A stretch of DNA of 64,000 nt from Sinorhizobium chiapasense (GTDB taxonomy: Bacteria; Pseudomonadota; Alphaproteobacteria; Rhizobiales; Rhizobiaceae). Positions within the stretch are counted from its first letter, which is position 1. Each line of letters begins with the position of its first letter. The translations under genes were made by a program, and so were the position numbers. This document shows, in pieces, positions 1 to 64,000 of the stretch. The DNA lies in contig NZ_CP133148.1 of NCBI RefSeq assembly GCF_036488675.1, positions 558,001 through 622,000 on the forward strand, read 5' to 3'. The notes below the pieces were generated by a model, which was not told the DNA's origin, did not search any database, and saw only the letters and a list, made by a program, of their open reading frames with translations.

Positions 1-655
1 CGTCGTAGTTGACATCGCCGTGCTTGTTGCCCGGACCGATGACGATCACCTTCGTGCCGATGACGGCACGATCGTAAAGGTGCTCGACATCCTCGTTCAT
101 CAACCGGATGCATCCCGACGACATGTTCTGGCCGATCGTCCAGGGCTGGTTCGTTCCGTGGATACGGAAGATGGTGTCGCGGCCGCCCTGGTAGAGATAG
201 AGCGCGCGGGCACCGAGCGGATTGTCGATACCGCCATCCTGGGTGATCGGCAGGATGCGGCCTTTCGCCCGTTCACGCACGCGCATCTCCGCCGGCGGAG
301 TCCAGGTTGGCCACTCGGCTTTGCGGCCGACCTTGACGACACCGGACCAGCCAAAGCCTTCGCGGCCGACGCCGATGCCGTAGCGTGTCGCGCGGTTCGG
401 GCCGTCGATGTAGTAGAGATACTTGTTGTTCGTATCGACGATAATGGTGCCGGGAGCCTCATTCGTCCGGAAACGGACCTTGGTGCGCCAATATTTTTGC
501 GGCGGCCTCTTCTGGTGGGCGACCAACAGAACGTCGGAACGCTTGGCGGCGGCCTCCGGTGTGTTCGCCGGCGTGAACGCCGATGCATCTGTCACGGCAA
601 ACAGCGCCGTCGCCGCGGCAGCGAACGCCACCACTTTCTTGGCATGAAATTTCAT
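1..655 (-). CDS. L,D-transpeptidase (YkuD family), 3' end outside window
   Basis: Periplasmic enzyme expected to make L,D cross-links in peptidoglycan or attach proteins to it. Reading the minus strand from the ATG at 655-653 gives a signal peptide (MKFHAKK, then an Ala-rich core to about residue 26) and a YkuD domain from about residue 68. The catalytic signature is complete: HGTN with His166, then SSGCIRL with Cys182. At least 218 residues are visible and the frame is still open at the window edge, so the C-terminus is missing. The next gene upstream on the same strand (847-1611) is a paralogue, so this is a tandem pair. Family assignment is firm; the exact cross-linking role is inference. 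Confidence 0.9.
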   Translation of the reverse strand, partial: MKFHAKKVVAFAAAATALFAVTDASAFTPANTPEAAAKRSDVLLVAHQKRPPQKYWRTKVRFRTNEAPGTIIVDTNNKYLYYIDGPNRATRYGIGVGREGFGWSGVVKVGRKAEWPTWTPPAEMRVRERAKGRILPITQDGGIDNPLGARALYLYQGGRDTIFRIHGTNQPWTIGQNMSSGCIRLMNEDVEHLYDRAVIGTKVIVIGPGNKHGDVNYD

Positions 656-775
656 TAACGATTCCCTCTCAACCCTTGATCGCGTGCAGGTTCGGTAAAT
701 TACCTGCAAGCAAAAGCCTGCGCCATATCTGATAGAGCACAGCCGCCGGGTTAACTTGTATCAATCGGAACAGCT

Positions 776-814
776 GTTGCGTTTGCACCACTGTTCCCCC
801 AGTGCAAACGCAAC
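776..814. other. 13-bp perfect inverted repeat between two L,D-transpeptidase genes
   Basis: GTTGCGTTTGCAC at 776-788 is perfectly complementary to 802-814, with a 13-nt loop. It lies between the end of the upstream paralogue (847) and the start of the downstream one (655). No T-tract follows on the minus strand, so a factor-independent terminator is unlikely. It could be an operator, an mRNA-stability element or a structured leader. Structure is seen; function is unknown. Confidence 0.6.
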
Positions 815-846
815 TTGTGCGCGGGTTATTCAGATAATATGCGCCT

Positions 847-1611
847 TTATATCACGATAACCTTGGCGCCGACATTCACCCGCTCATAGAGATCGACGAC
901 ATCCTCGTTGCGCATGCGGATGCAGCCAGACGAAACGCCATAGCCGATCGTCCAGGGCGCGTTGGTGCCGTGGATGCGGTAGAGCGTCGAGCCGAGATAC
1001 ATGGCCCGGGCGCCGAGCGGGTTTGCGGGGCCTCCCTCCATGCGCGCCGGCAGATAATGTCCCTTCGCGGCTTCTCGCGCGACCATTTCCTGTGGCGGTG
1101 TCCAGCTCGGCCACTCTGCCTTCCGCGTAATCCGGTGCGCGCCGGCCCATTCGAAACCCGGCTTGCCGACACCGACGCCATAGCGACGGGCTTCACCCTT
1201 GCCGGTGACGAGATAGAGAAAGCGGTTGTTGGTGTCGATCACGATCGTGCCGGGTTTCTCCGGACCGCCATAGGCCACGATTTGCGGCAGGAACTGCGGA
1301 TCGAACTTCGTCTTTACCGGCTTTTGCGCGCGCGCTGCCGCAACCGGGTGCACCAATGCCGGCCCGGACCTGCGGCTCACCTGACGTCGGTCGAACTGTT
1401 TTCGGGTGGCCGCCGGCACTTGCGGACGGTAAGCGACCGGACGCGCCTGTTGGCCGCCAAGCTGCATCACCCCAAGCTGCATCACCCAAGGGGCCGTCAG
1501 GTCCGGGCTGACGATGACCGGCGGCCGATTGTGATACCGGTCGCGGGCGCCGGCCTCGCCGGCAACGACACACAGGAGGGATAGGGCAATAAAAAGGGAT
1601 TTCTTCATCAT
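847..1611 (-). CDS. L,D-transpeptidase (YkuD family)
   Basis: A 254-residue exported protein with an N-terminal signal peptide (MMKKSLFIALSLLC, predicted cleavage after about residue 22), a Pro/Arg-rich linker to about residue 115, and a C-terminal YkuD domain. The active site is complete: HGTN (His214) and SSGCIRM (Cys230). It is clearly paralogous to the neighbour at 1-655. The linker has a small in-frame duplication (MQLG-V-MQLG) encoded by two near-identical ~15-bp tandem units around 1460-1490. The start could be either of the first two Met codons. It probably remodels peptidoglycan in the periplasm; the substrate is not determined here. Confidence 0.9.
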   Translation of the reverse strand: MMKKSLFIALSLLCVVAGEAGARDRYHNRPPVIVSPDLTAPWVMQLGVMQLGGQQARPVAYRPQVPAATRKQFDRRQVSRRSGPALVHPVAAARAQKPVKTKFDPQFLPQIVAYGGPEKPGTIVIDTNNRFLYLVTGKGEARRYGVGVGKPGFEWAGAHRITRKAEWPSWTPPQEMVAREAAKGHYLPARMEGGPANPLGARAMYLGSTLYRIHGTNAPWTIGYGVSSGCIRMRNEDVVDLYERVNVGAKVIVI

Positions 1612-1698
1612 CGGGCAGACTCGCTACATTGCGCCAAAAATCTTCAAGGAATGGCTTCGCGGCCGGGAAAGCGACGTTTCACCGGCCTGGCGTGCCTG

Positions 1699-1796
1699 CT
1701 GCATGATCCTTAAATCGGAGCCGATTTGCGGACAAAAGCATGCAGCAATTCAAAGTGCTACAGCGTCCTTAGCGCGTCTGACGCGTGGCGCTGTAG
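1699..1796 (+). repeat. RIME1-type intergenic element, copy 1
   Basis: A double-palindrome element of ~98 bp. The first arm pair is centred on AAATCG..CGATTT between two CTGCATG/CATGCAG ends. The second palindrome starts CTACAGCGTCC and ends GGCGCTGTAG, with CAATTCAAAGTG between them. It occupies most of the 347-bp gap between the L,D-transpeptidase and tag. The rest of that gap (1797-1959) shows nothing I can name. The RIME1 name is from memory of rhizobial repeats. Confidence 0.85.
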
Positions 1797-1959
1797 TAAT
1801 GGCCTGATCGTGGCACCGCGTTGCCACCGAAAGGTAAACGGCCATTCATTAAAATGCCGGCGCGTGGATAAAGCTCTGGGTAGGGTTATCGGCCACTTTA
1901 TGAAAGTGGTTTCAGAGTGGTAAATGGAACAAAAGAGCAACTGAAGAGAGAAAGAAACA

Positions 1960-2604
1960 ATGGCGGCGAAAGGCTTGATTACCGGAGATGATGGACTTGA
2001 TCGTTGCGCCTGGCACGGCAATCTCGAAGACTACCGGCGGTATCATGACGAGGAGTGGGGCCGCCCGGTGACGGACGATCACCGACTGTTCGAGAAGATC
2101 TGCCTGGAAGGCTTTCAGTCGGGCCTGTCGTGGTTGACGATTCTGCGGAAGCGCGAAGCATTTCGCGCGGCATTCGCCCGTTTCGATTTCGACCGGGTTG
2201 CCGAATTCGGCGAGGCCGATATCGAGCGTTGCCTTGCCGACACCGGTATTGTGCGCCATCGCGGCAAGATCGTCTCGACCATCAACAACGCGCGGCGCGC
2301 CAAGGAACTGCGCGCGGAGTTCGGCTCGCTTGCCTCCTATTTCTGGTCCCAAGAGCCGGATCGGACCGAGCGCCCGCAGGTGGTGAGCTACGAAGCCTTG
2401 ATCGCCAATCCGACGACAGCGACGTCGACGCGCATTTCGAAGGACCTGAAGAAACGCGGCTGGACCTTTGTCGGACCGACGACGATCTACGCTTTCATGC
2501 AGGCCATGGGCCTCGTCAACGACCATATCGAAGGCTGTTTTTGCCGGGCGCAGGTAGAGGAGATGCGGCAACAATTCAAAAGACCGGCGCGTCGGTCCGC
2601 CTGA
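1960..2604 (+). CDS. tag: DNA-3-methyladenine glycosylase I
   Basis: Base-excision repair enzyme that removes 3-methyladenine from alkylated DNA. The 214-residue protein carries the Tag signature RCAWHG..YHDEEWG. The zinc ligands line up with the E. coli enzyme: Cys16 and His29 at the N-terminus, and the NDHIEGC His/Cys pair near the C-terminus. The helix-hairpin-helix region GLSWLTILRKREAFR and the catalytic-pocket segment are intact. Length is slightly above the usual ~190 because of a 14-residue N-terminal extension and a basic tail. It stands alone between repeat copies 1 and 2, so it is probably monocistronic. Confidence 0.95.
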   Translation: MAAKGLITGDDGLDRCAWHGNLEDYRRYHDEEWGRPVTDDHRLFEKICLEGFQSGLSWLTILRKREAFRAAFARFDFDRVAEFGEADIERCLADTGIVRHRGKIVSTINNARRAKELRAEFGSLASYFWSQEPDRTERPQVVSYEALIANPTTATSTRISKDLKKRGWTFVGPTTIYAFMQAMGLVNDHIEGCFCRAQVEEMRQQFKRPARRSA

Positions 2605-2669
2605 ACCGAGACGCCGGCCGGAGATCTCCTCCGCCCGCTACTCCGCTCTTTGCTCAGGAGCGGAGTGCC

Positions 2670-2744
2670 CTACAGCGCCGCGCGTCTTAACAGACGCGCA
2701 AAGGAGGCTGTAGCATTTTGAATTGCTGCATTTTTTTCCTTAAG
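2670..2744 (-). repeat. RIME1-type element, copy 2 (truncated)
   Basis: Inverted orientation: CTACAGCGCCGCGCGTC..GACGCGCAAAGG..GCTGTAG, then the linker and GCTGCAT. Only the first few bases of the AAATCG palindrome remain (TTCCTTAAG), so about one third of the element is missing. Confidence 0.8.
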
Positions 2745-2794
2745 TGGGCTGGGATCTAACACAGCATGCGGTGCGGAAGAGATGGTCTGCTTCG

Positions 2795-3172
2795 TCACCC
2801 GCCGTTCTTGGCGAGCCATTCCTTCATCAACTTGATCTCGCCTTCCTGGGCTTTGATGATGTCCTCCGCCAGCTTGCGGATTTCTTTGTCCTTGCCGTGT
2901 TCCAGCTCGACCTTGGCCATGTCGATCGCTCCCTTGTGATGGGCGATCATGCCGCGCACGAAGTCGAGGTCGGTCTTGCCGGTGAAGACGATGTCCATGT
3001 CTTTGTGCATCTTGGCGTTTGCCACGGCGAAGGCCTTGCTGGACGGCGATGTGTCGGCCGCCGTGTTTGCTGCTTCCATTGAGCCATGCATGTGGCCGCT
3101 TTCCTGTGCGAACGACGGGGCGGCGGCAAATGCTGCCAATATCAAGGCGCCGGCGATGGTTTTCAGGGACAT
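2795..3172 (-). CDS. Exported DUF305 family protein
   Basis: A 125-residue protein with a clear signal peptide (MSLKTIAGALILAAFAAAPSFA, cleavage after about residue 22). It has a four-helix DUF305 domain with the family core MIAHHKGAIDMA and an earlier MHKDMD motif. The conserved Met/His pairs resemble a metal site, and DUF305 proteins are often found with copper-handling genes. The next minus-strand gene upstream is a His/Cys-rich exported protein, which fits a metal-related setting, but no copper transporter lies nearby. The start is supported by GGAAA about 8 nt upstream. Function is unproven. Confidence 0.85.
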   Translation of the reverse strand: MSLKTIAGALILAAFAAAPSFAQESGHMHGSMEAANTAADTSPSSKAFAVANAKMHKDMDIVFTGKTDLDFVRGMIAHHKGAIDMAKVELEHGKDKEIRKLAEDIIKAQEGEIKLMKEWLAKNGG

Positions 3173-3316
3173 GATGTTTTTCCTTTCAAAATTGGTCCGG
3201 CATTCGCGGGTGTTTGTCCGCGAGATGCGGGATTGTCCGTTTTCGGGCGGAGGCGACGAAAAACGGCGAGATGTTTTCAGACGTTCGGGACGCTCCTCGC
3301 GGGTAACCGCGGCGTC

Positions 3317-3423
3317 CTAGAGCATCCCGCTTTCAAGTGGAATCACTGAAAGCGGATAAGATGCTCTAGAATCAAAGTGCTAGAGCGTCCTTTGTGCGCT
3401 CACTTGAACGCACGGCGCTCTAG
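3317..3423 (+). repeat. Diverged RIME-type double palindrome that supplies a stop codon
   Basis: Same two-palindrome architecture and length (107 bp) as the other copies but a different sequence: CTAGAGCATC..CCGCTTTCA with TGAAAGCGG..GATGCTCTAG, then AATCAAAGTG, then CTAGAGCG..CGCTCTAG. The shared linker AATCAAAGTGCTA shows kinship. The last bases contain the TAG (3420-3422, minus strand) that ends the neighbouring coding region. Confidence 0.75.
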
Positions 3424-3803
3424 ATCGAAAGGAAGGGCTTGGGCGGCGGAACCGGTGGACTTACGTCGGCGTCGTCGGGCACTGTGTAGCGCCGCAATGC
3501 AAGGCGGGTGGACGGAGTTTCCGGCGGCATTATTTTGGACGGTGCCGGGCTGATTGCCAGGCACGCTGCGCAAAGCACGGGATGCACGGGCTTCTTTGGA
3601 AGGTCGCAGCGCTCCGTCGCCTCGCAATCCACGTCACGGCCTGAAGCGTGATGGCCCGAAGCGGGATGCTCCGCGGCAACGGCCGCCAGATGATGATACC
3701 CCATGCCCGTGGCGGCGACATCCCGAGCCTGTGTCGCAGCTGAAAGGGCGCCGACCAAAGGCGCGGATAGGAACAGCAGAACGAGGGCGAGGCGGCGCAG
3801 CAT
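3420..3803 (-). CDS. Small exported His/Cys-rich protein, function unknown
   Basis: A 127-residue protein starting at MLRRLALVLLFLSAPLVG, a standard signal peptide; the frame is open 18 codons further upstream but that stretch looks non-coding. The mature part is rich in His and Cys (GYHH, GHHASG, DCEATERCD, HPVLCAACLA), with a Pro-rich tail. This composition resembles small DUF2946-like metal-associated proteins, but I cannot assign a family. The next minus-strand gene downstream is the DUF305 protein, so both may belong to a metal-stress group. Its stop codon lies inside a repeat element, so the C-terminus may have been set by repeat insertion. Confidence 0.6.
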   Translation of the reverse strand: MLRRLALVLLFLSAPLVGALSAATQARDVAATGMGYHHLAAVAAEHPASGHHASGRDVDCEATERCDLPKKPVHPVLCAACLAISPAPSKIMPPETPSTRLALRRYTVPDDADVSPPVPPPKPFLSI

Positions 3804-3853
3804 GCAACTAAGATAGGTTAAGTTACCGCGAGTGGAAGAGGTGGCGGCCGCTG

Positions 3854-4282
3854 TCACGTCCCCAATGGTCCCGCGTTGCGGGGAAAAGCAAATATGCCCT
3901 CCAGCGTGCCGTCTCCAACTTCACCGGCAAGCGTCGATTTTCCGACGCAGCAAAGCGGAGAGGGCTGTCCGGATCGACCACGCACGAGCGTGGCAAAGCA
4001 GAAGGAAGAGGGTGTCCCGGTCGCCTGCTCCAGAATGCTCAGAACTATCGATCTGTCGTCTCCGTCGTGGGCGCGCAACAGGTCGACGATGCCACAGGGG
4101 TTCCGCGATACGCCGAGAAGCGCGAGCGTTTGCGGCCCCAGAAGGAAGGTGCCGCTGGCAAGGTGGCAGCGCCAGGGCTCGACGAGATAATCCTCTCTCT
4201 CCAGGTCGCGTGTCCAGCCTTCATGCGCTAGCAGATGAGCGGGCTTGATGGCGCCGTCACCGGGATTCACAAATTTCAGCAT
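3854..4282 (-). CDS. PAS-like single-domain orphan protein, paralogue A
   Basis: A 142-residue soluble protein with no signal peptide or membrane segment. From about residue 36 it follows a PAS-like plan: GTFLLGPQTLALLGV, then DGDDRSIVL..EQA, a beta-rich SSFCFATLV stretch, GQPSPLCCVGKS, and a closing GIFAFPR. It aligns along most of its length with the protein at 13439-13867 (shared GxFxLG, DxxDR, EQA, FCF, GQxxPLxCxG, FxFPR), so the two are paralogues. No kinase, cyclase or DNA-binding part is attached. A repeat copy lies just upstream (4373-4479). Homology between the two is seen; the PAS assignment is inference from motif order. Confidence 0.7.
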   Translation of the reverse strand: MLKFVNPGDGAIKPAHLLAHEGWTRDLEREDYLVEPWRCHLASGTFLLGPQTLALLGVSRNPCGIVDLLRAHDGDDRSIVLSILEQATGTPSSFCFATLVRGRSGQPSPLCCVGKSTLAGEVGDGTLEGIFAFPRNAGPLGT

Positions 4283-4372
4283 GCCGCCAAAATCTCCACT
4301 GAAACCTTTGCGTCGTTCACGGGCTCTTCTTCCGCGTCGACGTCTGTTCCGGCTTCCAAGCGGAGCAATGCC

Positions 4373-4479
4373 CTACTGCATGTTTCCTTAAATCGCAGCC
4401 GATTTAAGGATAAGAACATGCAGCACTTCAAAGTGCTACAGCGTCCTATACGCGTCTGATAAGACGCGCGGCGCTGTAG
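4373..4479 (+). repeat. RIME1-type element, copy 4 (full length)
   Basis: A complete 107-bp copy: CTACTGCATG, AAATCG..CGATTTAAGG, CATGCAG, CACTTCAAAGTG, then CTACAGCGTCC..GGCGCTGTAG. It sits in the 471-bp gap between the PAS-like gene A and hisS. The remaining ~270 bp before hisS contains no gene I can support and must hold the hisS promoter. Confidence 0.9.
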
Positions 4480-4753
4480 AGGCGCTGCCGGCGGTGTGCC
4501 GGATCGCACCGGATTGCCGGACAACCCGAGCGATCAGCGCTTAACCTATAGGAGAGTATTGCTCTTAGTACAATCACGGATTTGTTATTGATGGGGGCGT
4601 GCAGTGCGACAGAGCGCCGGAGAGCGGGGCACGCATTGAGAGGATCTCCCGCTTCCGCTATGCGCGCGCCCTTTATGGCCGCTGCCCTTGCCGCCCTTGA
4701 TGTGATCCGGTAGGGAATGCACCGACCGAATTTGACAGCCCGGAATACTTTCC

Positions 4754-6268
4754 ATGAACGAAAAGCAGAAGAAACCGCTGAAGCTCAAGGCGCGCCTGCC
4801 GCGTGGCTTTGTCGATCGTTCGGCGGCCGATATCCGCGCCGTCGACGAGATGATCGCCAAGATCCAGGAGGTCTATGAGTGCTACGGATTCGATCCGGTG
4901 GAAACGCCGTTGTTCGAATATACCGACGCGCTGGGAAAGTTCCTTCCCGACAGCGATCGGCCGAACGAGGGTGTCTTCTCGCTGACGGATGACGACGACC
5001 AGTGGATGAGCCTGCGCTACGACCTGACCGCGCCGCTTGCGCGACACGTGGCGGAGAACTTCAACGAGATCCAGCTTCCCTACCGGACCTATCGGGCGGG
5101 CTACGTCTTCCGCAACGAGAAGCCGGGCCCGGGCCGCTTCCGTCAGTTCATGCAATTCGACGCCGACACCGTCGGTGCGGCGGGTGTCCAGGCGGACGCC
5201 GAGATGTGCATGATGATGGCCGATACCATGGAAGCGCTTGGTATTGCGCGTGGCGACTATGTGATCCGCGTCAACAATCGCAAGGTTCTCGACGGCGTTC
5301 TCGAGGCGATCGGCCTCGGTGGCGACGAGCATGCGAATGCGCGTCTCACGGTTTTGCGTGCAATCGACAAGCTCGACAAGTTCGGCCCGGAAGGCGTGCG
5401 ACTGCTGCTGGGCGAAGGCCGCAAGGATGAAAGCGGCGACTTCACCAAGGGTGCGGGTCTGAACAACGAGCAGATCCGCAAGATCCTGTTTTTCGTCGGC
5501 ATCACCGATTACGCCAAGAGCGCCGCCGAACTCGCCGAGATCGTTGCCGGAACCGCCAAGGGCGGGGAGGGCGTCGAGGAGCTCACTACGATCCGCAGCC
5601 TGGTGCTTAGCGCGGGTTATGAAGCGGACCGCATCAAGATCGACCCCTCGGTCGTGCGCGGCCTCGAATACTACACCGGCCCGGTCTTCGAGGCCGAATT
5701 GCAGTTTGCGGTGACGAACGAGAAGGGCGAGAAGGTCGTCTTCGGCTCAGTCGGCGGCGGTGGTCGTTATGATGGCCTCGTCTCGCGCTTCATGGGACAG
5801 CCGGTGCCGGCAACCGGCTTCTCGATCGGCGTGTCGCGGCTGATGACGGCGCTGAAAAACCTTGGCAAACTCGGCACCGAGGACGTGGTTGCGCCGGTGG
5901 TCGTCTGCGTCATGGACCGTGACATCGAAAGCATGGGCCGCTACCAGCGCTTCGTCCAGGAACTGCGTCACTCCGGTATCCGCGCCGAGATGTACCAGGG
6001 CAACAAGAAGAACTTCGGCGACCAGCTCAAATATGCCGACCGCCGTGGCTCCCCGCTGGCGATCATCCAGGGCGGCGATGAACGCGCTTCTGGGGTCGTG
6101 CAGGTCAAGGACCTGATCGAAGGCAAGCGTCTCTCGGGCGAAATCCAGGACAACATCACCTGGCGCGAGGCGCGCGTTGCCCAGGTTTCCGTACCGGAAA
6201 GCGATCTGGTCCAGAAGGTACGGGAGATGCTGGCGGCACAGGCCGAGGACCGAACGAAGGCGAACTGA
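4754..6268 (+). CDS. hisS: Histidyl-tRNA synthetase
   Basis: Charges tRNA-His. The 504-residue class II synthetase shows motif 2 ([17 protein letters not shown]), the histidine-binding [11 protein letters not shown], motif 3 (GGGGRYDGL followed by GFSIGVSRL) and the C-terminal anticodon-binding domain ([16 protein letters not shown]). It is longer than the ~424-residue E. coli enzyme, as is common in alphaproteobacteria. hisZ, which derives from a HisS catalytic core, follows after 5 bp, and hisG overlaps hisZ. This makes a likely three-gene operon linking tRNA charging to the first step of histidine synthesis. The ribosome site before 4754 is weak. Confidence 0.97.
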
Positions 6269-6273
6269 CGGCG

Positions 6274-7413
6274 ATGCCTCTGATCAACCTGCCCGCCTTT
6301 TCTGGCGACCTGCTTGCCGACTTCGAGCGGATGGGGACGTTGCGCGTCGACACGCCGGTGATCCAGCCGGCCGAGCCCTTTCTCGACATGGCCGGCGAAG
6401 ACCTGCGGCGGCGCATCTTCCTGACGCAGAGCGAGACGGGCGAGAGCCTTTGCCTTCGTCCTGAATTCACGATTCCGGTCTGCCTTCGCCATATCGAGAC
6501 GGCGACCGGCACGCCGCAACGCTATGCTTACCTCGGCGAAGTGTTCCGCCAGCGGCGCGAGGGGTCGAGCGAGTTCTATCAGGCCGGCATCGAGGATCTC
6601 GGCGAGCCGGACACCGCGCAGGCGGACGCCAGAGCCGTCGGCGACGCGATGCAGGTTCTTGCGAACAGATTGCCGGGACGGCGGCTCAAGGTGACGCTGG
6701 GCGACCAATCGGTGTTCGAAGCGGTGATTGCCGCCTGCGGGCTGCCCGCCGGCTGGCAGAAGCGGCTGATTCATGCTTTCGGCGAGCCGAAGCAGTTGCA
6801 GAAACTTCTGGCGGAACTCGCCGATCCGAAATCCGCGGGCGTCTTCGGCCATGAGGTCGAGCGGCTTGCCATCATGGGCATGCTGGAGGACGAGAGTCGG
6901 TTCGTCGCCCACATCGGCCAGACGATGGAGGCAACCGGCTATTCCACCAATGCCAGCCGGTCGCCCCGCGACATCGCTCGCCGTCTCAAGGAAAAAATGG
7001 AACTGGCGAACACGCGGCTGGACAAGGCCACGCTCGCCGTCATGCGCGAATTCCTGACGCTGGACCTGTCGCTTGCCGACGCACCGGCGGCGCTCTTCCG
7101 CTTCGCCGCGAAGTCCGGGTTGAAAATCGAAGCCGCATTGTCGCTTTTCGACGCGCGCGTCGCGGCTCTTTCTCGGGCGGGCGCTGACATCGATCTCATC
7201 CGCTATCGCGCGGCCTTCGGCCGTCCACTCGACTATTATACCGGCCTGGTCTTCGAGATAGAGGTCGAAGGGACGGCCGCTGTTCTCGCCGGTGGTGGAC
7301 GCTTCGACCGCCTGCTGACGCTTCTCGGCGCCCGCGAACATATTCCGGCGGTCGGCTTCTCCCTCTGGCTTGACCGGATCGAGCAGGCGGTTGCCGCAGG
7401 GGGCGCGAAATGA
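6274..7413 (+). CDS. hisZ: ATP phosphoribosyltransferase regulatory subunit HisZ
   Basis: HisS-like protein without tRNA-charging activity; it binds short-form HisG and confers histidine feedback control on the first step of histidine biosynthesis. The 379-residue protein keeps class II synthetase landmarks ([52 protein letters not shown]) but lacks the anticodon-binding domain of the upstream HisS. It begins 5 bp after hisS and its stop overlaps the hisG start by 4 bp (ATGA), so translation is probably coupled. HisZ is expected only with short HisG, which is exactly what follows. Confidence 0.95.
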
Positions 7414-8105
7414 CGGTTACGATTGCACTGCCTTCGAAGGGGCGGATGAAGGACGACGCTTCGGCGATCTTCGAACGCGCCGGAATGAAGATCGTCGCCG
7501 TCGGCAACGACCGCTCCTATCGCGGCCGTGTCGAGGGTTGGGACGACGTTGAGATCGCCTTTCTCTCGGCCTCGGAAATCTCCCGCGAGATCGGCAGCGG
7601 CGCTGTTGATTTCGGCGTCACCGGCGAAGACCTCGTTCGCGAGGGCCTCGCCGATGCCGATGCGCGCGTGGAGTTCTGCGCGCGGCTCGGCTTCGGGCAT
7701 GCCGACGTCGTCGTGGCCGTGCCGGAAGTCTGGTATGACGTCGACACCATGGCGGACCTTGGTGATGTCGCTGCCGATTTCCGTGCCCGTCATGGGCGCA
7801 GGCTGGCGATCGCCACAAAATACTGGCGCTTGACCCAGCAGTTTTTCTCCGGAAGTCACGGCATCCAGCTCTACCGCATTGTCGAAAGCCTGGGCGCGAC
7901 CGAAGGCGCGCCGGCTTCCGGTTCCGCCGACATCATCGTCGACATCACCTCGACCGGCTCGACGCTGAAGGCGAACCATCTCAAGATCCTCTCGGACGGT
8001 GTGATCCTGCGGTCGGAAGCCTGCCTCGTCAGGGCGCGGAAGGCTGTCCATCAGGGCAATCCTGTCGTCGACCGGATCATGGCAGCCGTCCGCGCGACGC
8101 TCTGA
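7410..8105 (+). CDS. hisG: ATP phosphoribosyltransferase, short form
   Basis: Catalyses condensation of ATP and PRPP, the committed step of histidine synthesis. At 231 residues it is the short form, which lacks the C-terminal ACT-like regulatory domain and needs HisZ. Motifs: [11 protein letters not shown] at the N-terminus, [12 protein letters not shown], and the PRPP-binding segment [18 protein letters not shown] near residue 175. Its ATG overlaps the hisZ stop in ATGA. Remaining histidine genes are not in the window. Confidence 0.96.
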
Positions 8106-8167
8106 CACGCACTTCCGGGAGAAACGACGGTTCGACGCGATCGCTCGCGGAAATTTTGCCTCGGGTG

Positions 8168-8196
8168 CTGACAAATGGAATCGCGACGACCTATGT
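8168..8196 (+). promoter_or_regulatory. Possible housekeeping promoter for the glutathione transferase gene
   Basis: CTGACA at 8168-8173 and CTATGT at 8191-8196, 17 nt apart, resemble the rhizobial CTTGAC / CTATAT pattern with mismatches. It lies 47 bp before the chosen start at 8243. Prediction only. Confidence 0.35.
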
Positions 8197-8242
8197 AGGG
8201 GCGGCACGTCCCACCCTCAGCATCCCACTTCGAGGCATCCTT

Positions 8243-8950
8243 ATGGCTGATCTTTCCTCTTTTCCGATCACGACCCGCTGGCCGGCAACCAACCCGGATA
8301 TCATCCAGCTCTATTCACTGCCGACCCCGAACGGCGTGAAGATTTCCATTGCCCTGGAAGAGCTGGGCCTGCCCTACGAGCCGCATCGCATTGCGTTCGA
8401 CGCCAACGAACAGAAGTCGCCCGAATTTCTGTCGCTCAACCCGAACGGCCGCATCCCGGCGATCATCGACCCGAACGGACCCGGCGGAAAGCCGATCGGT
8501 CTTTTTGAATCCGGTGCGATCCTGGTTTATCTCGCGGAAAAGACGGGAAAGCTTATCCCGGCGGATGCCGCCGGCCGCTACGAGACGCTTTGCTGGGTGA
8601 TGTTCCAGATGGGCGGCGTTGGCCCGATGCTCGGCCAGTTCGGGCATTTCTTCAAGTTCGCGGCCGAGAAGGTTGCCAATAATTCCTATCCGGTGGAGCG
8701 CTACCGCGATGAATCGAAGCGCCTTCTCGGCGTTCTTGAGACACGGCTGAAGGGTCGGCAATGGCTGATGGGCGACGAGTACACGATCGCCGATATTGCC
8801 ACCTATCCGTGGGTCGAGGGTGCGCGCAGATTCTATGGCGGCGCCGAAGTGCTCGAATACGAGAGCTTCCCGAACGTCATGGCTTGGGTCGATCGCGGCC
8901 TTGCGCGGCCGGCCGCGCAGAAGGGGATGGAAATCCCGCGTAAGCCCTGA
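8243..8950 (+). CDS. Glutathione S-transferase family protein (YghU/YfcG type)
   Basis: Cytosolic two-domain GST of 235 residues. The thioredoxin-like N-terminal domain contains SLPTPNGVKISIALEELGLPYE, with Asn-Gly at the glutathione site as in the YfcG/YghU (Nu-class) enzymes, and the LFESGAILVYLAEK motif for gamma-glutamyl recognition. The helical C-terminal domain carries the folding motif YTIADIATYPW. The frame is open 29 codons further upstream, but MADLSSF at 8243 matches the usual family N-terminus, so I use it. These enzymes often reduce disulfides or peroxides; the substrate here is unknown. Confidence 0.9.
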   Translation: MADLSSFPITTRWPATNPDIIQLYSLPTPNGVKISIALEELGLPYEPHRIAFDANEQKSPEFLSLNPNGRIPAIIDPNGPGGKPIGLFESGAILVYLAEKTGKLIPADAAGRYETLCWVMFQMGGVGPMLGQFGHFFKFAAEKVANNSYPVERYRDESKRLLGVLETRLKGRQWLMGDEYTIADIATYPWVEGARRFYGGAEVLEYESFPNVMAWVDRGLARPAAQKGMEIPRKP

Positions 8951-9025
8951 TCCCTTGGCGGGCTTACCGTTCCGCCCGAGTTGACGAGGCTCGGGCGGAG
9001 AGGGTACGGCTTGCTAAAACAGTGC

Positions 9026-9132
9026 CTACAGCGCCGCGCGTCTTTTGAGACGCGCAAAGGGTCGCTGTAGCACTTTGATTCGCTGCATGATTTTATCCTC
9101 AAATCGATTCCGGCTTGAGGAATCATGCAGCA
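9026..9132 (-). repeat. RIME1-type element, copy 5, overlapping an apparent start codon
   Basis: Full-length inverted copy: CTACAGCGCCGCGCGTC..GACGCGCAAAGG..GCTGTAGCAC, CTGCATGA, AAATCG..GGCTTGAGG, CATGCAG. The ATG at 9125, in frame with the downstream flavoprotein, is the ATG of the element's terminal CATGCAG, so it is probably not the true start. Confidence 0.88.
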
Positions 9133-9148
9133 GAGACGGGGAGAGCAG

Positions 9149-10366
9149 GTGTCGGGAAGACTTGTTGTTGTCGGCGGCGGTCAGGCCGCGTTCGCCTTGG
9201 TTGCCAAACTTCGCGCTTTGAAGGACGAGCGGCCAGTGACGATCGTTGCCTCGGAGGCAAGCCTTCCCTACCAGCGGCCGCCCCTCTCCAAGAAATATCT
9301 GCTCCGCGAAACGACACTCGATCGGCTGCTCTATCGGCCAGAGGCCTGGTATTCGGAGCACGACATCGACATTCGCCTTTCGACGACCGTCACACGCATC
9401 GACCGTGGGCAGAAACAGGTAACTTTGAGCGACGGATCGGTGCTCGGCTATGAGACGCTTGCCTTCGCGACCGGGGCGACTCCGCGTCGACTGCCCGCCT
9501 CGGTCGGTGGCGATCTGGCCGGCGTCTACGTCGTACGGGACTTCAAGGATGCCGACGTGCTGGCCGAGGAAATGCGGCCCGGGCGCCGCGCGCTGGTGGT
9601 GGGCGGGGGCTATATCGGTCTTGAGGCTGCCGCGGTCGCCCGCACCTGCGGCATGGAAGTAACCGTCATCGAAATGGCGGACCGCATCCTGCAGCGGGTC
9701 GCCTCGGCCGCGACCTCCGAGATTGTTCGAGAGATCCATCGCTCGCGCGGGGTCGACATTCGCGAGCGCACGGGCCTCCATCGCCTTATCGGCGAGGACG
9801 GGCGTGTCATGGGGGCCGAGCTCGCCGACGGCTCCGTCATTCCCGTCGACATCGTGATCGTCGGCATCGGGGTGGCGCCGAACGATGCACTCGCACACGA
9901 TGCCGGCCTCGAAACGGCGAATGGCATCATCGTCGACAGCCACGGCCGAACCTCCGATCCGGCGATCTTTGCCATGGGCGACTGCGCGGTCTTGCCGTGG
10001 CAGGGCATGCGGATCCGCCTGGAATCGGTTCAGAACGCCGTCGACCAGGCGGAGGCGATTGCTGCGATCCTCGCCGGCAGCTCAGAGCCCTACGATCCGA
10101 AGCCCTGGTTCTGGTCGGACCAATACGACGTGAAGCTCCAGATCGCCGGCTTCGGTCTCGGCCACGACGAAACACTTGTCCGTCCGGGCCAGCGTGAAGG
10201 CAGCGTATCGGTCTGGTATTTCCGCCAGGGCAGGTTCATCGCCGTCGATGCCATCAACGACGCCAAGGCCTATGTGACGGGAAAGAAGCTGCTCGAAACC
10301 GGCACAACGCCGGATCGCGCGAAACTCGCCGATCCTGACACCGACCTCAAGTCGCTGCTCGTATAG
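9149..10366 (+). CDS. FAD-dependent ferredoxin/rubredoxin-reductase-type oxidoreductase
   Basis: Flavoprotein that probably passes electrons from NAD(P)H to a ferredoxin or rubredoxin partner. Domains in order: FAD-binding Rossmann fold (VVVGGGQAAF), a second dinucleotide fold (ALVVGGGYIGLEAA), the FAD-closing motif (IFAMGDCA), and a C-terminal reductase domain (FWSDQYDVKLQIAG). I choose the GTG at 9149 because GGGGAGAG lies 5-12 nt upstream and because the ATG at 9125 belongs to a repeat. That gives 405 residues, the usual length. No ferredoxin or P450 gene is adjacent, so the partner is unknown. Confidence 0.88.
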   Translation: MSGRLVVVGGGQAAFALVAKLRALKDERPVTIVASEASLPYQRPPLSKKYLLRETTLDRLLYRPEAWYSEHDIDIRLSTTVTRIDRGQKQVTLSDGSVLGYETLAFATGATPRRLPASVGGDLAGVYVVRDFKDADVLAEEMRPGRRALVVGGGYIGLEAAAVARTCGMEVTVIEMADRILQRVASAATSEIVREIHRSRGVDIRERTGLHRLIGEDGRVMGAELADGSVIPVDIVIVGIGVAPNDALAHDAGLETANGIIVDSHGRTSDPAIFAMGDCAVLPWQGMRIRLESVQNAVDQAEAIAAILAGSSEPYDPKPWFWSDQYDVKLQIAGFGLGHDETLVRPGQREGSVSVWYFRQGRFIAVDAINDAKAYVTGKKLLETGTTPDRAKLADPDTDLKSLLV

Positions 10367-10538
10367 GCGGCGCCATCGCTCGGAATTCGGAGACTGTTAA
10401 CGACGAAAGCACTGTTCCGTTTCGGAATGGCGCTTTTCGGCGGATCTTCACGCTTCCTTAAACGGCCAAACGTCAACAGATGGCAACCGAGCGGAAGCAG
10501 GTGTCCTGCGCCCCCCGCACTGCTTATTTGGGCGATCT

Positions 10539-13334
10539 GTGATGTTCAAGATCCTGACATGCCTCGTGGTGGAACACGATCCGCGACTGGTCGTACTGGC
10601 AGCGTTGATTTGCTTCCTGTCGAGTTTTGGCGCTGTCACTTTGCTTCAGCGTGCGCGTACGTCGGACGGCTGGCCGCGGGCGACTTGGATCGCCGCCGCC
10701 GGCATCGCCAGCGGCTTCGGGATCTGGGCCACCCACTTCATCGCCATGCTTGCCTATGACCCGGGTGTCGTGGTCGGCTATAAGGTAAACCTCACGACCC
10801 TTTCGCTGGCGGTGGCAATCGTCCTGACGACATCGGCCCTCGGCATCGCGACCTATGTGACGGGACGTGCCGGCTTTCTGTTCGGCGGGCTGGTACTTGG
10901 CGCCGGCGTCGCCTCGATGCATTTTCTCGGGATGACCGCGCTTGACGTCTCCGGGGCTATCCGCTGGGATGCGACGCTTGTCGTCTTTTCGATCCTTGCC
11001 GGATCGCTGTTCGATGTGGCAGCGCTCTTTGCGGTCGCCCGCAGCGAACAGCCGCAGGCGGCCAAGTTGCTTGCGACATCTGCAATGACGCTTGGCATCG
11101 TGGTGCTGCATTTTACGGCGATGGGCGCGGTGACGATCGAAGCCGGGCCAGGGGCCGAGGAGAACGGCGGCATGATGCAGCCGCATCTCTTGGCTTTCGT
11201 CATTGCCGGAACGGCATTCTTCCTGCTGTCGATCGTTCTGATTGCCGCCGGTTTCGCCCGTCAGGCGGAATCTCTGGCGGCCGCCTCGGAAAAGGAGTTT
11301 TCCCGCTTCGTCCGGAGCGTCAAGGACTATGCGATCTGCATGCTCGACATTGATGGCCACGTGACCAGTTGGAATGCCGGCGCCGAGGCGAACAAGGGGT
11401 ACACGGCCGAGGAGATCATCGGCAAGAATTTTGCCTGCTTCTACGCACCGGATGAGAGGCAGGCCAACCTGCCGCAACAGGCGCTTCGCCTCGCCCTTCT
11501 CGACGGAAAATACGAGGCGGAAGGTTGGCGCTATCGCAAGGATGGCACGCCCTTCTGGGCGCATGTGGTGATCGAGCCGATCATCGATGAAGCCGGACGG
11601 CACGCCGGCTTCATCAAGATCGCCAAGGACATCTCCAAGGAAAAGGCCAACGCCGACCGCATCGCCGAGGTCAGCAAGAATCTCGACATTGCGTTGGAGA
11701 ACATGACACAGGGCATATGCCTGTTCGACAAGGCCGACCGCCTGCTGATTTCGAACAGGCGTTGCCTCGAGATCTTCAATCTCTCCGAATCGATGGCCGG
11801 CAAAGGACTGACATTCCGGGAAATTCTCGAACGGGCTTTTGCCAGCGCCTATCCCGACCCGGCGATCGCCGGGGCCAAGGCTGACGCGGCCTATCAGAAA
11901 CACCGCGTAGACATTGTCGGCAAGGGCGGAGCCGACCTCGTCGAGAAGCTGCCGAACGGGCGTTCGATCCTGACGAAGCACCGCATGTTGCCGGACGGCG
12001 GCTGGGTTTCCACCTATGAAGACATCACCGAGCGACTGGACTCCGAGGAACAGATTTCGTTCCTCGCCCGACACGACAGCCTCACGGGGCTACCCAATCG
12101 TCTGCAGTTCAACAGCTATCTCGAAGAAGAGCTCGATGCCGCTGCCTGGTTCTCGCGGAAGGTGGCCGTCATCGGCATCGACCTGAACAAGTTCAAGGAA
12201 GTCAACGATTTGCACGGCCACGCGGCGGGCGACTTCGTGCTGGTCACGATCGCGCAGCGGGTGAAGGCGCATCTTCAGGAGGGCGAGTTCATTGCCCGTT
12301 TCGGTGGCGACGAATTTGCGGCGGTGAAGCGTTTCGAGGAACTTGCCGAGCTCCACGATTTCCTGCAGCGCATTGAAAATTGCCTGCATGAGGAAATGCG
12401 TTTCGGCGATTTCGAGCTGAAATCCGGCGGCAGCATGGGCGTCGCGATCTATCCGCAGGACGCAGAAACCGCCGACACGCTGATCAACAATGCCGATCTC
12501 GCCATGTATCGCGCCAAGGCGGCACTGAACCAGACGGTCTGCTTCTACGAGGTTTCAATGGACGAGGCGGCGCGCAAGCGCCGGGCACTCGCCAACGACC
12601 TCTGGGACGCGGTCGACAAGGGGCAACTGGCGCTTCACTATCAGGTGCAGAAATCGGTGATGACCGGCGATGTCACCGGCTATGAAGTGCTGCTGCGCTG
12701 GCATCATCCTGAGCGCGGCATGGTTCCGCCGAACGAATTCATCCCGCTGGCCGAAGAATGCGGCGCGATCCTGCCGATCGGTGAATGGGTCTTGCGCGAG
12801 GCCTGCCGCGAGGCGGCCGGATGGGACAGCCAACATAAGATTGCCGTCAATATCTCGCCGGTGCAGTTGGCCAATGGCGACATCGTCAGCCTCGTCCAAC
12901 AGGTGCTCGTGGAAACCGGGCTCAACCCGAGGCGGCTCGAACTGGAAATCACCGAATCCACCATCATCGACGACAAGGAGCGCGCGCTGCTGACGCTCCG
13001 CCGGATCAAGGAACTTGGCGTCACTATCGCCATCGACGACTTCGGCACCGGTTATTCGTCGCTCGAGACATTGCGGTCGTTCCCCTTCGACAAGATCAAG
13101 CTCGACAAGAGCTTCATGTGGGAGGTCGAAGGCAGCCCCCAGGCCAAGGCGATCGTCCGGGCCATCCTCGCCCTCGGACAAAGCCTTTCCGTGCCGGTCC
13201 TCGCCGAGGGCGTCGAAACGCAAAAGCAGCTCGACATTCTTCAAGCGGAGGGTTGTGACGAGGCGCAGGGCTACCTCCTCGGGCGACCAGCACCGATCGC
13301 CACAGCCGCGGGCACTCGAGCCGCCGTCGCTTGA
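10539..13334 (+). CDS. MHYT-PAS-PAS-GGDEF-EAL cyclic-di-GMP protein
   Basis: Membrane-bound sensor likely able to make and degrade c-di-GMP. The 931 residues show an N-terminal seven-helix MHYT domain with three motif repeats (ATHFIAM, SMHFLGM, LHFTAM; proposed metal or gas sensing). Two PAS domains follow (about 265-370 and 385-500), then GGDEF (residues 589-593, FGGDEF intact) and an EAL domain. The EAL signature is EVL at 716-718, but the other catalytic residues look present (NIS, ELEITES, DDFGTG, IKLDKSF, EGVET, QGYLLG). No RxxD inhibitory site precedes GGDEF. Net activity cannot be read from sequence. Confidence 0.94.
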   Translation: MMFKILTCLVVEHDPRLVVLAALICFLSSFGAVTLLQRARTSDGWPRATWIAAAGIASGFGIWATHFIAMLAYDPGVVVGYKVNLTTLSLAVAIVLTTSALGIATYVTGRAGFLFGGLVLGAGVASMHFLGMTALDVSGAIRWDATLVVFSILAGSLFDVAALFAVARSEQPQAAKLLATSAMTLGIVVLHFTAMGAVTIEAGPGAEENGGMMQPHLLAFVIAGTAFFLLSIVLIAAGFARQAESLAAASEKEFSRFVRSVKDYAICMLDIDGHVTSWNAGAEANKGYTAEEIIGKNFACFYAPDERQANLPQQALRLALLDGKYEAEGWRYRKDGTPFWAHVVIEPIIDEAGRHAGFIKIAKDISKEKANADRIAEVSKNLDIALENMTQGICLFDKADRLLISNRRCLEIFNLSESMAGKGLTFREILERAFASAYPDPAIAGAKADAAYQKHRVDIVGKGGADLVEKLPNGRSILTKHRMLPDGGWVSTYEDITERLDSEEQISFLARHDSLTGLPNRLQFNSYLEEELDAAAWFSRKVAVIGIDLNKFKEVNDLHGHAAGDFVLVTIAQRVKAHLQEGEFIARFGGDEFAAVKRFEELAELHDFLQRIENCLHEEMRFGDFELKSGGSMGVAIYPQDAETADTLINNADLAMYRAKAALNQTVCFYEVSMDEAARKRRALANDLWDAVDKGQLALHYQVQKSVMTGDVTGYEVLLRWHHPERGMVPPNEFIPLAEECGAILPIGEWVLREACREAAGWDSQHKIAVNISPVQLANGDIVSLVQQVLVETGLNPRRLELEITESTIIDDKERALLTLRRIKELGVTIAIDDFGTGYSSLETLRSFPFDKIKLDKSFMWEVEGSPQAKAIVRAILALGQSLSVPVLAEGVETQKQLDILQAEGCDEAQGYLLGRPAPIATAAGTRAAVA

Positions 13335-13438
13335 TGCGGCTGCGGCGGTGGGGCCAGGGGCCGAAGGGAGTGGGTGACGTCAGGAGTTGCGCAGTTTCAT
13401 AGAGTTAGGCCACTGCTTCAATGAAACCATGAAACGAC

Positions 13439-13867
13439 CTATTGCCTCAGCATCGCCTGCGCGCCCTCGACCAGAAAACGCGGGAAGAAGAAGACTCCCA
13501 GCATCGAGCCTGAATAGCGCTCTTCCAGGCCGGACGACTCGCCGATGCAGAAGAGCGGCTGCCTTTGCCCCGTTTCGAGGATGATCGTCGTGGAAAAGCA
13601 GAAGGTCGAGGAGGACGTTGCCGCCTGCTCGAAAAGCTCGAGGACGTGATTGCGATCGGCCGGATCGTAACAGCGGACGAAATTGAGCAATCCGCACTCG
13701 TTCTCGCGCAGACCGTGAATGGCTGCAGCCTTGTCGCCGAGGACGAAGAGGCCTGTCGTGAGATCGCCGGACCAGCCCTCGGAAACGCAGAATTGCCCAG
13801 GTATATCCTGATACGGGAGGCCGTGAACGCCGGAGGAGAGGGAATTTGCTCTTGCGATCTTAAACAC
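13439..13867 (-). CDS. PAS-like single-domain orphan protein, paralogue B
   Basis: A 142-residue soluble protein, the same length as the gene at 3854-4282 and homologous to it. Shared blocks are GLFVLG, CGLLNFVR, DPADRNHVLELFEQA, SSTFCFST, GQRQPLFCIGES and GVFFFPR. Both are on the minus strand and they flank a 9-kb block holding the his genes and the MHYT-GGDEF-EAL gene. Its 3' end lies about 105 bp from the stop of the GGDEF-EAL gene, convergently. A stand-alone PAS-like domain could deliver a signal to a partner in trans, perhaps a neighbouring c-di-GMP enzyme; that is inference. Confidence 0.7.
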   Translation of the reverse strand: MFKIARANSLSSGVHGLPYQDIPGQFCVSEGWSGDLTTGLFVLGDKAAAIHGLRENECGLLNFVRCYDPADRNHVLELFEQAATSSSTFCFSTTIILETGQRQPLFCIGESSGLEERYSGSMLGVFFFPRFLVEGAQAMLRQ

Positions 13868-14304
13868 GGCCTACCCCAGAATATGCCCCGGCGACCCGTC
13901 CGTACCTAAACCCGGACAGACGCATTCCCAAAAAAGACCGCTCTCTACTGCCTGCCCGGAGGACGAACGCACTCGCAGGGCCATGCTGATCTCCTTGTGG
14001 ATCGGTCCGACGCAGAAATGACCGCCCGCCAAGCGAAGTCATTTCGCAAGAAGGTCGGCTATGTTGCGATCAACTATTCTATAAGCTTTGGTGATGATGT
14101 TCTCTGCGGGAACCAGGTACACAAACCGGGCATCGAAAATCGAGCAATGCGCGCTCAGTTGTGTTTGCTTTCTGGTCTCGCGTGAATCTGGCGTTCACTT
14201 GCGGCGCTGTTATAATTCGTTTTTTTCCGACTTCAACGGTTTTTTCCGCAATTTTGAGCGGTGGTTTCTTTTTCCCGCGCGTTGTTCGGGATCGGTCACT
14301 TGGT
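13868..14304. other. Intergenic stretch with no supported gene
   Basis: This gap between the PAS-like gene B and the groEL terminator is locally AT-richer (around 14050-14280) than its surroundings. The open frames here are short, arginine-rich and lack ribosome sites. I see no repeat, tRNA or clear promoter. An unrecognised small RNA cannot be excluded. Confidence 0.5.
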
Positions 14305-14344
14305 TTGACAAAAAGCAAAAGGGGCGGCTCGAAAGCCGCCCCTT
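14305..14344 (-). terminator. Intrinsic terminator of groES-groEL
   Basis: AAGGGGCGGCT at 14319-14329 pairs perfectly with 14334-14344 around a 4-nt loop. Read on the minus strand, the stem is followed by TTTTGCTTTTTG. It lies 66 bp past the groEL stop. Confidence 0.85.
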
Positions 14345-14388
14345 CAGTTCCGGTACCGGAATGACTCACGCGATGCTTTGAGCATCAC

Positions 14389-16095
<1,707 letters not shown>

Positions 16096-16122
16096 TTACG
16101 GAAGTTGGAGGGTGCCGGCCGA

Positions 16123-16419
16123 TCAGCCGATGATGCCCATGATGTCGGCTTCCTTCATGATCAGAAGGTCTTCGCCGTTGATCTTGACTTCGGTGCCGGA
16201 CCACTTGCCGAACAGGACGCGGTCGCCAGCCTTGACATCGAGCGGAACGACCTTGCCGCTTTCGTCACGGGCGCCCGAACCGACAGCCACGATTTCGCCT
16301 TCCTGCGGCTTTTCCTTTGCGGTGTCCGGAATGATGATGCCGCCCTTGGTCTTTTCCTCAGACTCGACGCGGCGGACGACAACGCGGTCGTGCAGCGGAC
16401 GGAAGTTGGTGCTTGCCAT
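16123..16419 (-). CDS. groS: 10-kDa co-chaperonin GroES
   Basis: Lid of the GroEL chamber. The 98-residue protein has the N-terminal [14 protein letters not shown], the mobile loop [14 protein letters not shown], and the closing [17 protein letters not shown]. It is the first gene of the groES-groEL operon, with a heat-shock-type promoter and a CIRCE operator upstream. Confidence 0.98.
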
Positions 16420-16476
16420 TGTCTAATCCCTCGATCAAATGACATTGCGGATCGTTCATCGACCCGGTGGATGGTG

Positions 16477-16503
16477 TTAGCACTCATATCTTAGGAGTGC
16501 TAG
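16477..16503 (-). promoter_or_regulatory. CIRCE operator (HrcA binding site)
   Basis: TTAGCACTC-N9-GAGTGCTAG at 16477-16503, one mismatch from the consensus inverted repeat TTAGCACTC-N9-GAGTGCTAA. It lies between the predicted -10 element and the groES start. HrcA binding there would repress groES-groEL outside heat stress. hrcA itself is not in the window. Confidence 0.95.
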
Positions 16504-16508
16504 CGCCG

Positions 16509-16540
16509 CCGAAATAGGACCGCGCGCTGAACGAGTCAAG
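16509..16540 (-). promoter_or_regulatory. groES-groEL heat-shock-type promoter
   Basis: On the minus strand, CTTGAC (16540-16535) and CTATTT (16517-16512) are separated by 17 nt. The extended -10 CCTATTTCGG fits the alphaproteobacterial heat-shock pattern CYTATNTNNG that I recall from Agrobacterium groESL, so RpoH and/or the housekeeping sigma may use it. CIRCE begins 5 bp downstream, over the expected start site. Confidence 0.75.
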
Positions 16541-16813
16541 GATCGGCCGAGAGATTTTTTGCTGCTTCGTGATCGTCGACATGGGGCGGGCTTTTCTTTC
16601 TGACGATCGCCGCTGCCGCCTTGCTGTTGTGGTGGAAGCGCGGAATTTACCAGACCTTGGCCATCTGCGCCGCTGCTCAGATCTTTCTGACGCAGTCGGC
16701 TACATTGTGCGGCCGAATTCTTGGGAAGCGCGGCGTTTTTCTGAGCGCGAGACTTGTATTCTTTGCCCTTCCTTGCGATGTGAGCCGAGAAGCCGAGTTT
16801 GCGGGAAGCCAAT
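16541..16813. other. Intergenic region without a supported gene
   Basis: Divergent gap between the groES promoter and the HAD phosphatase gene. The only open frames are low-complexity, and I see no repeat element. It should contain the promoter for the HAD-ribF pair, but I cannot identify it with confidence. Confidence 0.4.
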
Positions 16814-17662
16814 ATGGCCGTAAGGATCAACAGTTTTCGGGAAATCACCAGCCGATACGACGTGGTGCTCTGCGATGTCTGGGGCGTTCTTCACAATGGC
16901 GTCCAGGCCTTCGCCTCGGCTTGCGAAGCGCTGGCGGAGGCGCGCGCGCGCGGCCTGACTGTCGTCCTCATCACCAATTCGCCGCGGCCTCATCCCGGCG
17001 TCAAGGTGCAGATCCGCGGCCTCGGTGTTGCGGACGAAGCCTACGACCGCATCGTTACGTCTGGCGACGTCACGCGGGCGTTGATCTCGGCGGCTGCGAA
17101 ACGCATCTTCTTCATCGGGGCCGAGCGCGATCTTCCGTTGCTCGAAGGTCTCGGCACCGAGATCGTTGCGGCGGAGGATGCGGAGACGATCGTCTGCGCC
17201 GGCTTTTATGACGATGAAACCGAAACGCCCGAACATTACCGCGCAACGTTGACGGGGCTCGCCAAGCGAAAGATCCCGTTCATCTGCGCCAATCCCGACC
17301 TCGTCGTGGAGCGCGGGCATCGGCTGATCCCCTGTGCCGGTGCCATCGCCAAGCTCTATGAGGAACTGGGCGGCGAGGCCCGCATTGCGGGCAAGCCCTA
17401 TATCGCGATCTACCGCGCCGCCCTGGCTGAAGCGAAGGCCGCGCGCGGTGCATTCGACCTGTCGCGTGTCATCGCGATCGGCGACGGCATGCCGACCGAT
17501 GTGAAGGGCGCGCAGGACGCGGGCTTCGACCTGCTCTATATCAGCGCAGGCATTCATGCGCAGGAATACATGCATGAAAGCCGCACCGACGAGGCGAAAC
17601 TTGCTGCCTTCCTGAAAAGGGAAGGGGCTGCGCCGAAGTGGTGGATGCCGCGGCTTGGCTGA
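16814..17662 (+). CDS. HAD superfamily class IIA hydrolase (NagD-like)
   Basis: Probable cytosolic sugar-phosphate or nucleotide phosphatase. Motif I is DVWGVLHNG, in which the first Asp is the nucleophile; motif II is LITNSPRP; the C-terminal motif IV is IGDGMPTDVKGAQDAGFD. The cap lies between them, as in class IIA. I start at the ATG at 16814 because GGGAAG precedes it by 5 nt; a TTG lies 15 bp upstream. The protein is about 282 residues. ribF begins 13 bp after the stop, so the two are probably co-transcribed, which may hint at a flavin-related phosphatase role (inference). Confidence 0.88.
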   Translation: MAVRINSFREITSRYDVVLCDVWGVLHNGVQAFASACEALAEARARGLTVVLITNSPRPHPGVKVQIRGLGVADEAYDRIVTSGDVTRALISAAAKRIFFIGAERDLPLLEGLGTEIVAAEDAETIVCAGFYDDETETPEHYRATLTGLAKRKIPFICANPDLVVERGHRLIPCAGAIAKLYEELGGEARIAGKPYIAIYRAALAEAKAARGAFDLSRVIAIGDGMPTDVKGAQDAGFDLLYISAGIHAQEYMHESRTDEAKLAAFLKREGAAPKWWMPRLG

Positions 17663-17675
17663 CGGGAAGACGGAT

Positions 17676-18659
17676 ATGACGGTTTTTCATCGCAACGAAA
17701 CCCGTGATCCGCTTCCGGAGCGCCTGCGCGGCGGCGTCATCGCAATCGGCAATTTCGATGGCGTTCATCGCGGCCATCAGTCGGTCTTGAACAGGGCGCT
17801 GGAAGAAGCGGCAATACGCGGCGTTCCGGCGCTTGTCCTGACTTTCGAGCCGCATCCGCGCACCGTCTTTAGGCCGGACACGCCGGTCTTTCGTCTGACA
17901 CCCGCGCCGCTCAAGGCCAGCATCCTCGAAGGCATGGGTTTTGGCGCCGTCATCGAATACCCCTTTGACCGAACCTTCTCCCAGCTTTCCGCGTCCGACT
18001 TCATCCATCGCATTTTGCGCGAATGGCTGCATGCGTCCCATGTGGTCACCGGCTTCGACTTCCATTTCGGCAAGGGGCGCGAAGGCGGCCCGGCATTCCT
18101 GATGGCGGCCGGCGAGCGGGAGGGGTTTGGCGTCACGCTCGTCGATGCCTTCCGCGATGAAAATGCCTCAGTGATATCGTCGAGCTTCATCCGTTCGTTG
18201 CTCGCCGAAGGCGACGTCGTGCACGCTGCCGGACTCCTTGGCTATCGCTATACCGTCGAAGCGGAAGTGATCGGCGGCAAGCAGCTCGGCCGCGCGCTCG
18301 GCTTTCCGACCGCCAACATGAGGCTGCCGCCGGAAGCGGAGCTCAAGAATGGCATCTACGCCGTGCGGTTCCGTCGTCCGGACGGTTCTCTCTACGGCGG
18401 CGTCGCAAGCTTCGGCCGCCGCCCGACTGTCGACAGCGATGGCGAACCGCTGCTCGAGACCTTCGTCTTCGACTATTCCGGTGACCTTTACGGCGAAGTC
18501 TGCAGCGTTTCCTTCTTCGGTCACCTCCGCGACGAGCTCAAGTTCGATGGGTTGGAGCCGCTGATGGCGCAGATCAAGCGCGACGAGGAAGAGGCGCGCC
18601 TGCTCCTTTCCGGCGTGCAGCCCTTGAGCGAGATCGACCGGAGGCTCAATTTTGCCTGA
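17676..18659 (+). CDS. ribF: Bifunctional riboflavin kinase / FAD synthetase
   Basis: Converts riboflavin to FMN and then FAD. The 327-residue protein has the N-terminal nucleotidyltransferase domain with GNFDGVHRGHQ (HxGH-type motif) and SSSFIRSLLAEGD, then the riboflavin kinase domain with GRALGFPTANM and NGIYAV. The ATG at 17676 follows GGGAAG; a TTG at 17655 would overlap the previous gene and is less likely. It follows the HAD hydrolase closely, and ileS starts 244 bp later in the same direction. Confidence 0.96.
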   Translation: MTVFHRNETRDPLPERLRGGVIAIGNFDGVHRGHQSVLNRALEEAAIRGVPALVLTFEPHPRTVFRPDTPVFRLTPAPLKASILEGMGFGAVIEYPFDRTFSQLSASDFIHRILREWLHASHVVTGFDFHFGKGREGGPAFLMAAGEREGFGVTLVDAFRDENASVISSSFIRSLLAEGDVVHAAGLLGYRYTVEAEVIGGKQLGRALGFPTANMRLPPEAELKNGIYAVRFRRPDGSLYGGVASFGRRPTVDSDGEPLLETFVFDYSGDLYGEVCSVSFFGHLRDELKFDGLEPLMAQIKRDEEEARLLLSGVQPLSEIDRRLNFA

Positions 18660-18903
18660 GTGCTGATGGGAGGACGCTCGTCCTTTCCTGAGCCAAAGAA
18701 TTCGGCCCAGCGACGCTGGCGGACCTTTTCAAAAGGCTGAAAACGCCTTAAAGAACCGGGCACTATGACCCGGCACCGTCGATTGATCGTCGATCAGCGA
18801 ATTATTGGCCCGGCCCTCCGCGCGCGCTAGACCGCCGGCGGGTCCGGGATTTTGGCGTTTTTCACGCCCCCCAAGTCATCTTTGAGACAGAGACCCGTTC
18901 CGC

Positions 18904-21855
18904 ATGCGTGACAATACCCGCGCGGAAAATACGAACGCAAAGACCATGACAGAGACCGCTGAAAAGATCGATTATTCCTCCACCCTCTATCTGCCGCAGA
19001 CGGAGTTTCCGATGCGCGCCGGTCTGCCGCAGAAGGAGCCGGAGACGGTTGCCCGCTGGCAGAAGATGGGCCTCTACAAGAAGCTCCGCGCTTCCGCCGC
19101 TGGCCGCGAGAAGTTCGTCCTGCATGACGGCCCGCCCTATGCCAACGGCAACATCCATATCGGCCATGCGCTCAACAAGATCCTCAAGGACGTGATCAAC
19201 CGCTCGTTCCAGATGCGCGGCTTCGACGCCAACTACGTGCCGGGCTGGGACTGCCACGGCCTGCCGATCGAATGGAAGATCGAGGAGAAGTACCGCGAGA
19301 AGGGCAAGAACAAGGACGAGGTTCCGGTCAACGAGTTCCGCAAGGAGTGCCGTGATTTCGCCAGCGGCTGGATCGAGGTTCAGACCGAGGAGTTCAAGCG
19401 CCTTGGCATCGAAGGTGATTTCGAGCGGCCCTACACGACGATGAACTTCCACGCGGAAGCGCGTATCGCAGGCGAGTTGATGAAGATCGCCAAGGCCGGC
19501 CAGCTCTATCGTGGTTCGAAGCCGGTCATGTGGTCGGTTGTCGAACGCACCGCGCTCGCCGAGGCCGAGGTCGAGTATGCCGATGTCGAAAGCGACATGA
19601 TCTGGGTAAAGTTCCCGATCACAGAAGGCCCGGATGCATTGGCCGGTGCCTTTGTCGTGATCTGGACCACCACGCCCTGGACGATCCCCGGCAATCGTGC
19701 GATCGCCTATTCGTCCCGTTACGCCTATGGCCTCTATGAGGTCGCGACGGCCGAAAACGACTACGGCCCGCAACCGGGCGAAAAGCTGATCTTCGCCAAG
19801 CGTCTTGCCGAGGAGTCGGCTGCCAAGGCGAAGGTGACGTTCAACTTCGTCCGCGACGTCGAAGCAGACGAGCTCGGGGCGATCACCTGCGCCCATCCGC
19901 TCCACGGTCTCGGTGGCGGCTATGCCTTCCATGTGCCGTTGCTCGACGGGGATCACGTGACGGACGATGCCGGCACTGGCTTCGTTCACACGGCCCCCGG
20001 CCACGGCCGCGAAGACTTTGACGCCTGGATGGACAGCGCCCGCGCACTCGAAGCGCGCGGCATCTCCTCTGCGATCCCGTTCACGGTCGACGATGCCGGC
20101 TATTTCACCGCCGATGCTCCCGGCTTCGGCCCGGATGCGGAAGGTGGCGCAGGTCGCGTCATCGACGACAAGGGCAAGAAGGGCGATGCCAACGATCGCG
20201 TGATCAAGGCGCTGATCGCCCGCCACACGCTCTTTGCTCGTGGCCGCTTGAAGCACTCCTATCCACATTCCTGGCGGTCGAAGAAGCCGGTCATTTTCCG
20301 CAACACGCCGCAGTGGTTTGTCTACATGGACAAGGACTTCGGGGACGGCACGACGCTGCGCTCGCGTGCCTTGAAGGCGATCGACGGCACCCGCTTCGTG
20401 CCCGGTGCCGGCCAGAACCGTCTGCGTGCGATGATCGAGCAGCGGCCGGACTGGGTGCTTTCGCGCCAACGCGCCTGGGGCGTGCCGATCGCGATCTTCG
20501 CCGACGACCAGGGCGAAATCCTCATCGATGACGCCGTTAACGCGCGCATCCTCGAGGCCTTCGAAAAGGAGGGCGCCGACGCCTGGTTCGCCGAAGGCGC
20601 CAAGGAGCGTTTCCTCGGCAACGATCATGACCATGCCAAGTGGCATCAGGTCATGGACATTCTCGATGTCTGGTTCGATTCCGGTTCGACCCATACCTTC
20701 ACGCTGGAGGATCGTCCCGACCTGAAATGGCCGGCCGATGTCTACCTCGAGGGCTCCGACCAGCACCGCGGCTGGTTCCACTCGTCGCTGCTTGAAAGCT
20801 GCGCGACGCGCGGCCGTGCGCCCTACAACGCCGTCGTCACCCATGGCTTCACCATGGATGAGAAGGGCGAGAAGATGTCGAAGTCGAAGGGCAACACCGT
20901 CACACCGCAGGAGGTGATGAAGGATGCCGGTGCCGACATCCTGCGGCTCTGGGTGATGACGACGGATTATTGGGAGGATCAGCGTCTCGGCAAGACGATC
21001 ATCCAGACTAACATCGACGCCTATCGCAAGCTCAGGAACACCATCCGCTGGATGCTCGGCACGCTCGCTCATGACAAGGGCGAGGCGATCGCCCTTTCCG
21101 ACATGCCGGAACTCGAACAGTTGATGCTGCACCGGCTGGCCGAACTGGACCGGCTGGTGCGCGAAGGCTACGACGCCTTCGACTTCAAGCGGATCGCCCG
21201 TGCGCTTATCGATTTCTCGAATGTCGAACTGTCGGCCTTCTACTTCGATATCCGCAAGGACGCGCTCTACTGCGACGCACCGTCCTCGGTCCGCCGCCGC
21301 GCCGCACTGCAGGTCATCCGCACGCTGTTCGATTGCCTGGTGACCTGGCTCGCTCCGATGCTGCCCTTCACCACCGAGGAAGCCTGGCTCTCTCGCAACC
21401 CGGAAGCCGTCTCGGTGCATCTGGAGCAGTTCCCGACCGTGCCGGCGGAGTGGCGCAACGATGCGCTTGCCGAGAAGTGGCGCAAGATCCGTGAAGTGCG
21501 CAAGGTCGTGACCGGCGCACTCGAAATCGAGCGCAAGGACAAGCGTATCGGCTCGTCGCTGGAAGCGGCGCCTGTCGTGCACGTTGCGGATGCGGATTTG
21601 CGCCAGGCGCTCGACGGCCAGGATTTTGCCGAGATCTGCATCACGTCGGCGATCGAGGTCGTTGGCTCCGAGGGGCCGGCCGATGCCTTCGCGTTGCCGG
21701 ACGTCGCCAAGGTCAGCGTCGAGCCGAGGCTGGCCGAGGGCGAGAAATGCGCTCGCTCCTGGCGAATCACCACGGATGTCGGCTCCGATCCGCTCTATCC
21801 GGACGTTTCCGCTCGCGACGCGGCCGCCCTGAGAGAGCTTGGATTCAAGCCTTGA
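18904..21855 (+). CDS. ileS: Isoleucyl-tRNA synthetase
   Basis: Charges tRNA-Ile; class I enzyme of 983 residues from this start, or 969 from the ATG at 18946, and neither has a strong ribosome site. Catalytic motifs are HIGH at 85-88 ([14 protein letters not shown]) and KMSKS at 657-661. The CP1 editing domain is recognisable ([29 protein letters not shown] region). The C-terminal zinc ribbon of the E. coli type is degenerate: [10 protein letters not shown] keeps only the first of four cysteines and the second pair is absent ([12 protein letters not shown]). This may be normal for the alphaproteobacterial subgroup. Confidence 0.97.
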
Positions 21856-21989
21856 CGCATCGTTTTGCCGGGTGAATTGCGCTTGCCGCGTTCATCCGGT
21901 ACAACCTGCCCGAAATTTGGCGGATTTTTCGGCCAAGGGGGCGCTGAGTGGCCGCGGCATGTGGGGTGCGGCTGGCTGGAAGGAAATTC

Positions 21990-22610
21990 ATGGAAATGAC
22001 GCGAGAGTTGCGAGTTGTCGCCAGCATTGCCGCTATCGTGGCCGGCGGCTTGGTGCTTTCGGGCTGCATCGGCGGTCCAACCTATGGTACGGACAAGACG
22101 GCCGGCGAACATCTGCTCGACGACCTTGGCAGCGCTGTGAGCCTTGCCCCGCCGAAGCGCGATCCGGTCAAATATCAACCCCGCCCGGCGCTCGTGCTGC
22201 CGCCGCAGGGGCAGCAGACGGCTCTCATCGAACCGCAGCAGTCGCTGGCGAGCCGCGAGACCAATCCGCAGTGGGTCGAGTCGCCTGAGGAAACGCGCGA
22301 GCGCCTGCGTGACGAGGCCGACGCCAACAAGAACGATCCCAACTATGTCTCGCCATTGGCGAAGGCGAGCGCCAATGGCCGCCGTCTTTCGGCCAAGGAA
22401 CAGCAGGAGGCGTATCGGGAGGCCCGCAAGATCGAGATGGGCGCGTATTCGGACAAGCGTCGCTTCTTGAGCGATCCGCCGCTCGATTATCGCCGCCTTC
22501 CGGAGGGCGCCGAAACGGACCTCGGCGAGCCGGAAAAGGTGAAGGAGCGCCGCCGCAAGAAGGACGCGCAGATCGCAAACAGCGGCACCAAGTGGTGGTG
22601 GCCGTTCTAA
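21990..22610 (+). CDS. Conserved lipoprotein of unknown function
   Basis: About 206 residues from the ATG at 21990, which has GGAAGGAAA just upstream; the frame is open from a GTG at 21948. The N-terminus is a lipoprotein signal with lipobox LVLSGC, so the protein should be lipid-anchored, probably in the outer membrane. The mature part is charged and probably extended or helical (PEETRERLRDEADANKNDPNY, SAKEQQEAYREARKIEMGAY) and ends in a basic stretch and WWWPF. I do not recognise a domain. It lies 134 bp after ileS and 3 bp before a GNAT gene, so it is likely co-transcribed with it. Confidence 0.75.
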   Translation: MEMTRELRVVASIAAIVAGGLVLSGCIGGPTYGTDKTAGEHLLDDLGSAVSLAPPKRDPVKYQPRPALVLPPQGQQTALIEPQQSLASRETNPQWVESPEETRERLRDEADANKNDPNYVSPLAKASANGRRLSAKEQQEAYREARKIEMGAYSDKRRFLSDPPLDYRRLPEGAETDLGEPEKVKERRRKKDAQIANSGTKWWWPF

Positions 22611-22613
22611 GCC

Positions 22614-23093
22614 ATGGCAGCCAGCATTCGCAACGCCGTGCCGGAAGACGCAGAGACGATTCTGCGCTTCATCACCGAGCTCGCGATCTACGAAAAGGCG
22701 GGGCATGAGGTCGAGGCGACCGTCGAGCGCTTGCAAGCGTCGCTTTTCGGTCCGGACGCCATCACCCATGCGGTTATCTGCGAGGTCGACGGCGTGCCTG
22801 CCGGCTTCGCCATCTGGTTCTACAGCTTTTCCACCTGGCAAGCGCGCAAGGGTCTTTATCTCGAAGACCTCTATGTCACGCCCGAATACCGCGGTTCGGG
22901 CGCCGGCAAACTGCTTCTGAAGCATCTCGCGCGCATCGCCATTGCGGAAGGATGCGGCCGCTTCGAATGGAGCGTTCTCGATTGGAACGAGCCGGCTATC
23001 CGTGTTTACGAGGCAGTCGGCGCGGAGCCCATGTCGGAATGGAAGCGCTATCGGCTTGCAGGAGCCGCGCTGAAGGCGCTTGCTGACGATTAA
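22614..23093 (+). CDS. GNAT family N-acetyltransferase
   Basis: A 159-residue acetyl-CoA-dependent acyltransferase. The acetyl-CoA site motif A is LYLEDLYVTPEYRGSGAGKLLL, and the C-terminal motif B is WSVLDWNEPAIRVYEAVGAEPM. The overall pattern resembles the spermidine/diamine acetyltransferase (SAT1-like) branch. It begins 3 bp after the lipoprotein stop and is convergent with tadA, with 12 bp between the stops. The substrate is not determined. Confidence 0.9.
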   Translation: MAASIRNAVPEDAETILRFITELAIYEKAGHEVEATVERLQASLFGPDAITHAVICEVDGVPAGFAIWFYSFSTWQARKGLYLEDLYVTPEYRGSGAGKLLLKHLARIAIAEGCGRFEWSVLDWNEPAIRVYEAVGAEPMSEWKRYRLAGAALKALADD

Positions 23094-23105
23094 CCGCTGC
23101 GCCGG

Positions 23106-23555
23106 TCAGCGCTTGCCGGCAAAGAAATCGCGAAGGATATCGGCGGCTTCCCGTTCGGCAAGGCCGGAATAGACGTCCGGGACGTGATGGCACGTGGGCG
23201 ACGCATAGAACCTGACGCCGCTGTCCACCGCGCCGCCCTTCGGGTCCTCCGCGCCGTAATAGAGGCGGCGTATTCGGGCGAAGGAGATCGCCGCGGCGCA
23301 CATAGTGCAGGGTTCCAGCGTGACGTAGAGGTCCGCACCCACCAGCCGTTCGTCGCCGACGCGGGCGGCGGCCTGGCGGATCGCCTCGATCTCGGCATGG
23401 GCGGTAACATCGTTCAGTTCGCGCGTGCGGTTTCCGGCAGCGGCGACGATCTTGCCGTCGAGCACGACGACGGCGCCGATCGGCACTTCGCCGCGTGCTG
23501 CCGCTTTCCGGGCCTCTTCGAGGGCCGCATCCATGAAGCGTGTCGTATCCGTCAT
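23106..23555 (-). CDS. tadA: tRNA-specific adenosine deaminase
   Basis: Converts A34 to inosine in the anticodon of tRNA-Arg. The 149-residue protein starts at MTDTTRFMDAALEEA; longer upstream readings run into the divergent rluB promoter region and beyond. The cytidine-deaminase-fold zinc site is complete: HAE (His53, Glu55) and PCTMC (Cys83, Cys86). It is divergent from rluB, with 73 bp between the two starts. Confidence 0.95.
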   Translation of the reverse strand: MTDTTRFMDAALEEARKAAARGEVPIGAVVVLDGKIVAAAGNRTRELNDVTAHAEIEAIRQAAARVGDERLVGADLYVTLEPCTMCAAAISFARIRRLYYGAEDPKGGAVDSGVRFYASPTCHHVPDVYSGLAEREAADILRDFFAGKR

Positions 23556-23628
23556 CGCTCGATCAATAATTTCTCTTAACCCACGGCGCTTGACCTGATA
23601 GGACAGCCGCAAAAGGCAGGCAACACAA

Positions 23629-25419
23629 ATGACATCCAAAGACAAGTCCACGCGGCCCGGCGGCAAGACCAACGGCCGGGAAAAGAAACCTCGTTCCGGT
23701 GACAAGAAGGCCGGCGCCACCGCGTCCGCCAAGGCCCGGCCGGCTGTAGCCGCGCCCGGTGCGGATGAGCCGCAGCGCATCTCGAAGATCCTCTCGCGCG
23801 CCGGCGTTGCCTCCCGCCGCGACGTCGAGCGGATGATCATGGAAGGGCGCGTCAAGCTCAACGGTGTCGTGCTCGACACGCCTGTCGTCAACGCAACGCT
23901 TGCCGACAGCATCGAGGTCGACGGTCATCCGATCCGCGGCATCGAGCGCACGCGTCTCTGGCTTTATCACAAGCCCGCCGGGTTGGTGACGACCAATGCC
24001 GATCCGGAAGGCCGACCGACGGTTTTCGAGAACTTGCCGGAAGGGCTGCCGCGCGTGCTTTCGATCGGCCGCCTCGACATCAACACCGAAGGCCTCCTGC
24101 TCTTGACCAATGATGGCGGCCTTGCTCGCGTGCTCGAGCTGCCCTCCACCGGCTGGCTGCGTCGATATCGCGTGCGCGCGCACGGCGAGATCGATCAGGA
24201 AGCGCTCGACCGGCTGAAAGATGGCATCGCGGTCGACGGCGTGCTCTACGGGGCAATCGAAGCGACGCTCGATCGGGTTCAGGGATCAAACGTCTGGATC
24301 ACCATGGGCCTGCGAGAAGGCAAGAACCGCGAGATCAAGAACGTGCTCGGCGCGCTTGGTCTCGATGTCAATCGACTGATCCGCATTTCCTATGGCCCCT
24401 TCCAGCTGGGCGACCTGCCGGAAGGCCATGTTCAGGAAATTCGCGGCCGCACACTGAGGGACCAACTCGGCCCGCGCCTGATCGAGGACGCGAAGGCGAA
24501 TTTCGACGCGCCTCTCTACAATGATCAGCCGGCGGCCGAGAGGGACCATCACGACGAGGCTGCGGAGGATGCCGGCAAGCCGGAGCGCGCCGGGAGGCGA
24601 GAAAGGCCCGAGGACAAGCGCGAGCGCGCGCTTGCGCGTCTCGACACGCGTCGCGACGAAGGCCGCTCCCGCGATCGTGGTGAGCGTCCCGCCGGCAGGT
24701 CCGCCGACCGTCCGGCTCGGGTTCCGGCAAAACGCAGCCGCACCGCCAATGTCTGGATGGCGCCGGGCGCACGCCCGATAGCCGAAAAGAAGCCAAAGTC
24801 GGCGGATGAGCCATCGGCGACGCCCGTTCGACGCGAGCGTCCGGAAGGCGCACCGAAGACAAAACGCTATGGCCGCACCAAGGACGGCCTGGCGACGAAG
24901 ACATCGGGAAAGTTCGATCCCGACCGCAAAGGCGCCGCAGCCAAGGGCGCTGCCCGCCCGGAGCGCGCTCCGCGGCCGTCCGTCAGGCGCGGGGATGAAG
25001 ATGGGGACTGGATCAGCGCGAGCGAGCCGGTGCGCCGCAAGGACGACACGCGCGACGCTGGCTTCGACCGACGTCGGCCCTTTGACGCAGGAGAGCGGAA
25101 ATCGCGCGATCACGGCGATCGGCCACCGCGGCGCGAAAGCAGTGAACGCACGCGCGCGGAGCGCCCGGCACGCGCCGGCGGCGAGAATCGCGCATTCTCC
25201 GGAAAACCGCGGACAAGCCGCAGCGAAGGCGATCGACCTCAAGGTCGCGAGGGCGGCAACCGCCCCTCCGGTGACCGGCCTCGCGGAAAGCCCGCCGGCA
25301 AGCCCAGTGTAGGGAAATCGCCCGGCCAGCGCTCCGGCGGCCCTCGTGGCGGCAAGCCGGGCGGTGGCAAGCCAGGCGGCCGCCCTGGCGGCGGCAAGCC
25401 GCGAGGCAAGGGAAAGTAA
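23629..25419 (+). CDS. rluB: Pseudouridine synthase RluB family with ~300-residue basic C-terminal extension
   Basis: Isomerises a uridine of 23S rRNA (the RluB/RsuA family acts on helix 89 or related sites). The S4 RNA-binding domain spans about 50-97 (RISKILSRAGVASRRDVE). The catalytic domain spans about 108-280, with the active-site Asp150 in GRLDINTEG. Residues ~300-596 form a disordered tail dominated by Arg, Gly, Asp, Pro and Lys, ending in repeated G-GKPGG-type units. E. coli RluB is only 291 residues, so the tail doubles the protein. The frame is intact throughout. rsmD follows at once, giving a two-gene rRNA modification unit. Confidence 0.93.
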   Translation: MTSKDKSTRPGGKTNGREKKPRSGDKKAGATASAKARPAVAAPGADEPQRISKILSRAGVASRRDVERMIMEGRVKLNGVVLDTPVVNATLADSIEVDGHPIRGIERTRLWLYHKPAGLVTTNADPEGRPTVFENLPEGLPRVLSIGRLDINTEGLLLLTNDGGLARVLELPSTGWLRRYRVRAHGEIDQEALDRLKDGIAVDGVLYGAIEATLDRVQGSNVWITMGLREGKNREIKNVLGALGLDVNRLIRISYGPFQLGDLPEGHVQEIRGRTLRDQLGPRLIEDAKANFDAPLYNDQPAAERDHHDEAAEDAGKPERAGRRERPEDKRERALARLDTRRDEGRSRDRGERPAGRSADRPARVPAKRSRTANVWMAPGARPIAEKKPKSADEPSATPVRRERPEGAPKTKRYGRTKDGLATKTSGKFDPDRKGAAAKGAARPERAPRPSVRRGDEDGDWISASEPVRRKDDTRDAGFDRRRPFDAGERKSRDHGDRPPRRESSERTRAERPARAGGENRAFSGKPRTSRSEGDRPQGREGGNRPSGDRPRGKPAGKPSVGKSPGQRSGGPRGGKPGGGKPGGRPGGGKPRGKGK

Positions 25420-25425
25420 TTGGCC

Positions 25426-25986
25426 GTGCGCATCGTCGGGGGAGAGTTTCGCGGCCGCGCCCTGGCCACGCCGAAATCCAACGATATCCGTCCGACCACC
25501 GATCGGACGCGTGAAAGCCTGTTCAATATCTTGAGCCACGCCTATGCGGAAGCGCTCGATGGCACCCGTGTACTCGATCTCTTTGCCGGCACCGGCGCTG
25601 TCGGGCTCGAAGCCTTGTCGCGCGGCTGCAGGCATGCGCTCTTCGTCGAGCAGGCCGTCGAGGGCAGGGGGCTGCTTCGGACCAATATCGAGACGCTCGG
25701 ACTTCAGGGGCGCGCCAAGATATTCCGTCGCGACGCCACCGATCTCGGGCCGGTCGGGACGATGGAGCCGTTTCACCTGGTTTTCGCGGATCCGCCTTAT
25801 GGCAAGGGGCTCGGCGAGCGCGCACTTGCAGCCGCCGCGGCGGGCAAGTGGCTCGTCCCGGGCGCACTGGCAATTCTGGAGGAACGCGCCGACGTTGAGC
25901 CGCGGCCGCCGGTCGAGTTCGAGCCGCTCGATGTGCGCGCATTCGGTGACACGCGGATGCATTTCTACCGATTCCGCGGCGATTGA
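25426..25986 (+). CDS. rsmD: 16S rRNA (guanine-966-N2)-methyltransferase
   Basis: SAM-dependent enzyme that modifies 16S rRNA in the 30S subunit. The SAM-binding motif I is VLDLFAGTGAVGLEALSRG and the catalytic motif IV is ADPPYGKG (D/N-PPY type). The N-terminal VRIVGGEFRGRAL is typical of the family. I use the GTG at 25426 because AAGGGAAAG ends 9 nt before it; a TTG at 25420, next to the rluB stop, is the alternative. A repeat element starts directly after the TGA. Confidence 0.94.
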   Translation: MRIVGGEFRGRALATPKSNDIRPTTDRTRESLFNILSHAYAEALDGTRVLDLFAGTGAVGLEALSRGCRHALFVEQAVEGRGLLRTNIETLGLQGRAKIFRRDATDLGPVGTMEPFHLVFADPPYGKGLGERALAAAAAGKWLVPGALAILEERADVEPRPPVEFEPLDVRAFGDTRMHFYRFRGD

Positions 25987-26093
25987 CTACTGCATGATTC
26001 CTTAAATCGGAATCGATTTAAGGACAAAATCATGCAGCAATTCAAAGTGCTACAGCGACCTTTGCGCGTCCGATTGGACGCGCGTCGCTGTAG
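25987..26093 (+). repeat. RIME1-type element, copy 6, abutting the rsmD stop codon
   Basis: Full 107-bp copy: CTACTGCATGA, AAATCGGAATCGATTT, CATGCAG, CAATTCAAAGTG, CTACAGCGACC..GTCGCTGTAG. Its first base follows the rsmD TGA (25984-25986) with no spacer, so it probably forms the 3' end of that transcript. Confidence 0.9.
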
Positions 26094-26146
26094 ACCCGCG
26101 TGCGGCGACCGATCGAGTGCCCGTCGGATGAATGGAGACGAGCGTG

Positions 26147-27025
26147 ATGAGGAAGGATACCCTTTCTGAAATCGCGAAGCCTTCCGCGAGGCGAAGCCCC
26201 TCGGTTGCGCTCGCGCTCGGAGGCGGGGGCGCACGGGGGCTTGCGCATATCCACATCATCGAAGCCCTCGACGAGATGGGTATTCAGCCCGTCGCGATCG
26301 CCGGCTCGTCGATCGGAGCACTCATGGGCGCCGGCATGGCGGCGGGGATGCGCGGGGAAGAGATACGGCATCATGTTCTGTCGACCGTCGGCCATCGCGG
26401 CGAAGTGCTTAACCGGCTGTGGCAGCTGCGGCCGGCCAGTCTTGCCGAGGCGATGTCGAGCGGCTTCCGCTTCGGCCAGTTCAACATCGAGCGGGTCCTG
26501 AAGGCCTTTCTGCCCGAGGCGATCCCGAGCCGCTTTTCCGATCTGCTGATCCCGTTGAAAGTCATGGCGACGGACTACTATGGCCAGACGGAACGCGTTT
26601 GTGAAAGCGGTGACCTTCACAGGGCGCTTGCCGCCTCCGCTGCCCTGCCGGCCGTGTTCACGCCGGTGAAAATCGATGGCCGCGTGATGATCGACGGCGG
26701 CATCTACAATCCGATCCCGTTCGACCACTTGCGCGGCCTGGCCGACATCGTCGTCGCCATCGATGTCGTCGGCGGCCCGGACGGCGACGGGCGAACCATA
26801 CCGAGCCGTATCGACAGCCTGTTCGGCGCAAGCCAACTGATGATGCAATCCATCATAGCGATGAAGATGAAAAACGGCGCACCCGACCTACTGCTGCGCC
26901 CCGATGTCGGGCGCTTCCGTGTCCTCGATTTCTTGCGCGCCTACGAGGTCCTCGCCGCGACGGCGGGTACCAAGGAGCAATTCAAGCGTGCGCTTTCCGA
27001 GCGGATCGAGAGCTGGAACGACTAA
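26147..27025 (+). CDS. Patatin-like phospholipase (RssA/NTE type)
   Basis: Serine lipid acyl hydrolase with a Ser-Asp dyad. The oxyanion loop is GGGGARG, the nucleophile elbow is GSSIG and the catalytic Asp lies in DGG (MIDGGIYNPIP). Length is about 292 residues from the ATG at 26147, preceded by GGAG; an ATG 15 bp upstream is the alternative. No signal peptide or membrane helix is evident. It stands alone between two repeat copies. The lipid substrate is unknown. Confidence 0.9.
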   Translation: MRKDTLSEIAKPSARRSPSVALALGGGGARGLAHIHIIEALDEMGIQPVAIAGSSIGALMGAGMAAGMRGEEIRHHVLSTVGHRGEVLNRLWQLRPASLAEAMSSGFRFGQFNIERVLKAFLPEAIPSRFSDLLIPLKVMATDYYGQTERVCESGDLHRALAASAALPAVFTPVKIDGRVMIDGGIYNPIPFDHLRGLADIVVAIDVVGGPDGDGRTIPSRIDSLFGASQLMMQSIIAMKMKNGAPDLLLRPDVGRFRVLDFLRAYEVLAATAGTKEQFKRALSERIESWND

Positions 27026-27085
27026 GGCGGGTCCGCCCTTTGAAATTGCGTATTTCCGGACGGAAAACCCTTACACACTTTTCCG

Positions 27086-27188
27086 ACAGCGCCGCGCGTC
27101 TTATGAGACGCGCAAAGGACGCTGTAGCACTTTGAATTGCTGCATGTTTTTATCCTCAAATCGGCTACGATTTAAGGATACATGCAGG
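27086..27188 (-). repeat. RIME1-type element, copy 7
   Basis: Inverted copy: ACAGCGCCGCGCGTC..GACGCGCAAAGGACGCTGTAG, CAATTC linker, GCTGCATG, AAATCGGCTACGATTT, ACATGCAG. It lies between the convergent ends of the patatin and Kef genes. Confidence 0.88.
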
Positions 27189-27214
27189 AGAATTGCTTGT
27201 AAGCGAGGCCTCTG

Positions 27215-29071
27215 TCAGTCGCTCTGCGCCAACGTTTCGTCCTGCTGCCGATCTTCCGCCGGAAGGGTCGGCAGGATCCGCTCCTCGGTGTCGGCGGAGT
27301 GGTTCACTTCACGTTTTGGTTTGACCAACGGCTCCGGCCTGACCGGCCGCGAGTGCAGCATGTCGCGGCCCGCGGTGATGCCCTCGGCTTCCTGCAGAAC
27401 GAGCCGCGCTTCGTCGCGACGGCGGATATCGTCCATGATGGCGATTGCATCTTCGTTGCCGACACCCAGCGCTTCCAGCGTCTTGCGACCAAAGAGAAGT
27501 CCGGATTCGAAGGTTTCGCGCAGTTCGTAGTCGACGCCCCGTGCGCGCAGTTCCAGCGTGTGCAGCCGGTCGTAGGAACGGGCGAAGATACGGGCGTTCG
27601 GGTACTCGGCCTGGACGAGACTGATGATCCTGTCCGTCGTTTCCTTCTTCTGCGTGCAGACCGCGACGAGCTTTGCGCGCTCTATGCCGGCCGCCCGCAG
27701 TACGTCAAGCCGGGTGCCATCGCCGAAATAGATGCGAAAGCCGAAGGTTGCGGCCTGGCGCACGCGCGCGGCGGAATGATCGATGATGGTCACGTCGCGG
27801 CCGCCGGCGAGCAGGATCTGTGCGGCGATCTGGCCGAAACGGGAGAAGCCGATCATCAGCACGTCGGCGCCGGCACCTTCGAAGTCCTCCTCGATCTCGT
27901 CGGCCATTTCCTCCTGCTCGTGCATCAGCCGCTTCGAGAGCATGGCTGCGACAGGTGTCAGCGCCATCGAGAGCGTCACGATGGCGACGAGCAGCGACGA
28001 GGTTCCCTGTGAAAAGACCCCCGCCGCAGCCGCCGCGGTGAAAAGCACGAAGCCAAATTCGCCGCCCTGGGGCAGAAGAAGGCCGATGCGGAGCGCATCG
28101 TTGTGGCGCGAGCCGGTGATGCGGCAGAGCCAGTAGAGCACGAGGCTCTTCACCAGCATCAGCAACGGCACCGCGACGATGATCAGCAGATAGTTTTCAA
28201 CGATGACGTCGAGTTCCAGCGATAGGCCGACGGCCATGAAGAACAACGCCTGAAGAATGCCGCGAAAGGGTTCGATGTCGGCTTCGAGTTCATGGCGATA
28301 GGACGATTCCGCCAGAAGCACGCCGGCGAGAAAGGCGCCCATCGCCATGGAAAGACCGGCAAGCTGCATCATTGTCGCCGCACCCATGACGACGAGAAGG
28401 GCTGCCGCGATCATGACATCGCGAGCTCCGGTGCGGGCGATCACCTGGAAGAGCGGATTGAGCAGATAACGGCCCGCGAAGAAGAGAACGGCGACGGCGC
28501 TGACCGCAATCGCGAAGTCCTGAAACGGCGTCGTCGCGTCTTCCGGTGCCTGCGCTGCCATCAAGGGGATCAGGGCGAGCAGCGGAACGATCGCCAGGTC
28601 CTGCAGCAGCAGGATGGAAAAGGCGCGCTGGCCGTATCGCGTATTCGTGTCGTTGCTCTCGTCGAGGATCTGCATTGCAAAGGCCGTCGACGAGAGGGCA
28701 AGCCCGAAGCCGGCAATGATGCTTCCCCTCCATTCGAGAAGGCCGGCGAATGCGATCACGAAGGACAGAGCGAGACCGGTCAGGACAACCTGTGCAGCAC
28801 CCAGCCCAAAAATATCGCGCCGCATTTGCCACAGGCGCGATGGCTTCAATTCAAGGCCGATGACAAAGAGCAGGAACACGACGCCGAGTTCCGAAACGTG
28901 CAGGATCTCCTCGCCATCCCTGATCGTCTGCGCGACCGGGCCGATCAGGATGCCGGCTGCAAGGTAGCCGAGAATCGTGCCGAGCCCCAGGCGCTTGAAG
29001 ACTGGCGCCGCGATCACGGCGCCGCCGAGCAGCATTAGCGCCTGGGTATAGAGAAACGATGTCGTTTGCAT
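27215..29071 (-). CDS. Kef-type K+/H+ antiporter (CPA2 family) with RCK domain
   Basis: Inner-membrane cation/proton antiporter. About 618 residues from the ATG at 29071 (MQTTSFLYTQALML). The first ~390 residues form the CPA2 membrane domain with many hydrophobic helices, including FVIGLELKPSRLW and LSSTAFAMQILDES, as in KefB/KefC. A cytosolic RCK/TrkA-N nucleotide-binding domain follows (VLMIGFSRFGQIAAQILLAGG..VTIID). The C-terminal tail is charged and variable. KefB/C are gated by glutathione adducts; no ancillary KefF/G gene is next to it. An earlier ATG 21 bp upstream is possible. Confidence 0.93.
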   Translation of the reverse strand: MQTTSFLYTQALMLLGGAVIAAPVFKRLGLGTILGYLAAGILIGPVAQTIRDGEEILHVSELGVVFLLFVIGLELKPSRLWQMRRDIFGLGAAQVVLTGLALSFVIAFAGLLEWRGSIIAGFGLALSSTAFAMQILDESNDTNTRYGQRAFSILLLQDLAIVPLLALIPLMAAQAPEDATTPFQDFAIAVSAVAVLFFAGRYLLNPLFQVIARTGARDVMIAAALLVVMGAATMMQLAGLSMAMGAFLAGVLLAESSYRHELEADIEPFRGILQALFFMAVGLSLELDVIVENYLLIIVAVPLLMLVKSLVLYWLCRITGSRHNDALRIGLLLPQGGEFGFVLFTAAAAAGVFSQGTSSLLVAIVTLSMALTPVAAMLSKRLMHEQEEMADEIEEDFEGAGADVLMIGFSRFGQIAAQILLAGGRDVTIIDHSAARVRQAATFGFRIYFGDGTRLDVLRAAGIERAKLVAVCTQKKETTDRIISLVQAEYPNARIFARSYDRLHTLELRARGVDYELRETFESGLLFGRKTLEALGVGNEDAIAIMDDIRRRDEARLVLQEAEGITAGRDMLHSRPVRPEPLVKPKREVNHSADTEERILPTLPAEDRQQDETLAQSD

Positions 29072-29221
29072 GCTCGATGCTCTCGCTGTCACGGCTGCGG
29101 CAGGCCCCGCACGCAGGGCCTTCCGCCGGATATCATTTGGATGCTGGGACGGGAATCACGAAGATACCCTTGATGCATGGTTCAGTGCACAATAAATGGG
29201 GCAGGAATGAAAGGCCAAATC

Positions 29222-30568
29222 ATGTCTGAGATGATCGATTCCGCTGCGCTGGAGAAGCAAGCCGCCGAACTCGTCGACCTTGCCCGCCGGGCCGGCGCGG
29301 AAGCCGCGGATGCGGTGGTCGTACGCGGCCGCTCCCGTTCCGTTTCTGTCCGCCTTGGCAAGGTCGAAGCGACGGAGGCCTCCGAAAGCGATGATTTTTC
29401 GCTCAGGGTCTTCGTCGGGCGCCGGGTCGCAAGCGTCTCGGCCAATCCTGGCTTCGATCTGAAGGTGCTTGCGGAGCGCGCGGTCGCGATGGCCAAGGCG
29501 TCGCCGGAGGACCCGTATGCGTCGCTCGCGGACGCCGACCGGCTTGCGACATCCTACCCGGACCTTGATCTGTTCGATGGCAGCGCCGTATCGACCGAAG
29601 CGTTGACCGAGGCTGCGCTTGCCGCCGAGGAGGCGGCCCTTGCCGTGTCGGGCGTCACCAACTCAAGCGGTGCCGGTGCCTCGGCCGGCATGGGCGGGCT
29701 CGTTCTGGCCACCTCGCATGGCTTCTCGGGCTCCTACATGGCAACCCGTTTCGGTCGCTCCGTCAGCGCCATCGCCGGCCAGGGCACAAAGATGGAGCGC
29801 GACTACGATTTCGATAGCCGCCTCTATTTCGATGATTTGCGAACGGCCGAGGACATTGGCCGCGTCGCCGGCGAAAGGGCGGTTGCGCGCCTCAACCCGC
29901 GCCAAGTTCCGACCGCGAAAAACGTCACCGTCGTTTTCGACCCGCGCATTGCACGCGGTTTCGTCGGTCATCTGGCCGGTGCGATCAACGGCGCGTCGGT
30001 GGCACGCAAGACGAGCTTCCTGCGTGACATGATGGGCAAGCAGATCATGAAGGCGGGCATTGAAGTGACCGATGATCCGCTGATCGTCCGTGGCGCTTCG
30101 TCGCGCCCCTTCGATGGCGAAGGAGTGAGCGGCGCGAAACTGTCGATAGTCGAGGACGGTGTGCTGCAGCACTGGTTCCTGTCGACCTCGGCGGCCAAGG
30201 AACTGGGTCTTGAAACCAATGGTCGCGGCGTTCGGGGCGGCCCCACGGTCAATCCCGCCTCGACCAATCTCGCCCTTGAGCCAGGAACGATCTCGCGCGA
30301 CGATCTGATAAAGAGCGTCGGAACCGGTTTCTATGTCACCGAGCTCATCGGCCAGGGCGTGAACATGGTGACGGGGGAATACAGCCGCGGCGCTTCCGGT
30401 TTCTGGATCGAGAACGGCGAAATCACCTTCCCCGTATCCGAGGTAACGATCGCTTCCAATCTCAAGCAAATGTTCATGGCCTTGACGCCTGCCGACGATA
30501 TCGACAGGAAATTCGGCATTGCCGCGCCGACCCTTGCCATCGAAGGCATGACGCTCGCCGGAACCTGA
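29222..30568 (+). CDS. pmbA: Metalloprotease-related protein PmbA/TldE
   Basis: Partner subunit of the TldD/TldE protease that processes peptides such as microcins and degrades some antitoxins. The 448-residue protein belongs to the PmbA half of the family: it lacks the HExxxH zinc motif carried by TldD. It has the family segments VVVRGRSRSVSVRLG, GFYVTELIGQGVNMVTGEYSRGASGFWIENG, and a closing PTLAIEGMTLAG. ATG at 29222 follows AAAGG by 7 nt. tldD is not in the window. The next gene, cysQ-like, begins 63 bp later. Confidence 0.93.
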   Translation: MSEMIDSAALEKQAAELVDLARRAGAEAADAVVVRGRSRSVSVRLGKVEATEASESDDFSLRVFVGRRVASVSANPGFDLKVLAERAVAMAKASPEDPYASLADADRLATSYPDLDLFDGSAVSTEALTEAALAAEEAALAVSGVTNSSGAGASAGMGGLVLATSHGFSGSYMATRFGRSVSAIAGQGTKMERDYDFDSRLYFDDLRTAEDIGRVAGERAVARLNPRQVPTAKNVTVVFDPRIARGFVGHLAGAINGASVARKTSFLRDMMGKQIMKAGIEVTDDPLIVRGASSRPFDGEGVSGAKLSIVEDGVLQHWFLSTSAAKELGLETNGRGVRGGPTVNPASTNLALEPGTISRDDLIKSVGTGFYVTELIGQGVNMVTGEYSRGASGFWIENGEITFPVSEVTIASNLKQMFMALTPADDIDRKFGIAAPTLAIEGMTLAGT

Positions 30569-30631
30569 TCGCGGGCGGCGTGTTCCACCAACATTGAGGC
30601 GCGCGGGCCGGTTCCGCGCGTATGGAGTTGA

Positions 30632-31450
30632 ATGTCAGAAACAGCCCGACCGCTCGCGCCCGCCTGGAGCGAGGACCTTGAGCTGATCCTCGCTGCGGCG
30701 ATCGCCGCAGGCGACACGGCGCTCGGATATTTTCGCAAGACCTTTGACGTGCACTGGAAGAACGAGGGCCGTTCTCCGGTGAGCGAGGCGGACCTCGCCG
30801 CCAACGACATCCTCAAGGGAAGGTTGCTTGGTGCGCGCCCCGACTATGGCTGGCTCTCCGAGGAGACCGATGACGACGAAAGCCGCCTCTCCCGGGAGAG
30901 CGTCTTCGTGGTCGATCCCATCGATGGGACACGCGCCTTCATCGCCGGCCGCGACCTTTGGTGTGTGAGCGTCGCCGTCGTCCAGCGCGGCCAGCCTGTC
31001 GCGGCCGTGCTCTATGCGCCGGCGCTCGACGAGGTATTTCAGGCGACCCGCGATGGCGAGGCGCGAAAGAATGGCGCCGTGATCGCTGTGCGCGTGCCCG
31101 AGCGTCAGCAGACTCTGAAGGTCGCGATGGCCGAGGACCTTGTCGGCAAGTTGGCTTCGCCCTATCGCGAAGAAATCGCGCGGATCCCGCATGTGCCGTC
31201 GCTTGCATACCGGCTGGCGATGATCGCGGATGGACGGATCGACGGAACGATCGTCAAAAAGAACTCGCACGACTGGGACCTCGCCGCTGCCGATCTCATC
31301 CTTGCCCGGGCGGGCGGTGCGCTCTGCGGGCTCGACGGCCTGCCTTTGTCCTATAATCGCCCCATTGTTACGCACGGCATTCTTAGCGCTGCCTCGAAGC
31401 CGGCACTGCCGGCCTTGCTGGCCGCCTCCCGCCCGTTGGAGCCCCATTGA
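30632..31450 (+). CDS. cysQ: 3'(2'),5'-bisphosphate nucleotidase / inositol monophosphatase family
   Basis: Probably dephosphorylates PAP, a by-product of sulfate activation and coenzyme A transfer reactions. The 272-residue protein carries the metal-dependent phosphatase motifs SEETDD, DPIDGTRAF and WDLAAADLILARAGG in the right order. A generic inositol monophosphatase-like role is the alternative. It lies in a same-strand run: pmbA, cysQ, DUF4170, waaA, HAD, lpxK. Confidence 0.85.
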   Translation: MSETARPLAPAWSEDLELILAAAIAAGDTALGYFRKTFDVHWKNEGRSPVSEADLAANDILKGRLLGARPDYGWLSEETDDDESRLSRESVFVVDPIDGTRAFIAGRDLWCVSVAVVQRGQPVAAVLYAPALDEVFQATRDGEARKNGAVIAVRVPERQQTLKVAMAEDLVGKLASPYREEIARIPHVPSLAYRLAMIADGRIDGTIVKKNSHDWDLAAADLILARAGGALCGLDGLPLSYNRPIVTHGILSAASKPALPALLAASRPLEPH

Positions 31451-31504
31451 CCTTTGGAGGCGAATGCCGCAAATCAACACGCTTCAAGACAAAATGGAAT
31501 TACG

Positions 31505-31741
31505 ATGGCTCAAGACTCCGCGAAAAAGCAACGTTTGCACCTCGTCTTCGGCGGCGAGCTGACAACGCTTACCAACGTCCAGTTCCGCGATCTGGAAAAG
31601 CTCGATATCGTCGGCATATTTCCCGACTACGACAGCGCCCATGCCGCCTGGAAGGCCAAGGCGCAGATGACGGTCGACAACGCCCATATGCGCTATTTCA
31701 TCGTCCATATGCATCGCCTGCTCGATCCGGAAAACGATTGA
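31505..31741 (+). CDS. DUF4170 domain protein
   Basis: A 78-residue cytosolic protein (MAQDSAKKQRLHLVFGGEL..FRDLEKLDIVGIFPDY..AHAAWKAKAQMTVDNAHMRYF) of the small DUF4170 family, which as I recall is found next to waaA in Rhizobiales. The ATG at 31505 has GGA upstream; a TTG at 31454 would extend it without family support. It ends 89 bp before waaA. Function is unknown; position suggests a link to lipopolysaccharide assembly, but only by context. Confidence 0.85.
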   Translation: MAQDSAKKQRLHLVFGGELTTLTNVQFRDLEKLDIVGIFPDYDSAHAAWKAKAQMTVDNAHMRYFIVHMHRLLDPEND

Positions 31742-31829
31742 TGTCGGTGTCGTTGGGACGCACGCGGCGTGCCTGCGCCCAGGCTGTGCATGATGTCGGT
31801 ATGAGCTGGCACGTGGGCGGGGCGGTTTC

Positions 31830-33143
31830 ATGAGCAGCCTTCGTGCACGGTTTGCGCTTTCCAGCTATCGCTGGATCGGGACGGCGATCTATCCCTTGGT
31901 CTGGTCCTATCTCGCCATACGCGCAGCGAAAGGCAAGGAGGACCCGACGCGCCGCCGCGAGCGCTACGGCTATGCGAGTGCACCGCGCCCGCAAGGACCG
32001 CTTGTCTGGTTTCATGCCGCCAGCGTCGGAGAGACGACGGCCGTCACACCGCTGATCAAGGAAATCCGCCGCCGCGGCATCGCCGTGGTGCTGACCACCG
32101 GTACGACGACGTCGGCCCGGGTAGCCGTTGAGCGACTGGGTTCTGCCGTCGTTCACCAATATGTGCCACTCGACTTCAAGCCTGCAGTGAGCCGTTTTCT
32201 CGACTATTGGGAGCCGGATCTGGCGATCATCGCGGAATCGGAAATCTGGCCGATGACCATCGTCGAGCTCGGCAGCCGGCACATTCCGCAGGTCCTGGTG
32301 AACGGTCGCCTTTCGGACCGGACCTTCGCGCGCTGGAAAAAACGGCCCTCGCTCGCCGAGGCGCTCTTCGAGAACCTCGCGCTCGTCATCGCGCAATCCG
32401 ACGTGGACGCGGAGCGCTTTCGCACGCTCGGCGCGCTCCCGGTCATGGTTTCCGGCAATCTCAAGGTCGATACCGATGCCCCGCCGCATGACCCGAAGGC
32501 GCTCAAGGAGTATCGCCAGCAGATCGGCGCGCGCAAGACCTGGGCGGCGATCTCCACCTTCGAGGGCGAGGAGAATGCCGCGGCGACCGTTCACCGCGCA
32601 TTGAAAGACCGGACCGGTCTCTTGACGATCGTCGTCCCGCGCCACCCCGAGCGATGCGACGCGATCGAGGCAGCGCTGGTCGCCAAGGGCCTGAAGGTCG
32701 CGCGCCGGACGCGCAATGATCCGCTGACGCCGGACGTCGATATTTTCCTCGGCGACACGATCGGTGAAATGGGTCTCTATCTACGCCTGACCGAGGTTGC
32801 CTTTGTCGGTCGCTCGCTCTTTGCTGAAGGCGGGCAGAATCCGCTGGAGCCGGCCATGCTCGGCTGCGCCGTACTTTCCGGTGGCAATGTCCAGAATTTC
32901 CGCGAAACCTATCAGATGCTTGCCAAGAACGGCAGCGCCAAGATCGTGCGCGATGTCGAGATGCTGGCCAAGGGCGTCAACTACCTGCTCGGCAACGACG
33001 ACATGCGTCGCTCGATGATCGACGCCGGTCTCGAAAGCGTGCAACAGATGCGCGGCGCGCTGACGGCGACGATCAAGGGGCTCGAGCCCTATATCAACCC
33101 GCTGGTGGTGAAGGCGCGGCTGGAGCCGCGTGTCGAAGGCTGA
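31830..33143 (+). CDS. waaA: 3-deoxy-D-manno-octulosonic acid (Kdo) transferase
   Basis: Adds Kdo from CMP-Kdo to the lipid A precursor at the cytoplasmic face of the inner membrane. The 437-residue GT30 enzyme has an N-terminal membrane-anchor segment (YRWIGTAIYPLVWSYLAI), HAASVGETTAV, ESEIWP, NLKVDTDAPP and GRSLFAEGGQNPLEPA, typical of WaaA. It overlaps the following HAD gene by 14 bp, and lpxK lies about 1 kb downstream, so this is a lipid A/inner core cluster. Confidence 0.95.
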   Translation: MSSLRARFALSSYRWIGTAIYPLVWSYLAIRAAKGKEDPTRRRERYGYASAPRPQGPLVWFHAASVGETTAVTPLIKEIRRRGIAVVLTTGTTTSARVAVERLGSAVVHQYVPLDFKPAVSRFLDYWEPDLAIIAESEIWPMTIVELGSRHIPQVLVNGRLSDRTFARWKKRPSLAEALFENLALVIAQSDVDAERFRTLGALPVMVSGNLKVDTDAPPHDPKALKEYRQQIGARKTWAAISTFEGEENAAATVHRALKDRTGLLTIVVPRHPERCDAIEAALVAKGLKVARRTRNDPLTPDVDIFLGDTIGEMGLYLRLTEVAFVGRSLFAEGGQNPLEPAMLGCAVLSGGNVQNFRETYQMLAKNGSAKIVRDVEMLAKGVNYLLGNDDMRRSMIDAGLESVQQMRGALTATIKGLEPYINPLVVKARLEPRVEG

Positions 33144-33870
33144 AACGTCAATTGCGGATCGGACCATGGTTGCATCGAAGACCATCATCGGCATCTTGTT
33201 CGACAAGGACGGGACGCTTCTCGACTACGTGAAGAGCTGGGTGCCGGTGAACTACGAATTGGCGCGCATCGCAGCGAAGGGCGACGAGGAACTCGCGAGA
33301 GTGCTGCTTCAGGTGGGTGGAATGGACCCGGACAGCGGGCATGTTGCGCCCGACAGCCTGCTTGCCGCCGGCAATACGGTGGAAATCGCCACAGGTATGG
33401 TTGGCGCTGGCGCGCCCTTCACGGTCGAGGAATTGACGACGCTCTTCGACGGCCTTTTTGCGCGGTCCGCCGACCATGCCGTTCCGGTGACGGATCTCGG
33501 CGCCTTCTTTGCCGGCCTTCACGCGAAAGGCTATCGCCTCGGTGTCGCCTCGAGCGACAACGAACGGTCGATCCGGGAAACCGCCAGGCGCTTCGGCTTC
33601 GATGGTTACCTGCACTACGTTGCCGGCTACGATAGCGGCCATGGCGTCAAGCCGGAGCCAGGCATGGTGTTGGGTTTCTGCGCGGCGACGGGGCTTCAGC
33701 CGCATCAGGTGGCGGTCGTCGGCGACAACAATCACGACATGCATATGGGGCGTAGCGCCGGCGTCGGCCTGACGGTCGCCGTGCTGACCGGCACAGGCTC
33801 GCGCCAGTCTCTCGCCGCTGCCTCGGACCATTGCCTGGCCGACATCACGGAACTGGAGGCAGTGCTGTAG
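33130..33870 (+). CDS. HAD family hydrolase, phosphoglycolate-phosphatase-like
   Basis: Cytosolic Asp-dependent phosphatase of 246 residues. Motif I is LFDKDGTLLDY, motif II is VASSDNERS, and motif IV is VVGDNNHDMHMGRSAG. The GTG at 33130 lies inside the 3' end of waaA and has GGAG a few bases before it; an ATG at 33166 is the alternative start. The overlap implies translational coupling with waaA. A role in Kdo or sugar-phosphate metabolism is possible from context only. Confidence 0.85.
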   Translation: MSKAETSIADRTMVASKTIIGILFDKDGTLLDYVKSWVPVNYELARIAAKGDEELARVLLQVGGMDPDSGHVAPDSLLAAGNTVEIATGMVGAGAPFTVEELTTLFDGLFARSADHAVPVTDLGAFFAGLHAKGYRLGVASSDNERSIRETARRFGFDGYLHYVAGYDSGHGVKPEPGMVLGFCAATGLQPHQVAVVGDNNHDMHMGRSAGVGLTVAVLTGTGSRQSLAAASDHCLADITELEAVL

Positions 33871-33872
33871 GT

Positions 33873-33977
33873 CTACGGCGCCGCGTCTTTTCAGACGCGC
33901 AAAGGTCGCCGTAGCACTTTGAATTGCTGCATGTTCTTATCCTTTAATCGTCTACGATTTAAGGACACATGCAGTAG
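33873..33977 (-). repeat. RIME1-type element, copy 8
   Basis: Inverted copy that starts 2 bp after the HAD stop: CTACGGCGCCGCGTC..GACGCGCAAAGGTCGCCGTAG, CAATTC linker, GCTGCATG, AATCGTCTACGATTT, ACATGCAGTAG. It points toward the partial copy at 34059-34120. Confidence 0.88.
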
Positions 33978-34058
33978 CCACCGACCGGCTTGCCTTTTTT
34001 CCCGTTCTGACGTTCTTTGTTCATCGCATCGTTCAGTCCAGCGCGGCTGCGTGGGGCT

Positions 34059-34120
34059 AATGCAGCAATTCAAAGTGCTACAGCGACCTTTGCGCGTCTT
34101 TTGGACGCGCGGCGCTGTAG
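34059..34120 (+). repeat. RIME1-type half element, copy 9
   Basis: Only the second palindrome and linker are present: ATGCAGCAATTCAAAGTG, CTACAGCGACC..GGCGCTGTAG. With copy 8 it forms a large inverted repeat about 250 bp across in the 308-bp gap before lpxK. The bases between the two copies (33978-34058) carry nothing I recognise. Confidence 0.85.
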
Positions 34121-34178
34121 GGGTCGCGTTCCTGGCCGGTTTGGGGGCAGGGCAGGTCGTGGAGGCAGATTAGGCAGC

Positions 34179-35225
34179 ATGGTTTCTGAAGCGCCACCGT
34201 TCTGGTGGACCAAGGCCGATTGGCGCGCCTATGCGCTTTGGCCGGTTTCCTGGGTTTATGGCCGCATCACCGGAATGCGCATGGACCGAGCCCGCCGCGC
34301 CTCGGCGCCGGTGCCACTCATCTGTGTCGGCAATTTTACAGTCGGAGGAGCCGGCAAGACGCCGACCGCCATCGCGCTTGCACGCGCCGCCAAGGCGAAG
34401 GGGTTGAAGCCGGGCTTCTTGAGTCGCGGTTATGGCGGCTCGCTGGACGTCACAACTGTCGTCGATCCGCATCACCACCGTGCCCGCGACGTCGGCGATG
34501 AGCCGCTGTTGCTCGCCCGCGAAGCCTTGACCGTCGTCTGCCGCCGTCGTGTCGAGGGCGCGCGCAAGCTCGCTGCCGAAGGCGCGGACATCATCATCAT
34601 GGACGACGGCTTCCAGAGCGCGCGACTTGCATTCGACTTCGCCCTGCTTGTGGTCGATTCCGGGCGAGGCATCGGCAATGGACACCTGGTCCCCTCGGGG
34701 CCGGTTCGCGCGCCAATCGGCGACCAGCTTCGCCACGCAACCGCGCTCCTCAAGATCGGCAGCGGATCCGCGGCCGACCCTCTGGTCCGCCGGGCCGCAC
34801 GGGCGGGCAAGCCTGTCTACGCGGCGGAAACGATCCGGATCGACGGCGGTCAGCTCGCAGGCGTCAAGGTTCTTGCCTGGGCCGGTATCGCCGATCCGGA
34901 GAAGTTTTTCCGGACCGTTCGCGAGACGGGCGCGTTGATCGAGGAGACGCGGAGCTTTCCTGATCATCACCACTTCTCCGATGATGAAATTGCCGACCTG
35001 CTCGAGCGCGCCGCGAGCCAGGGCTATACGCTGGTCACCACGTCGAAGGACATGGTCCGTCTCGAACCTGGCCATGGCCGGGCAGGAGAACTGGCGGCCA
35101 GGAGCAAGGTGATCGAAATCGACGTGCGCTTCGACGACCCGTCGGTGCCTGGCAAAGTCATCGATCGCACGCTTGCCGCGGCGCGAGCGCGCAAGCTGCG
35201 GGAGGCCAAGGCAATCACTTCGTGA
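34179..35225 (+). CDS. lpxK: Tetraacyldisaccharide 4'-kinase
   Basis: Phosphorylates the 4' position of the lipid A disaccharide at the inner membrane. The 348-residue protein has the N-terminal anchor region ([28 protein letters not shown]), the Walker A motif [17 protein letters not shown], and the family stretch DDGFQSARL. The frame is open back to 34017, but that part reads through repeat copy 9 and is not coding. The ATG at 34179 gives the normal N-terminus. It probably has its own promoter in the repeat-rich gap. Confidence 0.95.
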
Positions 35226-35229
35226 CGGG

Positions 35230-35276
35230 GTATGTTTTTGTCCTTAAATCGATCCCGATTTAAGGGAACATGCAAT
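35230..35276. repeat. RIME1-type half element, copy 10 (first palindrome only)
   Basis: GTATGTTTTTGTCC, TTAAATCG..CGATTTAAGG, GAACATGCA. It fills the 54-bp space between the convergent stops of lpxK and the DUF2093 gene, where it could act as a transcript-end hairpin. Confidence 0.8.
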
Positions 35277-35279
35277 AAA

Positions 35280-35513
35280 TCAGCGTCGCTGATTGGGAAG
35301 CGTACCGGCGCGTTTTTCCGCGTCGAGGGAGGCAGCGGCATCGACATAGGGCTCCTGCCGAACAACGCTCCAATAGCGCAATTCGTCCACGGGGATCGCT
35401 TTGCCCGTCATGGCACAGACGACGTGTGATCCGGCAAGCACGATCTGGAAGTCGCCGTCGAGATAACGGATTTTCGCCTCGCGCGAGGGACTTCCTTCAA
35501 ATCGATTCATCAT
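35280..35513 (-). CDS. DUF2093 domain protein
   Basis: A 77-residue protein (MMNRFEGSPSREAKIRYLDGD..GSHVVCAMTGKAIPVDELRYWSV) of the small DUF2093 family found in Rhizobiales. The CAMTGK segment with its single Cys and the DELRYW motif are characteristic. The longer open frame to 35843 is antisense to mutL and rejected. Either of the two adjacent ATG codons may start it. No function is known. Confidence 0.88.
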   Translation of the reverse strand: MMNRFEGSPSREAKIRYLDGDFQIVLAGSHVVCAMTGKAIPVDELRYWSVVRQEPYVDAAASLDAEKRAGTLPNQRR

Positions 35514-35620
35514 TGCCTGTGTCTGCCTTCTCACTTCGATCGCTTCTTGATCTATCGCAGTGCCCAGTAAAACTCCAGTGCCGGCAAGACGCCAGAGTAA
35601 TTCGGCGGAACGACCGCTCG

Positions 35621-37420
35621 TCAGCTGCGGCCGAAGAGACGTTCGATGTCCGAAAGCTTCAGCTCGATGTAGGTTGGCCGGCCATGATTGCATTGGCCGG
35701 AGCCAGGTGTTGCTTCCATCTGGCGAAGCAGCGCGTTCATCTCCTCCGTCCGCATCCGGCGGCCTGAGCGAACCGAGCCGTGGCAGGCCATTGTCGCAGC
35801 GAGATATTCGAGCCGCCCCGCAAGGCCGTTGGCGGTATCCCATTCCGCAAGCTCGTCGGCAAGCTGCCGCACCAGGCCGACCGCATCCATTTCGCCCAGC
35901 ATCGCCGGCGTCTCGCGTACTGCGATCGCCCCCGGCCCGAAGCGTTCGATCGCGAGACCGAGACGGGCGAATTCCTCCGCATGCGCCATCAGCCGATCGC
36001 AGTCGTCCTCGGGAAGGTCGACGATCTCCGGGATGAGCAGGCTCTGCGCGGGCACCGGGCGGGAATGGAGCGCCGTCCGCATCGTCTCGAAGACAAGGCG
36101 TTCGTGCGCGGCGTGCTGATCGACGATAACAAGGCCATCATTCGTCTGCGCGACGATGTAGTTTTCATGAAGCTGCGCACGCGCAGCGCCAAGCGGAAAG
36201 GATGGCGGGGTTACGTCAGAAACGCTTGTTTCTTCGGCCAGAGCGGTGGAGCGCGCCGACGGCTGCGAGAATTCCGCAAAGGCTCGCTGTGGAGCCTCCG
36301 CGAAGCCGTTCGCAGTCTGGCTGAAATGCATCGGCCGGTAGGGCGAAGCTGCAGGCGTCCACGGTTGCGCTGGCCTCTGCATCTCCGGCCGGAAGGCACG
36401 CATCATCCCATTTGCGCCGGTCGTCGCAGCGCGGTCTCCACCGCGCGCGAGCGCCTCGCGGATCGCGCCGATAAGCAGCCCTCGGATCAGGCCCGGATCG
36501 CGAAACCGGACGTCCGACTTCGCCGGATGGACATTGACATCGACAAGCGCCGGATCGAGTTCGATCGACAGGACGGCAACCGGGTAGCGTCCTTGGGGGA
36601 TGGTTTCGGCATAGGCGGCACGAATCGCAGACAGGATGAGCTTGTCCTGCACCGGTCGGCCATTAACAAAGACATATTGCTGAAGCGAGTTGCCGCGATT
36701 GAAGGTCGGCACGCCGGCAAAGCCCGTAAGCCGGGCATCCTCCCGTTCGGCGTCGATCTCGATCGCATTGTCGCGGAAATCCTTGCCGAGCACCTGCGCC
36801 ATCCGCGCCAGCCGGTCCTCGCCGGTGGCGGGGAACTCGAGCGTCGTGCGATCGGAGCCGGAAAGCACGAAGCGCACCTTCGGGAAGGCGATCGCCATGC
36901 GGCGGACGACCTCGGAAATCGCGGCAGCCTCGGCCTTTTCCGATTTCATGAATTTGAGCCGCGCGGGGGTCGCGAAGAAAAGATCGCGCACCTCGACGAC
37001 GGTGCCGACATTGGCCGGTGACGGGCGCACGGCTTCGGTCTTGCCGCCTGCGATTGCAATCGCCGCGCCCTCATTGGCGCCGGCCGTTCGCGTCGTGATC
37101 GACAGGCGCGCGACCGATCCGATCGAGGGCAGGGCCTCGCCGCGAAAGCCGAGGGTCCGGATATCCGTGAGGCTATCGCTGACCTTGGAGGTGCAATGGC
37201 GCTGAACCGCCAGGGCGAGATCGGCGAGCGACATGCCGCCGCCGTTGTCGGTTACCCTGAGCAGCGTCTTGCCGCCGCCGGCGGTCGCGATCTCGATCCT
37301 GGTCGCACCCGCGTCGAGCGCATTCTCGATCAATTCCTTGGCAGCGCTGGCAGGCCGCTCGATGACCTCACCGGCGGCAATCTGGTTGATGAGCGTTTCT
37401 GAAAGTTGCTTGATGACCAT
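35621..37420 (-). CDS. mutL: DNA mismatch repair protein MutL
   Basis: Couples MutS recognition to strand removal. The 599-residue protein has GHKL ATPase motifs ([31 protein letters not shown]) in the N-terminal third, a Pro/Ala-rich linker (~340-400) and a C-terminal dimerisation domain. The sequence [12 protein letters not shown] fits the DQHA-X2-E-X4-E endonuclease motif, which suggests that this MutL nicks DNA itself, as expected in bacteria without MutH. It is divergent from the PAS-receiver gene. Confidence 0.96.
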
Positions 37421-37684
37421 GACTCATTTTCCCGGATTCGGCGCGCGAGGGAAAGGGGTGTTTGCGATTGGTCCGCCGCGGTAAGGGCGGTCATGGGGCG
37501 ATAAGCCTCCGGAAAAATGAGACCGTGACTTAATTCCCCTTTAACGTTCTGCTGCGATTTTCCACAACAACCTGAATGAGCACGGGTTTTGTCTTTGGAG
37601 CCGGCGGCGTTGCTGGACGCCGCCCCGCATTCCGCCCGAAGAGACGCCTTCGGAGGCCAGCCAGCATGTCCCGGAATGAAACCG
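37421..37684. other. Upstream region of mutL, no supported gene
   Basis: Part of the 358-bp divergent gap between mutL and the PAS-receiver gene. It is locally AT-rich around 37510-37570 (TGACTTAATTCCCC, TTTAACG), where the mutL promoter probably lies. No open frame with a ribosome site and no repeat was seen before 37690. Confidence 0.4.
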
Positions 37685-37689
37685 CCGCG

Positions 37690-37756
37690 CCGGTGCCGCG
37701 GGTCTTTTCAGACGCGCAAGGGCCGCTGTGAAACTTTAGATTGCTGCATCATGCAG
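37690..37756 (-). repeat. Degenerate RIME1-type element, copy 11
   Basis: GCCGCGGGTCTTTTCAGACGCGCAAGGGCCGCTGTGAAACTTTAGATTGCTGCAT is recognisable in pieces as the second palindrome plus linker with several substitutions. The AAATCG palindrome is missing and is replaced directly by CATGCAG. It ends 22 bp before the PAS-receiver start. Confidence 0.65.
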
Positions 37757-37778
37757 ACGGCGAAATGAGGACAGCGCA

Positions 37779-39503
37779 ATGAGCGATGTGGCGTCGGGCG
37801 GCGCAGACATCAACAGGATCATTCTCGAGTCGAGCTGCGATGCGCTTGGCCTCGCTTTGCTTGTCTGCGGTCGAGACGATACGATCCTGTTCGCCAGCCC
37901 CTCGATCCTGCAATTCTTCCCGGTACCAGCCCGCCTGTTGACGCCCGGCACTCGCCTCCGCGACTTTCTCGGCGCAGTCTACGATACCGGTGTGCGTCCT
38001 GGGACGTTGCCTGAGAACAGCCGCAGGCGAGCGAACAGGGAAGACTGGATCGCCGAGCACATGGCGCTTCATTGGCGCGAGCGCTACGAGAGTGTCGAGC
38101 GGGCCGGTCGGACGCGCTGGGTCTCATTGCGCAAGCGCCGACTGTCGAGCGGTATCGGCATATTGTCCGTCACCGATGTTTCCGAACAGAAGAAGCGCGA
38201 CGAACAGCTTCAGACCGACCTCGAACGCGTGGAATTGACGGAAGAAATCCTCGACGCGCAGCCCAATCCAATCTGCGTCAAAGATCGAAACCTCAACTAC
38301 ATCGCCGTCAACAAGGCGTTCTGCACGATCCATGAGCTTTCCCAGGAGGCGATCCTCGGGCGCTCCGCGTGGGACCTCGTCGACGCTGAACTGGCGGAGC
38401 GGTTCGAACAGTCGGACCGATCGGTGCTCGAAACCGGCAAGCCACACTCGGAGGCCGAACATATCGTTCGCGCCGACGGCAGCGATCTCTGGGTCGTGAC
38501 ACGCAAATATCGCATCGGCATGCCCGGCCGTCATTTTGTCGTGACCTGCATGAACGACGTTACCGATATCGCGGCCTGGTATCACGGTACGGGCGACAAC
38601 ACGGGTAGCAGCGGCCTTCAGATTCTGGACTACAGCATCTTTGCGCCTGCGCAGAATTTCTACGATCCCTTCCGCGCGTTGAATGTTCAGCAGCTGGTCG
38701 AGGCGGGTTCGATGATCGAGACCCTGCCCGCGCGCGGACTGCGCGTGCTGCTTGCGACGGGCGACCGAGGCGCGGAGGAACGGCTCGTGGCGCGTCTGCG
38801 CGGTTCCGGTCTCGACGCCTGCGCCGTGCGAAACAGCAACGAGCTCCAGGCTTTCGCGCTGGCCGCCGAGCGTTCCGGGGTAAAGCTCGATATCCTGGTG
38901 CTCGACGGCGCGTTCCGGGACGTCGAGCGTGTCCTTGCGGGCTGGCATGCAAGCCCTGTGCTCAAGATCTCCGACGGCATCGACGCAGGCAACCTGCTTG
39001 CGGAGATCTTTCGCGTTTGCGCCGAGCGTCCGCAGCCGCGGTCGTCGCTTTCGCAGGCGGACTGGGGGATCTCCTTCGAAGGCGACGTTGCGCCCGGGAC
39101 GCATGCGCCCGAGATCGAAGTGCTGGTCGCCGAGGACAACCAGATCAATCAGTTCGTCTTCGCCCAGATACTGGAGGGGCTCGGGGTCTCCCACCGGATC
39201 GCCGCGAATGGCAGGGAGGCAGTGGAACTCTGGCACGAACTTCAGCCGGCATTGGTTCTCATGGACATATCGATGCCGGTGATGAACGGCTTTGACGCCG
39301 CAGTCGCCATTCGCGACGCCGAAAAGGGGACAGGGCGGCGGACGCCGATCATCGCGGTGACCGCGCAGGCGCTGGACATCGACCTCAGGCAATGCGAAGC
39401 GTCGGGGATGGATGACCACATCATGAAACCGGTCAGCCCGGACATGATCGAGGCGGTGCTCAGAAAATACATGCCCGCCGGGAACATGCGCGCCGCCGGC
39501 TAA
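37779..39503 (+). CDS. PAS-PAS-pseudoreceiver-receiver signalling protein without kinase domain
   Basis: Cytosolic 574-residue protein. PAS 1 covers about 12-155, PAS 2 about 158-275 (PNPICVKDRNLNYIAVNKAF). A receiver-like fold without a clear phosphorylation pocket covers about 320-420 (LRVLLATGDRGAEERLV..ILVLDGAF). A canonical receiver covers about 447-565, with acidic AEDNQINQ, phospho-acceptor Asp496 in LMDISMPVMNG, and Lys in MKPVSP. No HisKA, HATPase or output domain is found, although hybrid kinases usually have the kinase core between PAS and receiver. It may relay signals by phosphotransfer from a separate kinase. A GGDEF-EAL gene follows 263 bp later. Confidence 0.85.
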   Translation: MSDVASGGADINRIILESSCDALGLALLVCGRDDTILFASPSILQFFPVPARLLTPGTRLRDFLGAVYDTGVRPGTLPENSRRRANREDWIAEHMALHWRERYESVERAGRTRWVSLRKRRLSSGIGILSVTDVSEQKKRDEQLQTDLERVELTEEILDAQPNPICVKDRNLNYIAVNKAFCTIHELSQEAILGRSAWDLVDAELAERFEQSDRSVLETGKPHSEAEHIVRADGSDLWVVTRKYRIGMPGRHFVVTCMNDVTDIAAWYHGTGDNTGSSGLQILDYSIFAPAQNFYDPFRALNVQQLVEAGSMIETLPARGLRVLLATGDRGAEERLVARLRGSGLDACAVRNSNELQAFALAAERSGVKLDILVLDGAFRDVERVLAGWHASPVLKISDGIDAGNLLAEIFRVCAERPQPRSSLSQADWGISFEGDVAPGTHAPEIEVLVAEDNQINQFVFAQILEGLGVSHRIAANGREAVELWHELQPALVLMDISMPVMNGFDAAVAIRDAEKGTGRRTPIIAVTAQALDIDLRQCEASGMDDHIMKPVSPDMIEAVLRKYMPAGNMRAAG

Positions 39504-39766
39504 AGCTTCAATCCTGTCAATTCGCCAGAATTGGGGAGGCTGGCGAAAGATTTGATAGTGCGCCGATATGGGATTGTTAACCCCCGATTGTCATCGTCTG
39601 CGTCGAACTGCCAGAAAGTGTAGAGTCTCGCAGCAATGAATGCGCTTCGCCCAGCCGCCCAGCCCCTACCTCCCCCGATGCGAGAGATCCGTCTCCACCG
39701 GCGAGAGCCGCGGCGCCACGGCTGTTTCGCAACGCTTGCGCCAGTCTGCAGCGGGAGCTTGCGGCC

Positions 39767-41113
39767 ATGATGTGGAGGCAGGTCGCCAGTCATGAGATCA
39801 TTGACGCGCCGCACCCGGTGCCCCTCCTGGATCAATTGACAGGGCTGGGTAACGGCCGGCATCTGCGCCAGAAGGTCTGCGAACTTGCCGCGGAACGTGC
39901 GAGCGACCCGGCGCCGTTTACCATCGGCCTTGCCAATCTCGATGGCTTCAAGCCGATCAACGACCTGTTCGGGCCGGAAGCCGGCGATCAGATCCTCCGC
40001 CAGGTCGCGCACCGTCTGAAAGCCTGCGTTCCGGAAGGTGCGACCGTGACGCGCACCGCCGACGACGAGTTCGCCTTCGTGCTGCCGCTGATCTTCGAGC
40101 GCAAGGGCGCGGAAAAACTGGGCCGGGTCCTGAAAGAGGTGCTGTCGGCTCCCTTCGATCTTGGCGACCGCAACGTCCGGCTCTCTGCGTCCTTCGGTTT
40201 TGCGGTCTACCCTTTCGCAGGCAGCAGCTTTGAAGACCTGCTGAAGAGCGCCGACACCGCGCTTTATCGGTCGAAGCGGCGCGGGCGGGGCCAGATCACC
40301 GTCTATTCGCAGGAGATCGCCCAGGAAATGAAACGCGCGACGCAGATTGAACAGGCGTTGCGCAACGCGATCATCGCCGACCAGGTCGACGTACATTTCC
40401 AGCCCATCGTCGACCTTCGCAGCGATACGGTGGTCGGCTTCGAAGCACTGGCGAGATGGTGCGACGCGGACCTCGGCTACGTCTCGCCCTCGGTCTTCGT
40501 GCCGCTTGCCGAAGAGCGCGGCTTCATCGAGTCGCTGGCGGAAACGTTGCTGCGCAAGGCGGCGCAGGCCGCCCTTTCCTGGCCGAAGGAACTCTTCCTT
40601 TCCTTCAACCTGTCTTCGGCGCAGCTGATGGATCCGGCGACCAGCTCGCGCCTGCTGTCGATCATCCACCAGGTCGGGCTCGACCCTCGTCGCCTGGAAC
40701 TCGAGATTACCGAGACGGCAGTAATGGCGGACGCCGATGTGGCGCAGAGGATCGTTTCCGACTTGCGGGCGGCCGGCGTGCGCGTGTCGCTCGACGATTT
40801 CGGCACAGGGCAATCGAGCCTCGGCCGCTTGCGCGATTTTTCCTTCGACAAGGTGAAGATCGACCGCGCCTTCGTTTCCCGCATCTCAGCCGATCGCGCA
40901 TCGGAGCATATCATCAAGGCCATCGTTTCGATGTGCGAGGGACTGGAGCTCGAGGTCGTCGCCGAAGGCATCGAGGATTTCGCTGAAGCGCTGAAGTTGA
41001 AAGCGCTTGGCTGCGGCATGGGGCAGGGCTATTTCTACGGAAAGCCGGCGGACGCCGTTGCGACGATGCGTTATCTTTCGGATCGCTATCGCGAGGTCGC
41101 GGCCTCCCGCTGA
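39767..41113 (+). CDS. GGDEF-EAL protein with degenerate GGDEF motif
   Basis: Cytosolic 448-residue protein, probably a c-di-GMP phosphodiesterase. In the GGDEF domain (about 20-170) the signature is ADDEF at residues 98-102, so both glycines are lost and cyclase activity is unlikely; it may bind GTP as a regulatory domain. The EAL domain has EAL at 226-228 and the expected catalytic set (FNLSSAQL, ELEITET, DDFGTGQSSL, VKIDRAF, EGIED, QGYFYG). ATG at 39767 follows GGGAG. The frame is open 62 codons further upstream but has no ATG/GTG/TTG. Its last 28 bp overlap the convergent LysR gene. Confidence 0.93.
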   Translation: MMWRQVASHEIIDAPHPVPLLDQLTGLGNGRHLRQKVCELAAERASDPAPFTIGLANLDGFKPINDLFGPEAGDQILRQVAHRLKACVPEGATVTRTADDEFAFVLPLIFERKGAEKLGRVLKEVLSAPFDLGDRNVRLSASFGFAVYPFAGSSFEDLLKSADTALYRSKRRGRGQITVYSQEIAQEMKRATQIEQALRNAIIADQVDVHFQPIVDLRSDTVVGFEALARWCDADLGYVSPSVFVPLAEERGFIESLAETLLRKAAQAALSWPKELFLSFNLSSAQLMDPATSSRLLSIIHQVGLDPRRLELEITETAVMADADVAQRIVSDLRAAGVRVSLDDFGTGQSSLGRLRDFSFDKVKIDRAFVSRISADRASEHIIKAIVSMCEGLELEVVAEGIEDFAEALKLKALGCGMGQGYFYGKPADAVATMRYLSDRYREVAASR

Positions 41114-42054
41114 CGATCGGCTTCGGCCACTTCCGCCTCGGACCGATCACGCAACCCCTCGTCCAATAGCCAATCCCTGATGCGACGCGCCTGGCTGTTG
41201 AGTTCGCGCGATCGCGGCCAGACGACGTAGAATGCGTGCCCGGTCTTCAAGACGTGCCCGCCGACCGGCACAAGCGTAGCGGAGCGGACCTGCCGCTCGA
41301 TCAAGTGTTCCCAGCCGAGTGCGATTCCTTCTCCGGCAAGCACCGCCTGGATCACGAGCACGTAGTCGTTGATCGCCAGCCGTCGTCCCTGGGCTGGGTA
41401 GGAAAGGCCCGCACTCGCGAACCACTCTGTCCAGTCGCAGGCGCGCCGGACGGGTTCCTCGAGATGAATGAGATTGTGTCGCAACAGGTGGGCCGGCGTC
41501 TCCGGCAGGCCGTGCGCCTCGATATAGGCGGGCGTCGCGACGGCATTGACCACTTCCTCGGCCAGTAGTGCGGCATGATAGCGTGGCCAGTGACTGGGAT
41601 CACCGCCGCGGATGCCCAGGGGGATCGGCTCTTCGTCGAGGTCGAGATCGCGCACGCTGGTCTGGATGCGAAGATCGATTTCCGGCAAGTCTTCGCGCAG
41701 CCGGTTCAGCCGTGGAAGCATCCACATCGAGGCGAAAGCGGTGGAAGCCGCAAGGGTAACATTCGTCTCGCGGCCCTTCGAGCGAATATCTTCGGCTGAT
41801 TTCTGGATCCGCGACAGGCCGACCGAGACGTCCGCATGGAATTTCTCGCCGGCCTCCGTCAGTTCGACCGCCCGGTGCACACGGTGAAACAGCGGCACGC
41901 CAAGTTGGTCCTCTAGACCCCGGATGGCGTAGGATACCGCAGCTTGCGTCATCCCGAGCTCGTTGGCGGCGCGGGTAAAATTCTGATGGCGGCCGGCCGC
42001 CTCGAAAACGATGAGGCTGGCGGCGGAGGGAAGGAGGCGGCGCAGGTTTTCCAT
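41086..42054 (-). CDS. LysR-family regulator (GcvA-like)
   Basis: A 322-residue transcription factor. The N-terminal winged helix (LIVFEAAGRHQNFTRAANELGMTQAAVSYAIRGLE) is typical of the GcvA branch, followed by a periplasmic-binding-like effector domain. It is divergent from the MttB/StcD-like genes with 89 bp between the starts, which is the standard arrangement for a LysR activator of that operon. Its 3' end overlaps the GGDEF-EAL gene by 28 bp. The C-terminal ~20 residues are charged and may be variable. The inducer is unknown but may be a methylated amine. Confidence 0.92.
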   Translation of the reverse strand: MENLRRLLPSAASLIVFEAAGRHQNFTRAANELGMTQAAVSYAIRGLEDQLGVPLFHRVHRAVELTEAGEKFHADVSVGLSRIQKSAEDIRSKGRETNVTLAASTAFASMWMLPRLNRLREDLPEIDLRIQTSVRDLDLDEEPIPLGIRGGDPSHWPRYHAALLAEEVVNAVATPAYIEAHGLPETPAHLLRHNLIHLEEPVRRACDWTEWFASAGLSYPAQGRRLAINDYVLVIQAVLAGEGIALGWEHLIERQVRSATLVPVGGHVLKTGHAFYVVWPRSRELNSQARRIRDWLLDEGLRDRSEAEVAEADRQREAATSR

Positions 42055-42096
42055 AAACGCAGCTTATAGCATGCGTCGAATTTTTCCACCGTTACA

Positions 42097-42110
42097 ACGA
42101 TCTTGATCGT
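42097..42110. promoter_or_regulatory. Candidate LysR operator between regulator and mttB-like gene
   Basis: ACGATC-TT-GATCGT, a perfect 6-bp inverted repeat with 2-bp spacer, lies midway in the 89-bp divergent region. LysR proteins favour short dyads, although the classic T-N11-A spacing is not obvious. Prediction from position and symmetry. Confidence 0.4.
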
Positions 42111-42143
42111 CACTAGCATCACTGCAAATGATGGGAGGATGCA

Positions 42144-43691
42144 ATGGAATCGACGTCGGGAGCAGCGGTTGAGGCGCCTCGCAGAACACGAGGCACGAGA
42201 GCACAGCGACGGGAAGGGGGCAGCAATCTCGGCGTTCCCTACATCGTCCGCAACATACCGAACTACGATATTCTCGGCGAGGAAAGCCTGCAGCGCGTCG
42301 AGCAGACCGCGGATCGCATCCTCGCCGAAGTCGGCATCGAGTTTCGCGACGATCCTGCGGTAATCGACCATTGGAAGCGCGCCGGCGCGAAAGTCGATGG
42401 CGTCCGCGTGACCTTCGAGCCCGGCATGCTGAAGGAGATCGTCCGTTCCGCACCGTCGCAGTTCACCCAGCATGCGCGCAATCCCGCCCGCAGCGTCGAG
42501 ATCGGCGGCCGCAACGTCGTCTTTTCGCCGGCCTATGGTTCCCCCTTCGTCATGGACCTGGACAAGGGCCGGCGCTACGGCACGATCGAGGATTTCCGCA
42601 ATCTGATCAAGCTCGCCCAGTCGAGCCCGTGGCTGCACCATTCCGGCGGAACGATCTGCGAGCCGGTCGACGTGCCGGTCAACAAGCGCCATCTCGATAT
42701 GGTCTACAGCCACATCAAGTATTCCGACCGTGCCTTCATGGGCTCGATCACGGCCGAGGAGCGCGCCGAGGATTCGATCGATATGGCGCGCATTCTCTTC
42801 GGCACCGATTTCGTCGACAAGAATTGCGTCATCCTCGGCAATGTCAACGTCAATTCGCCGCTCGTCTGGGACGGAACGATGACGAAATCGTTGCGCGCCT
42901 ATGCGCGCGCCAATCAGGCGGCGGTCATCGTGCCCTTCATCCTGGGCGGGGCCATGGGGCCTGTGACCAATGCCGGCGCCATCGCCCAGTCCTATGCCGA
43001 AACGCTCGCCGGCTGTGCGCTGACGCAGCTCGAACGAAAAGGGGCGCCGGTGATCTTCGGCAACTTCCTGTCGTCAATGTCGCTTCGCTCCGGCTCGCCC
43101 ACTTTCGGCACGCCGGAACCGGCGATCGGCAGCATGGTCGTCGGTCAGCTTGCCCGTCGGCTGGGCTTGCCGCTGCGTTGCGCCGGCAACTTCTCGAATT
43201 CGAAGCGGCCGGATGCGCAGGCGATGCAGGAGGGCGTCATGTCGATGCTATCGGCGGTGCACTGCGGCGCGAATTTCATCCTGCATTCGGCCGGCTTCGT
43301 CGATGGCCTGCTCGCCATGTCATACGAGAAGTTCGTGATGGATACAGATTTCTGCGGCGCGCTCCATTCCTACCTCGCCGGCGTTGTCGTCGATGACAAT
43401 GCGCTCGCCATGGACGCCTTTCTGGAGGTCGGACCGGGCAGCCATTTTCTCGGCTGCGACCACACGATGCGCAATTATCAGACCGCTTTCTGGGACAGCG
43501 CGCTTTCGGACAACGAACCGTTCGAGAAGTGGGTGGAGCAGGGCGAGACGGACATGGCGGAACGGGCCAACCGAAGCTGGAAGAAGACGCTTGCCGAATA
43601 TGAAGCGCCGCCTCTGGATCTAGCAATCGACGAGGCTCTGGTGGACTATGTCGCCAGACGAAAAAACAGCATGCCCGACGCCTGGTACTGA
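42144..43691 (+). CDS. MttB-family methyltransferase homologue without pyrrolysine
   Basis: A 515-residue member of the trimethylamine methyltransferase superfamily. No in-frame TAG interrupts it, so it belongs to the non-pyrrolysine group, in which some members demethylate quaternary amines such as glycine betaine onto a corrinoid protein. Recognisable stretches are GIEFRDDPAVIDHWKRAGAKVDGVRVTFEPGML-type N-terminal region, SSPWLHHSGGTICEP, and LEVGPGSHFLGCDHTMRNYQTAFWD near the C-terminus. ATG at 42144 follows GGGAGG. The next gene is a TMADH/StcD-like flavoenzyme 28 bp away. No corrinoid protein gene is in the window, so the methyl acceptor is unclear. Confidence 0.85.
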   Translation: MESTSGAAVEAPRRTRGTRAQRREGGSNLGVPYIVRNIPNYDILGEESLQRVEQTADRILAEVGIEFRDDPAVIDHWKRAGAKVDGVRVTFEPGMLKEIVRSAPSQFTQHARNPARSVEIGGRNVVFSPAYGSPFVMDLDKGRRYGTIEDFRNLIKLAQSSPWLHHSGGTICEPVDVPVNKRHLDMVYSHIKYSDRAFMGSITAEERAEDSIDMARILFGTDFVDKNCVILGNVNVNSPLVWDGTMTKSLRAYARANQAAVIVPFILGGAMGPVTNAGAIAQSYAETLAGCALTQLERKGAPVIFGNFLSSMSLRSGSPTFGTPEPAIGSMVVGQLARRLGLPLRCAGNFSNSKRPDAQAMQEGVMSMLSAVHCGANFILHSAGFVDGLLAMSYEKFVMDTDFCGALHSYLAGVVVDDNALAMDAFLEVGPGSHFLGCDHTMRNYQTAFWDSALSDNEPFEKWVEQGETDMAERANRSWKKTLAEYEAPPLDLAIDEALVDYVARRKNSMPDAWY

Positions 43692-43719
43692 CCGGCGTGG
43701 AAGCCTCAAGGACTGTTGA

Positions 43720-45768
43720 ATGACCCTGTCGAAGGACCCGCTGCTCCAGCCATATCGTCTAAGGCATTTGACACTCAAGAACCGGATCATGTCGACGGCC
43801 CATGAGCCGGCCTATTCGGAAGACGGTATGCCGAAGGACCGCTATCGGCTCTACCATCTGGAAAAGGCCAAGGGCGGAATAGCGCTGACGATGACGGCCG
43901 GCTCGGCGATCGTTTCCGAGGACTCTCCGCCGGCTTTCGGAAATCTCCATGCCTATGCCGATGAAATCGTGCCATGGCTCAAGAAGATCGCCGACGACTG
44001 TCACGAGCACGGCACCGCCGTGATGATCCAGTTGACCCATCTCGGCCGCCGCACAAGCTGGAACAAGGGCGACTGGCTGCCGGTGTTGAGCGCTTCTCCC
44101 GTCCGTGAACCGGCGCACCGGTCCTTTCCGAAGGAAATCGAGGAGTGGGACATCGAGCGGATCGTGAGCGACTATGCAGCGGCCGCCAGCCGCATGCAGG
44201 CCGCCGGTCTCGACGGTATCGAAATCGAGGCCTACGGCCATCTGATCGACAGCTTCTGGTCGCCAGCCACCAATCATCGTGACGACGAATATGGCGGCTC
44301 GCTCGACAATCGCCTGCGCTTCATGAATCTGGTGGTTGACGCCGTGCGCCAGGCGGTTGGTCCGGATTTCATCGTCGGCACGCGCATGGTCGCGGACGAA
44401 GACTGGGACAAGGGCCTGTCAAAGGAAGAAGGTGTGGAGATCGCGAGGCGACTCGCCGGTTCCGGCAAGATCGACTTCCTGAACATCATTCGCGGCCATC
44501 TCGAGCACGACGCCCCGCTCACCAAGGTGATCCCGATCCAGGGCATGGCTGCCTCGCCGCATCTCGATTTTGCCGGAGAGGTTCGGGCAGCGACGAAGTT
44601 TCCGGTCTTCCATGCTGCACGCATCGCAGATGTGGCGACGGCGCGGCATGCGATCGCCGAGGGCAAGCTCGATATGGTCGGCATGACGCGCGCCCATATC
44701 GCCGATCCCTATATCGTCAGGAAGATCGAAGAGGGGCGCGAGGCCGAGATCCGTCCCTGCGTCGGCGCGACATACTGTCTCGACCGCATCTATGAAGGCG
44801 GAGGCGCGCTCTGTATCCACAATGCGGCCACCGGACGCGAGGCGATCGTGCCGCACGTCATCTCGAAAAGCGATGGCCCCCGCCGGCGTGCGGTTGTCGT
44901 CGGGGCAGGACCCGCCGGCCTCGAGGCGGCGCGCGTGCTCGCCGAGCGTGGTCACTCGGTCGAGCTTCTGGAGGCAACCAGCGAAGCCGGCGGCCAGATC
45001 CTGCTGGCGGCACGCAACCCGCGCCGCAAGGAAATGATCGGCATTGTCGACTGGCGGCTTTCCGAACTCGAACGGCTCGGCGTTCCGATCCATTACAATG
45101 TCTTTGCAGGCGTAGAGGACGTGCTGGCCCGGGAACCGGATCTCGTCGTCGTTGCCACCGGCGGCATCGCCCAGAATCCCGCGCTTGAGACAGGCGACGA
45201 ACTCGTCGTTTCGAGCTGGGACATCATCGCGGGTGCTGTAAAACCCGAGGGACCGGTTCTGCTCTTTGACGACAACGGCGCGCACAGCGGCATGACCGCT
45301 GCCGAACTGATAGCCAGAGCGGGCATCGAACTCGAAATCGTTTCGCCAGAGCGCATGTTCGCGCCCGAGATCGGCGGCATGAACCATGTTCCCTATGCGA
45401 AGATCTTCGCCGAGAAGAATGTGCGGGTAACGATCAACACGCGGCTGAAATCGGTAAGACGCGACGGCAATTCGCTGGTTGCGACCTTGTGTTCGGATTT
45501 TTCGGAGACCGCTTCGATCGAGCGTCGGGTGGCGCAGGTAGTGGTCGAGCATGGCACGGTGCCGATGGCCGAACTCTATCTCGAGCTCAAGCCACTGTCC
45601 CGCAACCTTGGCGCAATCGACTACAAGGCTCTCATCCGTCGCGAAAACCCGATTGCCGTGCGCAATCCCGAGGGGACGTTCGACCTGTTTCGGATCGGCG
45701 ACGCGGTGGCGAGCCGCAATATCCACGCGGGCATCTACGATGCATTGAGATACGGCGTTCTGTTCTGA
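43720..45768 (+). CDS. TMADH/StcD-like NADH:flavin oxidoreductase (candidate N-demethylase)
   Basis: A 682-residue enzyme with the plan of trimethylamine dehydrogenase and of StcD (proposed N-methylproline demethylase). An FMN-binding OYE-like barrel covers ~1-340 (QLTHLGRRTSWNKGDW, GLDGIEIEAYGHLIDSFWSP). A cysteine cluster follows near 347-370, then an FAD/NAD domain (VVVGAGPAGLEAARVLAERG) and a second dinucleotide fold. The cysteine segment is CVGATYC..LCIHN: relative to the TMADH CIGCNVC..C pattern the second Cys is Ala, leaving three of four. It probably oxidises a methylated amine that the adjacent MttB-like enzyme produces or shares. Confidence 0.87.
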   Translation: MTLSKDPLLQPYRLRHLTLKNRIMSTAHEPAYSEDGMPKDRYRLYHLEKAKGGIALTMTAGSAIVSEDSPPAFGNLHAYADEIVPWLKKIADDCHEHGTAVMIQLTHLGRRTSWNKGDWLPVLSASPVREPAHRSFPKEIEEWDIERIVSDYAAAASRMQAAGLDGIEIEAYGHLIDSFWSPATNHRDDEYGGSLDNRLRFMNLVVDAVRQAVGPDFIVGTRMVADEDWDKGLSKEEGVEIARRLAGSGKIDFLNIIRGHLEHDAPLTKVIPIQGMAASPHLDFAGEVRAATKFPVFHAARIADVATARHAIAEGKLDMVGMTRAHIADPYIVRKIEEGREAEIRPCVGATYCLDRIYEGGGALCIHNAATGREAIVPHVISKSDGPRRRAVVVGAGPAGLEAARVLAERGHSVELLEATSEAGGQILLAARNPRRKEMIGIVDWRLSELERLGVPIHYNVFAGVEDVLAREPDLVVVATGGIAQNPALETGDELVVSSWDIIAGAVKPEGPVLLFDDNGAHSGMTAAELIARAGIELEIVSPERMFAPEIGGMNHVPYAKIFAEKNVRVTINTRLKSVRRDGNSLVATLCSDFSETASIERRVAQVVVEHGTVPMAELYLELKPLSRNLGAIDYKALIRRENPIAVRNPEGTFDLFRIGDAVASRNIHAGIYDALRYGVLF

Positions 45769-45772
45769 GGCC

Positions 45773-45801
45773 AAAAAAAAGCGGCGCATCGCGCCGCTTT
45801 T
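45773..45801. terminator. Bidirectional intrinsic terminator
   Basis: A8, then GCGGCGC-ATC-GCGCCGC, then TTTT (45773-45801). It lies 5 bp past the StcD-like stop and 39 bp before the PRC-barrel stop, so it can serve both convergent transcripts. Confidence 0.92.
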
Positions 45802-45840
45802 CAGGCTGGGAGCGGGCTGTCCCGCTCTATGTTCAGCTCA

Positions 45841-46476
45841 CTACTGCTGAGGTGCCGGCTGCGTCGGGGTTGCCGGTGCCGTACCGGTCGACGAGGTTGT
45901 CGATGTGTCAACCGGCTGCGCGGCCTGACGCTCGGCCATCATCTGCGCCTTCGTCTTGAACTCCGGCGCTGCCTTCAGCGTGTCAGCGGTTTCGGTCGTG
46001 GTCAGCTTCAATGCTGACGTGTCGGCTTGCTCAGAAATCTCGATCCGGTCGAATGGGACCGCGACGTTCTTCTCACCGATTCCGAGGAAGCCGCCGACGC
46101 CGATCACGGCCGCTTCGACTCCGCCGTCCTTCTTGATGATCAGATCGTTGATGTTGCCGATGCTTTCATCGGCGGCATTGTAAACCGACTGGCCTACATA
46201 AGTGCTGGTAGCGATCTGGTCGTCTGCCTGCTCGGTCAGATAGTCCGATTTGGCCATTTTATCCGCAGGTGCTTCGCCAGCGGGAGGAGGAGTCTGGGCC
46301 TGGTCAGCCGGAGGCTCCGTGGCAGGCGGTGTCGTGCCGCCCGGCTGCATCTGCGTGGGCGCTGCCGGGTCGGCCGGAGGCGGGGTTGTTGTCTGCTGCG
46401 CGAAACTTGTCGGGGCGAAGGTAACGCCCACGAGAAGCGCGCCAGCCGCAACGGAAGATACAAGTTTCTTTGTCAT
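45841..46476 (-). CDS. Exported PRC-barrel domain protein
   Basis: A 211-residue protein with a signal peptide (MTKKLVSSVAAGALLVGVTFAPTSFA), a long Pro/Thr/Gln-rich linker (~27-80), and a PRC-barrel domain (~95-175: YVGQSVYNAADESIGNINDLIIKKDGG..VIGVGGFLGIGEKNVAVP). It ends in a Thr/Ala/Pro/Gln-rich tail. Start at 46476; an earlier in-frame codon at 46509 is less likely. A general-stress-type promoter motif (GGAAC-N16-CGTT) sits 85-109 bp upstream, and PRC-barrel proteins are frequent in that regulon. Biochemical role unknown. Confidence 0.9.
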   Translation of the reverse strand: MTKKLVSSVAAGALLVGVTFAPTSFAQQTTTPPPADPAAPTQMQPGGTTPPATEPPADQAQTPPPAGEAPADKMAKSDYLTEQADDQIATSTYVGQSVYNAADESIGNINDLIIKKDGGVEAAVIGVGGFLGIGEKNVAVPFDRIEISEQADTSALKLTTTETADTLKAAPEFKTKAQMMAERQAAQPVDTSTTSSTGTAPATPTQPAPQQ

Positions 46477-46560
46477 ATCAGACTGCCTTTCGTTGACGTT
46501 GTCGATCACCCCGCGGCGTTGGCGAGCGGCCTGCCCCCGCCGCGTTGGTGATACTCAAGC

Positions 46561-46585
46561 AACGTCCGGCAGCGAAATCTGTTCC
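46561..46585 (-). promoter_or_regulatory. EcfG/RpoE2-type general stress promoter
   Basis: On the minus strand, GGAAC (46585-46581) and CGTT (46564-46561) are separated by 16 nt, an exact match to the alphaproteobacterial EcfG consensus GGAAC-N16/17-CGTT. It would transcribe the PRC-barrel gene with a leader of roughly 75-80 nt. I found no other exact match in an intergenic region of this window by eye. Confidence 0.75.
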
Positions 46586-46940
46586 GTAAAAAATGCAAGC
46601 GTCCGCCCTAGGCAATGACGACGATTCTACCTTGGGACGCTTTGTCTTGGCAGGATCAATCGGACGGTCACTGTATTTCGCAAAGTCGGCTAGTAAAGTT
46701 GTTGCTTTGTTTAGGTGTGGCTAAATCTAAGCCCGCGGGCAGGTGTTCTCAGGCCACCTTTGGGTAATACTTTGAGAGAGCGACGAAATTCGCATTATAG
46801 ATCCCGGACGGAGATTGATCCGGGATCTTCGAGTTTTACTGTAAATGGGTCGAAGTGGCGGCGTCCGATAAGAACCTGGATCACGTCGATTTTGGGTCGA
46901 ATCGATGCCAAAGTCATCAATGTGATCGATCTTACAGGTC
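46586..46940. other. Intergenic stretch with one hairpin, no supported gene
   Basis: Between the PRC-barrel promoter and the end of the dehydratase gene. GATCCCGGA at 46800-46808 pairs perfectly with 46819-46827 around a 10-nt loop, followed on the plus strand by TTCGAGTTTT. It could be a weak terminator or the end of a small RNA. An arginine-rich open frame crossing here (from 46715) reads into the antisense of the dehydratase and is not credible. Confidence 0.4.
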
Positions 46941-46975
46941 AGAGCGGGATGCGCGCGGAAAACCGCACGCGCTCT
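46941..46975. repeat. Palindromic repeat-like unit at the dehydratase stop codon
   Basis: AGAGCG at 46941-46946 pairs with 46970-46975, and an inner GCGCGCGG/CCGCACGC pair (7 of 8) closes around AAAA. The minus-strand TAG of the dehydratase lies at its edge (46976-46974). It resembles short palindromic repeats common in rhizobia, but only one copy is evident here. It may act as the operon's transcript-end hairpin. Confidence 0.55.
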
Positions 46976-48698
46976 AATGGCTCTCGCGTTGCACGTCGCT
47001 GCCGCTCTTGCCGACGAGGAAGTCGAGGTCGGCGCCCTTATCGGCCTGAAGTACGGTCTCGTGATAGAGCTTGTAGTAGCCGCGTTGCCATTTCCGCTCC
47101 GGTGGCCGCCAGGCGGCCATGCGAGCCGCGAACTCCTCCTCGCTGATCAGGAGGTTCAACTCGCCCTTCATGGCATCGAGACGGATTCGGTCGCCGGTCT
47201 TGACGATCGCAAGCGGACCGCCGGCATTGGCTTCCGGGCTGACGTGCAGGACGACGGTGCCGAAGGCGGTGCCCGACATGCGCGCATCCGAAACGCGCAC
47301 CATGTCGCGAACGCCCTTTTCGACGAGCCGGCGTGGGATCGGCATGTTGCCGACTTCCGCCATGCCGGGATAGCCCTTCGGGCCGCAGCCCTTGAGCACG
47401 AGGATCGTATCCTCGGTTACCGGCAGGTCCGGATCGTCGATCTTGGCCTTTAGGTCTTCGATTGTCTCGAAGACGTAGGCCGACCCCTCGTGCACGAGCA
47501 GGTGCTCGCTCGCAGCCGATGGCTTTATCACCGCGCCGTTCGGGGCGAGATTGCCCTTCAGCACGCGAATGCCGGCGGCGGCACGCAACGGGTTGTCGAG
47601 CGGACGGATGACGTCGTCATTGTAGACTTCGGCACCTTCCCAATATTTGCTGATCGGCACGCCAAAGACCGTCGGCGCGTCTGCATGGAGCAGATGCCGG
47701 ATGCGGTTCATCACTGCCGGCAGGCCGCCCGCATAGGCGAGATCCTCGATGAGATACTTGCCCGACGGCATGCAGTTGACGATGCAGGGGACCTGGCCGC
47801 CGACGCGATCGAAGTCTTCAAGACAGAGGTCAACCCCGGCGCGTCCGGCAATCGCTAGCATGTGCACGACAGCATTCGTCGATCCGCCGACGGCGGCGTT
47901 TGCGATGATGCCGTTCTCGAAGTTCTTCTTCGTCAGGATTTTCGACAGCCGGAGATCCTCGTGCACCATCTCGACGATCCGCTTGCCGGTCATGTGTGCG
48001 AGCGCCATGCGGCGCGCGTCGACGGCAGGAAGGGCCGCGTTGGTGGGAAGCGAAAGGCCCATCGCTTCCACCACCGAGGCCATCGTGGTTGCGGTGCCCA
48101 TCGTCATGCAGACGCCGGGCGAACGCGACATTCCGCTTTCGGCGGCCATGAATTCCTGCAGGCTCATTTCGCCGGCCCGCACGGCTTCCGAGAATTTCCA
48201 GACATCCGTGCCCGAGCCGATGTCCTTGCCCTTCCATTTGCCGTTCAGCATCGGCCCGGAGGAAACCACGATCGTCGGCAGGTCGACGGAGGCGGCGCCC
48301 ATCAACTGCCCCGGGGTCGTCTTGTCGCAGCCGCCGAGCAGCACCACGCCGTCGATCCCGTGGGCGCGGATTGCCTCTTCGACGTCCATCGCCAGAAGGT
48401 TGCGGAAAAGCATGGCGGTCGGGCGCATCTGCGTTTCGCCGAGCGAGGAAACAGGGAACTCGACCGGGAACCCCCCGGCCTCCCACACGCCGCGTTTGAC
48501 GCCTTCTGCCAATACGCGCAGGTGGCTGTTGCAGGGGGTGAGCTCGGACCAGGTGTTGCAGATGCCGATGATCGGGCGCCCGTCGAAAACGTGATCCGGG
48601 AACCCCTGGTTTTTCATCCAGGACCGATGGATGAAGCCGTCCTTGTGAGTTCCGCCATACCAGTGGCGGCTCCTCAGTTCCTTTTTCTTTTCGCTCAT
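46974..48698 (-). CDS. IlvD/Edd-family sugar-acid dehydratase (galactonate/arabinonate type)
   Basis: Fe-S dehydratase expected to convert D-galactonate (or L-arabinonate) to the 2-keto-3-deoxy acid. The 574-residue protein starts at MSEKKKELRSRHWYGGTHKDG, after GGGAGGG. Cluster cysteines fit the L-arabinonate dehydratase pattern: Cys56 (TPCNSHL), Cys124 (GGCDKTTPG) and Cys197 (GVCMTMGT), with the conserved Lys126. It is the last gene of a five-gene minus-strand operon that also encodes a lactonase, a KDPGal aldolase, a KDGal kinase and an SDR dehydrogenase, which favours galactonate as substrate. Confidence 0.9.
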   Translation of the reverse strand: MSEKKKELRSRHWYGGTHKDGFIHRSWMKNQGFPDHVFDGRPIIGICNTWSELTPCNSHLRVLAEGVKRGVWEAGGFPVEFPVSSLGETQMRPTAMLFRNLLAMDVEEAIRAHGIDGVVLLGGCDKTTPGQLMGAASVDLPTIVVSSGPMLNGKWKGKDIGSGTDVWKFSEAVRAGEMSLQEFMAAESGMSRSPGVCMTMGTATTMASVVEAMGLSLPTNAALPAVDARRMALAHMTGKRIVEMVHEDLRLSKILTKKNFENGIIANAAVGGSTNAVVHMLAIAGRAGVDLCLEDFDRVGGQVPCIVNCMPSGKYLIEDLAYAGGLPAVMNRIRHLLHADAPTVFGVPISKYWEGAEVYNDDVIRPLDNPLRAAAGIRVLKGNLAPNGAVIKPSAASEHLLVHEGSAYVFETIEDLKAKIDDPDLPVTEDTILVLKGCGPKGYPGMAEVGNMPIPRRLVEKGVRDMVRVSDARMSGTAFGTVVLHVSPEANAGGPLAIVKTGDRIRLDAMKGELNLLISEEEFAARMAAWRPPERKWQRGYYKLYHETVLQADKGADLDFLVGKSGSDVQRESH

Positions 48699-48783
48699 CC
48701 GAGCCCTCCCTTCCCATGGCGATTCATCGCATGGAGAAATTGTATGACTTTTTGGCGGCCCGATACCAGTATTTGTTATCTTG

Positions 48784-49671
48784 TCAGAGCAGAAACGCGG
48801 GCTCGAAACGGCCCTTGACCTCGATGCCGAGGTCGAAAGTCTTCCCGGCATTGGGATCGGCGGCCCGCGCGGTCTCGTCCATCCCCTGCCAGGCGGAGGT
48901 TATCAGCAGCCGGTCAGCCTTCGCCCCGATGAAGGCGGGGCAGCTTGGTTGCGTCGCGGGTACGGCGTAGCGGGCGACCTTTTGGCCGTCCGGCTTGTAG
49001 ACGTCGACGGAACTCGCGCCCCATCGGGCGTTCCAGATCAGCCCGTCGGCATCGCAGACCGAGCCGTCGAGGCCCCCGGGCAAAGTGCTCTCGTCGGAAA
49101 GAACGACGGCGTCGCCGGTCGGAAGGGCAGTGGCGGGATCGATGTCGACGCGCATCAGACGGTTGACGACCGTATCGGCGAAATAGGCCGTGGCTCCATC
49201 GGGTGAGAAACAAATTGCGTTTGGAATGCTGATGTTGCTGTAGAGCTTGGTCACGCGGTTGCCGGCGACATGGTAGATCGAACCCGAATGCCTTTCGGCT
49301 TTCCGTCCCATCGTGCCGATCCAGAGAGCACCGGACGGATGGACGCGACCGTCGTTGGAGCGGTTGACCGGCTTGTCCTCGAGCGTGGCGAAAAGGGAGA
49401 GCTTGCCGCTTCCCGTATCGCGAAGGAAAAGCCCCTGGTCCGACGCGATCAATTGCCGGGCGGGATCGATGACGGCAAGCACGCTGCCAAGAAAGGGCAG
49501 GGTGTGAACCGTCTTTCGGCCGCTTTCGACATGCAGCTCATGCAGTTCCCGGCCGGTGATATTGAACCACCAGGCGGTGCCGCTGCCGGGATCGAAGGTC
49601 GGACCTTCACCGAGCTCGGAGCCGAGGTCGCAGAGAACGCGGCCGGAGAAGGGAACGGGATCTGTCATCAC
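48784..49671 (-). CDS. SMP-30/gluconolactonase-family sugar lactonase
   Basis: Metal-dependent six-bladed beta-propeller that opens aldonolactones. The 295-residue protein has the family pattern ELGEGPTFDPGSGTAWWFNI, NRSNDGRVHPSGALWIGTMG, IPNAICFSPDGATAYFADT and PGGLDGSVCDADGLIWNARWG, including metal-ligand Glu, Asn and Asp positions. Its ATG overlaps the dgoA stop by 4 bp. In context it should hydrolyse galactonolactone formed by the SDR dehydrogenase. Confidence 0.92.
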   Translation of the reverse strand: MMTDPVPFSGRVLCDLGSELGEGPTFDPGSGTAWWFNITGRELHELHVESGRKTVHTLPFLGSVLAVIDPARQLIASDQGLFLRDTGSGKLSLFATLEDKPVNRSNDGRVHPSGALWIGTMGRKAERHSGSIYHVAGNRVTKLYSNISIPNAICFSPDGATAYFADTVVNRLMRVDIDPATALPTGDAVVLSDESTLPGGLDGSVCDADGLIWNARWGASSVDVYKPDGQKVARYAVPATQPSCPAFIGAKADRLLITSAWQGMDETARAADPNAGKTFDLGIEVKGRFEPAFLL

Positions 49672-50303
49672 TGGCCTCCATAAACAGTGTCATAGGCTTC
49701 GAGCGTCGCCTTCGCCCGCTGTTCAACCTCCGCGGCACTCATGCCGGGCTTGTAGAGGCTCGAACCGAGGCCGAAGCTGCGAATGCCAATCTTGGCATAG
49801 TCGGCGAAGTTGCTCTCCGACACACCGCCGACGGCTGCGATCTCGATATCGGCTGGAAGAACGGTGCGGATCGCCGCAATGCCCGAAGGGCCGAGGACGC
49901 ACGCAGGAAAGAACTTGAGACCGGTCGCACCCGCGCCCGCTGCGGCCAGCGCCTCGGTCGGCGTGAACACGCCCGGCATCGTTACCATGCCTTTCGCCGC
50001 GGCAAGCTTGATCACCGACGGTTCGACGTTGGGGCTCACCATCAGCCGCCCGCCGACGTCGGCGAGTTGCTCCACCTGCGCCGTCGTCAGCACCGTTCCT
50101 GCGCCGATCAGGCAGCCGGCCGGCGCCATCTTCACGGCGATTTCGATGGAACGAAACGGGTCCGGCGAGTTCAGCGGGATTTCGATTGCGGTGAAGCCCG
50201 TCTCGATCAGCGCGCCGACGACGCCTTCCGTTTCTGCAGGCTTCAACCCACGCAAGATGGCTATCAGCGGATATTTCATCGGTGGCAAGGGAATGCGGTT
50301 CAT
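49668..50303 (-). CDS. dgoA: 2-dehydro-3-deoxy-6-phosphogalactonate aldolase
   Basis: Cleaves KDPGal to pyruvate and glyceraldehyde 3-phosphate. The 211-residue class I aldolase of the KDPG/KDPGal family has PLIAILRGLKPAE, ETGFTAIEIPLNSPDP, GAGTVLTTAQV and the Schiff-base lysine in GLKFFPA. The start is at MNRIPLPPMKYPLIAI, 13 bp after the dgoK stop; longer frames upstream overlap dgoK. It is the last catalytic step of the pathway encoded by this operon. Confidence 0.95.
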   Translation of the reverse strand: MNRIPLPPMKYPLIAILRGLKPAETEGVVGALIETGFTAIEIPLNSPDPFRSIEIAVKMAPAGCLIGAGTVLTTAQVEQLADVGGRLMVSPNVEPSVIKLAAAKGMVTMPGVFTPTEALAAAGAGATGLKFFPACVLGPSGIAAIRTVLPADIEIAAVGGVSESNFADYAKIGIRSFGLGSSLYKPGMSAAEVEQRAKATLEAYDTVYGGQ

Positions 50304-50316
50304 CTTCTTCTTTCCG

Positions 50317-51234
50317 TCAAAGGGGCCAGATCGCGCAGGCGGCCGTGGAAAGGCCGGCCCGCACAGCATCGTCGGCGTCGACATGCTGAACTTTGAGGCC
50401 CTGGCTTTCCAGGGCCGCACGATAAAGTGCCCCAAGCGGGCCTGATGCGACGAGGCAGATTCCGTCGATCGATCCGGCTGTGGCAAGTGCGCCGGCGATC
50501 TCGATGCCGATCAGGGTGCCGGAGAGCCGCGCCTTGGCGTCGGTGGCGCTGATCGCGTGAAGAAGCTGTCCCGCTCGCACTGAAAAAAGCAGGTTCGTGG
50601 CGAGAGCCGGATTCCGCGTCGCCTCCGACACGGCTTCGAGAAAGGCCGGATCACTGCCGCCGAACGCGCCCCCGTCCGATACGGCATGGCTGAGAATTGA
50701 GTGACGCGAGACGACATCGAACAGTTCGCCGGTCATGAAGGTCGAAAAGCCGTCGACCGTCTCGCCGCTCAAGCGGACCCATTTGCTGTGCGTGCCCGGC
50801 ATGCACACGAGGTGCCGCCCGGTGCCGAGCGCACCGGCGGCGCCCAGAAGCTGGGTTTCTTCGCCGCGCATCACATCCGGATGGCGCATGTCGCGCTGGG
50901 CGAGGCCGGGAAGGATCCGGATATCGCGGTCGACGTCCGGGACGGAAATAGCGCTGCTGGCAATCGCGGTAAGGGCGGCCGGTGTATCGAGGTAACCGGC
51001 CTCCCTCCAGCCCTGGCGGGCACCGGCCATGCCGCAAACGATGATCGGAAGATGGCCGGGAGCGTCCGTCGCGGCGAGATGGGCGTCGAGAACCGCGTGG
51101 AAGCCGACCTTCGCCGCCGTTGTCATGCCCTCAGCACTGCGGCGTTCCGCAAGGACGGCGCCATCTTCCCCGATGATCCACAGCCGGAAACTCGTGGTTC
51201 CCCAATCGACCGCGGCATAATAGCCTGCCGTCAT
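50317..51234 (-). CDS. dgoK: 2-dehydro-3-deoxygalactonokinase
   Basis: Phosphorylates 2-keto-3-deoxygalactonate. The 305-residue ASKHA-fold kinase has the N-terminal phosphate loop AAVDWGTTSFRLWII, MRGEETQLLGA and the closing VASGPLGALYRAAL segment. The start codon overlaps the SDR stop by one base (TGATG), so translation is probably coupled. The longer frame reaching 51351 is antisense-like overlap with the SDR gene and is rejected. Confidence 0.95.
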   Translation of the reverse strand: MTAGYYAAVDWGTTSFRLWIIGEDGAVLAERRSAEGMTTAAKVGFHAVLDAHLAATDAPGHLPIIVCGMAGARQGWREAGYLDTPAALTAIASSAISVPDVDRDIRILPGLAQRDMRHPDVMRGEETQLLGAAGALGTGRHLVCMPGTHSKWVRLSGETVDGFSTFMTGELFDVVSRHSILSHAVSDGGAFGGSDPAFLEAVSEATRNPALATNLLFSVRAGQLLHAISATDAKARLSGTLIGIEIAGALATAGSIDGICLVASGPLGALYRAALESQGLKVQHVDADDAVRAGLSTAACAIWPL

Positions 51235-52004
51235 CAAAATACGCCTCCATCGATGATCATGGTCTGGGCCGTCATCGCCGCCGAGCAGTCCGAAGCCAAA
51301 TAGAGGCAAGGCCCAACGAGGTCTTCGGCGATCAACATGCGTTTCAGGCACTGTCTCTCCTGCATCCGCGCGATCGCATCATCGTCCAGCCATAGCCGCT
51401 TCTGCCGTTCGGTGACGATCATGCCGGGCAGAATCGCGTTGACACGAATATTGTCCGGGCCGAGTTTCCCGGCGAGCGACTTTGTGAGGCCGACGATGCC
51501 GGCTTTAGCGGTCGCATAGGCGGGTACATCCGGCATGTTGAGCATGAAGGCGATGGAGGAGAAGTTGACGATCGACCCGCCGCCGGCGCGCCGCATGTGG
51601 GGCGTCACTGCCTGACACATGAAGAAGAGGTGCCTGAGATTGACGGACAGGCTTTCGTCCCAGCTCTCCTCCGTGACCGCTTCCAGCGGCTGCCGGTCGT
51701 CACGTGCGGCATTGTTGACGAGCACACGGATCGAGCCGAGCGCGTCGACAGCGGTATCGACGGCCGATTTCAAGCTCGGGATACGCCTGAGATCGGCAGG
51801 AATGAATTGAGGCCTACTTCCCGTTTCGGCGGCCAGCTTCTCGCAAAGGGCAAGGCTCTCTTCCTCTGCGATGTCAATGAAGGCCACGCGCGCACCGTGC
51901 CGCAAGAAAGCTTCCACCAGGGCGGCGCCTATGCCCGACCCGCCGCCGGTTATCAGCACACCGTTGTTTTGCAGGTCGGGAAACTGACCGCTCGGTAATG
52001 GCAT
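51234..52004 (-). CDS. SDR-family sugar dehydrogenase (candidate galactose dehydrogenase)
   Basis: NAD(P)-dependent Rossmann enzyme of 256 residues. It has the cofactor motif TGGGSGIG, the NNAA motif (VLVNNAARDD), catalytic Ser in NFSSIAF, and YATAK for Tyr-xxx-Lys. It is the first gene of the operon and lies directly behind the IclR operator. Given the downstream lactonase, dehydratase, kinase and aldolase, oxidation of D-galactose to its lactone is the most economical role, but related SDRs use L-arabinose or fucose. Confidence 0.88.
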   Translation of the reverse strand: MPLPSGQFPDLQNNGVLITGGGSGIGAALVEAFLRHGARVAFIDIAEEESLALCEKLAAETGSRPQFIPADLRRIPSLKSAVDTAVDALGSIRVLVNNAARDDRQPLEAVTEESWDESLSVNLRHLFFMCQAVTPHMRRAGGGSIVNFSSIAFMLNMPDVPAYATAKAGIVGLTKSLAGKLGPDNIRVNAILPGMIVTERQKRLWLDDDAIARMQERQCLKRMLIAEDLVGPCLYLASDCSAAMTAQTMIIDGGVF

Positions 52005-52032
52005 GGCTTCCCCTGTGCTGGTATTGGGATGG

Positions 52033-52074
52033 TAGTTCCATTATGTGGAACTATGTTTTATTATCTGGAATTAT
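52033..52074. promoter_or_regulatory. Probable IclR-type operator
   Basis: TAGTTCCA-TTATG-TGGAACTA (52033-52053) is a perfect 8-bp inverted repeat with a 5-bp spacer. It is followed by a second half-site: ATTATgTGGAAcTAT (52040-52054) is repeated as ATTATcTGGAAtTAT (52060-52074). The cluster lies 29 bp before the SDR start and 57 bp before the divergent regulator, so binding could control both. Confidence 0.8.
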
Positions 52075-52130
52075 CGCGCCATTGCGTTTATCCTGTCAAG
52101 GCACGATGCCGCTGACCGAAGTCTGATGAT

Positions 52131-52943
52131 ATGAACGAAACCAACACAACCGACGCAGAGACTGAAATCGCCGGAACCGGCACACTCGGCAAGGCCATGG
52201 CGGTCCTCGAGGCGGTTGTGACGGCCGGCAGCCGGCAGCGGTTCACGGATATCGTTCAGTCCGTCGGTCAGCCTCGCGGTACGGTGCATAGGCTGCTTAG
52301 TCACCTGGTCGAGGAGGGTCTGCTCGTCCAGGGGCGTGATCTGGCTTACGAGCCGGGCCTGCGTCTGTTGAAGCTCGCCTATCGTTCCTGGTCCGGCAAC
52401 CGCTTCCGTGACATCGCTGAGCCGCATCTGCTACGTTTGCATGAACTCACCGGCGAGACGGTTCACCTCGGTGTCCTGCAGGAAACGGAGATCATCTATG
52501 TCGACAAGGTCGAGAGCCGGCAGACGGTGCGGATGAGCTCGCAGATCGGCAAGGCGTCGCCGGCCTATTGCACGGGCATCGGCAAGGCGGCGTTGTCGTC
52601 GCTGTCGCAGCCGGAATTGATGCGCATTGCCGCAAAAACGAAATTTCACCCGTTCACGGCCCATACGCATCGCTCCGCAGCCGGCCTGCTTGCCGAAATC
52701 GACGAAATTCGCCGAGATGGGCACGCGTTCGACCGGGAGGAGCACGAGGCGGAGATCTGCTGCGTCGCCGCGCCGATCTTCGTCCCGGAACACGATTTGG
52801 TTGCGGGCGTATCCGTCACCGGGCCTGCCTATCGGGTCAATATGGTGCAGTTAGCGGTCTGGGCCGAGGTCGTACGGGGGACGGCAGGAAAGATCGAGGA
52901 GGAAGTCCGAATGCGCCTCGGTCCTGGGCGCAATGGACGTTAA
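52131..52943 (+). CDS. IclR-family transcription regulator
   Basis: A 270-residue regulator. The winged helix covers about 20-80 (TLGKAMAVLEAVVTAGSRQRFTDIVQSVGQPRGTVHRLLSHL). The C-terminal effector domain (~95-260) has LHELTGETVHLGVLQETEIIYVDKVES and AYCTGIGKAALSSL, typical of IclR. It is divergent from the five-gene sugar-acid operon with a dyad operator between them, so it most likely controls that operon in response to a pathway intermediate. Confidence 0.94.
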   Translation: MNETNTTDAETEIAGTGTLGKAMAVLEAVVTAGSRQRFTDIVQSVGQPRGTVHRLLSHLVEEGLLVQGRDLAYEPGLRLLKLAYRSWSGNRFRDIAEPHLLRLHELTGETVHLGVLQETEIIYVDKVESRQTVRMSSQIGKASPAYCTGIGKAALSSLSQPELMRIAAKTKFHPFTAHTHRSAAGLLAEIDEIRRDGHAFDREEHEAEICCVAAPIFVPEHDLVAGVSVTGPAYRVNMVQLAVWAEVVRGTAGKIEEEVRMRLGPGRNGR

Positions 52944-53141
52944 GTCCGCTTTACGGTAAATTAGGAACTTCGACTGGACGTGATGTTTCGAGATCGTTAG
53001 CTTGCGATATATCAGGCAAGCCGCTACGGCCGGTTGCAGGCGCCTGAAGCGGAATTTGATTTTTGGCGGAAGTTTTGACTTAGTTTTATCACGGCGAAAG
53101 CGGCCTCGCTCGATCGGGCGCGGGATGTAGGAGACGAGCGG

Positions 53142-53882
53142 GTGGTAGATTTCAGCGCAGCTATATCCTCATTGATTCTCCCCGGCGGGCGGTCAGTCGC
53201 GGGAGCGCTGGGCAACGAAGACGATATCAAGCGGGTTCTTGGTCAGATATCGGACGCTTATGGCTTTCGCGGATTCCTGGTTTTGTCGATCCCTGATGCG
53301 GGATGCCACAGCCTGGCCGCGCAGGCGCTGATGACGACCTGGCCATCGGAGTTCCTCAGGCGCTACGACAGCGCACGACTGATCGATGGCAGCCCCGTCG
53401 TCCAGCGACTGCGCCGGAGCACGATTCCGTTCACCTACGATGCCCACCAGCTTGCGCGCAGGCGGCTCGACGGCAAGGGCGATGCCGCGGCTTGCGTTTT
53501 CGAAGCGGCCGGTCTGCCGCGTGGTCTTTATTTGCCGGTTCATGACGCATCGGGACGCCGCGCCGCTATCGCTTTTGGCGGGAGCAGAGAGCTGGCGTCC
53601 AACGACGAGATGCAGGCGCTCAACCTCTGGGCAGGCCTTCTCTACAGCCGGCTGAACGAAGTGCGAGGACGCGACAGGCGGGGACCCGGCAGCCTTTCTC
53701 GTCGCGAGATCGAGTGCCTGCGCTGGGCGGCCGCGGGCAAGACGACCATGGAGATGGCGAGAATTATGGCGCTTTCCGAATATACGGTGAATCATTACCT
53801 CAATCGCGCGACGCGCAAACTGGATTCCGTCAACCGTGTTCAGACCGTTGCCAAGGCCATGCGTGCCGGGCTGATCAACTGA
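53142..53882 (+). CDS. Orphan LuxR-family regulator, first of tandem pair
   Basis: A 246-residue protein starting with GTG, GGAG upstream. The N-terminal half resembles an autoinducer-binding domain (RVLGQISDAYGFRGFLVLSIPDA..WPSEFLRRYDSARLIDGSPVVQRLRRSTIPFTYDAH). The C-terminal LuxR HTH is complete (LSRREIECLRWAAAGKTTMEMARIMALSEYTVNHYLNRATRKLDSVNRVQ). Residues that contact acyl-homoserine lactones are altered: the Asp-Pro pair is D-G-S-P and the following Trp is Tyr. No luxI-type gene is near. It lies 168 bp upstream of a paralogue. Confidence 0.9.
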   Translation: MVDFSAAISSLILPGGRSVAGALGNEDDIKRVLGQISDAYGFRGFLVLSIPDAGCHSLAAQALMTTWPSEFLRRYDSARLIDGSPVVQRLRRSTIPFTYDAHQLARRRLDGKGDAAACVFEAAGLPRGLYLPVHDASGRRAAIAFGGSRELASNDEMQALNLWAGLLYSRLNEVRGRDRRGPGSLSRREIECLRWAAAGKTTMEMARIMALSEYTVNHYLNRATRKLDSVNRVQTVAKAMRAGLIN

Positions 53883-54038
53883 GTTTCGTTTTCGGAGAGG
53901 CTGGACGGAATATGCGGCTCGCAAAGCAGGGAAATACACAGCCTTTTGCGCAAGAATAGCGCCGAACGTCGATCATCTGTTGGCATTGGTCGACTGCTCG
54001 GGCTATTTGATTATTGATGAATGCCATGGAACGCGCGA

Positions 54039-54794
54039 ATGCAAGATACGATGACGACCGGGATGACTGACACCGATCTGCCCCGGGGCGGTGATTTCGC
54101 GTCTGAAATCGCAAGGCTTGAGACCCAGTTCGATATCATCCGCTACATGCGACGGGTCACGCAGCTCTTCGGTTTCAAGGTTTTTCTCATCTGTTCGATT
54201 CCAGCGATCGAGGTGGAAAGGCTGGCGGCAACGACCGTCATTTCCAACATGCCGGCCGAGCTGCTCAACAAATACGACAGCCTGTCGATGCTGCGCTTCA
54301 GCACCGGCGTGCGTCGCTTGAGGGAGACCACAACCCCGTTCCAGATCACGCTCGAAGACTGGGAAAACGAGGGCGGCAAGCCGACATCGGCTGCAGACTA
54401 CATCGCCATGTTGCGCGAGAACGGCATTTTCCAGGCAAACTACTTCCCGGTCCACGACGCCGAAGGCGGTCGCGGTGCAGTCATTCTCATGGGACCCGTG
54501 ATGGACTTGCCGATGACGGCGGCGATGGAATTGCAGATGATCGCGATCCACGTCTACAATCGATTGGCGGAGATCGGCTCCGTCTGGAAGAATACCAATA
54601 CAGCCCTGTCCGAGCGGGAAATCCAGTGCCTGAGCTGGACGGCGGCCGGCAAGACCAGCGCCGAAATCGCAGGTATCCTCGGTCTCTCCGAGCATACCGT
54701 CAATCACTACCTCAATCACGTTACCAAGAAGCTTGACGCGGTAAACCGCACGCAGGCGGTCGTGAAGGCGATGAAGAAGGGCTACATCAGCTGA
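54039..54794 (+). CDS. Orphan LuxR-family regulator, second of tandem pair
   Basis: About 251 residues from the ATG at 54039, which has GGAA 7 nt upstream; other ATGs lie at 54021 and 54063. It is paralogous to the gene before it. The N-terminal domain is autoinducer-domain-like (RYMRRVTQLFGFKVFLICSIPAIE..MPAELLNKYDSLSMLRFSTGVRRLRETTTPFQITLED) but lacks the signal-contact Asp-Pro and Trp. The LuxR HTH is intact (LSEREIQCLSWTAAGKTSAEIAGILGLSEHTVNHYLNHVTKKLDAVNRTQ). The pair may act as a heterodimer in the manner of VisN/VisR (inference). Confidence 0.9.
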   Translation: MQDTMTTGMTDTDLPRGGDFASEIARLETQFDIIRYMRRVTQLFGFKVFLICSIPAIEVERLAATTVISNMPAELLNKYDSLSMLRFSTGVRRLRETTTPFQITLEDWENEGGKPTSAADYIAMLRENGIFQANYFPVHDAEGGRGAVILMGPVMDLPMTAAMELQMIAIHVYNRLAEIGSVWKNTNTALSEREIQCLSWTAAGKTSAEIAGILGLSEHTVNHYLNHVTKKLDAVNRTQAVVKAMKKGYIS

Positions 54795-54802
54795 TCGCCA
54801 GC

Positions 54803-54831
54803 GCTGCAGCGCCGCGCGTCTTTTCAGACGC
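54803..54831 (-). repeat. RIME1-type fragment, copy 12
   Basis: GCTGCAGCGCCGCGCGTC..GACGC, about the first 29 bp of the second palindrome, 9 bp after the LuxR stop. The rest of the element has been lost. Confidence 0.6.
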
Positions 54832-55000
54832 TCGAGCGTGTGCCTCATGCAACGCGCACAAAGTTTGCTGTCTGCGCGTCTCGTATTTGTGCGCAAATAG
54901 TATGCTTGCTCAGAAATAGTGCAGCCACCGGCGCCTGCGTTTCCAATGCGCATAACTCTCATCTAATTGAAATGACTGGATTTTTCAGCAAGGCGCGAAT

Positions 55001-55018
55001 CTGGCACGCGTTGTGCAT
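55001..55018 (+). promoter_or_regulatory. Sigma-54 (RpoN) promoter candidate
   Basis: CTGGCACG-CGTT-GTGCAT matches the consensus YTGGCACG-N4-TTGCW with one mismatch. The invariant GG (55003-55004) and GC (55015-55016) are exactly 10 nt apart. The predicted start is near 55027. About 115 bp upstream an ATTTG-TGCG-CAAAT dyad (54885-54898) could be an enhancer-binding-protein site. Neither gene on either side is an obvious nitrogen gene. Confidence 0.65.
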
Positions 55019-55026
55019 ATGTGTTG

Positions 55027-55148
55027 TCGTGTCCAGAGGGGACTACAATAAAACAGCGCCCAAGAAGGTTGCGAGGAAGCAGGGCCGCCGCCAGTCGTTT
55101 GTGATCCCGGATGTACGGACACGACGATCGGCTGGCGGCCCTGTTTTT
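55027..55148 (+). ncRNA. Candidate sigma-54-dependent small RNA or attenuated leader
   Basis: About 120 nt from the predicted start to a T5 tract. Two long-range helices are perfect: GTCGTGTCC (55026-55034) with 55117-55125, and CAGGGCCGCC (55080-55089) with 55134-55143. They are interleaved, so they form either a pseudoknot or alternative folds. The second hairpin followed by TTTTT looks like an intrinsic terminator. No credible open frame with a ribosome site occupies it. It lies between luxR and mrp, with a repeat copy after it. I do not recognise a known RNA family. Confidence 0.55.
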
Positions 55149-55187
55149 CCTAATCTGTCGCATTGGCGAACCGCTCCGCCTCGACTA

Positions 55188-55340
55188 TCTACTGCATAAT
55201 TCCTTAGATCGGGTCAGATTTGGGGATAAATTGCCTACGGCGCGCGTGTCTAGTCAGGCGCGCAAAGGACGCTGTAGCACTTTGAATTGCTGCATATTTT
55301 TATCCTTAAATCGTATACGATTTAAGGATAAGTGCAGTAG
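55188..55340 (-). repeat. RIME1-type element, copy 13, with an extra half palindrome
   Basis: A complete inverted copy at about 55233-55340 (CTACGGCGCGCGTGTC..GGCGCGCAAAGGACGCTGTAG, CAATTC linker, AAATCGTATACGATTTAAGG, GTGCAGTAG). It is preceded by a diverged first-palindrome half (CTACTGCATAATTCC, TTAGATCG..TTTGGGGATAA, 55188-55230). The composite suggests insertion of one element into or beside an older one. It separates the candidate RNA from mrp. Confidence 0.85.
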
Positions 55341-55408
55341 TGGTTCAAAGTGTTGCCGCCTGAACGACTTCTCCAGGCGCCGTAACGAAGACAGATGAAG
55401 AGGGCGGC

Positions 55409-56566
55409 ATGCCGGACGTAACCAGGGAAACGGTTCTTGAAAAGCTGCGGAGCGTGCGCGGCCCGGACATGGAGGGCAATATCGTCGATCTCGGTCTTGT
55501 CTCCGATGTCTTCATTTCCGACGGCAAGGCCTATTTTTCGATCACCGTGCCGGCCGATCGGGCGAAGGAGCTGGAGCCGATGCGCGCCGCGGCGGAGAGG
55601 GTCGTGCGCGAAATACCCGGCGTCAAGGCGGCGATGGTCGCGCTGACGGCCGATCGCAAGGCAGCACCGCAAGCGGCGCCGGTTCAAACACCGCGGCAGG
55701 TTCCGCCGGCGGGTCGTGGGCACAGTCAGCGTCCGGCCGGTGGCGCTCCGGCAAAGGCGGGTATACCCGGAGTCGGCGCCATCATCGCCGTTGCTTCCGG
55801 TAAGGGCGGCGTCGGCAAATCGACGACATCTGTGAACCTGGCACTCGCACTGCAGGCGAACGGCTTGAAGGTCGGTCTGCTAGACGCCGATATCTATGGC
55901 CCGTCCATGCCGCGCCTTCTGAAAATCAGCGGCCGGCCGCAACAGATCGAAGGGCGGCTCATTCGCCCGATGGAAAACTACGGGCTGACGGTCATGTCGA
56001 TGGGATTCCTCGTCGACGAGGAGGTTGCCATGATATGGCGCGGTCCGATGATCCAGTCGGCCCTGCTGCAGATGCTGCGCGAGGTGGCCTGGGGCGACCT
56101 CGACATTCTCGTCGTCGACATGCCGCCCGGCACCGGTGACGCGCAACTGACCATGGCCCAGCAGGTGCCGCTGGCCGGCGCCGTCATCGTCTCGACGCCG
56201 CAGGACCTCGCACTCGTCGATGCGCGCAAGGGCCTTACGATGTTCCGAAAGGTGGAAGTCCCGGTTCTCGGCATTGTCGAGAACATGAGCTATTTCGTGG
56301 CTCCCGACACGGGCCATCGTTACGACATCTTTGGGCATGGCGGCGCGCGCAAGGAGGCCGAGCGCATCGGTGTGCCGTTCCTCGGCGAGGTACCTTTGAC
56401 CATGGGCATTCGCGAAACATCCGACGCGGGAACGCCGCTGGTGGTTTCGGAACCCGAGGGCGAGGTGGCGCGCATCTACCGGAAGATCGCAGCGAATGTC
56501 TGGGAGCAGCTTTCGGCGGCTCGCCAGAGCAAGAGCAGGACGATGCCCGATATCGTCTTCGAATAG
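55409..56566 (+). CDS. mrp: Mrp/ApbC-type P-loop ATPase lacking the CxxC motif
   Basis: Iron-sulfur cluster carrier family, 385 residues. An N-terminal MIP18/DUF59 domain covers ~5-80, a Pro/Ala-rich linker ~85-120, and the MinD-like ATPase follows with the deviant Walker A SGKGGVGKSTT (131-140) and DMPPGTGDAQLT. The C-terminal position that usually carries CxxC (after NMS) reads FVAPDTGHRYDIFGHGG: residues 298-301 are Ala-Pro-Asp-Thr, so the bridging cysteines are absent. Homodimeric cluster carriage through that site is therefore unlikely. It is preceded by a repeat and the candidate small RNA. Confidence 0.92.
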   Translation: MPDVTRETVLEKLRSVRGPDMEGNIVDLGLVSDVFISDGKAYFSITVPADRAKELEPMRAAAERVVREIPGVKAAMVALTADRKAAPQAAPVQTPRQVPPAGRGHSQRPAGGAPAKAGIPGVGAIIAVASGKGGVGKSTTSVNLALALQANGLKVGLLDADIYGPSMPRLLKISGRPQQIEGRLIRPMENYGLTVMSMGFLVDEEVAMIWRGPMIQSALLQMLREVAWGDLDILVVDMPPGTGDAQLTMAQQVPLAGAVIVSTPQDLALVDARKGLTMFRKVEVPVLGIVENMSYFVAPDTGHRYDIFGHGGARKEAERIGVPFLGEVPLTMGIRETSDAGTPLVVSEPEGEVARIYRKIAANVWEQLSAARQSKSRTMPDIVFE

Positions 56567-56868
56567 ATTTGCGTAGCTCGTCCGAGCAGGCTAGGTTGCG
56601 CCGAAATGAAATCCTGCGGGGACAGGCATGCGCAAGGGAGCATTGATTTTGCGTACGCGTTGCGCCATATGCCTTGCCGCCCCTGTGCAGGGTGATCGGC
56701 TCAGCGCCTCTCGCCGGAGACTATCGCCTCCCGCGACAAACGATTGAGGATTTGTCGTGCAGGGCGGACGCTTCATCTGATGAATCTGCATTATGGAAAT
56801 CGTGTGGCGGTTGATCGCTTCAGAGACTCGTGGGTTGTTTTTGTCGGCCGCATGAAAAGGGCAGCGGC
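56567..56868. other. Intergenic region between mrp and the CorA-type gene, nothing identified
   Basis: 302 bp with only short, unconvincing open frames. I see no repeat, strong hairpin or tRNA. It should hold the promoter of the corA-kup pair. Confidence 0.4.
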
Positions 56869-57846
56869 ATGATCACGGGATACTGTACGAACGGTGACGC
56901 CGTTGCCTTGTCGGCGGCAGAGCCGCCGGCGTCCCTGCGGCCTGATGTCGTCTGGGTCGATCTCGTCGAGCCGAGCAAGGCGGAAGATCTGATGATGGAG
57001 GAATTGCTGGGGATCTCCATCCCGACGCGGGACGACCTGAAGGATATCGAGCCGTCAAGCCGCCTCTATACCGAGAACGACACCGTGTTCATGACGGTGT
57101 CGCTGGTCTATCGCAGCGACACGGAAATTCCCGGCCTGACCGATGTCGGCTTCATTCTTTCTGGCGGCCGGCTGGTGACGATCCGTTACGCGGAACCCAG
57201 GGCGTTCGGCCTGTTCAAAGCCGGCATGCATCGGATTCCCGGCGGCTGCCGCAACGGCGCCGTGCTTCTCATCCGGCTGCTCGAGACGATCGCCGATCGG
57301 ACGGCGGAAATCCTGGAACAGGCCGTGGACAAGATAGACGACCTGTCGATCGAGGTTTTCGGCGACAAGGCGGCGGCCAGACGTCGGCCGCCGCACTTGC
57401 TCGAGGCACGGCTACGCGATGTCGCCGGTCACCACAGGCTCGTCGCCAAAACGCGTGACAGCCTTGCTTCGCTTTCAAGGCTCCTGACCTTTGTCTACAC
57501 TGTACCCGTCGTGCAGGAAGACAAGGACAGCCGCGAGCTCTGCCGCTCGATATCTCGGGACATACAATCGCTCTCCGAGCACGCGGCGTTCATTTCGGGA
57601 AACATCACGTTTCTGCTGGATGCCTCGCTTGGTCTTATCAATGTCGAGCAGAATGCGATCATCAAGATCTTCTCGATCGCGTCGGTCGTCCTCTTGCCGC
57701 CCACCCTCGTGGCTTCCATTTATGGAATGAATTTCCGCGTGATGCCGGAGCTTGAATGGCAGCTCGGCTATCCGTGGGCGCTGGCGGCGATGGTGATTTC
57801 GGCCGTGATACCCTTCTTCTTCTTCCGTTGGAAAGGCTGGCTTTAA
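56869..57846 (+). CDS. CorA-family Mg2+/divalent cation transporter
   Basis: Inner-membrane pentameric channel subunit of 325 residues. A long acidic and helical cytosolic domain comes first, then two C-terminal transmembrane helices ([21 protein letters not shown] and [19 protein letters not shown]). The signature GMN lies in the loop between them ([14 protein letters not shown]). ATG at 56869 follows AAGGG; the frame is open 13 codons upstream. kup follows after 17 bp, so the two cation transport genes are probably one operon. Mg2+ is the default substrate for the family. Confidence 0.93.
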
Positions 57847-57863
57847 GAGCCTGTTGGACACGT

Positions 57864-59765
57864 ATGTCTCAATTGTCTGCCCCTGCCGTACACGGGTCCG
57901 AGAATATGCGCCGCCTGCTCGTCCTCGGGCTCGGATCGATCGGCGTCGTCTATGGCGATATCGGCACCAGCCCGCTCTACGCGTTCCGCGAGGCGCTGCG
58001 GCCTGTTGCACGTGACGGCGTCACCGACGTCGAGATCATCGGCTTGATCTCGTTGATGCTCTGGACGCTGACGATCATCGTCACGATCAAATATGTGCTC
58101 TTCCTGTTGCGCGCAGATAACCAAGGGGAGGGCGGCACGCTCTCCCTGCTTGCTCTTTTGATGAAGACCGCCAATGGACACGCCGCGATACTTTTCTTCA
58201 TGGGGATCGCCGGAGCGGCCCTTTTCATCGGTGATGCAATGATCACACCGGCGCTGTCGGTGCTCTCGGCCGTCGAGGGTCTGAAGCTGGTGACGCCTGC
58301 GCTGACGGATTATGTCGTTCCGATCGCCGTGGTCATCATGCTGCTGCTATTCGCCGTGCAGTCGAAAGGCACCGCTGCGGTTTCCAATTTCTTCGGGCCG
58401 ATCACCCTCGTCTGGTTTATGGTGATGGGCGCGGTCGGTCTGATGCACATCGCCGACGATCTGTCGATCTTCGCTGCGTTCAATCCGCTCTATGCGGCCA
58501 CGTTCATGCTGAACGAAGGCTTTGTCGGCATCATCGTGCTCGGCGCGGTCTTTTTGACCGTGACCGGGGCGGAGGCGCTCTATGCCGACCTCGGCCATTT
58601 CGGTCGCCGGCCGATCCAATGGGCGTGGTTCACCGTCGTCTTTCCGGCACTGACCCTGAACTACCTCGGTCAGGGTGCGTTCGTGCTCAAGAACCCGGAA
58701 GGGATGTCCGATCCCTTCTTCCTGATGTTTCCGAAATGGGCGCTGCTTCCAGCCGTGATCCTGGCGACGGCAGCGACGATCATCGCCAGCCAGGCCGTGA
58801 TCACCGGCGCTTTTTCACTGACGCGACAGGCGATCCATCTCGGCTTCCTGCCGCGCATGGCGATCTTCCATACATCCGAGACCCACACCGGCCAGATCTA
58901 TCTGCCGAACGTCAACACGCTGCTGATGTTCGGCGTCATGGCTCTGGTCTTCGTGTTCGGTTCTTCCGAGGCCCTGGCGACCGCCTATGGTATCTCCGTC
59001 ACCGGTGCCATGGTCGTGACGACGATCCTTTCCTTCGAGTTCCTGCGTGCCCGCTGGAACTGGTCGGCCTGGTGGGCAGCCGGCGCGCTGCTGCCGCTTT
59101 TCACGCTGGAGTTCTTCTTCCTCGGCGCCAACATGCTGAAAATCCATGATGGCGGCTACGTGCCGATATTGATCGCAGCGACCTTCATCATAATCATGTG
59201 GACCTGGAAGCGCGGCACGGAACTACTGCATGCCAAGACACGGCATATCGACATTCCGCTGGCGAGCTTCATCAAGTCGATCGAACGCAAGAGCGAGCAT
59301 GCGCCGGTGGCCGTGCCCGGGACTGCGATCTTCCTGACAAGCGACCCGGAGTCGACGCCGGCGGCACTGCTTCACAACATCAAGCACAATCACGTGCTGC
59401 ACATGCAGAACTTCATCCTGACGATACGCACGGCCAATACACCGAAAGTGCCCAAGGAGGAGCGGGTCAGCATGAAACCTCTGTCCGAGCGCTTCGCGCT
59501 GCTCGAGATGAAGTTCGGTTTCATGGAGACCCAGAACGTCTCCCAGGCGCTGGGTCTCTTCCGCAAGTCGGGGCTGAAATTCGACATCATGTCGACGTCG
59601 TTCTACCTCGGTCGCCGCAAGCTTGTGCCCGACGCCCAGTCCGGCATGCCGCACTGGCAGGATCGTCTGTTCATTGCGCTCGCCAGCGCGGCGATCGACC
59701 CGTCGGACTATTTCCGTCTGCCGACCAACCGCGTGGTCGAGCTCGGCTCTCACGTGATCATCTGA
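57864..59765 (+). CDS. kup: KUP-family potassium uptake protein
   Basis: Proton-coupled K+ importer of the inner membrane, 633 residues. The N-terminal family signature is [17 protein letters not shown], followed by about 12 membrane helices (for example [26 protein letters not shown] and [18 protein letters not shown]) and a ~170-residue cytosolic C-terminal domain ([26 protein letters not shown]). The start [11 protein letters not shown] at 57864 is chosen because earlier frame overlaps the CorA-type gene. It is probably co-transcribed with that gene. Confidence 0.96.
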
Positions 59766-59810
59766 GCGCCCTCGGGAAAGCATCTTCCTCCGACAGAAAC
59801 ATCACAGCCG

Positions 59811-59835
59811 CATTAACCAAACATCAAGGTTAATG
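59811..59835. other. Inverted repeat after kup
   Basis: CATTAACC at 59811-59818 pairs with 59828-59835 around a 9-nt AT-rich loop, 46 bp past the kup stop. No T-tract follows. It may be a weak transcript end or a protein site upstream of the hydrolase gene. Confidence 0.45.
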
Positions 59836-59980
59836 CTTCATTTTCAAGGCTCGAACGAGGCGGTTCCGGGGTGCTGTCCGACCGCTTCCAAATCTTAGCT
59901 TCCTGCACGGAATCTTGGAGCTGGCCCTTCGCCGGCTTGCGAGAACGCGTGCCCGAGTACGTGTTGCGTGGAGCCGGTCG

Positions 59981-61159
59981 GTGCGTCAGAGCCACAAGTT
60001 GCGTTGCAAGTCTCGTATGTCTTTGCCGGCCTGGGCTGCGCCCGCGTTGATCGGCATCGCCCTTTTTCTCAGCTGCCCGTCAACGGTCGCCTATTCCGAC
60101 CTGGCGACCTTCCTGTCGGGCATCAACCGCGGTGGCGAGCGCTGGCGGATGTATCTCACGCAATCGCCTGCGGGTTCGCTGCACGAGGTCGAGATGGTAT
60201 TCGCCGATCCGATCACCACCGGCGCCCTGGATGGCGGTGCCGGCGTCACCATGCCCGATGGCAGCCACGTGGCGCTGACCGCGGAAACCAAGAACAAGGG
60301 CGCGACGCCCGACGAAGACCGTGTGACCCGCAAGCTGAAGAGGGGTCGGATCGTTGCTGTCAGCCCCGTGACCCCGCCGAAGGACTTTACCGCCGGTTCG
60401 ATCCTCCAGCGTACGAGTTCGCTGATGGAGCCGGACTTCGACGGGGCCGAGAAGATGGTATTTGCCAAACCGCGCATCAAGGGCAAGGAGATCGAGATCG
60501 CCACGGCCTTCTACCGAAAGAAGCCGCCGAAGGCCGATCCCGGCGTCTCGCCAATGCTCGCCAAGCTGATTACCAACAACAAGGCCGATATTCTTGCGAC
60601 CGCCTATGTCCGGCCCGAGCCGGACTATGCGCGTGAGTCGCCCTTCGATTCGATCCTCCGGGAAGACAAGAACGGGGGGCGCTTCATTCCGGACATCGCA
60701 CCCGACGACCATGCCTGGGCGGCAACCGCGTTGCCCGCCACGGTCTTTAGCAAGGAGGAGCAGACTTGCCTTGCCGAGGGGATCTACTTCGAGGCTCGCA
60801 GCGAGTCGGTGAAGGGCCAGGCAGCGGTGGCCCAGGTCATTCTCAATCGCGTGCGCAATCCGACTTACCCGAAGGCGATTTGCGGAGTTGTCTACCAGAA
60901 CAAGGCCTGGCGCAACCGCTGCCAGTTTTCGTTCGCCTGCGACATGATCCGCGACCTGATATATTCGCGCTCGCACTGGAAGACCGCCAAGGAGGTCGCG
61001 CTGGCCGTCACCGCCGGCAAGATCTGGCTGCCGGAAGTGGGGTCGGCAACGCACTATCACGCGGCCTATGTGAAGCCGGCCTGGGCTAAAACCATGAAGC
61101 GCGTCGGTAAGATCGGCCTGCACATCTTCTACCGCACCTATGGCGGCGGCTGGAGCTGA
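59981..61159 (+). CDS. SleB-type cell wall hydrolase
   Basis: Probably a periplasmic peptidoglycan hydrolase. I choose GTG at 59981 (GGAG 7 nt upstream); a TTG at 59915 and an ATG at 60017 are alternatives. A basic N-terminus and a hydrophobic segment (AWAAPALIGIALFLSC) form a signal or anchor. A ~220-residue region without a recognised domain follows. The C-terminal Hydrolase_2/SleB domain has CLAEGIYFEARSES, GQAAVAQVILNRV and CQFSFACD, with the catalytic Glu in the first motif. Such proteins act as lytic transglycosylases in spore formers; in rhizobia the role is probably wall turnover. It is unrelated to the flanking transport genes. Confidence 0.9.
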   Translation: MRQSHKLRCKSRMSLPAWAAPALIGIALFLSCPSTVAYSDLATFLSGINRGGERWRMYLTQSPAGSLHEVEMVFADPITTGALDGGAGVTMPDGSHVALTAETKNKGATPDEDRVTRKLKRGRIVAVSPVTPPKDFTAGSILQRTSSLMEPDFDGAEKMVFAKPRIKGKEIEIATAFYRKKPPKADPGVSPMLAKLITNNKADILATAYVRPEPDYARESPFDSILREDKNGGRFIPDIAPDDHAWAATALPATVFSKEEQTCLAEGIYFEARSESVKGQAAVAQVILNRVRNPTYPKAICGVVYQNKAWRNRCQFSFACDMIRDLIYSRSHWKTAKEVALAVTAGKIWLPEVGSATHYHAAYVKPAWAKTMKRVGKIGLHIFYRTYGGGWS

Positions 61160-61192
61160 TCGACAGCCTCGATTCCGTTGGATGACTTCGCG

Positions 61193-61218
61193 CCGAACGG
61201 CCGGTCAAGACCGTTCGG
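61193..61218 (+). terminator. Possible terminator hairpin after the hydrolase gene
   Basis: CCGAACGG (61193-61200) pairs perfectly with 61211-61218 around a 10-nt loop, 34 bp past the stop. There is no T-run after it, so efficiency is doubtful. Confidence 0.4.
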
Positions 61219-61321
61219 TCGCTGCCGATTCCCCTTGCCGCTTTGCCGCAGCTTGCCAAAAATATGGCTAAGCCTCTGAAATTACGAAAAAATATTGTCC
61301 ACGCCCAAGGTGCTCCCATGC

Positions 61322-61350
61322 CTTGACTATACGGGTGCCTAAAACTATGT
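61322..61350 (+). promoter_or_regulatory. Strong housekeeping promoter of the atp F0 operon
   Basis: CTTGAC (61322-61327), 17-nt spacer, CTATGT (61345-61350): one mismatch from the Sinorhizobium sigma-70 consensus CTTGAC-N17-CTATAT. It lies about 100 bp before the atpI start in an AT-rich region and is the best promoter match I saw in the window. Confidence 0.8.
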
Positions 61351-61452
61351 TGCGCGCGACTTCAAATGGGGCCGAAGCGTGGCTTGAACACCGGCCGTTT
61401 GTATGACCGAGATCGCGTTTAAGACCGCGTGGGGGCTGCAAAGGGGAGCCAT

Positions 61453-61812
61453 GTGACGGAGAAGCCGGAAGAAAGTCTGGAAGCGCGGCTGAAGCGCCTT
61501 GGCGACGACATCGCGTCCAAGCGGACGGACAAGTCGGACGACGTCGAGGCGCGCGCCGCGGAAAGCCGGCAAGGTTACGCGGCGGCGATGAAGCTCTCGA
61601 GCGAGTTCATCGCCGGGATCGTTGTCGGGGCGTTTCTGGGCTATCTTTTGGACCATTTTGCGGGTACAGGGCCGTGGGGCATGATCATCTTGCTCCTCCT
61701 GGGGTTCTGTGCCGGCGTCTTGAATGTGCTGCGGTCGGCCGGGCTGGTGGCGACGCCGGATCAGGGACGACGTAGTCCTGGAAATGACAAGAAGGACGGG
61801 GATGGCGCCTGA
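61453..61812 (+). CDS. atpI: ATP synthase accessory protein AtpI
   Basis: Small membrane protein that helps assemble the c-ring or supply Mg2+ to F1F0. The 119 residues comprise a charged N-terminal helix (EESLEARLKRLGDDIASK), two transmembrane helices (SSEFIAGIVVGAFLGYLLDHF and WGMIILLLLGFCAGVLNVLR) and a polar tail. I use the GTG at 61453 because GGGGAG precedes it by 5 nt; a GTG at 61429 also exists. It is the first gene of atpI-B-E-F'-F. Confidence 0.92.
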   Translation: MTEKPEESLEARLKRLGDDIASKRTDKSDDVEARAAESRQGYAAAMKLSSEFIAGIVVGAFLGYLLDHFAGTGPWGMIILLLLGFCAGVLNVLRSAGLVATPDQGRRSPGNDKKDGDGA

Positions 61813-61872
61813 GGCGCCGCCCGAAAGAACACGGTTTCCGCTTGCGGGCGGGCAAAATGAAAGAGAAGCGCG

Positions 61873-62625
61873 GTGTCAAACGATCCGACCCACCAGTTCC
61901 TGGTCAACAAGATTGTCCCGATCGAAATTGGCGGAATTGACTTTTCCTTCACCAATGCGTCGCTGTTCATGGTTGCGACCGTCGGCGTGGCCGCCGGCTT
62001 TCTCTATCTGACCACGTCGCAGCGCGGGCTGATCCCGACGCGCCTGCAGTCGGTTTCGGAAGTGTCCTACGAGTTCATTGCGTCGATGCTTCGCGAAGGG
62101 GCAGGCAGCCACGGGATGAAATTCTTCCCGATGGTGTTCTCGCTGTTCATGTTCATCCTGACGGCAAACCTGCTCGGCATGTTTCCCTACTTCTTCACGG
62201 TAACGAGCCAGATCATCGTCACCTTCGCTCTGGCCGTGTTCGTCATCGGTACCGTCATTCTCTATGGTTTCTACAAGCACGGTCTGGGCTTTTTGAAGCT
62301 TTTCGTGCCGCACGGCGTGCCGGGGGTTTTGCTGCCGCTGGTCGTTGCGATCGAAATCATTTCGTTCCTTTCCCGTCCCATCAGCCTCTCGGTCCGTCTG
62401 TTCGCCAATATGCTGGCCGGCCACATCACGCTGAAGGTCTTCGCGGGCTTCGTCACCTCGTTGAGCGCCCTTGGCGCGCTCGGCATCGGCGGTGCGATCC
62501 TGCCTCTCATCATGACCGTCGCCATTACCGGTCTTGAGTTCCTCGTTTGCTTCCTTCAGGCCTATGTCTTTGCGGTGCTGACCTGCATGTACCTCAACGA
62601 CGCCGTCCATCCGGGAAGCCACTAA
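61873..62625 (+). CDS. atpB: F0F1 ATP synthase subunit a
   Basis: Proton half-channel subunit of the inner-membrane ATP synthase. The 250-residue protein has five or six hydrophobic helices. The essential arginine lies in [16 protein letters not shown], and the last helix in [25 protein letters not shown]. It lies 60 bp after atpI. A stable hairpin separates it from atpE. Confidence 0.97.
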
Positions 62626-62641
62626 GGAATAACAGTCGCTG

Positions 62642-62669
62642 GCTTCCGCCCGGGTCCTCCGGCGGAAGC
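62642..62669 (+). other. Stem-loop between atpB and atpE
   Basis: GCTTCCGCC (62642-62650) pairs perfectly with 62661-62669 around a 10-nt loop, 40 bp before the atpE start. No T-tract follows. In other bacteria such hairpins and leaders near atpE help raise c-subunit output; here that is inference. Confidence 0.7.
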
Positions 62670-62709
62670 ACAAATCCTAGCCGCAACACCATTTCGAAGG
62701 AGTTCAATC

Positions 62710-62937
62710 ATGGAAGCGGAAGCAGCAAAGTTCATCGGTGCAGGTCTTGCATGCCTCGGTATGGCCGGCACGGCTCTCGGCCTCGGCAACATCTTCGGCA
62801 GCTACCTGTCCGGCGCGCTGCGCAACCCGTCGGCTGCTGACGGCCAGTTCGGCCGCCTCGTATTCGGCTTCGCCGTTACGGAAGCTCTGGGCATCTTCTC
62901 GCTGCTCGTAGCCCTGCTCCTCCTCTTCGCCGTCTAA
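62710..62937 (+). CDS. atpE: F0F1 ATP synthase subunit c
   Basis: Rotor-ring proteolipid of 75 residues with two transmembrane helices and the polar loop GALRNPSA. The proton-binding carboxylate is Glu58 in [14 protein letters not shown] strong ribosome site (GAAGGAG, 7 nt spacing) precedes the ATG, which fits the need for many copies per complex. Hairpins lie on both sides of the gene. Confidence 0.97.
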
Positions 62938-62953
62938 TACCGACCGAAGTTTT

Positions 62954-62982
62954 GGCCGCGGCCTCGCTCAGAGGCCGCGGCC
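62954..62982 (+). other. 12-bp GC-rich stem-loop between atpE and atpF'
   Basis: GGCCGCGGCCTC (62954-62965) pairs perfectly with 62971-62982 around GCTCA. It starts 17 bp past the atpE stop and has no T-tract after it, so it is more likely a 3' stabiliser, a processing site or a partial attenuator than a full terminator. Confidence 0.75.
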
Positions 62983-63014
62983 GCGCATATTCTTGAGTGC
63001 ACCTGGAGGTGAGC

Positions 63015-63626
63015 ATGTTTGTGACCGCGGCTTATGCCCAGTCAACCACCACTGAAGGCGAAGCACACGATCCCGCTGCGGCCGGCGAGGTGCACACCGA
63101 AACGGGTGTGGCCCCCGAAGGCGAACACGGCACGGGCGTGTTCCCGCCTTTCGATTCGACCCATTTCGCATCGCAGTTGCTCTGGCTCGCGATCACGTTC
63201 GGCCTCTTCTATCTGCTGATGTCGAAGGTCATCATTCCGCGCATTGGCGGCATTCTCGAAACCCGCCACGACCGGATCGCTCAGGATCTGGATGAAGCGT
63301 CGCGCCTTAAAGGCGAAGCTGACGCTGCCATCGCGTCCTACGAGCAGGAACTGGCAAGCGCCAGGGCCAAGGGGCATTCGATCGCCGACACGGCGCGCGA
63401 AGCTGCCAAGGCCAGGGCAACTGCCGACCGGACCGCGGTCGAGGGCGATCTTGCGAAGAAGATCACCGCCGCCGAAACGCGCATCGCCGATATCAAGTCC
63501 AAGGCGCTTGCCGATGTCGGCGCCATTGCCGAGGAAACGGCCACCGCCGTCGTCAAGCAACTGATCGGTGGAACCGTCACCAAGGCCGAGATCGCTGCCG
63601 CCGTCAAGGCATCGGCAGGCAACTGA
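63015..63626 (+). CDS. atpG: F0F1 ATP synthase subunit b'
   Basis: One of two different b-type stator subunits typical of alphaproteobacteria. From the ATG at 63015 (GGAGG 6 nt upstream) it has 203 residues: an N-terminal Gly/Glu/Thr-rich stretch, a transmembrane helix ([23 protein letters not shown]), then a long Ala/Lys/Glu-rich helix that forms the stator stalk. An in-frame start at 62997 is less likely. The standard b subunit follows. The symbol atpG here means b', not the gamma subunit. Confidence 0.94.
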
Positions 63627-63639
63627 GGAGCAATGAACG

Positions 63640-64000
63640 ATGGCTCTTGATGCGACTTTCTATGCCCTTATCGGCCTGATCCTCTTCCTTGCTCTCATCG
63701 CCTATCTCAAGGTTCCGGGCATGATCGCCAGCGCGCTCGACGCACGCGCCGACAAGATCGGCAACGAACTGGCGGAAGCCAAGCGCCTGCGCGAAGAGGC
63801 CCAGAGCTTGGTCGCTGAATATCAGCGCAAGCGCAAGGACGCCGAGGCCGAGGCCGCCAGCATCGTTGCCGCTGCGCAGCGGGAAGCGGAAATGCTGACG
63901 GCGGAGGCCAAGCAGAAGACCGAGGAATATGTGGCGCGCCGCACGGCACTTTCCGAACAGAAGATCAAGCAGGCTGAAAGCGACGCGATCAATGCGGTCC
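63640..64000 (+). CDS. atpF: F0F1 ATP synthase subunit b, 3' end outside window
   Basis: Starts at ATG 63640 (MALDATFYALIGLILFLALIAYLKVPGM), with a single transmembrane helix near the N-terminus. A long charged helix follows (ADKIGNELAEAKRLREEAQ..AEAEAASIVAAAQREAEMLTAEAKQKTEEYVARR). About 120 residues are visible and the frame is open at the window edge; the full family length is about 160. GAGGAG lies upstream. It begins 13 bp after the b' stop. Confidence 0.94.
   Translation, partial: MALDATFYALIGLILFLALIAYLKVPGMIASALDARADKIGNELAEAKRLREEAQSLVAEYQRKRKDAEAEAASIVAAAQREAEMLTAEAKQKTEEYVARRTALSEQKIKQAESDAINAV

What the first reader, a model, noticed from the sequence alone, without database searches (positions are those of the whole stretch)
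54885..55148. Candidate sigma-54-driven structured RNA between luxR and mrp
A GG-N10-GC element with the CTGGCACG..GTGCAT context (one mismatch from the sigma-54 consensus) predicts a start near 55027. The first transcribed bases (55026-55034) are perfectly complementary to 55117-55125. CAGGGCCGCC at 55080-55089 pairs with 55134-55143, followed by T5. The two helices interleave, so the RNA could switch between folds or form a pseudoknot. Promoter, structure and terminator line up within ~150 bp with no coding potential. This could be a nitrogen-regulated small RNA, or an attenuated leader of mrp.
Basis: partly seen in the sequence, partly recalled or inferred. Interest (0 to 1): 0.8.

Follow-up and report, generated by a model that had tools for sequence, protein, structure and literature searches.

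The report
Nitrogen-linked small RNA beside mrp
A short RNA gene of root-nodule bacteria and relatives, read from a promoter type used in nitrogen stress, is a sister copy of the RNA leader of nitrate-use genes that has mostly lost the part through which nitrate is sensed, so it now looks like an independent regulatory RNA.

Summary
The described features are in the sequence. The sigma-54-type promoter and terminator hairpin are conserved; the interleaved (pseudoknot) helix is not supported. The element occurs in 31 of 32 same-genus genomes. It is very probably S. meliloti sRNA SmelC165, already catalogued with a predicted RpoN motif, so the RNA itself is not new.

New here: (1) a model built only from copies upstream of mrp finds leaders beside nitrate-transport genes, and a model built only from those leaders finds the mrp copy; the window's genome has these two matches and no other. 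(2) The nitrate leaders carry the twin A1/G4 hexaloop hairpins of ANTAR (NasT) antitermination in 25 of 25; mrp-type RNAs in 5 of 63 by a loose test, 0 of 63 by two stricter ones. (3) TGC-N11-GCA, the form reported for NtrC, lies upstream in 40 of 58 mrp-type loci (2-16 for other spacings). (4) mrp has its own sigma-70-like promoter after the terminator in 49 of 63.

Best reading: an NtrC/sigma-54 nitrogen-stress sRNA, paralogous to the nas attenuator but freed from nitrate control, acting in trans on unknown targets (inferred).

The parts
54907..54923 (.). TGCTCAGAAATAGTGCA, a TGC-N11-GCA site, proposed NtrC binding site
   Evidence: conserved block in the upstream alignment; listed per locus; 40 of 58 mrp-type loci have N11 within -145..-45, other spacings 2-16; NtrC form TGC-N11-GCA from PMC10746234 (passages)
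54936..54952 (.). TGCGTTTCCAATGCGCA, a second TGC-N11-GCA match; at this place in 5 of the 89 loci listed
   Evidence: L001, L002, L004, L005, L006
55002..55017 (+). sigma-54-type -24/-12 promoter TGGCACGCGTTGTGCA
55027..55148 (+). predicted small RNA, about 122 nt (start inferred from promoter spacing)
   Evidence: S. meliloti 4H41 counterpart 119 nt from CGTGTCC to TTTT, SmelC165 listed at 910182-910297
55031..55043 (+). hairpin SL1, GUCC-AGAGG-GGAC
   Evidence: this 4-bp stem chosen by script in 52 of 60 mrp-type loci; other pairs in nas-type loci
55056..55072 (+). hairpin SL2, at the place of ANTAR hairpin P1 of nas leaders; loop (C)AAGAA lacks A1
55080..55148 (+). long terminator hairpin SL3 with U-tract
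   Evidence: covariation; fold
55108..55116 (+). apical CGGATGTAC, also in the loop of ar35-like hairpins
55163..55191 (+). sigma-70-like promoter TTGGCG-N17-TATCTA, proposed promoter of mrp
   Evidence: TTGGCG-N17-19-TATSTA in 49 of 63 mrp-type loci
55409..56566 (+). mrp/apbC, iron-sulfur carrier gene
   Evidence: NF008669 over its cut-off; downstream neighbour in 33 of 64 loci
54021..54794 (+). LuxR-type regulator gene upstream
   Evidence: below equivalog cut-offs

Best explanation
The feature is an autonomous small-RNA gene of about 120 nt, very probably the counterpart of S. meliloti SmelC165. Polymerase with sigma-54 starts near 55027, most likely when NtrC bound at 54907-54923 is active under nitrogen limitation. 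The RNA folds into hairpins and ends at the intrinsic terminator 55080-55148; mrp is then read from its own sigma-70-like promoter at 55163-55191. The unit is a paralogue of the leader (attenuator) of the nitrate-assimilation operon: same promoter type, same order of hairpins, similar upstream site. The twin ANTAR hairpins by which NasT overrides termination in that leader are absent here, so the RNA should always terminate and act as a stand-alone RNA, probably in trans. Shown by sequence: promoter, terminator fold, homology, absence of the ANTAR loops. Inferred: NtrC as activator, expression in this species, action in trans; targets unknown.
For: 31 of 32 same-genus genomes hold it; promoter in 58 (60 with a wider window) of 62 R1-found loci; terminator covariation, 0 of 500 shuffles; reciprocal detection of mrp-type and nas-type by models built from one type only; the second element in this genome lies beside the ANTAR gene; TGC-N11-GCA in 40 of 58 mrp-type loci; ANTAR loop pair 25 of 25 against 0 of 63, loose test 25 of 25 against 5 of 63; separate mrp promoter 49 of 63; SmelC165 listed with RpoN, plus strand, one copy, Rhizobiaceae-wide with complete microsynteny.
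Against: The promoter motif alone is at chance level. In the 31 nas-type or unassigned loci N16 (13) is almost as frequent as N11 (14). glnB, a reported RpoN gene, has a similar promoter without TGC-N11-GCA, and glnK gave no pattern match, so these give no positive control for NtrC. Distances to three anchors do not fix the identity with SmelC165 (offsets 136, 160 and 154 kb; 187 kb would be needed). EcpR1's predicted sigma-54 promoter proved inactive under the conditions tested (PMC4414408 passages). Four distant mrp-type loci keep two A1/G4 hexaloops by the loose test. No expression data for this species, no target.
Confidence: 0.65

Rival explanations
1. Conditional leader of mrp: nitrogen stress starts transcription at the sigma-54 promoter and some factor lets polymerase read through into mrp, raising iron-sulfur carrier supply when nitrate and nitrite reductases are made.
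For: mrp lies downstream in the same orientation in all 33 loci called mrp-type (by definition of that class), and in the genus loci; its relative in the nas operon is a leader; PMC3927594 reports complete microsynteny for SmelC165; terminator to mrp is as short as 69-73 nt in several loci.
Against: Conserved sigma-70-like promoter after the terminator in 49 of 63 loci; ANTAR loop pair missing; strong conserved terminator.
Confidence: 0.15
2. NasT (ANTAR) decoy: the RNA soaks up NasT under nitrogen limitation, as ANTAR-binding sRNAs are known to do for ethanolamine genes (precedent recalled; search listing only).
For: Homology to the nas leader; an ANTAR protein in 39 of 39 RNA-bearing genomes searched, no control set; four mrp-type loci of other genera with two A1/G4 hexaloops by the loose test.
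Against: The P1 loop is never A1/G4 in 63 mrp-type RNAs; 1 of 33 genus loci passes the loose pair test, 0.8 expected from shuffles.
Confidence: 0.08
3. Switching or pseudoknotted RNA as first proposed, helix 55026-55034/55117-55125 competing with the terminator.
For: 9 of 9 complementarity in this sequence.
Against: No covariation; the strand has a local hairpin partner.
Confidence: 0.05
4. Relic: a duplicated nas leader kept without function.
For: Loss of the ANTAR module; no known target or phenotype in what was read.
Against: Long invariant stretches and compensatory changes in the stem point to continuing selection.
Confidence: 0.07

Closest known systems
SmelC165, S. meliloti 1021 sRNA (chromosome 910182-910297, +)
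   Same: Predicted RpoN motif, 116 nt, one copy, Rhizobiaceae-wide, complete microsynteny, stem with poly-U tail; the S. meliloti 4H41 counterpart here is 119 nt
   Different: Identity not proved by coordinates; the passages read do not mention the nas leader, ANTAR loops or an NtrC site
nas operon leader (NasT/ANTAR attenuator)
   Same: sigma-54-type promoter, hairpin order, terminator, CGGATGNAC apex in many loci
   Different: Here mrp, not nas genes, lies downstream; the P1/P2 ANTAR hexaloops are absent
ar35 / SmelB053 sRNA (Rfam RF02346)
   Same: Apical CGGAUGUAC flanked by CC/GG; in the genome 7 ar35-like copies share it
   Different: 23.1 bits against a gathering score of 45; other stems, no shared promoter shown
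Other bacterial sigma-54-driven sRNAs such as Qrr and GlmY (recalled; not compared here)
   Same: Small structured RNA from a -24/-12 promoter needing an enhancer-binding protein
   Different: No sequence comparison was made; other hosts and partners

Membership tests
SmelC165 family | RpoN-type promoter upstream | tested here: met
SmelC165 family | Size about 116 nt, ending in a stem with U-tract | tested here: met
   119 nt in S. meliloti 4H41; the start is predicted
SmelC165 family | Conserved gene neighbourhood across Rhizobiaceae | tested here: met
   mrp downstream in 33 of 64 loci read, the rest mostly nas-type paralogues
SmelC165 family | Same place in the S. meliloti chromosome (910182-910297) | tested here: inconclusive
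   order and strand fit, distances are 27-50 kb off against three anchors in strain 4H41
sigma-54 promoter | GG-N10-GC with TGGCACG/TGCW context, conserved | tested here: met
sigma-54 promoter | Transcription lost without rpoN | not testable with these tools
   needs bench work
NtrC regulon | TGC-N11-GCA site upstream of the promoter | tested here: met
   54907-54923; 40 of 58 mrp-type loci
ANTAR (NasT) target RNA | Two hairpins with hexaloops having A1 and G4 | tested here: not met
   mrp-type 0 of 63 and 5 of 63 by the loose test, nas-type 25 of 25; the window's own copy (L001) has neither
nas operon leader | Nitrate-assimilation genes downstream | tested here: not met
   mrp downstream
ar35 (RF02346) | Rfam gathering score 45 | tested here: not met
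   23.1 bits; 25.7-28.9 in four relatives
CsrA-sponge RNA | A CsrA protein in the genome | tested here: not met
   PF02599: 0 of 1 genome, 3 of 14 control genomes positive

The most novel reading that the evidence does not exclude
A nitrate-operon attenuator was duplicated next to mrp, shed its nitrate-sensing antiterminator hairpins while keeping its nitrogen-stress promoter, and became a trans-acting regulatory RNA; with its CGGAUGUAC loop it competes with nas leaders, ar35 sRNAs and cold-shock 3' UTRs for a shared, unidentified partner. This would be a traced case of an sRNA born from an attenuator by loss of its control module. (The opposite direction of descent is not excluded.)
Probability: 0.25. 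Interest if true: 0.75.

Novelty: new variant of a known kind. Interest (0 to 1): 0.52.

Why it matters
It gives a catalogued but unexplained sRNA a probable signal (nitrogen limitation through NtrC and sigma-54), a probable origin (shared with the NasT-controlled nitrate leader) and a useful negative (no ANTAR loop pair). That turns 'function unknown' into tests of a few named genes in a model symbiont, and it would be a traceable route by which a cis-acting attenuator becomes an independent RNA gene.

Tried and rejected
Pseudoknot or switch: no covariation. CsrA sponge, suggested by GGA in a hairpin loop: no CsrA found in the genome. Rfam identity: no gathering hit in the window; the weak miRNA hits are taken as chance. 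NasT decoy: loop pair absent from the window's copy and from 63 of 63 by the pattern; that pattern was drawn after seeing the nas loops, so I repeated the test with the published A1/G4 rule alone (nas 25 of 25, mrp-type 5 of 63 with stems of 3 or more pairs and 0 of 63 with 4 or more, where nas also falls to 3 of 25). Placing SmelC165 by distance anchors: order fits, distances do not settle it. CGGATGTAC as an enriched motif: 30 genome hits against 45 for the reversed control, so not enriched; 7 of the 30 are ar35-like by eye. glnB and glnK as NtrC positive controls did not help. Beyond the family: 11 of 397 order genomes matched R1, 10 of them in the same family (own genome included) and one weak (E 2e-4) in another family, not followed up. 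Seven loci (L067, L072, L079, L081, L095, L099, L100) could not be assigned to mrp or nas and were left out of the mrp and nas loop counts (in one search they pass the loose pair test in 1 of 7); 37 of the 107 rows were not read individually. No ANTAR search was made in genomes that lack the RNA. An odds change: none; the repeat test softened 'lost' to 'mostly lost' in other genera.

Full report
1. What is there. The window holds the reported elements: TGGCACGCGTTGTGCA at 55002-55017, the 9-bp complementarity 55026-55034/55117-55125, the 10-bp stem 55080-55089/55134-55143 and T5. Downstream is mrp/apbC (NF008669 over its cut-off), upstream are two LuxR-type genes that match several families below their cut-offs. 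The RNA 55027-55148 folds at -58 kcal/mol, z = -5.5. The promoter motif alone is not more than chance (2 matches, 1.53 expected; 19 hits, 35 in the reversed control).

2. Conservation. A 201-bp query that includes the promoter found the element in 33 of 60 genomes: the own genome, 31 of 32 of the same genus (the miss is 85% complete), and one of another genus. In 30 aligned loci the -24/-12 element is present in all. A covariance model (R1) of the RNA without the promoter, from 31 sequences, hit 105 of 394 family genomes in 37 of 109 genera, mixing two classes described below, and 11 of 397 genomes drawn from the order, 10 of these in the same family. Of 62 R1-found loci read, 58 have TGGCAYR-N4/5-TGC just upstream and 60 within 80 nt (with the genus loci 89 of 93); L091 and L101 lack it. 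In L032 SL1 is altered and the promoter part matches as a separate piece upstream.

3. Structure. RNAalifold and pair counting support the terminator hairpin: 9 pairs with two-sided changes, 95.6% of cells paired, all five measures above all 500 shuffles. Its 5' strand also lies in a local hairpin GUCC-AGAGG-GGAC, chosen by script in 52 of 60 mrp-type loci; in the other 8 the script picked another hairpin. In nas-type relatives this hairpin is rebuilt with other pairs (GGCC/GGCC, ATCC/GGAT, ACCC/GGGT). A middle hairpin GCG.CC/GG.CGC follows; it is nearly invariant in the genus and carries little covariation there.

4. The unexpected relative. One of the 19 sites (C5:1459417) is followed by the same order of hairpins, a terminator and an ORF whose sequence resembles a nitrate-transport binding protein; NCBIfam gave only sub-threshold matches, so 'nrtA' rests on recall and context. 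An ANTAR protein lies beside it at C5:1457870. Of the 64 loci, 33 have mrp downstream, 24 have a relative of that binding protein as neighbour (up- or downstream), and 7 stayed unassigned. A second model (R2), built only from 24 nas-type leaders, matched 32 of 34 genomes searched; in the window's genome its two matches are the nas leader (86 bits) and the window's RNA (66 bits, E 2e-15). The two elements are therefore homologous.

5. What was lost. ANTAR targets are two hairpins with hexaloops having A1 and G4; changing these weakened EutV binding and induction (PMC3369931, passages). By a pattern drawn from the nas leaders, P1 CC-AxxGxx-GG and P2 GGC-AxxGxx-GYC/GCY occur together in 25 of 25 nas-type and 0 of 63 mrp-type RNAs; P2 alone in 5 of 63. 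By the A1/G4 rule alone with stems of 3 or more pairs, two such hairpins occur in 25 of 25 nas-type, 1 of 33 genus mrp-type (0.8 expected from shuffles), 4 of 30 mrp-type of other genera (0.7 expected) and 1 of 7 unassigned; with stems of 4 or more, in 3 of 25 nas-type and 0 of 63 mrp-type. In the genus the loop at the P1 place reads (C)ANGAA. NasT control of the window's RNA is thus unlikely, though some distant mrp-type copies may keep it. An ANTAR protein occurs in 39 of 39 RNA-bearing genomes searched, without a control set.

6. Control by nitrogen. Upstream alignment shows a conserved block that contains TGC-N11-GCA. In mrp-type loci N11 occurs in 40 of 58 within -145..-45, other spacings (6-17) in 2-16; over the whole 260 bp it is 41, against 3.8 on average and 10 at most in shuffles. 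In the 31 nas-type or unassigned loci N11 has 14, but N16 has 13. TGC-N11-GCA is the NtrC form given for S. meliloti (PMC10746234, passages) and agrees in its outer bases with the pattern quoted for Paracoccus (PMC5424462, passages). Loci are related by descent, so counts are not independent.

7. mrp. Just after the terminator comes TTGGCG-N17-TATCTA; TTGGCG-N17-19-TATSTA is found in 49 of 63 mrp-type loci. It looks like a sigma-70 promoter for mrp, so the RNA seems a separate unit.

8. Literature. PMC7143759 (Table 1 and passages read) lists SmelC165, 910182-910297 (+), one copy, predicted RpoN. PMC3927594 (passages) says its family is Rhizobiaceae-wide but absent from Agrobacterium strains named there, has complete microsynteny and a stem with poly-U tail; and that SmelB053 carries the loop GGAUGUA, with 29 of 33 related 3' UTRs at genes of cold-shock adaptation. 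PMC3616915 (passages) reports 112 RpoN-type start sites and says that SmelX names come from a 454 RNA-seq study; its tables were not readable here. In PMC2873474 I read passages and section 25, which do not list SmelC165. Two papers of the library name SmelC165, none SMc00876. Searches on SMb20436/NasT and on ANTAR-binding sRNAs were seen as listings. In what I read, SmelC165 is not linked to the nas leader. The locus names SMc00876-SMc00878 for mrp and the LuxR pair are partly recalled.

9. Verdict. Conserved and, very probably, already catalogued as an RNA; the sigma-54 reading is well supported by conservation, the pseudoknot is not. The new part is the shared origin with the nitrate attenuator and the loss of the ANTAR loop pair. 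NtrC control and function in trans are inferred.

Noticed in passing
55286-55342: Palindromic stretch in the luxR-mrp gap, centred on TCCTTAAATCGTATACGATTTAAGGA; similar pieces recur in the same gap of relatives, where Rfam gave weak hits to Brucella sRNA CI27 (33.8, 32.8 and 30.5 bits, gathering 59.8). Perhaps a mobile intergenic repeat.
   Followed up: no
G000 loci L196, L198, L204, L205, L207, L215, L216: Seven ar35-like hairpins (GACCA-CGGATGTAC-YGGCA form), several followed by a GC-rich terminator, in the window's genome; ar35 and cold-shock 3' UTRs are reported to share the loop GGAUGUA.
   Followed up: partly
53142-53882 and 54021-54794: Two adjacent LuxR-type genes; the S. meliloti pair SMc00878/SMc00877 is described as AviR-like, the former affecting denitrification (PMC5977203), a further nitrate link beside this RNA (correspondence inferred).
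   Followed up: no
L032 (G011:C73): SL1 is altered and about 90 bp of other sequence separates the promoter-like piece from the RNA body.
   Followed up: no
L091 (G067:C175) and L101 (G275:C6): Copies upstream of mrp without a recognisable sigma-54 promoter.
   Followed up: no
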